Below are positions 1 to 50,064 of a stretch of 50,064 bases of DNA, piece after piece. Made by a program: the position numbers and the translations under genes. This stretch comes from Acidimicrobiales bacterium. Lineage in GTDB: Bacteria; Actinomycetota; Acidimicrobiia; Acidimicrobiales; SZUA-35. How positions within the stretch are numbered: position 1 is the stretch's first letter; the number at the start of each line of letters is the position of its first letter. The DNA lies in contig JAHDFH010000001.1 of the NCBI GenBank assembly GCA_020628305.1, positions 1 to 50,064 of the forward strand, given 5' to 3'. Below the pieces are notes generated by a model that was not told where the DNA came from, did not search any database, and saw only the letters and a list, made by a program, of their open reading frames with translations.

Positions 1-155
1 CCCCACGGTGGGGACGGTCCTATCCGACTCATTGCGGTCATCCTAAAGGGGTCTTTGGTAGCCAAAGCTAGTTAGAGATCCTCCTACGGCATCAAGCCTC
101 GGAGAATGACGGCGTGGTGTGGGCCATGTTTTCAGACGATTGTGGGTGCCTGCAA

Positions 156-1064
156 TTACGGCGTTGGGCGGCGAGTTGCCGTTGAGACCCTGTGCCTCTG
201 AAATGTAGCTATAGCTGAATCTCTACGCCTTGTAGCAGCTGGTCGTGGGACGGAGCTTACCCGGTTGCTAGCTGGGGGTACTGTAGATGGTCCTTCATGC
301 GCTCGATGAGTAGGCCGAGGAGTATGCGCTCGATGATTTTGTGCCGTAACTGAACGGTTCGGAGTCACTGTGGCGTTGCGTGGGCGCACAGTTCCGTGAG
401 CAGCGGCTTGAGTAGTCGTAGCTGGTCTAGCTTGAGCGGCTGGAGTAACTTCTCCTGCTTGACGGCGTACTGGTTCAGCGTGCTGGTCGAGGAATCCGGC
501 GACGTCGTTGCGAGCGCCATGCGCGTCCTCCAACATCACTCGCTTGATCTCTTCAAAGCCTACATAGCCCAAGAAGTTACCTTGACTGTCTAGCTGCATA
601 GCGCCGTACTGTCCGGCCTTGTAGCGCTTAGCCGTCATGCCGAAGCCTTTCATGACTTGTGCATATTGTGTGCCGTCCGGAGCGTCGACCAGTCTTGGCG
701 TTTGTAGCGCCTTGGAGAGCTCGGTGTGTGCCTGGGTTATGCGCCCCGCTTCCATGCGGTCAATCCAGCCTTTGCTGATTGCTACATGTAGACAAGCTTC
801 GAGTGCTTTGGGGTGCATCAGCGGATGTGTTTTGCCCTCAGAGTCGATGATCTCAAACAATCCATTGGGGTTGATGGCCCCGTGAATTTCATGTGCCTGA
901 CCAGTGCTTGCATCAACGAATTGGATAGGTGCTACAAGGCCAGAAATGTTAGGGCCAGCTTCGAGTCGATCTAGGGGATCGACAAGTTCTTGGTTGAACG
1001 AGTTGGCTAGGCGCGCCAGCTCCCCTTGAGTATGGGATCTGTGTTGTGGAAGACTTGTTGTCAT
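156..1064 (-). CDS. Hypothetical protein; N-terminal ~190 aa look ordered, C-terminal ~110 aa T/R/P/A-rich and possibly out of frame
   Basis: 302-aa ORF; GGAG Shine-Dalgarno-like sequence (ggcggagtgagATG on minus strand) upstream of ATG; no family recognised. Confidence 0.6.
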   Translation of the reverse strand: MTTSLPQHRSHTQGELARLANSFNQELVDPLDRLEAGPNISGLVAPIQFVDASTGQAHEIHGAINPNGLFEIIDSEGKTHPLMHPKALEACLHVAISKGWIDRMEAGRITQAHTELSKALQTPRLVDAPDGTQYAQVMKGFGMTAKRYKAGQYGAMQLDSQGNFLGYVGFEEIKRVMLEDAHGARNDVAGFLDQHAEPVRRQAGEVTPAAQARPATTTQAAAHGTVRPRNATVTPNRSVTAQNHRAHTPRPTHRAHEGPSTVPPASNRVSSVPRPAATRRRDSAIATFQRHRVSTATRRPTP

Positions 1065-1232
1065 CTCACTCCGCCTAAGAATTTGCCGCTAGCTCAATTA
1101 TACCGCACCTACAGAGCATAAATCCAGTCCCAAATGGGTGAAATCTCGACCAAGTTTTCTTCTCAAATTGTGGTTCAAGTGGCCCATTTCCTGACTCCAG
1201 TCAGCACCGGCAACTTCGTCTAGACTAAAGAG

Positions 1233-1829
1233 GTGACTTATATTGCGTTTGAAGGTCCTGAAGGGTCGGGAAAGAGCACTCAAGCCGCTCGTTTAGCCAA
1301 GAAAACAGGCGCCTTGCTCACTCGAGAACCTGGCGCCACTCAGCTGGGAAAAAGCATCCGTGAAGCACTACTTTCTAACTCTGGTGCTGAAATATCAGCC
1401 GAATCTGAAGCCATTTTGATGGCAGCTGACCGAGCGCAAACAACAAGAGAGATAGTTGTTCCAGCAATGAAGCGAGGACAGCATGTGATTACCGACCGTA
1501 GCGTCTATTCGTCTTTCGCTTATCAGGGGTATGGGCGTGGTTTAGAACTGGAGTACTTGCGTGAGCTGAATAGGTTGGCTCTAGCTGATGTCTGGCCACA
1601 ATACGTTGTGTTGATCGACCTTCCTGCTGAGGCTGCTATGGGGCGCCTTAACAGAGAGTTGGATCGCTTCGAGCTTGCCGGTGAAGACTTTCACCAACGG
1701 GTAAATGCGGGTTACAAAGCTATGGCCCAGGCGAACCCGGACAGCTGGATAGTTGTGGACGGATCAGGTTCTGTTAAGCAGGTTGAAGAGCGTGTCTGGG
1801 GAAAGGTCCGCTTCATCTTTGAGGGCTAG
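1233..1829 (+). CDS. tmk: Thymidylate kinase
   Basis: N-terminal P-loop IAFEGPEGSGKSTQAARLA, TREPG motif, DRSVYSSFAYQG; located just upstream of a holB-like gene. Confidence 0.93.
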   Translation: MTYIAFEGPEGSGKSTQAARLAKKTGALLTREPGATQLGKSIREALLSNSGAEISAESEAILMAADRAQTTREIVVPAMKRGQHVITDRSVYSSFAYQGYGRGLELEYLRELNRLALADVWPQYVVLIDLPAEAAMGRLNRELDRFELAGEDFHQRVNAGYKAMAQANPDSWIVVDGSGSVKQVEERVWGKVRFIFEG

Positions 1830-1891
1830 CCTCAGGACATTTGCCCCCGTCTCCATTGTCCCTTGTCGTAGCTTTGGGTTAGGATGCAGTC

Positions 1892-2263
1892 ATGAATTCG
1901 CAAAACACGCAAACACCTGCAGAAACAAAGTCAACTGAGAACGCTCCGTCTTTCCGTAAAACTAAGAGCGGCAAGTGGGCTGTAATGGGCCCAGTTGAGA
2001 CACTGCAGAAGGCCCTCGATGGTGACGGCAAGGTTGATGTATTGAAGAAGTCTGGTGACTGGAGTAGTTACACAGTTGTTTCTTTGGGCAAGCCTTTTGA
2101 TGTTGATGGCACCTCGATGTGTTACGGATATGACACTGTTGATGAACAGCCTTCTCAGCAAGGTGGCGGAGATATTGATCTGTCTAAAGCCCCAGTACAG
2201 GAAGATGGCGAACCTTTGCCGCAATTCCAAGGTTCTGAAGAAGACACCGAAGCACCTTTTTAA
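1892..2263 (+). CDS. Small acidic hypothetical protein with SSB-tip-like C-terminus (EEDTEAPF)
   Basis: 123-aa ORF between tmk and holB-like gene; acidic C-terminal tail ending in PF. Confidence 0.7.
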   Translation: MNSQNTQTPAETKSTENAPSFRKTKSGKWAVMGPVETLQKALDGDGKVDVLKKSGDWSSYTVVSLGKPFDVDGTSMCYGYDTVDEQPSQQGGGDIDLSKAPVQEDGEPLPQFQGSEEDTEAPF

Positions 2264-2271
2264 ACTAGTTG

Positions 2272-3345
2272 ATGGATTCCGAGCTCATAAATTTGATCTG
2301 GGATGGCTTTCCTGGTCAGGATAATGCAAAGGCACAACTTAATGCAGCTGCGCTTAATCAGGTGCATGCCTACATGTTTCTCGGCGAGTCCGGAACCGTA
2401 GATGCCGCTTTTAGATTTGCTGCTTTAGTTCAGGTTCAAGCCAATGACCTTGAAGGCTCTGAAGCTTCTAGAGTGATCGATCTTTGCCTACGGCAAAGCC
2501 ACGCAGATGTGATTTCTTTCGAGCCTGAAGGTTCGACACTGAGAGTGTCAGATGCAGAACAGATCATTGCAGCTTCGGCCACCACGCCTCTTGAGTCAGC
2601 TAAAAAAGTACTGATTGTTACCGGAGTTGATGAGATCGAACCAGCGGCTATTGGCAAGCTTCTCAAAGTTGTAGAAGAGCCACCACCTTCAACAGTTTTT
2701 GTGTTGCTCGCACAGAGCGTGTTGCCAGAAATCATCACCATTGCAAGCCGCTGCACACAGATTTTGTTTGCCCCTTTCGCAGAAGAAGCGTTAGTAAAGC
2801 ATCTGGTGGAAACCGGAGTTGATTCAGCAACTGCAGAGCTTGCAGCGCAAACCTCTGGCGGAAATATTGAACGTGCCAAACTGTTGGCAACTGACCCTAA
2901 CTTGGCGGCACGCAACAACTTTTGGAAAGCAATACCCTACAAACTGAATGGTAGAGGGGCAGTGGTTTCTCAGCTAGTCAACGAAGTGGAGGCCAAGATA
3001 GCTGAAGTGTTGGAGGTCTTGGAAGCAGAACAGGCAAACGAGTTGGCACGACTTGATGAAGCGATCAAGGAGCAGAAAGCCACCAATCAAGAACGCTCAA
3101 GAATGATAGCTAGTCACAAGCGGGCCGTTAGGAAGCTTCGCACTCAGGAGCTAAAATCAGGGCTATCGCTTATTGCAGGAACTTACAGAGATGCGATAAC
3201 CACAGCAGTTGGAACCCAAGCTGCTGATGAGCTTTTTGCAGCCAGCGATGCAATAGCGCTGGCCAATGAGTCACTCATCAGAAACCCCAACGAGGCTCTG
3301 CTGCTGCAAGATTTATTCTTCAAACTGCCTTCTTTGAACAGTTAG
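2272..3345 (+). CDS. holB: DNA polymerase III delta' subunit-like (clamp loader)
   Basis: Delta'-like pattern: FPGQDNAKAQLNAAALN..AYMFLGESG, KLLKVVEEPPPSTVFVLLA, SRCTQILFAPF; next to tmk. The ORF track starts 3 nt earlier at a TTG. Confidence 0.85.
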   Translation: MDSELINLIWDGFPGQDNAKAQLNAAALNQVHAYMFLGESGTVDAAFRFAALVQVQANDLEGSEASRVIDLCLRQSHADVISFEPEGSTLRVSDAEQIIAASATTPLESAKKVLIVTGVDEIEPAAIGKLLKVVEEPPPSTVFVLLAQSVLPEIITIASRCTQILFAPFAEEALVKHLVETGVDSATAELAAQTSGGNIERAKLLATDPNLAARNNFWKAIPYKLNGRGAVVSQLVNEVEAKIAEVLEVLEAEQANELARLDEAIKEQKATNQERSRMIASHKRAVRKLRTQELKSGLSLIAGTYRDAITTAVGTQAADELFAASDAIALANESLIRNPNEALLLQDLFFKLPSLNS

Positions 3346-3404
3346 TGAATATTTGTAGCATCAGAGCCACAAAAGCCTAATCTCAAAGCTAAATTAGACT
3401 TATC

Positions 3405-3477
3405 GCCCGGATAGCTCAGTTGGTAGAGCAACTCATTCGTAATGAGTAGGTCGCGAGTTCAATTCTCGCTTCGGGCT
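3405..3477 (+). tRNA. tRNA-Thr (anticodon CGT)
   Basis: Full cloverleaf by eye: acceptor GCCCGGA/TTCGGGC, anticodon arm ACTCA-TTCGTAA-TGAGT, T-loop TTCAATT; CCA not encoded. Confidence 0.95.
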
Positions 3478-3503
3478 CTTGTCTGGTCCAGCACGTCAAT
3501 GGA

Positions 3504-3533
3504 GCGTTGGGGACGCGCCAAAACGCGACGCTA
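3504..3533 (+). repeat. Left arm of inverted repeat flanking ABC exporter gene (GCGTTGGGGACGCGCCAAAACGCGACGCTA)
   Basis: 3510-3533 is the exact reverse complement of 5534-5557; extended 30-nt arm matches 28/30. Confidence 0.95.
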
Positions 3534-3748
3534 CCTGAGTCACCGAAGGTCTAGGCGGCCCTTCAATTTGGTCGTAGTTTCACAAGATGGGCTGTTGGCG
3601 CTTCTGCTGTTCGCCTATACTATAGACATTCTCGTGGAACTCCAGGTGAGTTGGGTGCCCTCTATAAGTAGCCCGAGTTTCCCAGTCAAATAAGCCTCTC
3701 CCAAGCCAGTTGATTTGGTTTGTTTCTTCCGGCTTCCTTTTCGAAAGC

Positions 3749-5536
3749 ATGCATGTTATGGACACGAATACTCAAAAACCTCATTCTGAAATATCTAAAC
3801 AAACCACTACCTTCGGCCTTATCAGGGACGCATCGAAGGGTTACCGACTCAGCATTGCTGGTTTCTTCGTGCTGTCGGCCTTTGGTACTGTGGCAGCAAC
3901 TGCCTGGGCTTTTATCGTTGCTGCCATCATTGATGCCATTGCCGATGGTCAAACAGAGCTCGACGGTCGAATCATTTGGCTGGCTGCTTCGTTCATAGTT
4001 TTGCAGTTTGTTAACGAGTGGGGTTGGCGGTTTGCTGAAATGTGCGCCCGTCACCATAAACCTCCGCTTATCGAGAAGGTTCGAAAGGCCCTGTTTGATT
4101 CGACGCTTGATAAGTCAAACGCTTACTTAACCGACAATTCAAGTGGCGAAATAGGTTACTGGATCAACGAAACAGCCAGCTCCCTACGAGCTCTGTTAGA
4201 CACAGTTTATTGGACGCTGTGGGGTTCCGCTGGTGGGTTAGTAGTGGCAGCTTTCTTCCTTCTGCAAAGCCACTGGATGCTTGCAGGCTTCTATGTGCTT
4301 TGGCTAGTGGCCCTGTTTGCTGTTACTTGGAAGCGGGGTGTGACATATAGCGATCTAGTTGGCAAAGCGACCAGCGAACGGTCAAAGGCATCAGGGCTTG
4401 TGATCGATAGTGTCAGCAACCATTCTGAGTTGCGAACCTTTGCAGCCAGAACTCGTGAGTCTGAAGCATTAGGGAGGCAACAAAGAACCCTGTTGGGTGC
4501 AATTAATACCGAGTGGACTCATAACCTTCGAACGAACATTGCTAAAGGTCACCTTTCAGTTTTTGGTCTTTCTATCGGGTTGATTCTGGCGCTGTGGCTC
4601 TATTTCGACGGTCAAATTACTGCTGGTGGATTTGTACTGTTCTTTACTTATTTTAACGCAGCGGCTTTTAGTCTTTGGGAAGTTGCTTGGGGTTTGACTG
4701 AGCTGTTCAAGCAGTCAGGAACGATCAAGAGTTGCTTGGTTGGTTTGCAGGGAAGTGATGAGCGTGTTGTGATCAAGGGTCCAGAGATTGATTCCTCCGG
4801 TGGTCTACCAATCAAGTTTGACAATGTTAGCTTTGCGTACCATGATCAGCCTGGGCAAGAAGTTTTGAGCGGCTTTAGCTTGGAGATAGCGCCGAATGAG
4901 TCCGTTGGAATCGTAGGCGAATCTGGTTCGGGTAAATCAACCATCACTGGTATTTTGCTGGCCATGTTTGATCCAACAGCTGGTGAAGTTATCTATGCAG
5001 GACATGCTCACAATACGTTAGACCCGGACGAGATTCGAAGGCACATTGCGTATGTACCCCAAGAGACCAATCTATTCAATAGAAGTTTGCGAGAGAACGT
5101 TGCTTATGCTCGCCCAGACTGTTCAGAAGTAGAAATAGTTGATGCTTTGAAAGCGGCTGAGGCATATCAGTTTGTCAGTGAGCTACCAGGTGGTCTAGAC
5201 ACTGTGGTTGGTGAGCGGGGAGTGAAGCTTTCGGGTGGTCAGAAGCAGAGAATTGCGATTGCGAGAGCTTTCTTGAAAGACGCTCCAGTGCTCGTGCTGG
5301 ATGAAGCAACCTCTGCTCTTGACTCTGTTTCTGAAAGAGCAATCCAGGTTGCCCTAGCAAGGTTGATGCAGAATCGCTCGACACTAGTGATAGCGCATAG
5401 ACTTTCAACTATTGCAGGTATGGACAAGATCATTGTGCTTGACAAAGGTGAGATTGTGCAACAAGGCACTCATTCTGAATTGCTTCAAGAAGAAGGGGCA
5501 TACTCACAGCTTTGGCAGATGCAGCAAGCGGGTTAG
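3749..5536 (+). CDS. ABC transporter, fused permease and ATP-binding protein (type IV exporter-like)
   Basis: Walker A GESGSGKST, signature LSGGQKQRIAIARA, Walker B VLVLDEATSALD, H-loop IAHRLSTI; hydrophobic N-terminal half. ORF opens at 3710; start placed at ATG 3749 (3758 also possible). Confidence 0.92.
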   Translation: MHVMDTNTQKPHSEISKQTTTFGLIRDASKGYRLSIAGFFVLSAFGTVAATAWAFIVAAIIDAIADGQTELDGRIIWLAASFIVLQFVNEWGWRFAEMCARHHKPPLIEKVRKALFDSTLDKSNAYLTDNSSGEIGYWINETASSLRALLDTVYWTLWGSAGGLVVAAFFLLQSHWMLAGFYVLWLVALFAVTWKRGVTYSDLVGKATSERSKASGLVIDSVSNHSELRTFAARTRESEALGRQQRTLLGAINTEWTHNLRTNIAKGHLSVFGLSIGLILALWLYFDGQITAGGFVLFFTYFNAAAFSLWEVAWGLTELFKQSGTIKSCLVGLQGSDERVVIKGPEIDSSGGLPIKFDNVSFAYHDQPGQEVLSGFSLEIAPNESVGIVGESGSGKSTITGILLAMFDPTAGEVIYAGHAHNTLDPDEIRRHIAYVPQETNLFNRSLRENVAYARPDCSEVEIVDALKAAEAYQFVSELPGGLDTVVGERGVKLSGGQKQRIAIARAFLKDAPVLVLDEATSALDSVSERAIQVALARLMQNRSTLVIAHRLSTIAGMDKIIVLDKGEIVQQGTHSELLQEEGAYSQLWQMQQAG

Positions 5537-5563
5537 CGTCGCGTTTTGGCGCGTCCCTAATGC
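5534..5563 (-). repeat. Right arm of inverted repeat; lies between convergent stop codons
   Basis: 5534-5557 TAGCGTCGCGTTTTGGCGCGTCCC; overlaps the TAG of the ABC gene (5534-5536) and the minus-strand stop (5557-5559). Confidence 0.95.
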
Positions 5564-7542
5564 GTACGGGCAGGCCCCGAAGCTAGCTGATGCTTGGCTC
5601 CAAGAACACAAGCAGCTATGAAAGGATCACGCGCAAGGTCTGCAGGGGGAGTTGATACGGTAGCTCGCCACGCAGGCGACAGACGCATAGTTCTGGCCGC
5701 TCCCCACAGTCTTGCGATGTCTTCATCTTTCTTTGATGGTTTCTCAGTTGCGCCTGATTCGATATATTGCTGCCATTCCTCTGCCAGCTGCAGGGCTTGT
5801 TGGTCTCCGAATAATGCTTGACGCTTTATAGCCAGTAGCTGGTTTTTCAATTCGGTTTCAAGCTTGACTTTGCCAGCGTCGACCAGTTCGAGGATTTGGT
5901 TGGTTGCTGTAACAGCAACCTCTACTTGCGAAATAGTCCCGTGATCGATGACGACATTGATAGTTTCGACAAGATTGTGGGCGTACATTATGTGCTTCCC
6001 CTTCAGAATCTTGCCTTTGAAAGGCTGCTGTGAAAGCCAGATAGCGGATATGTCCGCTTGGATCCAGGACGGAAGATTGGCATTTCGACACGCTGGCGTG
6101 TAAGAAAGACTCGGAGTGTTGCGTTCAAAGTTGCGTTTCAGGGCTTCGCCGGCTCTGTGTTCAAACTCAGGATCGTTTATAGCGTTCAGTGTTGCTTTCA
6201 CCTCTGATGTTCGATTGTCGGCATTTCCTGTTAAACTCCCGATTATCACTATTGCTCGGTCACAGAGTGCTGTATACAGGTCTGAGCTAGGAGAAATTAG
6301 AGAAACCAAGTCAGTTATACCCCAGGCCGATCTGATGCAAGGGATGAGAGAAGCTACGATTGGCTCCACTTCTTGGTCACCTAGCATGCCGTTTTGATGC
6401 AACACCTTCAAACCACGTAGAGCCGTTCTTGTAGAGAGCTTGGGGCTAGAGAGAAGTCTTTTGGCTTCGTCCGAGTTAGAGCCATTTAAGCAGGCTGTTG
6501 CAGCTTCGACTACAAAGTCCGATATTTCATCATCCCAAAATGCAAGGCGGTCAGCTTCAGCTGCAACCTCCAACGCTCGTGTTGGATCTTCTGAAATTAG
6601 ATATTGAGTGACGCTCCATTTCTTCTTCTTAATAAGTGGAAAAGCAAAAGTGGCTATCCAATCAAGGAATGCTGATTTTGCATGTCCATCTACATCTTGA
6701 TCGAATCCATGACGGGCCCATTCATCAAGTCGGCTGTAGTCATGATCGAACGCAGCCAAGTGATGAGGCATCATGATTTGGAAGATGAAAGAAGCTCGTT
6801 CAGGGTGGGCAGAGGCTGTGGCAAATATGAGGGCGAGCGTATCCAATGGGCGTTGCCAGTTACTGCTGCGGTCGAAGTTTGGTTTACCTGTCATGGTCCC
6901 AAGAATCTGGCCCAACTTCTGCTCAGCAGGGATATTTGGGTCTGTCACGTCTGGATGAGGAGGTTCGTCTAGAGAACGCATCTGTGATGGCACGTCGTAG
7001 CCCAAGACCCCTCCAAACAACAATCGAGCATCCCTTAGTTGTTGTTTTTGTTCGTCTGTGAAAGACCTAAGAGCTGAATGTGAAGATCCCAGTTTCAGAT
7101 AGCCAAGACTGATTTGGGTGAGAAACTGTTCGGTGAGCACTTCTTTGACCGTGTCATCACTGAGATCCTCTATTCCGCTCAGTGACCATGCTGCGCTTTG
7201 AAAATTGGTAGCGATTGCCCTAAGTCCGTGTTCTCCAAGATGGTCAATATAGATGTGACTTGGAGCGTTGATAGTGTCGTCTGCCGCAAACTCAGTCGCA
7301 AGGTCAGCTTGACTTATAAAGCCTGAGTCCAGCAAGGCAGTTACTGCTTGTTTAACGTCCTCAGTCTTGGAAACCCATACTTTTTCATCAAAAGGGTTGT
7401 AGAGGCAAGCCGCTAGCTGTCTTGATCGTTCTTCTGAATCGGGTGATCGCAACACAAGGCTCAGAACTGCCCATCTGTCTTTAACAATTGCCTTCTGTTG
7501 TTCGTCTGGTAGCGAGTAGTAGCAAGATTCGAGAATGTTCAT
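5557..7542 (-). CDS. Hypothetical protein, 661 aa, probably alpha-helical
   Basis: Long ORF, no signal peptide or recognised motif. Confidence 0.75.
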   Translation of the reverse strand: MNILESCYYSLPDEQQKAIVKDRWAVLSLVLRSPDSEERSRQLAACLYNPFDEKVWVSKTEDVKQAVTALLDSGFISQADLATEFAADDTINAPSHIYIDHLGEHGLRAIATNFQSAAWSLSGIEDLSDDTVKEVLTEQFLTQISLGYLKLGSSHSALRSFTDEQKQQLRDARLLFGGVLGYDVPSQMRSLDEPPHPDVTDPNIPAEQKLGQILGTMTGKPNFDRSSNWQRPLDTLALIFATASAHPERASFIFQIMMPHHLAAFDHDYSRLDEWARHGFDQDVDGHAKSAFLDWIATFAFPLIKKKKWSVTQYLISEDPTRALEVAAEADRLAFWDDEISDFVVEAATACLNGSNSDEAKRLLSSPKLSTRTALRGLKVLHQNGMLGDQEVEPIVASLIPCIRSAWGITDLVSLISPSSDLYTALCDRAIVIIGSLTGNADNRTSEVKATLNAINDPEFEHRAGEALKRNFERNTPSLSYTPACRNANLPSWIQADISAIWLSQQPFKGKILKGKHIMYAHNLVETINVVIDHGTISQVEVAVTATNQILELVDAGKVKLETELKNQLLAIKRQALFGDQQALQLAEEWQQYIESGATEKPSKKDEDIARLWGAARTMRLSPAWRATVSTPPADLARDPFIAACVLGAKHQLASGPARTH

Positions 7543-7639
7543 GTATCCACCTTTTTTGACCGCTAGGTAAGACTATCCGCTTGAAGTGCGGTTTCGCTGC
7601 CTAGCCAGGTCAATCGTTACTACACCACCCCTAGATTGC

Positions 7640-7654
7640 TGTACAAATTGTACA
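7640..7654. promoter_or_regulatory. 15-bp palindrome TGTACAAATTGTACA, candidate operator
   Basis: Perfect dyad TGTACAA-A-TTGTACA in the intergenic region just upstream of a short EamA-like ORF. Confidence 0.5.
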
Positions 7655-7670
7655 TATGGATGTCTAATCT

Positions 7671-7970
7671 GTGCATGAGGTAAGAAAGACATCTAAAAAA
7701 GCAGCTATAACAATACTTTTGGCTGAACTGCAGGGCGTTAATCGCCGTTGGACAATTATCACCGGAGTTTCCTGGACCTTGACCATCATCTTTTCGCTAA
7801 GGGCCTTTCAGCTCGGAGAGGTGCAAACAGTGGCTCCTTTGCAGGCGTTAGGCGTTGTCCTCAATGTTTTGGTGGCTTTTGTGCTTTTCAAAGAACGTGA
7901 GCATCGCTTACAAAAACTGACCGCAGGCGTTGCAGTCGTGGCTGGCGCTTATTTACTAACTGGGGTTTAG
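7671..7970 (+). pseudogene. EamA/DMT transporter C-terminal fragment (possible remnant)
   Basis: 99 aa with about 3 TM segments resembling the C-terminal part of an EamA domain (LRAFQLGEVQTVAPLQALGVVLNVLVAFVLFKERE); N-terminal half absent; in-frame TAA just upstream. Confidence 0.5.
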
Positions 7971-8000
7971 CAGATCACTCTTGCTAGAATTCGGGTCGAG

Positions 8001-9191
8001 GTGGGCAAAATGTCGGAAACGTCACAGCAGAAAACACTTACCGAGACGTTTGTAGATTCAGCGGCCCAGTCCGCCGTTCCAGAAATGACTGATGAGCGAT
8101 CCTCAACGATTAATCTGGTTCGCCCACTGGCAATACTCTTTATGACCTTGGTGCACGTCAACCCAGGGTTGGCTATCTACGAAGGAGTTGAGACCGTAGG
8201 GTTAGATTGGCTGCGGTACATCAAGGTGATCACGGCCGGGATTATAGGGAAAACTAGTGTGCCATTGCTGAGCATCGTTTCAGGCTATCTGGCTGTATCA
8301 GTACTAAAGAGAGCTTCATATCAAGGCTACGTGGTCTCTCGGTTTAAAACGCTCTATGTTCCAATGGCTGTTTGGAATGTAGTTGGGCTCGTAACCGCTG
8401 CTCTAGCAGCTTCTTATCTGGGTGTGGTTACTACCAGCTATGAAACAGTGCAAGATCAGTCATTGCTTCGAATGGTACTGTCATCGGTCTTTGCTTTGGA
8501 CAATGGAGGATACACAATCGCCCTAAACTTCCTTAGGGACCTCTTCTTGGTGTCTTTGTTCACACCTGTACTGATCAAAGTGTCAAGGTCCAAGATGGGT
8601 ACCGTAGTTGCGGTGGCGCTCATGGCACTCTCAGCTATGGATCTAACTGCTGCTCCTGTAATTTACAGGCTGACAATTGCAAGCTTCTTCTATCTCGGAA
8701 TCTATCTATCGATCAATCAGCAATTGATTCGTGTCGTGGAACAAAGGTGGAGGCCCCTAGCCGTTGTCACCTTGTTGACCGCATCTGTTGTTTTTGCTCA
8801 ACAGGTTGGCTGGTGGGAAACCGCTGGTAGCGCGTCTATTGAAGTAACTAGCGCTGAGCTGTTGCTTCGTCTCTTGATGGCGGCGAGCCTATGGAACTTA
8901 TGTTCTTGGCTGGTCCGAAAGGACATCAGGTTTTCGAGAACTACAGCTGATGCTACCTACCTGTTTTTTCTAAGTCATGTCTTCCTATTTGGCTTGCTTT
9001 GGGTTGGGTGGGAAAGGTTGGTTTCGGCTGACGCAACACAAGCGATTTACCTGGTGTTTTACTTCGTGGCACCCGTAGCTACTTTTGGCGGCATCGTGGT
9101 TGCTTCAAGAATGCTTAACTACTTTCCGGCGGCGGTCCAGATACTCCTGAGGGGCAAGAAGAAACCCCGGAAAGTACTAGACCTAAGGTAG
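8001..9191 (+). CDS. Acyltransferase 3-like integral membrane protein
   Basis: Polytopic; N-terminal LVRPLAILFMTLVHVNPG resembles the acyltransferase_3 N-terminal motif. Confidence 0.65.
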   Translation: MGKMSETSQQKTLTETFVDSAAQSAVPEMTDERSSTINLVRPLAILFMTLVHVNPGLAIYEGVETVGLDWLRYIKVITAGIIGKTSVPLLSIVSGYLAVSVLKRASYQGYVVSRFKTLYVPMAVWNVVGLVTAALAASYLGVVTTSYETVQDQSLLRMVLSSVFALDNGGYTIALNFLRDLFLVSLFTPVLIKVSRSKMGTVVAVALMALSAMDLTAAPVIYRLTIASFFYLGIYLSINQQLIRVVEQRWRPLAVVTLLTASVVFAQQVGWWETAGSASIEVTSAELLLRLLMAASLWNLCSWLVRKDIRFSRTTADATYLFFLSHVFLFGLLWVGWERLVSADATQAIYLVFYFVAPVATFGGIVVASRMLNYFPAAVQILLRGKKKPRKVLDLR

Positions 9192-9278
9192 GGGTTTGGG
9201 GATGTGGTCGCAAAGCCAAAAGCGCTTGCTTGTGGTGAAGTGCCTCAGCTGAAGAAAATTTCTACCGAGAAGTAGTAA

Positions 9279-10004
9279 CTAGTTTGTAAGGCGCACAGAA
9301 GCTTCAGTTAGGCGAACCACTCTGTTGCTGTTGGTTAGGTCTACTGATGATTTGTTGCCTCTTGGCCGAGGTGGTTGCACATAATCCGGATTCCTCCAGT
9401 GAATGATTGTGCAGCAACTGTCAGTTTCTGGATCTTCGAAGAAGTCTTTCCGCACGGATTCAACACCAAAGCCATTCGCTAACTGAGCAGAAAGCGTTGG
9501 GTCTTGCAATTCGCCGGCAACCACTTTTCGCACGTACTCGGTTGGTCCAAACTCTTTCAGGAACTTTGAGTATCCAGGAATCACTCCAGCTGCGACAATA
9601 CCTTTCTTGGCCCTTGAGACAACAAGCGCTTTACGAAGGTCATATAGCGAGCGTCCAATGCCCAGTCCTCGGCATTTTTCATCAACAACAATATCCACGG
9701 CGTAGTAGTAGTCGCCCTCGTCGCGATGATTAGTTCGTCCATTGGTGCGGGTGAGGCTATCTTCACGACGCGGAAGCTCATCAAGATCAATGTCGACAAA
9801 AATACCAGTTGCCACGCCGACAACTTTGTCTCCATCGAGGGCGATAAACGTACCTTCAGGAAATATTTCCAACATCTCGTAGAAGTCTGGCTCTGTAAAG
9901 TTATCTTCATCTGGCATGTCCGGAAACGCTCCACGGATCATGTCAGCAGCAGGTTGGATGTATTTTTCTTCGAGAGTTACGAATCGGACTGCAGATTCGG
10001 CCAT
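9279..10004 (-). CDS. GNAT-family N-acetyltransferase
   Basis: FIALDGDKVVGVATGIFVD and AVDIVVDEKCRGLGIGRSLYD (acetyl-CoA binding motif). Confidence 0.82.
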   Translation of the reverse strand: MAESAVRFVTLEEKYIQPAADMIRGAFPDMPDEDNFTEPDFYEMLEIFPEGTFIALDGDKVVGVATGIFVDIDLDELPRREDSLTRTNGRTNHRDEGDYYYAVDIVVDEKCRGLGIGRSLYDLRKALVVSRAKKGIVAAGVIPGYSKFLKEFGPTEYVRKVVAGELQDPTLSAQLANGFGVESVRKDFFEDPETDSCCTIIHWRNPDYVQPPRPRGNKSSVDLTNSNRVVRLTEASVRLTN

Positions 10005-10178
10005 AGCGTGTGCCTTTCGCTGTGTTAAGCCTAGATTACAACATGCACTCTCATCAGTTAGATCGCCCCGTGGCTCTATTCGTGGGCTGCCATTTATTGC
10101 CAGAGCTCATCCCTGATCTTCTCGAGAGATTGTTGATTTGTTTGATGCCTGACCGATTGGGTTGAGAAGGAGAACCAG

Positions 10179-11048
10179 ATGATTTTTGTCGGCTACAGCC
10201 TCTTGCTAGTCTTTGTGGCCCTAACCGTTGTTAGTGAGTTGTCGAGGCGAAAAATTGCAGTTGACTCGTTCAACAAGGTTTCTGCTCTCAATGCCGTGAC
10301 TTACTTGGTTCAGATTCCAATTGGTTTATCAATTTTGCCTTTTATCGAAGGGGAGTCCCAGGTCTCTTGGCTTATTGTTGCGATCGTCACTCTTATTGGA
10401 ATAGCGCCACCCTTGCGAGAGTACTTCATGTTTAAGGCCAATAGAGATGTGGATGCAGGAACGTTAGCGATTCTTCTAAATCTTTCGGTGGTTGTAGTAG
10501 TCGTTCTAGCTGCAGTTTTATTGGACGACTACCTGAACGCTTTGGAGCTAGCTGCTGCGCTATTGATAACCGCTTCAGCCATGTATGTCGCAAGTCTTAG
10601 TTCTGGTGGGTTGAATGTCACCTCAAGCCTGCTGTGGGCACTTATCTTGCTGACTGCTTTAGGAGCTCTTGCGAATCTAGGGGAGGCATGGTTTTTCTCG
10701 AAGTTCTCTTTAGCCGTGTACTTACTTGTGGGTCTGATAGCGCAAACCTTCTGGGCATTCGTGATTGCGGTTCTGGCGGGATCAGATTTTCAAGGATTGC
10801 TGGACAAAGACGGTAGACGCTCAATCATTGCCTATGTTGCCAGTCGGGCAACCAAGGGTGTGATTTTTCTGTCCGCTCTGGCGATCTTAGAGAGTATCGC
10901 AACTGTTCGTTCCATTATTGCTGTCGCCCCAGTGGCCATAACTGTAGCTAGCTACTACCTCCTCGATGAGAAAGACGATTTCGCCCGGAAGACGCTTGCC
11001 GCCTTGGTTGCTTGCTTGGGGTTGGTTATGTTCGCTACCCAAGCGTGA
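10179..11048 (+). CDS. DMT/EamA-like transporter
   Basis: 289 aa with about 10 predicted TM helices in a two-half layout. Confidence 0.65.
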   Translation: MIFVGYSLLLVFVALTVVSELSRRKIAVDSFNKVSALNAVTYLVQIPIGLSILPFIEGESQVSWLIVAIVTLIGIAPPLREYFMFKANRDVDAGTLAILLNLSVVVVVVLAAVLLDDYLNALELAAALLITASAMYVASLSSGGLNVTSSLLWALILLTALGALANLGEAWFFSKFSLAVYLLVGLIAQTFWAFVIAVLAGSDFQGLLDKDGRRSIIAYVASRATKGVIFLSALAILESIATVRSIIAVAPVAITVASYYLLDEKDDFARKTLAALVACLGLVMFATQA

Positions 11049-11071
11049 AAACCCAAATCTGAAAGCGTAGG

Positions 11072-13765
11072 CTAGTCCTTCTTCCCAAGAGCCAATAGCC
11101 CTGGGAGAACGGTGAACGCAGAAAGTAGTGCTAGTGCAATCATCAACGCTGTTAGGAACCCATAGGTTGAGAACAGCGGCATCGGAGCTAGAGCAAGTAT
11201 GCCGAAACCAACAATCGACGATGCAGCTGATGCTGCGAGTGCAACACCTGTACTTGCAGATGTGGCTTCTAGCGCTTCTTTAACTCCAAGCCCGTTGTCT
11301 CGTTCTTCAACGAATCTCGCAACATAGTGGATGGCAAAGTCGATACCAATACCAACCGATACAGCAGCAATAGTTGCTGTAACCAGGTTGATAGAGAAGT
11401 CGAGCAGGTACATAATGCCGTAGAGCCATGAAACAACCATGACGATTGGTGTCACGCTAATCAGGCCAAGCCTGATCGACCTGAGCACAAAAGAAGCAAT
11501 CAAGAAACAAACAATAATCGCAACCGGCAATGAAAGAAGCAGAGCATTGCTCGTAGCTTCAAGCGACGCAGACCTTTCGAATGGACCGCCTGTTGGTTGC
11601 ACATCGATATCAGTCGTTGATGCTTCAATTCGTTCAGCCAAAGCTTCTAGCTGATCTTGGGCTTCGTCAATAGAAGACTGCTCACGTGAGTTGATCAGGA
11701 ACATAGTGAAGATTGTTGCGTCTCCATCTTCTGCGAGATCAACCTGAGTGGCAATGTCGTTAGGAGTTAAAGCAAGATTCGTCTCAGAGAACGGAATCCC
11801 TCTGGTCTCTCCAAACTCAATAATGGTTTGTATCTGTTTGCTCGAGTCTGGAATTCCCGACCCTGAAGCGTCGACAATATCAACACCGGTAGTTGCTTGA
11901 ATAGCGCCGGCTGCTGCATCAGAGGAAAGAGCTTCTTCAAGTACTTGTAAGATTCCACCTTCGATTCGAAGCTCATCTCCGCTTTTAGCGAAATGTTCAG
12001 AGTCGGTGGCAGCGAACTCATCAAGCTCTGCCTTGATTGCTTCAAGGTTTTCTACCGAAGTGAGGTCACCTTCAATTAGAAGAACAGCTTGCTCGCCACC
12101 TCGATCTCCAACATGCTCATCGATCTGATTCAAGCTGATAACGAAGTCTGTGTCGGTTGAGAAAAAGTCTTCTACGTCAAACTTAACTGGAACTTGTATA
12201 GCTAGTAGGCCGAGTCCCACCGTAGCTACCACTGCACCGAGGGTAGTAATGACAGGCCTTCCAGCAATTACACCTGTAAGGCGTTTGAAGAAACGTCCCG
12301 CTGCTTCAAACGGTTCGTGAACGTTAGGGGCCTCTTCAGCTGGCTTTCTCGAAGCGATAAAGAATGGGAGAGCAACAGTAAGTAGGGCAGTGATGGCCAG
12401 CAGCACGATGCCGATTGTTGGTTCAATAAACACGAGGAATAGTACTGTTGCCATTGACATCATGCCCGCAAGTACTGCTCCAACGACAATACAGATCTTG
12501 CGTCTAGTTGAGCTGGCCGCTCTAGATGTGCGCTGCTCTAACTTAGCGATAACAACAGGGGCGACATAGCCAAGTAACAAGAAGGCGCTTGCAAGAGCAA
12601 TTGCAGCACCGATACCAAACTGGTTGATAGATTCGATCCCTGAAGTCAGGTTCGATAGGAAAGCTGTTGCGTCTGAAGCCAATGCCAAGGTTAGGGCACC
12701 GCTGACAGCCACTAGGCCAGTTGTAATTGCAGCGATGTTTGGCTTGCCTGCTTTAGCTGTTTCTCGATAGCGGCCGAAGGCATGGAAGATAAAGTCCACA
12801 CCAAACGAGACCATGGCGATGGGAACGATCAACGAGAGTACAAGATCGTCCTTAAACCCGATCAAGTTGGAGATGCCTTTTAGCCAAACAAGAAGAATCG
12901 AGAAGGCAACACCAGTGACAGCAACTGCCCAGTAGCTTCGGAATGTATATCCGACAATTAAGACCACGGCCAAGATAGTGAAGCCGATGAATGGTCCAGC
13001 AAGTTCACCTTGTTCTTGTGAGGTGAGGTTTACATCGATTGCTGTTCCGTAGATTGCAAGATCGTTGTCAGCCCGCATTATGTCTTGGATCTCTCTAGAG
13101 AACTCTTCAGGTTCGGTATCTGCGCCTAGTGTAACCGACTGTTTGAAGCCAAGCTCTTCGTTATCGAACAGTGTGAATGCAGTGATGGCTGGAACGACCC
13201 ACCTACCATCTTCATTAACTGTTTGAATAGAAAGGCCTAAATCTTGTGACTCCACACCGTATGTTTCGATCAGCGTCCCTAGTGCTGATTGAATGTCAGC
13301 GTCTGCCCACTGTTGTCTATCAATCTTGCCTTGATTTGTAAGCTCGATCTCTATAACCGTTGCTAGAGAGAAGACTCCGTTGATTTCTTGCCCAAAAGTT
13401 GTAGAGAAGTAGCTGAAGAGCTTGTCGCCATGATCTTCAGAAGTTTGCAACCTTTCTTGAGCGTCAAGTAGTGCATTGATTTCGTCTGCGTTTGCTATGT
13501 TTCCATCAGCTGATTCGATGGTGTAGAAGTTCTCAAAAATTGACGATACGAATCTGTCTGAAACAACATCTCTTGCTTCAATAACAGGGCCGTCAGGCTC
13601 AGCGGAAGCAGACTCTGTTGGCTGCATCGTGAGGAACGGGACAGTCAGGCCAGCTGTGATTGCAATCACTACTGCTAGAGCTAGAGCTGTTTTGTTAGTT
13701 ATGAAATTGACAAGTTTCTCTGTGGGTGAGCTTGCTTTGTCTTTTGCTTCAGTTCTTGATGTCAT
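11072..13765 (-). CDS. MMPL/RND-superfamily transporter
   Basis: Two TM-bundle halves, each with an RND-like segment (LIVPIAMVSFGVDFIFHAFGRYRE; AAVSVGIGIDFAIHYVARFVEE). Start placed at ATG 13765; the ORF-track start (13813) would run through both operators. Confidence 0.88.
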   Translation of the reverse strand: MTSRTEAKDKASSPTEKLVNFITNKTALALAVVIAITAGLTVPFLTMQPTESASAEPDGPVIEARDVVSDRFVSSIFENFYTIESADGNIANADEINALLDAQERLQTSEDHGDKLFSYFSTTFGQEINGVFSLATVIEIELTNQGKIDRQQWADADIQSALGTLIETYGVESQDLGLSIQTVNEDGRWVVPAITAFTLFDNEELGFKQSVTLGADTEPEEFSREIQDIMRADNDLAIYGTAIDVNLTSQEQGELAGPFIGFTILAVVLIVGYTFRSYWAVAVTGVAFSILLVWLKGISNLIGFKDDLVLSLIVPIAMVSFGVDFIFHAFGRYRETAKAGKPNIAAITTGLVAVSGALTLALASDATAFLSNLTSGIESINQFGIGAAIALASAFLLLGYVAPVVIAKLEQRTSRAASSTRRKICIVVGAVLAGMMSMATVLFLVFIEPTIGIVLLAITALLTVALPFFIASRKPAEEAPNVHEPFEAAGRFFKRLTGVIAGRPVITTLGAVVATVGLGLLAIQVPVKFDVEDFFSTDTDFVISLNQIDEHVGDRGGEQAVLLIEGDLTSVENLEAIKAELDEFAATDSEHFAKSGDELRIEGGILQVLEEALSSDAAAGAIQATTGVDIVDASGSGIPDSSKQIQTIIEFGETRGIPFSETNLALTPNDIATQVDLAEDGDATIFTMFLINSREQSSIDEAQDQLEALAERIEASTTDIDVQPTGGPFERSASLEATSNALLLSLPVAIIVCFLIASFVLRSIRLGLISVTPIVMVVSWLYGIMYLLDFSINLVTATIAAVSVGIGIDFAIHYVARFVEERDNGLGVKEALEATSASTGVALAASAASSIVGFGILALAPMPLFSTYGFLTALMIALALLSAFTVLPGLLALGKKD

Positions 13766-13783
13766 CTGCCGATTCTCCATTAA

Positions 13784-13798
13784 CTTGACACTGTCAAG
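13784..13798. promoter_or_regulatory. Palindromic operator 1, CTTGACACTGTCAAG
   Basis: Perfect dyad between divergent MMPL and TetR genes. Confidence 0.8.
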
Positions 13799-13816
13799 AA
13801 ACTGTATCGGCACAAC

Positions 13817-13829
13817 TTGACATTGTCAA
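13817..13829. promoter_or_regulatory. Palindromic operator 2, TTGACATTGTCAA
   Basis: Same TTGACA-n-TGTCAA dyad, centre-to-centre 32 bp from operator 1, adjacent to the TetR start. Confidence 0.8.
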
Positions 13830-13830
13830 C

Positions 13831-14439
13831 ATGGATTCTGGTAAAATGATTCATATGGCTAAAACCTCCTATCACCACGGCAACCTTAAGGAAGATTTGG
13901 TGGCTTCCGCAGCCCAGGTTTTAGCAGAAGAAGGCCTCTCGGGCTTCTCTTTAAGGGAAGTGGCTAGACGGACAGGTGTTTCACACGCAGCGCCAGGCCA
14001 CCATTTCGGATCGGCCGAGGTACTGCTTAGCCATGTGGCGGCTCAAGGATTCAACGTGCTGGCAGATAACGTCGCCGAAGCCGCTGAGGGTGTAGAAGAT
14101 CCAGGCGAAAAGATGATCGCTGCCGGAAAGGCTTACATTAGAACAGCGCTCGATAACCCAGGCCATTTCTCGGTGATGATGGGTTCAGTTGATGGAATTG
14201 CTGAGACTCAAGAATGTGAAGAGGCTGGTCAGCGAGCGTTTGAGCAGATTGTAGAGCTTTCGGCCGAGCTGATTCAAGCTCGAGGGTCAGACATGAATCC
14301 ACTCGACCTTGCTTTTCTTTGCTGGTCGACCGTACATGGTTATGCCATGCTGCAAGACAAAGTCGAGAAAATTGCAGACATTAGAGAAGTCGTTCATAGT
14401 CTTGACGATTCTCTGCGGATCATCGTCGAAAGAATCTAA
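13831..14439 (+). CDS. TetR/AcrR-family transcriptional regulator
   Basis: N-terminal HTH YHHGNLKEDLVASAAQVLAEEGLSGFSLREVARRTGVSHAAPGHHFG; start could be 13831, 13846 or 13855. Confidence 0.92.
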   Translation: MDSGKMIHMAKTSYHHGNLKEDLVASAAQVLAEEGLSGFSLREVARRTGVSHAAPGHHFGSAEVLLSHVAAQGFNVLADNVAEAAEGVEDPGEKMIAAGKAYIRTALDNPGHFSVMMGSVDGIAETQECEEAGQRAFEQIVELSAELIQARGSDMNPLDLAFLCWSTVHGYAMLQDKVEKIADIREVVHSLDDSLRIIVERI

Positions 14440-15776
14440 TGCCGGACAACATTTGGTCGCCGATCGGCATGGGTGTGTGTGGTGTGTCGATCGACTGTTT
14501 TCTTTGTGAGGGCAGCTACGTGTTCTACTGCTACACCTGTGCGGGTGCCGCCCTCCACAACGTGGATGTGGGTACTTGATCCTGCCAAAAGTAGTTGCAG
14601 GGCCTTGGTTCCGTTCCGTAAGCTGTTGGGATTCTTGTCATCGGCCTTACCGCTTACCAGAACAGAATCAATTTCTGCCGAGCTGGACCGTTCAATAAAC
14701 TGCCCTACTGTCTCTAGATCTTCCTGGGTTACCAGGCCAAAAGGGCTTGGCTCTGTACCGTTTAATTGTGCTGCAGCTACTCTTACAGTTTTGCCAGAGC
14801 CAGCGGTTATAAGAACTAAGTCGGCACCACTGTTTTCAATGAAGTGGCGTGCCGCGTCAAACTCTGTCGCAGCTAGGCGAGGGTCTCTATCGAAGGTATA
14901 GTGCCCAACGGGGTATGATTCTCTTGCGGCAAGGTCTCCATCAGTGGTGCCAATTGCTATTTCGACGGAACGTCCACCCACATCCACAACTGCCACTCTT
15001 ACATTCGCTGTTTTGGCGCCTTCTAAGTGTTGTTTGTAACTGGTGATCGCTCCAGAAAATGAGTACTCAGCTTCTTCAATTGGGGAAAGTATTCGAAGTT
15101 TAAATACAGGGAAAGATTGATCAAATCTGCTTTTCCCCTCGGCGCCGTTCTCTAGTCGAAAGGGAGAGGTTCCAAAAGCGAAGACCTGCCGGGTACCGTG
15201 TTTTATCTCTGCTTTTAAAACCGTTCTTCGTATCCAATCCATCGAGAGGCGCATGCGTTGGAGATTCAGGCCTTTGTCAGCAAGCTGGGGTAGTGGTTTG
15301 CCAGTTCTTTTTCGATGGTCCTCAGCTTGACTGTACTTAACCACTGATGTGAAGCTTCCGTCAGTGTGTGGTTGAATGACCTCGGCTCGCGCCCCACTCG
15401 AGCCAATTTCGACAACTACGAAAGGGGCAAACTGTTTGGGCAGAGCAGGTGAAAAGAGTTTGGGTGCTACGAGGGCATCTGCTGCTTCTCTTGCTCGTCG
15501 GCGTTCGGTGGATTTGTCGTCTTGTCGGGTTTGTTCAATGCCGTCTAACTGCCGTTGGCGCTTTGTTCGAAGAAACCGGTCTACTTGTGGCTCGTTAGCT
15601 TCAGCAGTGCGGGCGATTGCATCGATCAACCGGAGTTTTTCATCACGTTGCTCTCGTATCTGTTGCAGTGGGTCAATTAGATCGCGTTTGGCTTTTCGGT
15701 GAGCAGCTTTGTATCGCGCATCAATTCCATCAGCTGTGAGGACAGTATCTAATAACCCGCCCGAGATTTCAGCCAT
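14436..15776 (-). CDS. Ppx/GppA-like ASKHA protein with N-terminal coiled-coil extension
   Basis: VVEIGSSGARAEVI, FAFGTSPFRLENG, ILSPIEEAEYSFSGA and VVDVGGRSVEIAIG correspond to phosphatase motifs; about 110-aa charged N-terminal extension. Confidence 0.7.
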   Translation of the reverse strand: MAEISGGLLDTVLTADGIDARYKAAHRKAKRDLIDPLQQIREQRDEKLRLIDAIARTAEANEPQVDRFLRTKRQRQLDGIEQTRQDDKSTERRRAREAADALVAPKLFSPALPKQFAPFVVVEIGSSGARAEVIQPHTDGSFTSVVKYSQAEDHRKRTGKPLPQLADKGLNLQRMRLSMDWIRRTVLKAEIKHGTRQVFAFGTSPFRLENGAEGKSRFDQSFPVFKLRILSPIEEAEYSFSGAITSYKQHLEGAKTANVRVAVVDVGGRSVEIAIGTTDGDLAARESYPVGHYTFDRDPRLAATEFDAARHFIENSGADLVLITAGSGKTVRVAAAQLNGTEPSPFGLVTQEDLETVGQFIERSSSAEIDSVLVSGKADDKNPNSLRNGTKALQLLLAGSSTHIHVVEGGTRTGVAVEHVAALTKKTVDRHTTHTHADRRPNVVRH

Positions 15777-15857
15777 TGTCTACCCCCAAGATGGCCCCAC
15801 CTGATTGTACAGGTCTAGTGCGAAGTTAAACCGAAGAGATTGTTACTCCTCAACTGC

Positions 15858-16288
15858 TTATCGGCCCAATGGACTCCACCGCCGAGGCCGGTTCATCCCC
15901 ACAGACGGCGGAATATCTATCTTGGCCGTCTCTTCGACGTTCAAACCCTTGAGTACTGCTTCATTACAGTCTTGAATGGCCTCTTTCTTTGCCTTGTCTC
16001 GCTCCGTCTCATTGTCGCTAAGCTGCTGAAGGAGCTGATCATCGGCGTTTTTTTCTGTTTCGCCTGTTGAAATGCACGCTGTAGGGCACTTCTTAAGTTG
16101 GCCTCTGGATCTACGGCTGAGTCAATCACGAATGTATCTGTATCTGAGGGTTGGAAACGTTTTGCATGGTCTTCGAACACAATTGCACGAGTAAGGCTGT
16201 CATAGTCTTGATCGATCTCTTGAAGGGCCTCACTCAGCCGTGCAAATGCTTCGGCTACTAGCTCTTGTTGAAGTTGGTCGTTTGACAT
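15858..16288 (-). CDS. Hypothetical coiled-coil-like protein interrupted by a frame change at an A7 tract
   Basis: Frame 0 (16288-15941) gives a low-plausibility tail after AKQKK; the -1 frame continues KNADDQLLQQLSDNETERDKAKKEAIQDCNEAVLKGLNVEETAKIDIPPSVGMNRPRRWSPLGR* to 15858. Confidence 0.6.
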
Positions 16289-16316
16289 AAACCCGCCTTT
16301 ATTGTTTGCATTCAGT

Positions 16317-16640
16317 TTACCGGTGTTGTGAAATTTGCCTATAAACCTCAGGAACCACAGCTTGCTGAGGAGGGGGTGGAGTAGACAGACCTTGCAGTTG
16401 TTGTGTCAGCTCTAGATCAACCTCAGCCAAAGCAGCGTTCTTCAAGGCTTCGATAGCTTGCAGTTGGTGTAGCCTCAGCCGGTCGTTGGCAGATTTTGCA
16501 CCCAAGTCTTCCAGAGCTGAGTTCAGGTTGCGATGTCTTTCCAGCTCTTTTTGAATTGCACGCTCTGCCTTAACGATGATCTCTGCCTTGTGAGCCTCTG
16601 CTTCGATCTTAAGTTCTGCGGCTGTGGATTGAGATTTCAC
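16317..16640 (-). CDS. Small coiled-coil hypothetical protein
   Basis: 107 aa, Ala/Glu/Leu-rich helical pattern; same strand and order as the two downstream genes. Confidence 0.65.
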   Translation of the reverse strand: MKSQSTAAELKIEAEAHKAEIIVKAERAIQKELERHRNLNSALEDLGAKSANDRLRLHQLQAIEALKNAALAEVDLELTQQLQGLSTPPPPQQAVVPEVYRQISQHR

Positions 16641-16708
16641 AGCGCCCGCCTTTCAATGAATCGCCAGTATAGCTGTATAACCAATGATGTCGGTATAGAG
16701 TTTCTGGT

Positions 16709-16846
16709 ATGAGCATTATCGCAGTTGTATGGCACTGGTGGTTAAGTTTAGGCCTCGCAGTCAGCTCAATTTTTCTTATTGGGGCAGTCATTTTTGGTTA
16801 CCTCTACCAAGTGCAGCGTCACAAATACCCACGTAAGAAGCGGTAG
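16709..16846 (+). CDS. 45-aa single-TM microprotein
   Basis: ATG..TAG encodes MSIIAVVWHWWLSLGLAVSSIFLIGAVIFGYLYQVQRHKYPRKKR; below the ORF-track cutoff; just upstream of the DUF2342-like gene. Confidence 0.5.
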   Translation: MSIIAVVWHWWLSLGLAVSSIFLIGAVIFGYLYQVQRHKYPRKKR

Positions 16847-16852
16847 CGGTAG

Positions 16853-18043
16853 ATGGCTGAGGCGAAATCAAAAGTTGATTGGCAGTTTGCGCGCAATGTT
16901 GCTGAGTTTGTCGTTAACGACACCCCACCACCTCACTATGATGCTCAACAGGTTGCCGCCGACTTTGCATCAATGACGCCCCAAGCCGAAGAGCTTGTTG
17001 CAGCCGAAACTGGGCTCGAAGTCGAGTCTCAAGCTAAAGCAAAGGTGATTGAACGAATCGACTGGGTGGATGCCAACTTAGCGAGCTTTGGTCGCTTAAT
17101 GAGGCCACTATTCGAGAAACTTGATGCTCACGCTTTAGACAAAGAAGCGGAAAAGCTAGCGAATAAATCCGAGCCAAAACAGTTCTCAGAGACCGAGTTT
17201 GGCAAAATGCTTGGCCCCTGGGCTGAAAAGATCGATCCGGCTGTTAAATCGGCAACAAACGTGGCAGCCTCACTAGGCGAAGATATTGCGAACAGTGTCG
17301 GCCCGAAGTTTGCCGGAGCTGAGCTTGGCGGTCTACTTGGTTTCATGGCCGGCCGAGTGTTGGGCCAGTATGACTTGCTCGTCGCAGAAGATGACTCACC
17401 AGAAGATCAAGACTGGGTGTACTACGTTGGACCAAACATTCACGCCCTGGAAAATCGTTTTGGTTTCCCACCTAAAGAGTTTCGTTTGTGGATAGCAATT
17501 CATGAATGTACTCACAGAGCTCAATTTATGGGTGTGCCTTGGCTTCGTCCGTACTTTCTCTCGATGGTCGATGACCTAATCAACTCTGTTGATCCAGATC
17601 CGAAACAGCTTCTTGAGTCACTTAAGGAAGCTAGACAGCAATCAAGCTCTGATGATGCAATCGACGGCGGATTAATGATGAAGCTCGCTTCACCAGAACA
17701 GCGCAAGGTCATGAACCGGCTTACCGGGCTAATGAGTCTGCTCGAAGGTCACGGTGACGTTGTTATGGACTCTGCTGGCAAAGGGCTCATTCCGTCTCAG
17801 CAGAGATTCTCAAACATAATGTCGCAGCGCAGAAAGAACGCTACCGGTATCAGCAGAGTGATTCAGAAATTGACAGGTATGGATGCAAAACTCGCCCAGT
17901 ATGAAGCTGGTGAAGCCTTTATAGCAGCAGTTGAAGCTAAGGGCGGACGAAAACTATTTGACATGGTTTGGACTTCGCCGGAGGCGTTGCCAACTTTGGA
18001 AGAGGTCAATAACCCTGAGCTTTGGATTAAGCGTGTCGGCTAG
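16853..18043 (+). CDS. DUF2342-type zinc-dependent metalloprotease
   Basis: HExxH motif IAIHECTHRAQFMGVPWLRPYF; actinobacterial-type neighbourhood with tilS nearby. Confidence 0.8.
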   Translation: MAEAKSKVDWQFARNVAEFVVNDTPPPHYDAQQVAADFASMTPQAEELVAAETGLEVESQAKAKVIERIDWVDANLASFGRLMRPLFEKLDAHALDKEAEKLANKSEPKQFSETEFGKMLGPWAEKIDPAVKSATNVAASLGEDIANSVGPKFAGAELGGLLGFMAGRVLGQYDLLVAEDDSPEDQDWVYYVGPNIHALENRFGFPPKEFRLWIAIHECTHRAQFMGVPWLRPYFLSMVDDLINSVDPDPKQLLESLKEARQQSSSDDAIDGGLMMKLASPEQRKVMNRLTGLMSLLEGHGDVVMDSAGKGLIPSQQRFSNIMSQRRKNATGISRVIQKLTGMDAKLAQYEAGEAFIAAVEAKGGRKLFDMVWTSPEALPTLEEVNNPELWIKRVG

Positions 18044-19088
18044 AAGAATCTGTGGGCTTGTAATTCTGCTAACCCTCGTAGCAGGTCTCTTCTTTTGGCT
18101 GGGATCGGAGTCAGACGAAGAGGCAACCGCCCTTGTCGACGATAACGACGAACTTGTTGGTTATGAGTTCCCAGCTGATTCTGAAGATGAATGCTTCGAG
18201 GGCGAGTACTTCGATGAGGAAAGCAGCGTGTGTGTCTTTGAGTGTGAAACCGAACAAGAGTGTGCTGAGCTAGAACAGGAGCTCGAGGACGAACTTGACG
18301 GCCTCTATGAGGACAATGATTTTTACCATGATGATCATGATCACCAAAGCAATGATCCGTCCGAGGATACCGAAGCTGTGTACGAGGTATCCAAGGGGGA
18401 AGTTCTCACCCTTGCTTCAGGCGAAGAGCGTCCGGAACATAAAGCTCTTTGGAGACTTGTTTCAGCAATCTCTCCTGATGAGCTCACCGACAACTACATA
18501 GATACCTTTGAAGTATCAAACAATAATGAAACAGATGCTGCCGGTTATGTGGTTGACGTAAACGAAGATGGTGTGTTTGCAATCGGGTTCAACTTGCCTG
18601 ATTCTGACCCAGCAGATGGAGCAGAGACCATGCTTTTAATCGTGCACGAGCTTGCCCATATTCTCACGTTGAACAACGATCAGATTCCACCAGAGTCTTC
18701 ATGTAACTATGATCAGCCTGAGCCATGTTTGGAAGCATCAGGTGACTCGGACGGGCTTTATGAGAATTTCGTGGAGCGGTTTTGGTCAAAAGAAGACATC
18801 GAAACCAGTGCAGACGCGGTGAATGCCTCTGAAGATGGCAGCCCAGTTGAATCAAGCCTCTATGTTGAGAATCCAGAATCCTATGTCTCCGAGTACGCTT
18901 CTTCTCAGCCTGGGGAGGATATTGCTGAATCCTTCGCTCACTATGTTGTGACCAATTCATACGGTGGGAATTCGATCGCGGATCAGAAGCAAGGTTTCTT
19001 TGATGATTTCGAAATAGCTGAAGACTATAAGCAGCAAATGCGTCAAGGTTTGAAGTCTCAGCTCGCCCTGAAACGCAGAGCCAGTTAG
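18033..19088 (+). CDS. Membrane-anchored putative zincin with acidic/His-rich segment
   Basis: Start placed at GTG 18033 before TM ICGLVILLTLVAGLFFWLG; HELAHILTLN motif; later ESFAHYV could supply another ligand. ORF opens at 17931 inside the upstream gene. Confidence 0.65.
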   Translation: MSARRICGLVILLTLVAGLFFWLGSESDEEATALVDDNDELVGYEFPADSEDECFEGEYFDEESSVCVFECETEQECAELEQELEDELDGLYEDNDFYHDDHDHQSNDPSEDTEAVYEVSKGEVLTLASGEERPEHKALWRLVSAISPDELTDNYIDTFEVSNNNETDAAGYVVDVNEDGVFAIGFNLPDSDPADGAETMLLIVHELAHILTLNNDQIPPESSCNYDQPEPCLEASGDSDGLYENFVERFWSKEDIETSADAVNASEDGSPVESSLYVENPESYVSEYASSQPGEDIAESFAHYVVTNSYGGNSIADQKQGFFDDFEIAEDYKQQMRQGLKSQLALKRRAS

Positions 19089-19090
19089 CT

Positions 19091-19975
19091 CTAGCCCCGC
19101 TCTACTCGTAGAACACCGTCAGTTCGGGCAATCCGACGGTTACCGCTGATTTCACACGCCAAAACTTCGTGGCGAGCGACTTGAAGCACCCGCTCCACTT
19201 CAGCCGAGCTTGGTGGATGCCCAAGTTCGTCCCGAAGCCACTCTCGAATCGAGGTTTGCTGAAGTAATTCATGATGTTGAGTTAGTGCCCTTGTATCGGT
19301 TGGGTCAACTCCGGATGCGAGTTCGGTTACAAATGCAGATGTTTGTGCACTCATTTCAGCTGTCCTGGCTAGCAGGGGCACGATATCTCTCGATGCGATG
19401 TCGGATCCGAGGGGAATTAGCTCTCGACGCACTCGGTTGCGAAGAAAGCGAGAATCTTGGTTGCTGGGATCTACAAAGTAATCAACGTCGAGTAGTTCAC
19501 AGAGCTTCTCAGTCTCACTTCTCCGTAGGCCTAAAATAGGATGCTTGGCTTTGTCGGTCATACCTGAAAGACCTGAAGGTCCGGCGCCACGCAGAAGGTT
19601 AATAAGAACAGTCTCAGCTTGGTCATCCATCGTGTGTCCTAGTAAAGCACCTGGCCCGAGCAGACGATGCCGTTCGATACGTGCACGTTGTTCAAGATCG
19701 CTCCCGTCGACCACTTCGGCCTTGTGGCTTACAAATCCACAACCAAACTTGTTCGCAACCTCAGCAACAAACTCAGCTTCGGATGCTTGCCTAATCCCAT
19801 GATCAACGTGCGCTGCCGTAGGGTTCAGCCCTGCTTGTTTGGCAAGCCACAGCAACGCTACAGAATCAGCTCCACCAGAAACGCCACAAACAACCTCACC
19901 CCTCGATTGTTCAAAAGTGCAGAGCGACAGCAAAGTATGAGTGAATTGTTCGAGTTCAGAAACTGAGCCAGGCAC
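19091..19975 (-). CDS. tilS: tRNA(Ile)-lysidine synthase
   Basis: PP-loop VCGVSGGADSVALLWLA, AAHVDHGIRQ, HTMDDQAETVLINLLRG. Confidence 0.93.
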   Translation of the reverse strand: MPGSVSELEQFTHTLLSLCTFEQSRGEVVCGVSGGADSVALLWLAKQAGLNPTAAHVDHGIRQASEAEFVAEVANKFGCGFVSHKAEVVDGSDLEQRARIERHRLLGPGALLGHTMDDQAETVLINLLRGAGPSGLSGMTDKAKHPILGLRRSETEKLCELLDVDYFVDPSNQDSRFLRNRVRRELIPLGSDIASRDIVPLLARTAEMSAQTSAFVTELASGVDPTDTRALTQHHELLQQTSIREWLRDELGHPPSSAEVERVLQVARHEVLACEISGNRRIARTDGVLRVERG

Positions 19976-20043
19976 GATGTTCAGCCTAGAGGCGAAGCTG
20001 TGTTAACGTCTCAACTAGTTATGTAACGATTGGGGTAACTCGG

Positions 20044-23000
20044 GTGTTTGACGTCAAAAAGCTAGCCATTGTTGGCAGTGCTGTGGTTTTCTTATCCGTC
20101 CTTAACGGAATTGGCGCCAACGCTATTCCGGTGGCGCAAGAGCCGGCTACTGAAGCTGTTATCGAAGTCATGGTTGACGGAGTTGAACCGTTCGATTCAA
20201 CAACTTTCGATCCTGGTTCTGGAGCGGAGTTTGGTAACGACGCTAACGATGCGAACGGTATTGTGCGCAACTTCGATGCGGTCCAGTATCGAGTGGAAGT
20301 ATCTCTGAACGATGCTGATGACACCAACCTTCACACCACACTCACGCTTTCGGATAATGCTTACTGGTCTGGTGTTCCTCTCGAATGTAAAACCGCTGAA
20401 GATCTGTTTTTCGGATCACCAACTTCAGAGCTGTTAGATCTGAACGCTGACGGGTTGGCCGAAACCCTTGTCTGCAATTTCGGGGATCATTCAGAAGGCA
20501 CCAAGCTTGCTATTGAACCAATAGCAATAGCCGCTGGAAATAACGGCGAAACAATGACCGCCTCTATCACTTCTACTAGCGATGCAAGCGTGTCTGATTG
20601 GAACAGTGACCCGGTTGACACGATCATCACGGCAGACTTTGGCATCGGTATCTCAAAAGCGGTTGCCGGTTTGCCAAGAGATCAGAAAGTGGACTACCAA
20701 GATCGCTACTATGCGGCTTCTGTATATGGTGCTGAGGGCAGAGTAGTTGAGTGGCATATTTCCCTGAACTACAACCCAGGTTCAGAGTACGTTGATGATG
20801 ATGGAACAGGCGTGCAGAGCTTCACCCTTACCGACACTTGGGTAGGAACTCACAGCAATGATCCTTCGGTCGAGGGAGATAACGCTAACGGCGTCTACAA
20901 CGACGGAATTGTCCTCTTTGGTGACATCGCTGGTGACCCGCTAGAGTCGTGTGCTCTGCTCACACCAGTTTCTGGTGCGACCGTAACTTGTACACAGCCC
21001 GGCCCTGGTGAACCAATCACGATTCAGATTGACGATGCCCCTGTCAACCAGGCGACGATGGCTACGGTCAGAATGCAGCTTTGGTTCCCATTCAGTTCGA
21101 TCTTCGTTCCAAACACGCTTGATAGGGCAGAAACTTACGATGTGAACAACACAGTTGAACTTACAGGTTGGGGCGGGGCAGGCACTCTCGTAACTTCACA
21201 AACCGGTAGCGTTGATCCGGGCCCAGAAATAGCTAGCGATGATTGGCTTATTTCAGCTTCGAACAGTGGTGGCTTCCTGGCTTATTACAAGACGTTCGAC
21301 AATCTGGGCGGCTTCAAAACTGGGCAACGCGCGGCAGGCATTGGTGATGAAGTAGAGACGTCTTTGGTTCTCCAGGATAATTCTCCTAGGGATCTCAACA
21401 TCGGTATTTGTGACACACTCGACACTACATCGTTAGAGTTTGCTGGAACTGACGGTCCTTTGCAGAAGGACGCAGTTATTAACGGGCAATCCAATAACAC
21501 TACATACAGTAGAACTGACAGAGACGTTGGTTGGGAGTCTTTGCATAACCGCTTCAATCCTGTGCTTAATGCAAGAATCACCGGAGTAACTGGCAATCAC
21601 TATGACGCAACCGACGTTGGGGTAACAGTCCAGTTCAGCGATGTTGACTATGCAGCCACGGGCGATGACCACTGGACGGCTACTTGTGAAGACGATCTAA
21701 CTGGCGACGGCAACAGCGACTGGGTCGATGATTACAACGATCTCCCTGGCGGAGAAAGTTCGGTAGTGCGAGTCCGAATGCTTTGGGACAAACAGAGCAG
21801 CGTGTTAGCGACGCTAGATAACATTTACGGCACTTACCAAGTTTTCTATTCTTTCAATGTTCGTATCAAGCCAACCGCAACGGTAAACAGCTACATCCCT
21901 AACACGGCAAGTATTTTGACCAACTCCGGTGTCTGGTTTGAAACGATTGGTGGCGGTCCTCTTTACAGAGATACTGAAACAGATCCAACCAACGCCCTTT
22001 ACTCTTTCGATGCTTTCAACGCAGACCGTATTTGGGTCCTCCCGGCGTCAATGACAATAGACAAAACTAACGAGCCACTTGGCGCACAGGGTCCTTACGG
22101 GGCAGGCGATATTGCCACTTTCCGTATCACACCGAGTATTTCGGGATCTGGCCCAGCAGACCAGACAGTAACTATCTATGACAATTTGCCCAATGAATTG
22201 GCCTATGTGTCAGATGATTGCGAAGCGGCAGCCTCAGCGCTGGGCTTAACCTGTACAACTACTCTCTTAGGTGATGATGCTACGTGGACAATTACTGGCT
22301 ACACAATTGGTGATCCACTCCCAAGTATCGTGCTTGAGGCAGAAGTCAAAGCTGGTACCCCAGCTGGCGCCTATACAAACGGAGTCTTTATAGAAACAAC
22401 TTGGCCTGACCTTGCCGATGACTCACATTGCGACACGGCTGTCAACAGCAATGGGACCGTAACTACCACGTCACAAAGAGAGTGTCGTAATGCGGTTGTT
22501 GCAGGTCACGTGAGCCGAGCGACAATCCTTGTGCCGTCCGAGGCTGGTGAGTCTGTTGTCAAGTCTGATGAGTTGGTAATCACAGAGCCAAACGCTGATT
22601 GGGTTACTGAGTTGACTTACACCAATCTGGGTGGCTCGGATTTTGGTCCCGGTCAATTGATTGATGTTGTGGCGTTTAATGGTGATGGTGTTGTCGGTTC
22701 GTCTACTGAGCGATTTAACCAGCCAACGGAGAACCCAGCTAACGCCAACACAGAGACCAATACTTCTGATCAAGATGGTCGGGTTGATTTTGTGTCTGTT
22801 ACGCCGTCGGCTGCTGGTGAGACATTTGAGTACACGACTACGGATGCTGCGTTGGTTGATATTAGGCCGTGTGCTCCGTCTAACTGGCCTGCTGGTGACA
22901 GCCTCGGTTCTGGTAATGCTTTGCTAGATCAGATTTGTGGCCTTGGTTTGGTAGATCCAGCTACAGACATCCCAACTGCTTCTCAGACTGGTACGGGGGC

Positions 23001-24837
23001 AACCGACTGGACGGCCGCTGCTAGCGCTGATGTGACGGCTATTCGTGCTTCGTTGCCAGCGTTTGCAGCTGGTGAAGCTGAGAGAACAATAGCGTTAACC
23101 ATGAACGTCGCCTTTGCTCATGAAGGTGACCTTCTGTGTAACAATTTTGGCTTGAACTCTGAGATTGTGACGCTTGACATCATCTCTAACGATGTGTGTG
23201 TTGAAGTGGTGTCTGGCTCGATCGGCGATTATGTGTGGGCTGATAGTAATGGTGATGGGGTTCAGGATGCTGATGAATCACCTATTTCTGGCGTGACGCT
23301 TAAGTTGTTGGATGGTGCTGGCAATCCTATTCTCGATGAGGACGGCAACCCAATGACAGCAGTGACGGACGCTGATGGTCTGTATTTGTTTGAGGAGCTT
23401 CCGTCTGGTGACTACACCGTGATGGTTGACACTGCGACTCTGCCTGCTGGTTTGACTCAGTCCTATGATTTTGATGGTGCTGGAGACGATATGTCTGTTA
23501 CTAGCCTTGTTGGTCCTGCAACTGATCCCACGTTGGTGGATGTTGAGGATGATCTAGATCAAGACTTTGGCTATTTGGCAGGGTCGATTGGCGATTATGT
23601 GTGGATTGACACTAATGGTGATGGTGTACAAGATTCGGATGAACTGCCTATTGAGGGGGTGACTGTTAAATTGCTGGACGCAGCAGGTGGCCCTGTGTTG
23701 GACATTAATGGAGATCCGGTTACGACTGTGACCGATTCTGCTGGTCTGTACTTGTTTGACAATGTTGCTTTCGGTACCTATACGGTGATGGTTGACGAGT
23801 CAACTTTGCCTGCTGGTTTGTCTCCAACTTATGACTTTGATGGTGGCCTAGACTCGATGTCTGTAGTCACAATCGATCTGACTAACCCGCATGACCGTGA
23901 TCAAGATTTCGGTTATCTATCTGGTTCTATAGGTGATTATGTTTGGTTCGATGCTGATGGTGACGGTGTTCAGGACACCGATGAGGACCCTATCGCTGGT
24001 GTGACGGTGAAGCTGTTGGATGGCGCTGGTGATCCGATCTTAGATAGTTCAGGCAATCCGGTTACGGCTGTGACCGATTCTGCTGGTCTGTACTTGTTTG
24101 ATGATCTTCCACTCGGTGACTACATAGTGATGATTGACGAGACCACTTTGCCTTTAGGCGTTGATCAATCTTATGACTTTGACGGTGGGCTCGATAACAT
24201 GTCTGCAACAACGTTGAGTGCTGCGGCGCCTGATGACCGTGACCAGGACTTTGGTTATGTTCCTCCGGTGTATGATGTTGCTTTGTTGGTTGATGTGGCC
24301 GCAGGTACTGGCTCGGAGCTCTCTGTGGGCGATGATGTCACATTCGTGATTGACGTTATGAATCAGGGTGACTTGGATGTTTGTAATGTCGGTGTTATTG
24401 CTTATATTCCCGAGGGTCTAATACTGAATGACCCTGCTTGGGAGCTTGATGCAGACGGCAACGCTGTGTTGGTTGATCCAATTGATGGCATTCCAGCAGG
24501 GATGATGGTCTCTGTGAATATTGTGTTTACAATCGCTGATGGTGCGTCTGGTGATTTGACGCTACTTTCTGAGATAACGGAGTTCTACGGTGCTGATTGT
24601 TTAGAAGCTGTTGATATCGACTCATTTGCAGATGGTGAGCTGGGCGATGTTGTGGTTGATGGGGTAGTGGACGGCACAGACGGAGACGAGGACGACTCAG
24701 ACATTGCTGTTATTACAGTTGTTGGCACAGATGCTATTGCCTTTACAGGCGCATCGACATCGCTCCTGGTTGGGGCCGGTTTGCTTGTACTAGCAGCTGG
24801 ACTGCTACTTCGCAGAAGACTGCAACTTAGCCATTAA
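20044..24837 (+). CDS. Large surface protein with SdrD_B-type repeats and sortase-like C-terminal signal
   Basis: Three GSIGDYVW.D.NGDGVQD repeats; C-terminus IAFTGASTSLLVGAGLLVLAAGLLLRRRLQ (xAxTG, TM, basic tail). Confidence 0.88.
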   Translation: MFDVKKLAIVGSAVVFLSVLNGIGANAIPVAQEPATEAVIEVMVDGVEPFDSTTFDPGSGAEFGNDANDANGIVRNFDAVQYRVEVSLNDADDTNLHTTLTLSDNAYWSGVPLECKTAEDLFFGSPTSELLDLNADGLAETLVCNFGDHSEGTKLAIEPIAIAAGNNGETMTASITSTSDASVSDWNSDPVDTIITADFGIGISKAVAGLPRDQKVDYQDRYYAASVYGAEGRVVEWHISLNYNPGSEYVDDDGTGVQSFTLTDTWVGTHSNDPSVEGDNANGVYNDGIVLFGDIAGDPLESCALLTPVSGATVTCTQPGPGEPITIQIDDAPVNQATMATVRMQLWFPFSSIFVPNTLDRAETYDVNNTVELTGWGGAGTLVTSQTGSVDPGPEIASDDWLISASNSGGFLAYYKTFDNLGGFKTGQRAAGIGDEVETSLVLQDNSPRDLNIGICDTLDTTSLEFAGTDGPLQKDAVINGQSNNTTYSRTDRDVGWESLHNRFNPVLNARITGVTGNHYDATDVGVTVQFSDVDYAATGDDHWTATCEDDLTGDGNSDWVDDYNDLPGGESSVVRVRMLWDKQSSVLATLDNIYGTYQVFYSFNVRIKPTATVNSYIPNTASILTNSGVWFETIGGGPLYRDTETDPTNALYSFDAFNADRIWVLPASMTIDKTNEPLGAQGPYGAGDIATFRITPSISGSGPADQTVTIYDNLPNELAYVSDDCEAAASALGLTCTTTLLGDDATWTITGYTIGDPLPSIVLEAEVKAGTPAGAYTNGVFIETTWPDLADDSHCDTAVNSNGTVTTTSQRECRNAVVAGHVSRATILVPSEAGESVVKSDELVITEPNADWVTELTYTNLGGSDFGPGQLIDVVAFNGDGVVGSSTERFNQPTENPANANTETNTSDQDGRVDFVSVTPSAAGETFEYTTTDAALVDIRPCAPSNWPAGDSLGSGNALLDQICGLGLVDPATDIPTASQTGTGATDWTAAASADVTAIRASLPAFAAGEAERTIALTMNVAFAHEGDLLCNNFGLNSEIVTLDIISNDVCVEVVSGSIGDYVWADSNGDGVQDADESPISGVTLKLLDGAGNPILDEDGNPMTAVTDADGLYLFEELPSGDYTVMVDTATLPAGLTQSYDFDGAGDDMSVTSLVGPATDPTLVDVEDDLDQDFGYLAGSIGDYVWIDTNGDGVQDSDELPIEGVTVKLLDAAGGPVLDINGDPVTTVTDSAGLYLFDNVAFGTYTVMVDESTLPAGLSPTYDFDGGLDSMSVVTIDLTNPHDRDQDFGYLSGSIGDYVWFDADGDGVQDTDEDPIAGVTVKLLDGAGDPILDSSGNPVTAVTDSAGLYLFDDLPLGDYIVMIDETTLPLGVDQSYDFDGGLDNMSATTLSAAAPDDRDQDFGYVPPVYDVALLVDVAAGTGSELSVGDDVTFVIDVMNQGDLDVCNVGVIAYIPEGLILNDPAWELDADGNAVLVDPIDGIPAGMMVSVNIVFTIADGASGDLTLLSEITEFYGADCLEAVDIDSFADGELGDVVVDGVVDGTDGDEDDSDIAVITVVGTDAIAFTGASTSLLVGAGLLVLAAGLLLRRRLQLSH
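23215..24262 (+). repeat. Three tandem SdrD_B-like domain repeats
   Basis: Repeats begin near 23215, 23581 and 23923, each ending DQDFGY. Confidence 0.85.
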
Positions 24838-26986
24838 TCAGGGGTGTACAAATAGTTGGTTCGGACTTTACATTATCCAGTAAGGTCTGAACTGAATATT
24901 CAATTGCACCCTCACGGGTCGTGTCGCTGAAACTCAACTGGTCTGTCTTTCCTCGCCACCATACAGTACCTGCGTCAACGCTTCTGGATACTACATATTC
25001 GGCACCAGGAGCAGCTTCTTGCCAGTTAACAGTAACATCTGCGCCAACTTGTGAAACGCTACAAGAATCAACTGGAGTAACTTCATTGTTATCCGGCACA
25101 TCGTTATTGCTGCAGGGCTGCTGGGGGCTTCGGGTTTCATCTTCACCTACTGCCACAACGAAATATTCAAGTGAGGCGTCACGGTAACTGTCTATGAAGC
25201 TGAGAGAGTCTGTAGAACCTCGCCAGTACGCTTGAGATCCATCTACAGTCCGATAGATCACGTACCGAACAGCTTGTTCTGAAGCTTCCCAGGTGACTTC
25301 GATCCCATCCCCAATGACTACAAACGTACAGGAATTGGGTGCTTCGATTGGAGTTGGGGGTGGAGCGTCAATGTCTTCAGTGCATTTGACTGGAGTTCCC
25401 GAAACATTTCCGTTGCGAGCTTCGACGAAGTACTCAAGCTCTGCATCACGATTGATATCAGTGAACGTAAAGGTTTGGCCATCTACAGCACCTCGCCAAT
25501 ATGGAGTTGAGCCATTGACAGTTCGTCGAATAATAAACCTCTCAGCCTCGTCTTGAGCGTCCCAGCTAACTTTCACTGTTGAGTTGTTGAACTGTACGCT
25601 GCATGCTTCAACTGACGGACCCGTCGCAGACTCCGGACTGAACCGAGCCAGTCCGTACAGCGCTCGGCTGCCACCTTGAGTGAACTGTCCGCCTACCCAA
25701 AGTCTTCCATTGGAGTCTTCTTTAAGTGCCCAGCCGCCTCCTTGGCCCCTAAGATCAAACTCGAGAGGCAGTAGCTTGCCAGTCGACTTGTTGAAGCCGT
25801 ACACGCCTTTGACTCGCTGTGGTTCCCCAACAGCACCAACCTGGAAGTCCGCCAGCATTGTTCGATACTGATCGATATTCATTCGTTCACCGAGAGGTGT
25901 ATAAACGCCTAGTGGAAGGCGAGTGACTGACCCCCAACAATGGCAACTAGCCCAAACATACTTGGAGCCAATCTCAATCGCCTGGTTGTCTCCTCCTTTA
26001 CCAACGTCAAACTCCGGAATCTGCTGACTGTAGTACCCCTCGATCGGCTCTAGATCATCAGCAAGCAATACAGCAGTTTGGTGTGTTTTTCCGCCTACAT
26101 AGACCCGGTTACCGTCGGTTTGAACATCCCATAGGCGGTTGGAGGATCGTTCATAGCTAGCAACGTTTACGGGGTAGCCCTGTGTTACTCCCTCTTTGAG
26201 TCGTGCAGTTTGCGGGTCTAGAGTGGCAAAGAAATCCGAACGGTTGTCTGTCAGTGCAGCATCAAGACCGCCTACATTGTCGACCGATCCAAATTTGCCA
26301 GCGATGTAAACTCGTTCCCGGTTAACATCAACAGCAATTCCGTGAACGCCATTGCCTTGGTAGTTGGGTCCTTCATATTTTTGTAGAGAAGGAATCCATG
26401 ATTCATCGATGCTTCCATCGACAGCGGAGAAACGTGCCAGGCTTGTTAGCGCAACTCCCTGAGCGTTGGCGAATGTTCCTCCGGCATAGAGCTGGTTGCC
26501 AACGAGTTCGATGTCGAACACTGCTGGCGTTCCCCAAGAGTTAGTGATGTTGGTATCAAAGCCGGGGAGTGTCGCACCGGTGGTTGGATCAATTGCGACT
26601 ATTCCTCCTGTCATCTCACCGCCAACGAGTAGGCGACCATCTGGGGTGCTGGTGATTGTGTAGACAGCGTTGTCGAGTTCTGGCCTGAAGCTCGAGATCC
26701 ATTCACCAGTGTCAAGGTCAAAAGCAGCTAAGAAAGACTGATCAAACTCTTGACCCTCCGGAGACAAAAGCCTTGTGAAAGTGCCGCCCGCATACATTTT
26801 GCCATCGAGCTCGTGCAGATCCCAAATTAAGGCCCTGATGGCCCCCGTGTGCATAACACGATCGGTCTTGTCCTTAACATCCCAAATTTCCTCCGGAGTT
26901 ACCGAGTAATCAGCGCTAGCCGGGCTGGATGTAAGCAATATGAAACCCAGCAGCGCTGGGGCAAGAAAATAGATAAATCTACGCAT
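24827..26986 (-). CDS. Secreted beta-propeller-like protein with three C-terminal FnIII-like repeats
   Basis: Signal peptide MRRFIYFLAPALLGFILLTSSPASA; repeated YAGGTF/LLVGGEM/WVGGQFTQGG blades. ORF opens at 27010; start placed at ATG 26986. Confidence 0.75.
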   Translation of the reverse strand: MRRFIYFLAPALLGFILLTSSPASADYSVTPEEIWDVKDKTDRVMHTGAIRALIWDLHELDGKMYAGGTFTRLLSPEGQEFDQSFLAAFDLDTGEWISSFRPELDNAVYTITSTPDGRLLVGGEMTGGIVAIDPTTGATLPGFDTNITNSWGTPAVFDIELVGNQLYAGGTFANAQGVALTSLARFSAVDGSIDESWIPSLQKYEGPNYQGNGVHGIAVDVNRERVYIAGKFGSVDNVGGLDAALTDNRSDFFATLDPQTARLKEGVTQGYPVNVASYERSSNRLWDVQTDGNRVYVGGKTHQTAVLLADDLEPIEGYYSQQIPEFDVGKGGDNQAIEIGSKYVWASCHCWGSVTRLPLGVYTPLGERMNIDQYRTMLADFQVGAVGEPQRVKGVYGFNKSTGKLLPLEFDLRGQGGGWALKEDSNGRLWVGGQFTQGGSRALYGLARFSPESATGPSVEACSVQFNNSTVKVSWDAQDEAERFIIRRTVNGSTPYWRGAVDGQTFTFTDINRDAELEYFVEARNGNVSGTPVKCTEDIDAPPPTPIEAPNSCTFVVIGDGIEVTWEASEQAVRYVIYRTVDGSQAYWRGSTDSLSFIDSYRDASLEYFVVAVGEDETRSPQQPCSNNDVPDNNEVTPVDSCSVSQVGADVTVNWQEAAPGAEYVVSRSVDAGTVWWRGKTDQLSFSDTTREGAIEYSVQTLLDNVKSEPTICTPLING

Positions 26987-27064
26987 CAATATGCAATCGA
27001 CCATTAACACCCAGAAATTGAGTGGGTACTTCCCCTAGTGCGGCTCCTGCAGTAGTTTGTTTAG

Positions 27065-27472
27065 ATGAAACTAATCGCTTATTTAGCAGTTTTGCTCTCT
27101 GTTTTTCTGTTGTCATGTTCTTCAACTGACGAAGAGCCTGAAGGGGTGGAAGCCCAAACCCCGTCTTCCCTCGGTGACGAAATCGAAGATGAAGGGTTGC
27201 TCACCTTTGAAGAAGCACCGGATGTTGAGTCTCAATCCGAAGAAGAGTGGGCACAGGCGTTAGCGGCAAGCTGGCTCGGCAGTAGCACCAATAACGGAAC
27301 GCAGGAGCTGGCTGAATGTATTGGTCAAGGGTTGGTTGACCAGATTGGTATTGCCCGTTTACTTGAGCTGGGCGTGAGGGTTGAGGATGTTGACGCTGGC
27401 ATGGTCAGCGCTGGTTTTACTGACGATGAAGCCGAGTTAATTGGGGAGATCTCAGCCGGATGTGAAGGTTAG
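27065..27472 (+). CDS. Small acidic putative lipoprotein
   Basis: MKLIAYLAVLLSVFLLSCSS signal with lipobox-like LLSC. Confidence 0.7.
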   Translation: MKLIAYLAVLLSVFLLSCSSTDEEPEGVEAQTPSSLGDEIEDEGLLTFEEAPDVESQSEEEWAQALAASWLGSSTNNGTQELAECIGQGLVDQIGIARLLELGVRVEDVDAGMVSAGFTDDEAELIGEISAGCEG

Positions 27473-28203
27473 CCAAAGACCGTAAAAGCGGTTCTTATAA
27501 CCAGAGCAGCCACGACCAGAATTAGAAAGGTTCTGGCTACGATCTGTTGCTTTGTCATAGTCCCCTGTTTCACAAATCGTGTTTCTGATCCTGGACTGAG
27601 CGTGAGGTGATGCTCAATTAATTTTGCCAGATCATCTGCCTGTCTAACGTTAAGTATTAGGTCAATATCCTTTTCTGCGTCTTTGTGTTGGATGGTGTGA
27701 AATAGGCTCCGAGGGTTGGCTACTAAACCGCTCACAGGGTGAAATACAGCATCCATGACGACCGATGATGTGTACAACTCTGGAGCTTCTCGTCGAAGCT
27801 GAGAGCGGTACCACGAATGAAAACTCACTTCCAACCATCCGTGACTATCGGTGCGGGTCACTTTAGCGATCCCTGGCCATGGGGTGATAACGGTTGAGCG
27901 TCTCCCAGCTGATAGAGGACCTGTTATGTACTCCCACGAGAGACCCTCAGGGTCGACCTTTACCTGAAATGGAAGTGGGTTTGGCGAAATTGGATTAACA
28001 AGGATGAGAGCAGTGACAACACCGGCGGCACAGATAACACTGGCAATATAAGGATTGAGTTCCAGAGTTACGAGTAAAATTCCTAGAGGTAAACTCAGAA
28101 GAAAAATGAATAAAATTTTAAACACATCGTTTGCACTAGCGTGTTTCAAGAATTGGCGACTTTCGAAGACTTGAGCTTCGTTGTCTGGGGTCATGTTGCT
28201 CAC
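27469..28203 (-). CDS. Hypothetical membrane protein, possibly with PH-like domain
   Basis: Two N-terminal TM segments and one C-terminal TM segment around a soluble domain. Confidence 0.6.
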   Translation of the reverse strand: MSNMTPDNEAQVFESRQFLKHASANDVFKILFIFLLSLPLGILLVTLELNPYIASVICAAGVVTALILVNPISPNPLPFQVKVDPEGLSWEYITGPLSAGRRSTVITPWPGIAKVTRTDSHGWLEVSFHSWYRSQLRREAPELYTSSVVMDAVFHPVSGLVANPRSLFHTIQHKDAEKDIDLILNVRQADDLAKLIEHHLTLSPGSETRFVKQGTMTKQQIVARTFLILVVAALVIRTAFTVFG

Positions 28204-28247
28204 AGGTGTTTTATCGGAAGTCCTGGACTTTAGATTAGCCTTACATC

Positions 28248-29030
28248 ATGACCAAGGTGATGGGCATACTGAATGTCACCCCGGATTCTTTTTCTGACGG
28301 TGGGCAGTACGACAGCGTGGATGCTGCTGTTCAGCGGGGCATAGAGATGTTTGCCGCTGGCGCAGACGTTGTGGATGTGGGCGGTGAATCTACACGCCCA
28401 GGGGCGGCGCCTGTTTCAGAGGACCAGGAACTTGAGCGGGTGATCCCCGTTATAGAAGATCTCAGCTCTATGGGTCAGGTTTCAATCGACACACGTCATG
28501 TGACAGTCGCTAGTGAGGCTGTCACCGCTGGAGCGACGATTATTAACGACGTAAGCGCTTCACTCAGCACCGTAGCCGCTGAGGCGGGCGTTTCTTGGAT
28601 AGCGATGCATATGCAGGGCTTACCTGAAAACATGCAGCACGATCCTAGCTACAGCAACGTAGTCGGCGAAGTTAAAGACTATTTGGTGGAGAAAGCTTTA
28701 GAGGCGCAGCAAATCGGGGTGCCACAAACCTGGATTGATCCAGGGTTTGGCTTTGGCAAGACTCTTGCCCACAATTTGGCTCTGTTGGCGAATATTGACC
28801 AGTTCGTTGCTACTGGACTTCCAGTTGCGGTAGGAATTAGCCGAAAATCAATGCTGGGTGAGCTCTTAGCTATTTCCGATGGTGCGGCAGAACCCGTCCC
28901 AATCGAAGACAGACTCGAAGCTTCACTTTTTTCTGCCGCTTTTACGATGCTAAAGGGTGTTGACCTGGTTAGAGTTCACGATGTAACTTCTACGTTACGG
29001 GTGCGGGCATTGATTCACAGGAGTAGTTGA
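28248..29030 (+). CDS. folP: Dihydropteroate synthase
   Basis: MGILNVTPDSFSDGG, VDVGGESTRPGA, WIDPGFGFGKTLAHN. Confidence 0.95.
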   Translation: MTKVMGILNVTPDSFSDGGQYDSVDAAVQRGIEMFAAGADVVDVGGESTRPGAAPVSEDQELERVIPVIEDLSSMGQVSIDTRHVTVASEAVTAGATIINDVSASLSTVAAEAGVSWIAMHMQGLPENMQHDPSYSNVVGEVKDYLVEKALEAQQIGVPQTWIDPGFGFGKTLAHNLALLANIDQFVATGLPVAVGISRKSMLGELLAISDGAAEPVPIEDRLEASLFSAAFTMLKGVDLVRVHDVTSTLRVRALIHRSS

Positions 29031-29572
29031 TGCCAAAGGGAAAATGGGCTCAAGGAATTAAGCCCCGTCATTTGCAATGGTTTATCCAAGATAAGTTGGC
29101 TATTTGCGAGCGCCCTGGAGGATATGGCCCTGATCATCGTCTAGTCAGACGACAAGAGGAAGTCATTTGGATTCGTGAAAGCGACTTCACGTACCTTATT
29201 TCACTTCTTCCAGACAACGAGAACCTAGAAACTTATGATGACTGTGGCATGCCTTGGAAGCATTGGCCATTCCCACAAGATGTAGACCTCGAAGTTTCGC
29301 TTCCTGTTATCTACCCAGAGCTTCATCAGAACCTCACCGACGGTAAGAAGCTTCTGATGCACGCAGAAGAGCTTAATGATCGCTTCGCTGGTTTCTTAGC
29401 TGGCTATCTGTGTTGGAGCAACATGGTGCCAGTCATTCACGAAGCCATCACTGTCACAGAAGCTATTTTGGGTCGGCCGCTTGCGCCAAACGCTCGAGCG
29501 ATAGTGCAAAAAGCCGCAGAACTGCGAGATTCAGCGCCTATGGCAGTCAAGCAAGAAGCCCTAATTGCCTAA
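29030..29572 (+). CDS. Conserved-looking hypothetical protein between folP and folK
   Basis: 181-aa ORF; TGATG overlap with the folP stop suggests translational coupling. Confidence 0.75.
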   Translation: MPKGKWAQGIKPRHLQWFIQDKLAICERPGGYGPDHRLVRRQEEVIWIRESDFTYLISLLPDNENLETYDDCGMPWKHWPFPQDVDLEVSLPVIYPELHQNLTDGKKLLMHAEELNDRFAGFLAGYLCWSNMVPVIHEAITVTEAILGRPLAPNARAIVQKAAELRDSAPMAVKQEALIA

Positions 29573-30041
29573 CAAGGTCAGAGCCTTTCTAGGTCTTGGT
29601 TCCAATATTGGTGACAGCAGAAACTGGCTTCGGCAGGCTGTTGAAGAGCTTCCAGGGGTGATTGCTGTTTCACCGCTGTATCGTACGGAGCCAGTTGGTG
29701 GCCCTGACCAAGACGACTATTTGAACATTGTTGTTGCAATAGAAACCGAGTTGAGTTCTCGAGACTTATTACTTCAGTGTCAAAGAATCGAACTTGAAGC
29801 TGGGCGTGAACGCCTGGTCAAGAATGGGCCCAGGACACTTGATATAGACATCCTGTTGTATGACAATCGGCAAATTTCAGAGCCTGGCTTGGAAGTTCCC
29901 CATCCAAGGATGTTTCAGCGCAACTTTGTCATAAGCCCTTTGTTAGACATCGCTCCAGAGTTAGCCTTTGACGAAGCTTTCACATCTCGAATTAATCCTG
30001 ATGAATTGATCGGTGATGTTGAAGAAATTGGTGAGCTTTAG
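29565..30041 (+). CDS. folK: 2-amino-4-hydroxy-6-hydroxymethyldihydropteridine pyrophosphokinase
   Basis: LGLGSNIGDS, SPLYRTEPVGGPDQDDYLN, GPRTLDIDILLYD; TTG start overlapping the upstream stop. Confidence 0.95.
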   Translation: MPNKVRAFLGLGSNIGDSRNWLRQAVEELPGVIAVSPLYRTEPVGGPDQDDYLNIVVAIETELSSRDLLLQCQRIELEAGRERLVKNGPRTLDIDILLYDNRQISEPGLEVPHPRMFQRNFVISPLLDIAPELAFDEAFTSRINPDELIGDVEEIGEL

Positions 30042-32215
30042 AGAATTCCTGTTGTATATCTAAACTCGAATCCTTCAGAGAAACCAGTCAGCATTTCACC
30101 TCTTGATAGACCAGCATCCAGCAGACCACTCCAGTAGTTGACTTCTGAGCTGCTAGGCGTTCTCTTCAAAACGTTTTGGTAGATCAACTTAGTAAAGTCT
30201 GGGTTGCTGAGGCTGCCATATCGACTTGCGAATTCTGGCGACGTTGTGAACTCGTTTGCTATTGATTGCAGGTCGCCAGTGGATACTAGGACGCTAACCC
30301 AATAGTCGAGAGCTTGATCGGTCGGTGTGCGCAAGAAGGTAGCTTTATAGATTCGCAGGATCTGTCCATCGATTTCAGAATTTGGCGCCACCGTCTCAGT
30401 CCTTGTTATGTACTCAGACGACTCTGCAAAGCCCAGCATCACAGAACCTCGACTGGTGCCACTGTTTAGCAGCCCAAGCCAATAGTTGTAGCCAGCATCA
30501 GGCTCTCGGCGCAGAACATTAGCGTAGACAAGGTCAACAAACTGGGCGTTGCTTAGGTTGCCGTAGCGTGAAGCAAACTCTTGGCTTGATGCGAAGAAGC
30601 TTGAGATGTTGTCAGGGCTGGTTCCGTTAACCCGCTCCGTCTTCCAGTAATTTAGGCCCGTTGAGTCCGGCTGACGGAGGAAGTAAGCACTGTATAGGCG
30701 TCCAATCTGGCCGTCGAGAGCGGTTTTGTTGACGTTGATGACAGAGCTTGATCCGCCACCGCTAGATCCTGAAGATCCGCTTGCAGAAGTAGTGAATGAG
30801 GTAACCCGTGTCGAGTCTGTTGCATCGCCGACGCTACGCAGCTCAAGTGAGTAGTTGGTGCTTGCAGATAGTCCGGTCACAGTAGCAGATTTAGCAGCTG
30901 GCGAAGTTGTGACTTGCTTGACAAGTACTCCGTCTTTCTTGACTTTGACCTGCATTGTGTTGGGCAGTGAACCAACCTGTGAGAGATCGAAGTTCCACTT
31001 TACTGTGACAGAGTTAGAGGTCTTAGTTAGGGAAGTGATATTGCCTTTTAGGTGTGTGGTTTGGAGACCCCAGCCTATTCCGTCCAAGATTCCAAGAATG
31101 GGAGCGTCGACACTACGATTGGCTACACCATAGTTGAATAGAGGTGTCATGAGAGTCCCAGGCGCCCCGCTTCCATAGACACTCTCGTCAAAGTGGGAAT
31201 AGCTGCTTCCGTTTTCCCAGTTTGTTGGATCGTAGAGTTTGTATATCTCGCCACCCCCGATGGTCACATCTAAAGCGTTGCTTTCTAGATACTGATTTGG
31301 GTTGGAAAGCGCTGTCAGATTCTGATTGTTATAGCGAACTAAATCATCGTAGATGCCAAGGGGGGAGCCAAGTTCCGGACCGGAGCCGTAGTCAGCTGCT
31401 GAGCCTGTAAACCCAAGTCCATGAATCGCCTCGTGAAGTACTACTGAGTAGAGATCAATTTTTGAGTTGGGTACCGAGGTATTAGAGGTTGATAAGTGCC
31501 AGCTGTTGGAGGTGTAGAGCTGTGAGTTAAGTGTAATCAGCAGTTCTGGGCGGGCGGCCCCGTTCTGATCAACGTTGAGAATGGTGTTAACCAAAGCCGC
31601 AGGATAGGTACGGTTGGTTGGTAGCGACGAACCTTGGTAGAGAGTTTCGGGCCCTCCGAATCCAAGAATGTTGTTTCCACCCAGGTTCTGCCACGAGAAC
31701 AAAACTTCAACAGGGCCACCTGTTTTGGTGGTGATGAGACCATCTATTTGATTGATCGCAGCGGTGGCGACGGCTTGGACATCAGCTGGAGCTGGGTTGG
31801 CCGAATCAAACGTAATGAATATTCCTCCACCAGAAGCTTGAGAGTTGGCAGATGACTCAGTTAGGTTGAACAGCGAATCGAGTCCGCTGCTTGTTTCCTC
31901 AGCTGTTTGGGCAATAGCGTGAGATATGAGAGTAAGCTCCTTGAGTTCAAGCAAATCGTCGTGAGTTGCCTGGTCAACTGCATCATTGTGGCTGTGCTCG
32001 CCTTCATGGCTGTGAGCGTGAATAGAGCCATCATGGTTGTGATAGTGCTCGGTTGTTTCAATGGCTAGTTCGGGTTCAATCGCCACAAGATCATCGATTT
32101 GAGCAGAAGCTGGGCCAACTCCTAAACAAACCGTGGCAGCCGCCGATAGACCAATGCCTACAAGAGCGCGTCGAGCACGCCTAGGAATCTTCTCATTTGC
32201 CTTAAACAGTGTCAT
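30038..32215 (-). CDS. Secreted zincin-like protein with FnIII-like domain and DUF4214 repeats
   Basis: Signal peptide; HEAIHGLGF (HExxHxxG); DUF4214-like repeats (IGRLYSAYFLRQPDSTGLNYW, LVYANVLRREPDAGYNYWLGLL, IYKATFLRTPTDQALDYW, LIYQNVLKRTPSSSEVNYWSGLL). Confidence 0.8.
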   Translation of the reverse strand: MTLFKANEKIPRRARRALVGIGLSAAATVCLGVGPASAQIDDLVAIEPELAIETTEHYHNHDGSIHAHSHEGEHSHNDAVDQATHDDLLELKELTLISHAIAQTAEETSSGLDSLFNLTESSANSQASGGGIFITFDSANPAPADVQAVATAAINQIDGLITTKTGGPVEVLFSWQNLGGNNILGFGGPETLYQGSSLPTNRTYPAALVNTILNVDQNGAARPELLITLNSQLYTSNSWHLSTSNTSVPNSKIDLYSVVLHEAIHGLGFTGSAADYGSGPELGSPLGIYDDLVRYNNQNLTALSNPNQYLESNALDVTIGGGEIYKLYDPTNWENGSSYSHFDESVYGSGAPGTLMTPLFNYGVANRSVDAPILGILDGIGWGLQTTHLKGNITSLTKTSNSVTVKWNFDLSQVGSLPNTMQVKVKKDGVLVKQVTTSPAAKSATVTGLSASTNYSLELRSVGDATDSTRVTSFTTSASGSSGSSGGGSSSVINVNKTALDGQIGRLYSAYFLRQPDSTGLNYWKTERVNGTSPDNISSFFASSQEFASRYGNLSNAQFVDLVYANVLRREPDAGYNYWLGLLNSGTSRGSVMLGFAESSEYITRTETVAPNSEIDGQILRIYKATFLRTPTDQALDYWVSVLVSTGDLQSIANEFTTSPEFASRYGSLSNPDFTKLIYQNVLKRTPSSSEVNYWSGLLDAGLSRGEMLTGFSEGFEFRYTTGIL

Positions 32216-32346
32216 TTTCCGCCCAGTGCTAGTGCCCGTAAAGGTTGTTTCGACTAGATATTCAAATTTCTGTAGCTAGAGTTCTGAACATAGTTCAACA
32301 GGCCCACACGACATAAAAAACCTTGCCCAGCCAGGTATTCTGGTAA

Positions 32347-32363
32347 CTAGTTGCGGGAACTAG
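32347..32363 (+). promoter_or_regulatory. Small hairpin CTAGTT-gcggg-AACTAG upstream of GGDEF-like gene
   Basis: Perfect 6-bp inverted repeat with 5-nt loop, 15 nt before the GTG start. Confidence 0.35.
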
Positions 32364-32378
32364 ACGGCGGTTAGAAAA

Positions 32379-33980
32379 GTGTCACCCTCAGAAGAAATTG
32401 ATGGGCTTGTGAAGTCGAAAGATGACGGACTTTTCCAACGTATCTTTCCTCGCAGCGAGCGTGAACTATTTAGTCAGTTTGTTGATGCTGTCGTTGGTGA
32501 AGAAACGACTTTAACAGATGAACTAAGGGAAGAGTTACTCGACCTGTTTATTCAATGGAGAGAGCCTTATAGATCATCGGATGCTGGGCTTCCAAATTAT
32601 GACGTGTCAGAGGTTGACGAGAATGGGTTCGCTAAGCGCTTTACGCTCCAAGAAGCGCTTGAAGACCTTGATGAAAACAAAGCAACGGCTCTCATTAAGG
32701 TGGGAATCGAGGGGTTGAGCCGGCTGAACGCAAGATTCGGTCATTCGAACAGCGACGCTATTTTGGGAGTCTTCAAGCTTAAGATCCGCAATCGACTATT
32801 CACAAAGTTCTTTCCCAACGAACCACCAGAATCCATATCTCAGGAAGAGCGAGCAGAGTTCGATACAGCGCTGACTATGATGGCGGCAGGTCCAGCAGTG
32901 CTAGTGATGCTCAACCTGCCAGCGGAGATGGTGGCCTCGGACGGAGCACACTCATTTTGGGAAGAGCTGGCACTCGACTTCAGTGAAGACCTTGTCAGAG
33001 CATGTGATTTAGTTAAGCATGATTTGCAACGGACTAGTGAGTTGACAACCCAGCAGCTGGAAGTGCTAGACCAAGCCAAGGTTGAGCACGAGCTGATCGA
33101 TATCTCGAACTATGAGTCTATGCAGGCGCAGATTTCGGGTTTGGATGAGCTTGAAGCAGAACAAGTGATGCCTATCGGAGAAACTGCGAAACCTAAGCCT
33201 CTGTCAGGCTATGCAGCGGCACGTCGAGGGAGCCTTATCAGGCAAGCTTTGAAGTTCGGGGGCAGCGAAGTTGCAGTCACCGAGCTCTTTGACAGGATCG
33301 GAGCAATCCCTCGAGACCGTATCACAGGTGGTTTTGATCGAGGTATTGCAAGGCAGGCTTATCTAGAACATGCTCAGGCCAATGCTCCGGACGGTTACAA
33401 AGCTTTCTACGCTGAGATCGATATACGAAACCTTGGGGGCTTGAATAAAGCAATAGGTCGCAAAGCTGCTGATCAGATTTTTGGCGAAATTGCATCACTG
33501 ACCCGAATGAAGTTGGAGGCCAGTGGTTTTGAGGGCGAGATGGTTCGCTTTGGTGGAGATGAGATTTGCTTTGTCGGCTACGTCCAAGAGGGGAGCATCG
33601 ACCAGCTGCACGGTGCTGCAAACGACGTACCAAAAGCTATTCAGGATTATGTCGATGCTTTAGAACCCTTTGGAGATGTGGTTGTTGGGGAGATTGAGCA
33701 CCACCGAGATTCAAGTCGTCCTAGCGGAATTGGTGCTGTGATCGCAGGGCAAGTTGTGAACGCATCAGAAACGGTAGGTTCAGTATTGAAATGGGTAGAT
33801 AAAACGATTGAAGGGTTAAAGAAGTCTCAAGACTCTAAGGCGGCGTTCCGCTCACAGGGCCCTATTGCTTTCGGCCGATCTCTGCCTACGGGTTCTCTCG
33901 GAGTCAACGGCAAGGTTCACCGACCAGGTACATCGCCTGAGATCAAGCCCCGTGATCTAGGTCCTCGTTTTTTCTGTTAG
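32379..33980 (+). CDS. GGDEF-like protein (degenerate first domain, intact second motif)
   Basis: IKVGIEGLSRLNARFGHSNSDAILGVF; FYAEIDIRNLGGLNKAIGRKAADQIFGEI..MVRFGGDEICFVGY. Confidence 0.7.
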   Translation: MSPSEEIDGLVKSKDDGLFQRIFPRSERELFSQFVDAVVGEETTLTDELREELLDLFIQWREPYRSSDAGLPNYDVSEVDENGFAKRFTLQEALEDLDENKATALIKVGIEGLSRLNARFGHSNSDAILGVFKLKIRNRLFTKFFPNEPPESISQEERAEFDTALTMMAAGPAVLVMLNLPAEMVASDGAHSFWEELALDFSEDLVRACDLVKHDLQRTSELTTQQLEVLDQAKVEHELIDISNYESMQAQISGLDELEAEQVMPIGETAKPKPLSGYAAARRGSLIRQALKFGGSEVAVTELFDRIGAIPRDRITGGFDRGIARQAYLEHAQANAPDGYKAFYAEIDIRNLGGLNKAIGRKAADQIFGEIASLTRMKLEASGFEGEMVRFGGDEICFVGYVQEGSIDQLHGAANDVPKAIQDYVDALEPFGDVVVGEIEHHRDSSRPSGIGAVIAGQVVNASETVGSVLKWVDKTIEGLKKSQDSKAAFRSQGPIAFGRSLPTGSLGVNGKVHRPGTSPEIKPRDLGPRFFC

Positions 33981-35370
33981 CTCGTATTGCTGTGAGCCCT
34001 AGACCAGCTGCAATCAGAGCGTAAAGCAATCCAGGCCAGAACTCTAACCGAGAAGCGATCGTCTTACCATCCAGAAGCTCAACCGTTGCGATCAAGACTT
34101 TCTGCTCACTCACATCAGTTCTTTGTAATACTTCGCCATCGGGGCTAATTACAGCAGTTAGCCCGGTCGGTGCTGCTTGAAGTACATATTTGTTGTACGC
34201 CACTGCGCTTACCTGGTTGGCAGCAACTTGTTGGGTTTGTACTTGTGTTAGCCAATATGACGATCCGTTTGTGGGGTTGGTTAGAAGTTGCGCACCTTCA
34301 TTGATCGCTGACCGGGCACGGTTATCGAAATAACCTTCCCACGAGATTTGCGAGCCGACCAGACCGATGGGTGTTTTTAGCGTTGCCGGCCCTACACCAG
34401 GTCTGACATCTCGAGTCGGAACCTCTGAGCTGAAGATTTCAATCAGGGACCGAAACGGAACAAACTCACCAAACGGAACAGTCCTAACCTTGTCATATCT
34501 TGCGGTCTCTTCACCGCTTGGAGTGATGATCGATTGATAGTTAACCGTTTCTGTGTCACTTAGCGACAGAAACCAGCCAGCCGAGATTGGAGCTTGCAGC
34601 TCTGCAGCCACTTTAGAAACTTGACTAAAGTACTGAGTTTCTTGAGCATCAGTGCGTGGATTTACAACATTTTCTGGCCAAAGAATGAGATCAACCTGTT
34701 CGGTAATTGACTTCGTTGCATCAACATGACGCTGTAAAACTTCTTCAGCTCCACCTGCACTAGCTCTGGTGTTTTGTTCACCGCCACCTTGCACCAAAGC
34801 AATTGTTGCTTGATTGGTTACTTCGCCAGGGGAGTGAAGGTAGCCAAGTAGCGAGAGAACGGCGACGGCAATAAGAGTCATCACACTCCGTTTGTGATTG
34901 TCTCTGAGCCCAAGCAGTGCCACCCCAATAAAGCACACAGCCACCACTATTCCTAGAGGCCCAAACAGTCGTGCAACATATACAAGGGGTGACTCAACCT
35001 GGCTGAGAGCCAGATTAGCCAAAGGGACTCCACCAAATGGCCAGCTCCAACGCAACAGCTCTGCACCTGCAACAAGACCAGGGAGAATGAAGAACTGTCG
35101 CTCGGGGGTGGCCAGCGCTGCAGCAATCCCAAACATTGCAGACATAAGACCAACAGCTAGAAAGTAGCCGGGGGGAGCCATGTCAAACATCCATAACATT
35201 GCAGGAAAAAACCATGATGCTGCAAACAAAGCTCCACGCTTGAAACGAGTTGTCGCAGAATCCACTTTCAAACTTGAGGCCAACAAGGCAATGCCAACAA
35301 ACGCAAGCGGCCAGAAACCCCACGGCGGTACTGATGCAGCAATACACAAACCGGCGCCTATGGCTTTCAT
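33943..35370 (-). CDS. lnt: Apolipoprotein N-acyltransferase
   Basis: N-terminal TM bundle; nitrilase-like domain LILWPENVVNP, YDKVRTVPFGEFVPFR, QISWEGYFDNRAR, LLTNPTNGSSY. Confidence 0.9.
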   Translation of the reverse strand: MKAIGAGLCIAASVPPWGFWPLAFVGIALLASSLKVDSATTRFKRGALFAASWFFPAMLWMFDMAPPGYFLAVGLMSAMFGIAAALATPERQFFILPGLVAGAELLRWSWPFGGVPLANLALSQVESPLVYVARLFGPLGIVVAVCFIGVALLGLRDNHKRSVMTLIAVAVLSLLGYLHSPGEVTNQATIALVQGGGEQNTRASAGGAEEVLQRHVDATKSITEQVDLILWPENVVNPRTDAQETQYFSQVSKVAAELQAPISAGWFLSLSDTETVNYQSIITPSGEETARYDKVRTVPFGEFVPFRSLIEIFSSEVPTRDVRPGVGPATLKTPIGLVGSQISWEGYFDNRARSAINEGAQLLTNPTNGSSYWLTQVQTQQVAANQVSAVAYNKYVLQAAPTGLTAVISPDGEVLQRTDVSEQKVLIATVELLDGKTIASRLEFWPGLLYALIAAGLGLTAIRANRKNEDLDHGA

Positions 35371-36017
35371 GAACTTCGGGCTCGCTCGTATAGCTCAACA
35401 GATTCTGCCAGGACCTTGGAGAACCTTCGCCGTTGCTCGTTAGTCACGGAGGCCTTGTTAGAAGTCTGATTCACCCACGAGATGCTACGGTTCTTCCACC
35501 CGAGCTTCTGCGCTAGGACCTCAAGGTCGGCTGAGTAATTCTCTATTGTTCCTACAAAATCGTATTCCTCAAGCGGAATCTCTCCGAAATAGTTATGAAC
35601 CTCCTCCACAACTTCCGGCCAAGTAGCGAATTCTTCAATTGTTGGCTGCTCTTCGAGGAACTTGTCATGTACGCCCATGCCTTGAGGCTCCAGCTGTTGC
35701 CAGAAGCTATACAGCGAGATCATGCGCTCGACAGGGTCCCTGAGCCAGGTGATAAGAAAAGGTTGGTCGAGCTGTTCTAACACCTTTCGTTTGGGATGAA
35801 AATGGCCATGAATCAGATCGATTCTTCTTGGCTCAATCTCGAGATTTGAGAGATTGCTATCGGCTAACGCTTGAGATGTGACGTGATCATAGATCCAGAC
35901 AGAGTTCTTTGGCTTGTAGTTGGTTTCCAGCAGTTGCCGAAACGAGGTTCCCCCAGATTTAGGAATGTGAGCCGAAACTAGAGTGTGAGTCTTCTTGCGT
36001 TTGCGGTTAAACATCAT
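35367..36017 (-). CDS. Sulfotransferase-family protein
   Basis: HIPKSGGTSFRQLLE (5'-PSB-like) and LITWLRDPVERMISLYSFW (3'-PB-like). Confidence 0.8.
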   Translation of the reverse strand: MMFNRKRKKTHTLVSAHIPKSGGTSFRQLLETNYKPKNSVWIYDHVTSQALADSNLSNLEIEPRRIDLIHGHFHPKRKVLEQLDQPFLITWLRDPVERMISLYSFWQQLEPQGMGVHDKFLEEQPTIEEFATWPEVVEEVHNYFGEIPLEEYDFVGTIENYSADLEVLAQKLGWKNRSISWVNQTSNKASVTNEQRRRFSKVLAESVELYERARSS

Positions 36018-36020
36018 TGG

Positions 36021-37265
36021 CTATTCTGTCACAGATTTGGCTGCCAAAATCCCACTTTGTAGACATGCAGGAATGCCAATTCCATCGTATGCCGCCCCCG
36101 CAAAGGCAATATTGATCGGTGCGAGCTGACGAATCCGACCGACTCGCGCAGAATGACCCACCTCATACAAAGGCAAAGCGTTACTCCAACGAACGACTCG
36201 AAGTGATTCAGGCTCACCGACCTTAACCACTTCCGAAAGCTCGCTGATAAGGGCTTCAGTTAAGGCAGTGTCACTAAGCTGGTCAGGTCCTACGATATGA
36301 CTGTCGGCACCGTTCTTTCCAGTAGTAAGGCGAATTACCACCTTGCCTGGCAGCTGGTACCGATTCCACTTGGCGCTTAGCCAACTGCAAGCGCTAATCA
36401 GTTTGCTTTCCTTGAGGGGAAACACGATGCCAGGAGAATTAAGGACTGGGTCGACGTCACTCTCGTCAAAGATTAGTGTGACCTGGCCAACATGGGTATA
36501 GCGAATCGCGCTTAGCTCTTGACCGATTTCAGAATTAGGATCAAATAGGCCAGCTGAAGCATGTGCGGGGGTCGCAAGTATCGTAAGGCGATCAGGATCA
36601 AGCTCGTTGATCGGCGAATCTAAGTGAAGCTTGGCAGGATTTAGTCGCTCCACGATTGCATCTACAAGTTCCATGGAAGTGCCTTTAAGCCCATAAAACA
36701 CCGGCAGTTGGCTTGATATGTTGACGGTCTTTGCTAGTCCAGCCCTGAGGGAACCATGATTTTCAATTGCTTCTGCGAACTTTGGTGCGGCACTTTGCAG
36801 TTCAAGATTATCGATTTCGGATGCATTGATTCCACCAAGCAAAGGTTCCACCAGATAGTCAGCTACATCTGCTGAAAACTCTTTTCGAATAGCTGCTCCA
36901 ATTGTTGTAGCTGGCTCGACATCGACGGGCTCATCGGAGCTCATGAGTGGAACGCCAAGGTATGTGCCTTTAGGCATTGGGAAGAGTTCGCCCTCTTTGT
37001 AGATCTGAACAGGGTCTTTGGCTTGAGGGAGTTCAATGCTGTCGCCCAGTCCAAGTTCTTGAATAAAGCGCTGTATTACGGGAGGGCGGGCCAGAAAGTT
37101 GTCGGCTCCAGCGTCCACTAATAGTCCACCTACCTGACTTGAGGCCACCTTGCCGCCAAAGGTCGGAGAGGCTTCAAAGAGTTCATAGTCGACTCCACTT
37201 TTCTCAAACTGGTAAGCAGCTGCTAAACCAGCCAACCCACCGCCAATGATTTGAATTGAACTCAT
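36021..37265 (-). CDS. hemY: Protoporphyrinogen/coproporphyrinogen oxidase (FAD-dependent, hemG/hemY type)
   Basis: IIGGGLAGLAAAYQFEKSGVDYELFEA; C-terminal FAGAAYDGIGIPACLQSG; overlaps hemE. Confidence 0.88.
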   Translation of the reverse strand: MSSIQIIGGGLAGLAAAYQFEKSGVDYELFEASPTFGGKVASSQVGGLLVDAGADNFLARPPVIQRFIQELGLGDSIELPQAKDPVQIYKEGELFPMPKGTYLGVPLMSSDEPVDVEPATTIGAAIRKEFSADVADYLVEPLLGGINASEIDNLELQSAAPKFAEAIENHGSLRAGLAKTVNISSQLPVFYGLKGTSMELVDAIVERLNPAKLHLDSPINELDPDRLTILATPAHASAGLFDPNSEIGQELSAIRYTHVGQVTLIFDESDVDPVLNSPGIVFPLKESKLISACSWLSAKWNRYQLPGKVVIRLTTGKNGADSHIVGPDQLSDTALTEALISELSEVVKVGEPESLRVVRWSNALPLYEVGHSARVGRIRQLAPINIAFAGAAYDGIGIPACLQSGILAAKSVTE

Positions 37266-38308
37266 GAGTTATCAAGTAGGGTTTGCCCGTATTCGTGAAC
37301 AAAGTCAGCCACCCGGGCAAGTATGTCAGGGTTAGTCTCTGGTAGAACTCCATGCCCAAGGTTGAAGATAAAGCGTGGATTACCTGCGTTTTCATCCAAG
37401 ATGCGCCGAACTTCTTTCTCGACTACGGGCCACGGAGCAGTACAGATTGATGGATCAAGATTACCTTGCAACGTGTAGTCGTTACCCAGAATGGTGCGAG
37501 CATGTCGCAGCGATGTTTTCCAATCGACACCAACAACGTCGGCTCCGGCAGCAGCAAACTGATCTAACAGCATGGAAGTGCCGGTACCGAAATGAAACAG
37601 TGGAATTCCTGTTGTCTGAACCGTTTCCAGGATTCGCTTGCTGTGGGGGAAAACAAACTCCTGGTAGTGAACAGGGTGCAATATTCCGGCCCAAGAGTCA
37701 AAAAGCTGGACTGCTTCAACACCGGCATCAATTTGTGCCTTTAACGAAGCAATCACAACGTCGGAAATTTTCTCACACAAGGTATGCCACAGTTCTGGGT
37801 TGCTAAACATCAGACGCTTGGTATTGGTGTGATTCTTGGAAGGCTTTCCCTCGATGAGGTATGTGGCAAGCGTGAAAGGAGCTCCGCAGAAGCCTATGAG
37901 CGGAATGTCAAGCTCCTTGGTAATGAGCTTGATTGCTTCTGTTTGGAAATCCAGATCAGATTCGGGATCTACGGGCCGAAATCGATCTAAGTCGGATTCA
38001 TCGCGAATTGGGTTTTCAGTAACGGGCCCAACGCCTGGTTTGATGTCGATTCCAATTCCCGTTGCCCAAAGAGGGGTGACAATGTCGGAGAACAGGATTG
38101 CAGCATCAAGATCGTAACGTCGAGTTGGCTGGAGTGTTATCTCAGCCGCTCGCTCAGGTTCTTTGATGGCGTCGAGGATTGAGCCATCTCCCCTCACCGG
38201 GAAGTATTCAGGTAACGAGCGTCCAGCTTGGCGCATAAACCACAGAGGTACACGAGACGGGGTTTGCCCGGTAGCGGCTTGAAGTAGCGGTTTTGTGGAG
38301 TTATTCAC
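37262..38308 (-). CDS. hemE: Uroporphyrinogen decarboxylase
   Basis: PLWFMRQAGRSLPEY, FGTGTSMLLDQFAAAGADVVGVDWKTSL, NLGHGVLPETNPD. Confidence 0.95.
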   Translation of the reverse strand: MNNSTKPLLQAATGQTPSRVPLWFMRQAGRSLPEYFPVRGDGSILDAIKEPERAAEITLQPTRRYDLDAAILFSDIVTPLWATGIGIDIKPGVGPVTENPIRDESDLDRFRPVDPESDLDFQTEAIKLITKELDIPLIGFCGAPFTLATYLIEGKPSKNHTNTKRLMFSNPELWHTLCEKISDVVIASLKAQIDAGVEAVQLFDSWAGILHPVHYQEFVFPHSKRILETVQTTGIPLFHFGTGTSMLLDQFAAAGADVVGVDWKTSLRHARTILGNDYTLQGNLDPSICTAPWPVVEKEVRRILDENAGNPRFIFNLGHGVLPETNPDILARVADFVHEYGQTLLDNS

Positions 38309-38321
38309 GTCCCCAAGACTA

Positions 38322-40460
38322 ATGGCAAAGAATTATACTCGCTCACCAGATATGCTTAAGTTTCCCCTTTTTATGGCCAATGATCATCCAGAACTAGAAG
38401 CTGAACAGGCGCACATCGACACAGTATTTGATGCGCTCGAGAAAACCCGTGAAGATGCGTTGGGACTCAAGAAGATGGTTGAAGTCGGTGCTGGTGGAAC
38501 TAATCAAGCCCGTTGGGAACGAGAAGTCTTTTACGAGAACATTCTCAACCGCCTGAAGGATCTTGACCAGGGCGAGCGATCTTTAGTTTTCGGACGAATC
38601 GATCAGGATGAAGAGAACGGTGGAGAAAGCTACCACATAGGGCGATTGGGTGTATCGGACTCAGAACAAAACGTGCTCGTGGTTGATTGGCGAGCGCCAA
38701 TAGCGGAAGCCTTTTATAGAGCTACCGGTCGTCAAACCCTTGGTTTGGCTCGGCGTCGACACTTCACGTCCCGTGGTCGAGAACTTCTAGGTATCGAGGA
38801 TGAGTTTTTCGGCGATGCTGCCGGCCAGGCAACTGTATTAGTTAACGGCAGGGAACTGCAAGGTGAGGGCGCCTTGATTGCAGCCTTAGAAGAGAACCGT
38901 TCGGGTCAGCTAGGCGACATTATCGGAACTATTCAGGCCGAGCAGGATGAGATTATTCGGTCCGGAATGAAAGGCATTCTGGTTGTTCAGGGAGGCCCCG
39001 GTACGGGTAAGACTGTCGTTGCATTGCACCGTGCTGCTTACTTGCTTTACGAGCATCGCTTTCCGCTTGATTCTCAGGGCGTTCTTGTTGTTGGTCCAAA
39101 CCGATTGTTCCTGGGCTACATCGAACAGGTACTGCCATCGCTAGGCGAAGCGGGCGTTGAACTTTCGGTATTGGCCGATCTAGTCTCAGGCGTTCGAGTC
39201 AAGGGGCGAGATGAACCTTTGGCAGCTAAAGTTAAGGGCGATTTACGCATGGTAGATCTGCTTGCTAGAGCTGTGAGAGACCGACAGCGAGTGTTGCAGG
39301 CTGACGCTGTCATCGACATGGGCGCTCGCCGTCTGCGACTCGCAGCCGGTGTTACCGAACGAATTGTCAAACAAGCAAGAAGCCGTTATCGAGACCACAA
39401 CGCTGCGAGAAAGTTTGTCGAGCAGGAGATTTATCAAGAGCTCAGTTTGATCCATCCAGATCGCAAACACGTTGACACCATTCGAGAACAACTGGAATCT
39501 ACCGAGCAGATGAAAGAGCTTTTCGGCTCTATGTGGCCAATCCTTTCCCCGGCTCAGCTGTTGCATGATTTATATGGCTCTAAAGCTTTGCTGCGGTCCG
39601 CTGCGAAAGGAAGCCTCGGTGAGGAAGAGCTTGAGAGTCTCTATCGCCCATGGCAAGAAGATAAAGATGCTTCAAGGGTTCTATGGCGTGTAGAGGATGT
39701 GCCAGTACTTGACGAAGCTTGGGAGCTGCTTGGCCCAATTCCAAAGAACAAAGATACCGACTACATCCGAACTTATGGCCACATCGTCGTCGACGAGGCG
39801 CAGGACTTATCGCCGTTACAGCTGCGCATGCTCACACGGCGATCATTAAACGGCTCTATGACAATCGTTGGTGATATAGGTCAGTCAACTGGAGTCTGGG
39901 CTCACAACGATTGGCAAGAAATTCTTGAACATCTTCCTGACAAGCAGAACAGTTTCAGAGAGTTGACAATTGGTTACCGTATTCCACAATCGTTAATGGC
40001 AGTTGCAGGCAATGTGCTTGCACATGCAGCGCCTCAGGTTACTGCGCCGACTTCGGTGAGATCTGGCGGAGCCGAACCTGAGGTTATTGCGGTGGCTGAA
40101 CCAGAACTTGTAGGCGCAATTGTGGACCGGGCGAGGACAGCAGAACAAGACGGAACTAGTGGCAACATCGCTGTAATAACTCCAAGTAGTTTGTATGAAG
40201 CCATTCTGAATGAGTTCGATTTGCAAGGCGTACAAGTCGGGCGTGGCCTCAAAGACGGACTCGAGTCGTCCATAACGGTCGTGCCGGTGCATCTTGTGAA
40301 GGGTTTAGAGGTGGACGTGTCTATTGTTGTTGAGCCCCAAGCCATGGTTGACGAAGAGTTTCAGGGATCAAGATCTCTTTATGTAGCGCTAACCCGATCC
40401 ACTAAACAGCTCACAATCGTCCACGCACAGGACCTGCCCGCTTTCATGGGGCTCAGTTAA
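38322..40460 (+). CDS. helD: HelD-like UvrD/Rep superfamily helicase
   Basis: N-terminal coiled coil; VVDWRAPIAEAFYRA; VVQGGPGTGKTVVALHRAAYLLYEHR; VVDEAQDLSPLQLRML; LVKGLEVD; LYVALTRSTKQL. ORF opens at 38295; start placed at 38322. Confidence 0.85.
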   Translation: MAKNYTRSPDMLKFPLFMANDHPELEAEQAHIDTVFDALEKTREDALGLKKMVEVGAGGTNQARWEREVFYENILNRLKDLDQGERSLVFGRIDQDEENGGESYHIGRLGVSDSEQNVLVVDWRAPIAEAFYRATGRQTLGLARRRHFTSRGRELLGIEDEFFGDAAGQATVLVNGRELQGEGALIAALEENRSGQLGDIIGTIQAEQDEIIRSGMKGILVVQGGPGTGKTVVALHRAAYLLYEHRFPLDSQGVLVVGPNRLFLGYIEQVLPSLGEAGVELSVLADLVSGVRVKGRDEPLAAKVKGDLRMVDLLARAVRDRQRVLQADAVIDMGARRLRLAAGVTERIVKQARSRYRDHNAARKFVEQEIYQELSLIHPDRKHVDTIREQLESTEQMKELFGSMWPILSPAQLLHDLYGSKALLRSAAKGSLGEEELESLYRPWQEDKDASRVLWRVEDVPVLDEAWELLGPIPKNKDTDYIRTYGHIVVDEAQDLSPLQLRMLTRRSLNGSMTIVGDIGQSTGVWAHNDWQEILEHLPDKQNSFRELTIGYRIPQSLMAVAGNVLAHAAPQVTAPTSVRSGGAEPEVIAVAEPELVGAIVDRARTAEQDGTSGNIAVITPSSLYEAILNEFDLQGVQVGRGLKDGLESSITVVPVHLVKGLEVDVSIVVEPQAMVDEEFQGSRSLYVALTRSTKQLTIVHAQDLPAFMGLS

Positions 40461-40820
40461 GAACTCCGGAAGCGGTTCGCAGGCAACACCATCGCCGTCA
40501 CGGTCTAGTTTGGTTGAGTATCCAGCATCTTTGCCCCTGACTAACGGAGCAATGCCCCGCTCCCGAGCATCGGTGCAGTTCTTGACTGGCAAGGCACTCG
40601 TAATTGGCGCTGGCGTGGCTGTAGCAGCTGACGTTGTGATAGCTGACGTTGCAGTCGTTGCTGGTTCCGGCTCTGGGTCCGGTGTCGGCAACGTCGTGGC
40701 AAGATGGGTGGTTGAAGACTGAGAGGTCACAATTCCGCTTGTTGTAACGATTGTTTGATCTGCACAGGCGCCAGTTAAGGCCGTTCCGAGGATAATAGTA
40801 AGGGCTATTCGATATATCAC
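40389..40820 (-). CDS. Excalibur-domain putative lipoprotein
   Basis: KNCTDARERGIAPLVRGKDAGYSTKLDRDGDGVACE; lipobox-like LTGAC; T/P/A linker. Confidence 0.85.
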   Translation of the reverse strand: MIYRIALTIILGTALTGACADQTIVTTSGIVTSQSSTTHLATTLPTPDPEPEPATTATSAITTSAATATPAPITSALPVKNCTDARERGIAPLVRGKDAGYSTKLDRDGDGVACEPLPEFLTEPHESGQVLCVDDCELFSGSG

Positions 40821-41507
40821 ATGCTGCTTAAGCGCAATGGAGCAGTGTTAGGTCACACTACAATAGCAGTTATGCTTCCTGGCTATTTTGTCGTCATTAC
40901 AGTAGCGATCAGTTTCTTTGCTGGTTTGGGCTATTTGCGCTCAACCATAAAGGGGGAGACTCAGCCGAATCGGGTGACTTGGGGACTTTTGACTGCGATT
41001 ATGCTTGTGATTTTTGCAGCGCAGCTGGACGCTGGGGTTAGCTGGCCGATTGCCAGCGTCTCTATCGCCTTGTTCAATTCGGGTTCTATCTTCATTGCTT
41101 CGTTTGCAAGTAAGGGGGCCTATTGGAAGTCGCAACCGAAGGACTATGTGTTCGGCGCATTCTCGATTGTGGGCCTTGTTCTTTGGCAGATCTCAGATTC
41201 ACCCGAAATAGCAATAGCGTTCAACATCTTGGCTGACTTCATGGCCTGGTATCCGACAATAGTGAAGGCTTACAAGTCGCCAAACTCTGAGAATCAGCGC
41301 GCTTGGTTGCTTTGGGGATTTGCACATTCAATATCAGTTCTAGTGGTTAAGGATTGGGAGTTCGCCGAATATAGCTTCCCACTTTATTTGACGGTAGGAA
41401 ACTTACTAGTTGCAGGTTTAATCACACTAGGTAAGCGCCACGGAAATGGCTCTAAACAAGAAGAAGCAGGGCCATCAGAGCCATCAGAACAGCTTCAAAA
41501 AGACTGA
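40821..41507 (+). CDS. Polytopic membrane protein of unknown function
   Basis: About 7 hydrophobic segments; true start likely ATG 40872 (MLPGYFVVITV). Confidence 0.65.
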   Translation: MLLKRNGAVLGHTTIAVMLPGYFVVITVAISFFAGLGYLRSTIKGETQPNRVTWGLLTAIMLVIFAAQLDAGVSWPIASVSIALFNSGSIFIASFASKGAYWKSQPKDYVFGAFSIVGLVLWQISDSPEIAIAFNILADFMAWYPTIVKAYKSPNSENQRAWLLWGFAHSISVLVVKDWEFAEYSFPLYLTVGNLLVAGLITLGKRHGNGSKQEEAGPSEPSEQLQKD

Positions 41508-41955
41508 TTACCGATAGCGGCAGGTCGATGATGCCGCCCAGGCACGCACAAGTTGCTTTCTTGCCGCTCGAGAGAAACAGGCCGATACTCACAGCGGTGG
41601 TAGCCATCAGCCCTAGAACAAGGGTTAGCGCAAGCGGGGTGAGGAAATCGCTAAGCAGTAGGATGCCAAGCATCAGCTCAATGAATGGAAATGCTTTCGT
41701 GTAGAGTTTTGATCTTCCACCAAGCAGGTCATAAGTTGGAAATCCAGATACGAAAGCGTTGTAGCCAACAAGCTTAAAGCCGGCGAAGGCAATCAAGAAC
41801 CAGCCCATAAACTGCTGCATCCACTCAACTGAATCAACCAAGATGTGGGTTACATAGGCAGCTAAGGTGATGGACAAGATCAACGCAACAAACTTGGCAT
41901 ATTCCAACTTCGTGTTAGTTGGGGCTTCTGGAACTGCACAGCAAGATTCGCTCAT
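41452..41955 (-). CDS. MauE/DoxX-like membrane protein
   Basis: Four TM segments and Cys residues (SCCAVPE, CACLGG). Confidence 0.6.
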   Translation of the reverse strand: MSESCCAVPEAPTNTKLEYAKFVALILSITLAAYVTHILVDSVEWMQQFMGWFLIAFAGFKLVGYNAFVSGFPTYDLLGGRSKLYTKAFPFIELMLGILLLSDFLTPLALTLVLGLMATTAVSIGLFLSSGKKATCACLGGIIDLPLSVISLFEAVLMALMALLLLV

Positions 41956-41985
41956 GTTTATATTGTAGTGCGGTAAGGTTACATC

Positions 41986-42855
41986 GTGGAACTCAAAGAC
42001 AGCAAACGCTCATTTATCGGCTTAGTTATCTTCTTGTTTATTGCAGCTTTAGTGATACGGGAGTACTTCTTTGATACACCCCTAGGGCAAGGCATCTTTT
42101 TTCATGGGCTACCAGCTTTGTTAGCAGTTGGTCTCGTATTTGTTAGTTCTCCAAGATCTGTCACAGATAGGATGTTTTTTGGCACCGCCGTCGTTCTGCT
42201 ATTGTGCTCAATTCTTTTAGGTGAGCTTGCAATCTGTGTGCTAATTGCGTCACCTTTGATTTTCTTGGTAGTTGCGCTGACTGCGGCTGTTACCAAGCTC
42301 ATTGATAAGAACAGATTTAGCCTCTTTCTCCCACTGCTAGTTCTGATATCGTTTGTTTCATCGATCACCTCCAGCGGTCAATCTAACGTTGTCTATTCAG
42401 CTGAGACTGTTCTTGCCCCAACGCAGATCGAGGATCGGCTCGCGGAAGAACGTGATATCCCTCCGATTGAATCAGGAATGCTTGGCGGTCTCCCAGGCGT
42501 AAGATTCCCTCAGCCTGTTAGCACTGTTGGTGAGGGTGTTGAAGTTGGGGATACCAGGGTTATCTCTTTTGACGATGGTGGACAGCTGAAATTAGTGGTT
42601 ACCCAGTCAGCTGCAACAAGTGTGACATTCAGCGCTTTGTCAGATACTTCGATGGTTTCTCAATGGGCTAGTTGGGATAGAGTCCAATTCAAATGGAACA
42701 AGAGAAATGCCGAAGCCACACCAGTCGAAATTACGATTGAGTACACGGTCCAAGTAGCGCCCACATGGTACTTTGGGTACTTCGTCAGGATTGGGATGGA
42801 TCAGGCTTCAGCTCACCTTCTTGAAAGTTTGATCCCAGTTCAGAATGCAAAATGA
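41986..42855 (+). CDS. Membrane protein with C-terminal SRPBCC-like soluble domain
   Basis: Hydrophobic N-terminal half; soluble C-terminal half; ATGA overlap with the next gene. Confidence 0.6.
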   Translation: MELKDSKRSFIGLVIFLFIAALVIREYFFDTPLGQGIFFHGLPALLAVGLVFVSSPRSVTDRMFFGTAVVLLLCSILLGELAICVLIASPLIFLVVALTAAVTKLIDKNRFSLFLPLLVLISFVSSITSSGQSNVVYSAETVLAPTQIEDRLAEERDIPPIESGMLGGLPGVRFPQPVSTVGEGVEVGDTRVISFDDGGQLKLVVTQSAATSVTFSALSDTSMVSQWASWDRVQFKWNKRNAEATPVEITIEYTVQVAPTWYFGYFVRIGMDQASAHLLESLIPVQNAK

Positions 42856-44195
42856 ATCCGTTTATAGATTCTGAGATATCGGAAGATCTATTTGAGGGCA
42901 TTTTTTCAGTTTCTGCTTTAGCTGTACTTTCATTAGTTGGTTTTGGCTTGATCTCAAAGGCAGATCCTGGAAGGAGATTCGCTGTTTCCGTTCCTGCAAT
43001 GATATGGGTAGCTTCGGGCATTGTGATAGTAGATTGGCTCGCTGCAGATCGAGGCTGGTGGCTGTATGAGTTGCAGAGTGAGTTCTTTTTCTTCAGTCCT
43101 CCGTTGCTGTTTATTCCATGGGTATTGATATGGTCTCTTTCACCGCTTGCTTTAGGCCATAGCCCGCGACCTTTACTAACAGCGCTCAGCTTTCTGTTAG
43201 TAGATATCTTGATCATGCCGTTGATGGACCCATGGGTAAAGCTTGGTGACCGATGGTGGATTGGCGAACTCTTGCTCATCGTGCTTGTTGCCATTCCCTC
43301 AGTCATACTTTCTTCGCTCATTTACTCAAGAAAGCGTTTAAAGACCAGGGTAGCTCTGATGGTCTTTGTGTTCTCCTGGCTGGTTTTATTTGCCATACCC
43401 ATGACCTCTTCTCAACTTACAGGGGTTGAGATCGGAGAAATTGAACTCCAGGCAATTGTGATATGGAGCCAGCCTTTGTTTCTTCTATCTGTTCCAGGAA
43501 TCGCTGCGGTTTATGAGTTACTTGAGCGAGCAAATGGCACACCTTACCCTTGGGATCCTCCTGAGAAAGTAGTTACCTCGGGGCCGTATGCATACATGTC
43601 CAACCCGATGCAGTTGAGTGGTTTCCTCGTTCTGTTGCTAGTTGCTGCGGTTCTGGCCCACTGGCCAACTTTGGTGGCAGGGTTAACGGCGTTATTCTTC
43701 TCAGTTGGCATAGCGCACGCTCAAGAGCAGTCTGTTTTAAGTAAGAGATGGGGTTCAGAGTGGGAGAATTATAAATCTGAGCATCGAAACTGGATACCCC
43801 GGTTCAAGCCCAAGTTCTCAAATAGCTACCGAGCGACTCTATATGTCGATGGCGGCTGTGGAGACTGCCGTCAGGTTGGTGAGTGGTTTGCCTCCAGAGC
43901 CCACAACAGCTTAGGCGTTAGGGATGCGCGGTTTGTCAAAGGTACTCCGCTTCGTCGAGTGACTTACAGCTGGACCGATCATGGTTCAGTCAGTGTTTCG
44001 GGTATCAAGGCTATTTCAGCTGCCCTTGATCATACTCATTTGGGCTGGGCTTTCATTGGATGGGCCTTGCGTATTTGGCCCGTCAGTGTAATAGCTCAAC
44101 TGGTTTCTGATGTCTTATTAACTAGGCCACATGAGGCCATTGCAGGCCCTGAGGACCGAGAGTGGTACCCGTCTGAGGCGAACCGATTAAACTAG
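42852..44195 (+). CDS. Isoprenylcysteine methyltransferase-like membrane protein fused to a DUF393-like CGDC domain
   Basis: VTSGPYAYMSNPMQLSGFLVLL..EWENYKSEHRNWIPR (ICMT-like) then ATLYVDGGCGDCRQVGEWFASR (DUF393-like). Confidence 0.7.
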   Translation: MNPFIDSEISEDLFEGIFSVSALAVLSLVGFGLISKADPGRRFAVSVPAMIWVASGIVIVDWLAADRGWWLYELQSEFFFFSPPLLFIPWVLIWSLSPLALGHSPRPLLTALSFLLVDILIMPLMDPWVKLGDRWWIGELLLIVLVAIPSVILSSLIYSRKRLKTRVALMVFVFSWLVLFAIPMTSSQLTGVEIGEIELQAIVIWSQPLFLLSVPGIAAVYELLERANGTPYPWDPPEKVVTSGPYAYMSNPMQLSGFLVLLLVAAVLAHWPTLVAGLTALFFSVGIAHAQEQSVLSKRWGSEWENYKSEHRNWIPRFKPKFSNSYRATLYVDGGCGDCRQVGEWFASRAHNSLGVRDARFVKGTPLRRVTYSWTDHGSVSVSGIKAISAALDHTHLGWAFIGWALRIWPVSVIAQLVSDVLLTRPHEAIAGPEDREWYPSEANRLN

Positions 44196-44200
44196 ACTCA

Positions 44201-44606
44201 ATGCAAAAGACTTCAACCTTCTTAATGTTCACAGGCGAGCAGAGCGGAAACGCTGAAGCTGCGATTACCTTCTACATGTCATTGTTCAAGAACTCTGAGA
44301 TTACAGACATGCGCAAGTGGAAAGCTGATGAACCTGGAGGGCAGGAAGGCTGGGTAAAGCATGCCGTGTTTACACTTGACGGCATCCAGTACATGGCTAG
44401 TGAGAATGATATGGCGCATGAGTTTGGTTTTACTCCAGCAGTATCGCTCTATATAACCTGCGACACTCAACAAGAGTTATCTGAATACTTCGAGAAGCTC
44501 TCAGAAGATGGCCAGGTCATGATGCCACGACTACGGTTTTTGTCAACAGTTCGCATGGGTAGAAGACAAGTTTGGCTGGTCATGGCAACTGAGTGTTGAT
44601 GCTTAA
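44201..44606 (+). pseudogene. PhnB/VOC-superfamily protein, frameshifted near 44525
   Basis: PhnB-like start FLMFTGEQSGNAEAAITFYMSLFKNSEI; after GQVMM the family-like tail HDYGFCQQFAWVEDKFGWSWQLSVDA* is in the +1 frame. Confidence 0.8.
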
Positions 44607-44608
44607 CT

Positions 44609-45895
44609 CTATGCACTGTCGGCGATGATTGAGTCTGTTACGTAGTAGAGGTCTGCTTGTTCTGCGGTGCCGGCTAGGTGTTGTAGGCGTTTTTGGCGGT
44701 GTTGTTTGATTTCGTCTCTTAGTAGGTCTCCTCGGGTGCGGTTCCGCGGGGCCGTTTTTGGGAATTGGATTATGTTGCTGGGGTCTCGGAATTTCCAGCC
44801 TTTCTCGATTCGTTTGATTGTCCAGCCGCCTTCGTGGACGCTGTGGTGGTGGAAGTGGCAGAGTGTTACTAGGTTTTCTAGGTTTGTGTCGCCTCCTTGG
44901 CTCCAGTGTTTAATGTGGTGGGCGTGTAATCGTTTGGTTGTGGAGCAGCCGGGGAAGCGGCACATGTTGGCATCTCTGTGGTTGATGGCTCGTCGGAGGG
45001 TGTTGTTGATGAGTCGGGTTTTACGACCGACTCGGAGTGGATCGTTGTTCGAGTTGACAAGCAATGGTTGAATGGCGGCGTCGCATGAGAATCGTCTCGC
45101 GGATTCTGGGTTGATGTTGTGTCCGTTGATGCTGCTTTGACCGGTTGTAGCTGCGGCGAGGGTTTCTGCGTCAACGCTTAACAACACTTCGGTATGTTTG
45201 GCGTGTGTTTCATTTCCAGTGCCTGTGAGTAGGGTCAATGCGGCAGCAGATCTTATTTCACCTATTCCTCCAAGCTCTGCGATTGTTTCTAGGCGGGAGG
45301 TTTCAGGCGTTGTGTTGTCTTCTATGATTTGGGTAACTCTTGTGTCGATGTTGGCTTCTGCTTCGGCGAGGTCGTCTATAGGAACAGTGATGAGAATTGT
45401 GCCGGTCCCATCGAGGTTGTTCCTAAAGGTAGTGTCTGCTGGTTTTGAGTTAGGTTCATCTGAAACGGACCCTGCAGTGTGCATCAGTTGACAGATGCGG
45501 TCTAGTTGGGCTGCTGTTGCATATCGTGCAGCGTCGACAAGATTCATTTCGTTTGCAGGGGTGATGACTCGGCACAAAGCCCGAGCCTTTGAATAGGAGA
45601 GCTCGCCAGCAAGAAATGCTTGCCTAACTTCTGTGAACTCTACGATTTTGTGGGCTACAGCAACGTGCTGTCTGGCGGTTCTGGGGGAGAGCCCACAATG
45701 CCAACTTAACCAAGCAGCACAGGATTTCATTTCCCACGATCGCCAGCCTTCCCGTCGATCATAGGCAGCCACCCACAGCAGCCATTGTGCTGTAGCAGAA
45801 GCTATCTGTGATGCAAAGTCCTTAATCTGAGTCTCAAGCCTTTCTAAAGGTATGTCATCGATCTCGTCATCAATTACCGCCAAAACTGGATTCAT
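44609..45895 (-). CDS. DUF222/13E12-type HNH endonuclease domain protein
   Basis: DUF222-like N-terminus; HNH MCRFPGCSTTKRLHAHHIKHWSQGGDTNLENLVTLCHFHHHSVHEGGW. Start placed at ATG 45895 with upstream GGGAAAGAG. Confidence 0.88.
   Translation of the reverse strand: MNPVLAVIDDEIDDIPLERLETQIKDFASQIASATAQWLLWVAAYDRREGWRSWEMKSCAAWLSWHCGLSPRTARQHVAVAHKIVEFTEVRQAFLAGELSYSKARALCRVITPANEMNLVDAARYATAAQLDRICQLMHTAGSVSDEPNSKPADTTFRNNLDGTGTILITVPIDDLAEAEANIDTRVTQIIEDNTTPETSRLETIAELGGIGEIRSAAALTLLTGTGNETHAKHTEVLLSVDAETLAAATTGQSSINGHNINPESARRFSCDAAIQPLLVNSNNDPLRVGRKTRLINNTLRRAINHRDANMCRFPGCSTTKRLHAHHIKHWSQGGDTNLENLVTLCHFHHHSVHEGGWTIKRIEKGWKFRDPSNIIQFPKTAPRNRTRGDLLRDEIKQHRQKRLQHLAGTAEQADLYYVTDSIIADSA
44739..44754 (+). 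repeat. 16-bp near-palindrome CGGTTCCGCGGGGCCG followed by TTTTT (copy 1)
   Basis: Exact 16-mer match to 45965-45980. Confidence 0.85.
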
Positions 45896-45964
45896 AATTC
45901 TCTTTCCCCTAACCCGCACCAACATCATAAAACAAGGGTCTGACAATTAAGAAAGGAGAGAAAA

Positions 45965-45980
45965 CGGTTCCGCGGGGCCG
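45965..45980 (+). repeat. 16-bp near-palindrome CGGTTCCGCGGGGCCG preceded by AAAA (copy 2)
   Basis: Exact 16-mer match to 44739-44754; lies upstream of the HNH gene. Confidence 0.85.
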
Positions 45981-45999
45981 CTATACTTGACGTGGCGCT

Positions 46000-46887
46000 A
46001 TGGAAGAGACCCCCGAGAAAAACACTTTTGGTCGTAGAGATGTCTTAACTGGTCTCTTGGGACTTGTAGTTGTGGGAGTTGCTGGCACGGCAGTGCCGAA
46101 TGAAGTGGCAAGACCGATTCTCGAAGGCTTAGCCTATGGCGAAAGGTCTCTTAATTTAACTAGGTACGGAGGCAAAGTTTGGTACGACCCTGAACGTGTG
46201 CCTAGAGATTTAGTAGCAAGTATCTTTTGGAGGATCCACGAATCTGCATATCCGATTGATGAACGAGATGAAGTTCAATCGATTGAGATTCATGGTCCAC
46301 TTAGAGAGTTCGGGGGAGACGCAACCTCGTCTATTCGCAGATGTCGGCTTTTTGTTCACGAGGGATCAGATGCAGCCGGTCTCATGAATATCCTTGCTCA
46401 TGAGATAGGTCATCTCCTAGAGGCGGAACTTCGGCGACGATTGGGTCTAGATCCGTCCCAGAACGAGACGAGTCCAGAGATCCAGCAAATTGCTCAATGG
46501 TTTGGAATAGGCGAGTTTTCAGATCCAGCAGTATTTGGATGGCAGTCCGACCGTGATGATCCATTCGCATCTTTTTTTGCTGAAATCGCTGGGCGAGTAT
46601 TTCTCAGCGATCAAGGGATTGATGATTTTTACGGCCTTGGTTTACCCAGCCTTGAAAAGCAGATTATATTTCTGGAATGGTTAGCAGTAATGCTTGATCT
46701 ACCAAGAGAACAGGTTGATGCATTGGTTGGGACTAATCCTCCGCTCCAACTTCCTGATGAGCTTCCTTCGATTGACAGATTGGTCTACAACGATAGGTTG
46801 CAGGACACTTGGCGAAATCGAGGGTACGAAGTCGTAGGGGAACCCTCAGATCTGCAACGGTTTGGACTCCCCCGATTAGGGCGCTAA
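46000..46887 (+). CDS. Tat-signal-like HExxH protein, copy A
   Basis: FGRRDVLTGLLGLVVVGVAG signal; ILAHEIGHLLEAELRRRLGLDP. Confidence 0.75.
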   Translation: MEETPEKNTFGRRDVLTGLLGLVVVGVAGTAVPNEVARPILEGLAYGERSLNLTRYGGKVWYDPERVPRDLVASIFWRIHESAYPIDERDEVQSIEIHGPLREFGGDATSSIRRCRLFVHEGSDAAGLMNILAHEIGHLLEAELRRRLGLDPSQNETSPEIQQIAQWFGIGEFSDPAVFGWQSDRDDPFASFFAEIAGRVFLSDQGIDDFYGLGLPSLEKQIIFLEWLAVMLDLPREQVDALVGTNPPLQLPDELPSIDRLVYNDRLQDTWRNRGYEVVGEPSDLQRFGLPRLGR

Positions 46888-49056
46888 CAGGCTTCTGCGC
46901 CCGTCAAATACTAGTCGTGGCGGAGTTGGGAAGTCGACTAGAAGCGCCGCTTTGATGGCATCAGGATCGCCCTGAAGCAAGGGGGTGAGGCGTTCGAGTT
47001 CCGCTTGCGTCGCATCATGAGCGATGTGTATCTCAAGATGGCTACGAGTGATCCTGACCCTGGTCTTGTCTGCAAGTGGGTAGACGATCGTATTTCTATC
47101 GCTATCAAACTTCCAAGGAATTCTGTAGTTGAACTGTTCCAGTTCGGTCAGGTAGAAGTGATCGATAAAATAGACCAAAGGAGCATCTATGAAATAGAAG
47201 ATGCTGTCGAGTATCCCATACTCAGTCAACGCGATAGTCCAAGCATTAAGTTCTTTGACCTCTTCTCTTATCGTAGAAGAATTAATGCCTGTGTCGTCAA
47301 ATCGATATGACAGCTCGGGGACGGCGTCCAGAACCATGGTCCGTGCTTCAATCAGCCCCTGAAAGTAGGCCCTGTTAGCCAAGAGAACGTCAATCGCTAT
47401 GTCATCTGCTGTGCTCTGGGTGTTTAGTTCACAGGAAGGTGCTGGGAGCCAATCAGTGTTTTGTGCTTTCTGATCCGCTAACGAGAAGGCACGATTGATA
47501 CCTGCTTGTATTCTATCGATCAGCTGATCGAGGGTAGTGAATTCATTGAATCCGACATGTATTGTAAAGCGGTTTCCTGAGAAGTCAGCAAAATCAAGAT
47601 TATCCGACAACTTAACTTCAACTTGGGTGGCACTTCCAAAAGCTCGATTGTCGTTGTCAGTTTGACCAATGAAGTAACAACCGGAAACAAACGGAACGAC
47701 AGTAGGCTCTTGAATAATGTCTAACGAGTTGCCATTTCTGAGTTCACTCTGAGCCTCAACCAACTTTCGAGCGAGGGCTGTTCGATTGTCTTCGTCCCAA
47801 GCAAGCACATCGTAGTGTCGCAAGTTGTATTGAGTAACTGGAGGGTCTCTACGCAACATGGTTGTGATATCATCTCGATTCTTAGCAGGAATGTCCAACT
47901 CGTTGAAAATTGATTCGAGCCGACTGTCGATGAGTTTGAACTGTTGTCCAGCAACGTCCAGATATCTCAGGTGTCTGAAAGTTGAAAGGTCAGGAAAGGC
48001 TTCGAAGATGGCTTGCATCACGTTGTAGTCGCCATCCGTCATTCTTATAGTTACAAGATTGTCTCGCAGCTCGATTTCATTGGTTTCTGCGTTGGGATAT
48101 ATCCGAACCCTCAAGCCATCAAGCCATGATGTAACTTGGAGTACAAAGGAGTTAGCGGACAAAGCTGCTAGATGCCCATTTCTACCGGTCACATAACCGA
48201 CATCTCTAAGCGCAATGCCAGGATGTAAGCCAGCTTCTAATGCTGCTGAAACTATTCGTTCAGCGGCGCGGATACCTTGGATATCCCTGTTGTCAAGATT
48301 TTCAGCTGGGGAAGCTAGTAGTTCCCCAAGTTTTTCGCTTAGGCGGGGTAGCTCTCTTGATTGATGAGGTTCGAGCCCAAGAATCTCGTGCATATCTCGC
48401 AGCCTTTGAGCTATTTCAAAGTTGTAGCGATCGACGTTCAAAGTAGCCGGACAGTCTATTGCTATGCCTTCAGGCTCAGCCCTGATTAGCTCCGATAGTA
48501 AGATCTTGATGTCTTCAGCTTGTTCTTCTAGAGTTCCTTCAGGAATCTGAATTGTGAGATAGGTAGCTCTCTGTTGGATGATGGTTGCTGATTCATCAGT
48601 AGAGGAATGCTCAGAAAAGTCGAAATACAGTGGGTTAGCGAACCCAAAACTGCCATAGCCGTACATGGCGCAAGTGTCTGCAAGCGGCTCGAGTCGTTTA
48701 ATACCACCTGCGTGTGAAGCCAGGGCGAGAGCAATCTCATCTTCGAGAGAGTCACTTAAGTATCTGTCAATGTCAGGTAGCTTCTCTTGTCTGTACTGGC
48801 GATCTGGCAAAGGCAGTTCGAAGTTGGCTTGATCTGGCATCGGAGTGGCCTCAGCCCTGAATGTCGAGAACGCTTTGGCTGAGTCTAAGGCAGCAAGCAG
48901 GTCAGCGGAGATTTCCAAGGGATCCCTCGTCTGATTCGAAATACGATCATCAGAGGTAGTTGAGGTGTATTGAGCAGTGGTAGTTTGAGCCGGGAGTTGC
49001 GCTGTTACCAACGCCAGTGCTACGGAAGCTATCCCAGTTCTGCTCAACATTTGCAC
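46876..49056 (-). CDS. Large secreted orphan protein, 726 aa
   Basis: N-terminal signal-like RTGIASVALALVTAQLPAQTTTA; no recognised domain; convergent with copy A. Confidence 0.7.
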   Translation of the reverse strand: MQMLSRTGIASVALALVTAQLPAQTTTAQYTSTTSDDRISNQTRDPLEISADLLAALDSAKAFSTFRAEATPMPDQANFELPLPDRQYRQEKLPDIDRYLSDSLEDEIALALASHAGGIKRLEPLADTCAMYGYGSFGFANPLYFDFSEHSSTDESATIIQQRATYLTIQIPEGTLEEQAEDIKILLSELIRAEPEGIAIDCPATLNVDRYNFEIAQRLRDMHEILGLEPHQSRELPRLSEKLGELLASPAENLDNRDIQGIRAAERIVSAALEAGLHPGIALRDVGYVTGRNGHLAALSANSFVLQVTSWLDGLRVRIYPNAETNEIELRDNLVTIRMTDGDYNVMQAIFEAFPDLSTFRHLRYLDVAGQQFKLIDSRLESIFNELDIPAKNRDDITTMLRRDPPVTQYNLRHYDVLAWDEDNRTALARKLVEAQSELRNGNSLDIIQEPTVVPFVSGCYFIGQTDNDNRAFGSATQVEVKLSDNLDFADFSGNRFTIHVGFNEFTTLDQLIDRIQAGINRAFSLADQKAQNTDWLPAPSCELNTQSTADDIAIDVLLANRAYFQGLIEARTMVLDAVPELSYRFDDTGINSSTIREEVKELNAWTIALTEYGILDSIFYFIDAPLVYFIDHFYLTELEQFNYRIPWKFDSDRNTIVYPLADKTRVRITRSHLEIHIAHDATQAELERLTPLLQGDPDAIKAALLVDFPTPPRLVFDGRRSLLAP

Positions 49057-49137
49057 CGCCTTGATTTACCCCAAATATTGTACCCCGATTTCCTCAACTG
49101 GCGATGCGATCGCTCGGTACACTTGAGGAGAGGCGTT

Positions 49138-50009
49138 ATGAGTGAACCAAACCCTAAACTACCAACGTTGTCGCGTCGGCGATTTCTTTACGCAAGTGCT
49201 GGTGCATTTGCGCTCGGAGTATCTGGTGGGAGAGTCTCAAAGCCTGCTACCCAGGCCGGATCATTAGATAGCTCATTGCTCAACTGGGCAGGGAAGCTTT
49301 GGTTTGAGAGAGGGGTTTCCGAAGATCTTGTTCGGAGTACCTGGAACTTCATTAGGGAAAGCGCATATCCACTGAACGAAGGCAAGAGGTGTTAGAACTG
49401 GTCATAAGAAAACCCAATTCTGCCGTGTCCGGCACTGCGGAGATTACCGAACGGCGTGCCAACTATTTTGTGCAGCCAGACACAACACCGGAACAGATTA
49501 TGGATGTTCTGGCGCATGAAGTTGGCCACTTATTTGAAGCAGCTTTGAGACGATCATTTGGTCTGGATCCCTTCATCAATGAAACGCACGAGGAGCTTGA
49601 CCGGGTGGCAGAGCTGTTTGGAATCCCCGAATTCTCAGATCTTAGACTCTCCGGCTGGATAGGCGGAAGCGACGATCCTTTAACAAGACTGTTCGCTGAG
49701 ATTTCTGGAAAGTTGTTTTGGAAACATGCCAAAGTTGACGACAGCTTAGTGCTTGGTCTCCCTTCAGATCTCGATCAGCAGCGGTTTCTTGAGTGGCTGG
49801 CGTTTGTATTAGGTTTACCAAGATATCACGCTGACTGTCTGGCAGATACCAGGCCTTTACTCGAACTGGGGCCACTCTTCGATAAGGACACGCAGCGCAG
49901 GTTCTATCATCAGCAGGTGCGTCCGTGGATGGAGCATAAGGGATACAAAGTCGTTGGCCCTGCTGTTTCGTTACCAGTTCAACCGGGGCTTGGGCTTACC
50001 CCAAACTAG
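49138..50009 (+). pseudogene. Tat-signal-like HExxH protein, copy B, frameshifted near 49384
   Basis: SRRRFLYASAGAFALGVSGG signal; two ORFs (ending 49395; opening 49389) align continuously to copy A; VLAHEVGHLFEAALRRSFGLDP. Confidence 0.78.
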
Positions 50010-50015
50010 TTTTTG

Positions 50016-50064
50016 TACGCCTGGAGGGACTTGAACCCCCAACCAACTGGTTCGAAGCCAGCTA
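50016..50064 (-). tRNA. tRNA-Arg (anticodon TCG), 5' part beyond window end
   Basis: Minus strand GCTGG-CTTCGAA-CCAGT anticodon arm, GGGGG-TTCAAGT-CCCTC T-arm, 3' acceptor CAGGCGT-A. Confidence 0.88.

Follow-up and report, generated by a model that had tools for sequence, protein, structure and literature searches.

A Ppx/GppA-type protein with atypical phosphate loops, encoded behind two small helical proteins in an Acidimicrobiales genome

The window analyzed here is a stretch of 50,064 nucleotides from an Acidimicrobiales bacterium, located on contig C65 of a 2.36-Mb draft genome (G000) that is 95% complete. On its minus strand, reading from position 16640 down to 14436, lie the genes for a 107-aa protein, then a second helical protein, then a 446-aa protein of the ASKHA type (Table 1). 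The first-pass annotation, made from the sequence alone, had listed three minus-strand ORFs in this order, and codon usage bears out that all three are coding. When scored by a codon model built from the other genes in the window, each of the three genes was positive in its own frame and mostly negative in the other frames, and base composition by codon position was native for all of them. With helical protein 2 read as 143 aa, the intergenic gaps are 28 nt and 81 nt. A promoter-like site precedes the gene of helical protein 1, in a region that was not richer in such sites than shuffled sequence.

Table 1. Features of the cluster, in positions of the window
Feature	Position	Strand	Details
Helical protein 1	16317..16640	-	107 aa, GTG start; codon signal 0.239
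Helical protein 2	15858..16288	-	143 aa via -1 frame change at A7
Mechanical ORF of helical protein 2	15941-16288	-	115 aa
A7 run (T7 on + strand)	16048..16054	-	site of frame change in the helical protein 2 gene
Divergent Ppx/GppA-type ASKHA protein	14436..15776	-	446 aa; PF02541 36.9 bits; Foldseek 1t6c, E 6.8e-15
N-terminal helical hairpin arm of ASKHA protein	15474..15734	-	residues 15-101; helices 15-60 and 62-101 (model)
Promoter-like site, upstream of helical protein 1	16666..16693	-	CCGACA-16-TATACT

The reading of the second gene turns on its A7 run. Past this run the annotated frame scored -0.286 bit/codon, compared to +0.233 for the -1 frame over the same bases; with the frame corrected, the sequence runs on as ...AKQKK-NADDQLLQQLSDNETERDKAKKEAIQDC... 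until the stop at 15858. Since the coding signal changes frame at A7, the full reading of helical protein 2 is 143 aa and not 115 aa, and the gene as assembled is broken. Poly-A runs are prone to assembly error, indel mutation and slippage alike, and an A7 cassette gave ~10% frameshifting in reported tests (PMC3711429). The frame change seen here may likewise be an assembly error, an indel mutation or a slippage site, which a single assembly without relatives does not separate. By analogy with the reported cassette, a programmed frameshift at A7 is possible.

The 446-aa protein matched PF02541 (Ppx-GppA) over residues 192-359 with a score above the Pfam gathering threshold of 27 bits, and it reached 32.9 bits with the NCBIfam exopolyphosphatase model TIGR03706, far under the cut-off of 307 bits. 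An AlphaFold2 model (mean pLDDT 65.6) consisted of a hairpin arm and a two-lobed actin-like domain with a poorly predicted, low-confidence C-terminal lobe. When this model was used as a query in Foldseek, ranks 1-37 were all Ppx/GppA proteins, with A. aeolicus 1t6c at the top; the input to AlphaFold2 was an alignment of Ppx proteins, and the structural matches are hence not independent of the sequence match. With that caveat, the ASKHA fold proposed in the first-pass annotation is seen in the structural prediction, and the profile and structural matches both agree with the assignment. The charged helical extension that had been described at the N-terminus of this Ppx/GppA-like enzyme is likewise supported by sequence and model.

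The divergent motifs noted earlier, EIGSSGA and DVGGRSVE, are present in the first and second phosphate loops as EIGSSGAR and DVGGRSVE, in place of the canonical DxGTNS and DIGGGSTE, i.e., with D to E at position 123, TNS to SSG, and GGG to GGR. Canonical loops are typical of the PF02541 family and not strictly required by it, and undoubted members show loop variants. Similar alterations occur in some of the DUF501-linked Ppx1 proteins from this bacterial family (DLGSTSSR/DIGGRSTE and ELGSGSTK/DIGAASTE), so that divergent motifs by themselves do not set the 446-aa protein apart. The residues that serve in catalysis (Arg and Glu) and in metal binding (Asp and Glu) in PF02541 are all present: R207, E235, D265 and E272 fall into invariant columns in an alignment with 15 Ppx proteins, and by their positions would be the equivalents of Arg84, Glu112, Asp135 and Glu142 in M. 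tuberculosis PPX1, which have been assigned to hydrolysis and metal binding (PMC3411833). Since these four residues are kept, hydrolytic activity of the 446-aa protein is plausible as judged from the alignment; since phosphate-loop positions differ, it is also possible that activity has been lost or altered. Taken to its end, the second argument would make the protein a catalytically dead ASKHA sensor, which binds nucleotide or polyphosphate and signals through the arm to the two helical proteins. The changed loops and the similar changes in the Ppx1 proteins of the family would both be consistent with such a sensor, but the joint retention of all four functional residues is not expected in a dead protein, and we regard this alternative as unlikely. 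The results support the 446-aa protein being a member of the Ppx/GppA family with atypical loops.

Compared to the known Ppx/GppA proteins, such as 1t6c and M. tuberculosis PPX1, the 446-aa protein has in common the ASKHA domain and the positions of the catalytic Arg/Glu and metal Asp/Glu, at 18-26% identity to the members aligned. It differs from them in its altered phosphate loops, in the helical N-terminal arm of ~110 aa and in an insertion at approximately residues 150-170. Long Ppx2 proteins carry a C-terminal extension, whereas the 446-aa protein does not. Within the bacterial family, the Ppx1 proteins linked to DUF501, some of which share loops of the GGRS type, resemble it in having a single catalytic domain; in contrast to these, no DUF501 gene adjoins the 446-aa gene and the TIGR03706 score is far too low. 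Profile scores for the two groups were about equal (Ppx1, 38.6 bits; Ppx2, 39.1 bits), and a tree built from 62 Ppx domains placed the protein outside both the DUF501-linked Ppx1 and the Ppx2 groups, on a branch of ~5 substitutions per column whose length makes the placement unsure. A recent duplication of Ppx1 or Ppx2 is supported neither by the profile scores nor by the tree, the latter subject to the same unsure placement of a long branch.

Two more Ppx genes are found in the genome: a Ppx2 on C111, truncated where the contig ends, and, on C31, a fragment linked to DUF501. The DUF501-linked Ppx1 proteins of this genome (L003:1465-1956 (-), G000:C31) and of the same-genus genome G001 (L135:1423-1932 (+), G001:C39) are only 164-170 aa long, without the N-terminal lobe found in other family members, and this short remnant is conserved between the two genomes (36% identity over 140 aa).

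No close homologue of the enzyme was found in 38 other genomes of the bacterial family, including two of the same genus; matches there, as in 395 genomes of the class and 397 of the phylum, were to generic Ppx proteins only. With the single protein as the query, there was no match in plasmids, phages and viral contigs, nor in the collection of genome contigs. When the genome contigs were scanned with an alignment-derived pattern, the hits were generic Ppx proteins whose neighborhoods contained no homologues of the helical proteins. The matches of the helical proteins in 45 relatives were at chance level only. As far as searched, the cluster occurs in this genome only. To its right lies Zincin_2, which was found in all relatives, with tilS close by in those examined. 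The gene content before Zincin_2 differs among all three genus members, which indicates that the locus of the cluster is variable. This variability, together with the lack of homologues of any cluster gene in the relatives, the middle gene's change of frame at A7 and the long branch of the enzyme, would be consistent with decaying or orphan genes, i.e., a Ppx-like gene that was acquired horizontally or evolves fast, in an operon that is losing its function and whose middle gene is already a pseudogene. We consider such decay possible and somewhat doubtful, given that the enzyme gene is intact, that its codon usage is native and that all four functional residues have been kept.

For helical protein 1, single-sequence AlphaFold2 (mean pLDDT 78) predicted a hairpin, H7-46/H49-85, followed by a Pro-rich tail, and in the model of the ASKHA protein two long helices form the hairpin of the arm (Table 1); in the models, the two hairpins appear similar in length. 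Hydrophobic periodicity was not above shuffles for helical protein 1 or the arm and was weak for helical protein 2. Because of this weak or absent periodicity, the label 'coiled-coil' that the first-pass annotation had given to the small proteins is too specific, and predicted hairpins are the better description for helical protein 1 and the arm. The helical proteins had no family match in Pfam, NCBIfam and further family searches. The gene order, two genes for small helical proteins and then one for an enzyme that begins with a helical hairpin, would also suit a secreted effector with two hairpin partners in the style of type VII secretion, as in the LXG or WXG100 architecture. This is very improbable, as WxG is absent from all three proteins, YxxxD/E is absent from the helical parts, and no WXG100 or LXG family was matched at E up to 1.

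Other candidates were rejected or set aside. A defence system was looked for with PADLOC, which gave no match for the cluster, and in PHROGs, where matches were at chance level only. Paralogy among the helical parts was rejected in the absence of significant similarity (p = 0.06 for the first versus the second; other pairs not significant). The predicted hairpin of helical protein 1 can be overlaid on the insertion hairpin in the beta-prime subunit of mycobacterial RNA polymerase (TM 0.70, rmsd 1.2), a likeness that was set aside at E = 1.0 and 15% identity, since any long helical hairpin might score so.

The explanation that we prefer, tentatively and at somewhat less than even chance, is a small operon, present in this genome only as searched, whose last gene encodes a deeply diverged, probably active phosphoanhydride hydrolase of the Ppx/GppA type that would dock on its partners and act on a nucleotide polyphosphate. 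The three genes would be co-transcribed, the N-terminal helical hairpin would dock on one or both of the small helical proteins, and these would position, oligomerise or restrain the enzyme. The operon reading is favored by genes that are consecutive, on the same strand and of native codon usage; against it, the assembly has a frameshift in the gene of helical protein 2, and none of the relatives searched carries any of the three genes, so that an operon or a complex draws no support from conservation. Given that two small helical proteins precede an enzyme with a hairpin arm, a complex is the simplest guess; set against this, similarity among the helical parts fell short of significance and their coiled-coil periodicity is weak. 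The tethering through helical partners that had been suggested earlier is something we infer from the gene order and the similar hairpins in the predicted models.

The substrate of this putative hydrolase would be a nucleotide polyphosphate (pppGpp or an NTP) and not long-chain polyphosphate. The genome, of which ~5% is missing, yielded RelA/SpoT and no PPK1; this slightly favors a nucleotide over long polyphosphate, in a search that covered PPK1, whose absence does not exclude PPK2. Polyphosphate or (p)ppGpp, as first suggested, is possible. For M. tuberculosis Rv1026, an undoubted family member, neither exopolyphosphatase nor pppGpp hydrolase activity was seen (PMC3411833).

Should the arm and both partners prove to regulate the enzyme, they would represent a new means of controlling alarmone, nucleotide or polyphosphate breakdown. 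A more far-reaching version, in which the protein represents a third Ppx/GppA lineage controlled through its arm by a dedicated pair of helical hairpins, and slippage at A7 determines how the second partner is expressed, strikes us as a long shot. At present the cluster is an unusual variant of the Ppx/GppA type, a single case without comparative support, which mainly documents drift of the Ppx/GppA fold with the catalytic residues kept.

Several further observations concern the neighborhood. Directly before Zincin_2, many members of the bacterial family seem to carry genes for an ECF sigma factor and for a protein resembling an anti-sigma factor (L051-L066, read by eye), a pair that is not at this place in the three genus members. 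Between Zincin_2 and tilS, 17931-19088 (+) encodes a zinc metallopeptidase-like protein with HELAH and a Peptidase_Mx match below the cut-off, and no similar protein was present there in the relatives examined. Just upstream of Zincin_2, 16709-16846 (+) encodes a 45-aa probable single-pass membrane protein (MSIIAVVWHWWLSLGLAV...), and both other genomes of the genus have short ORFs resembling it in this position.
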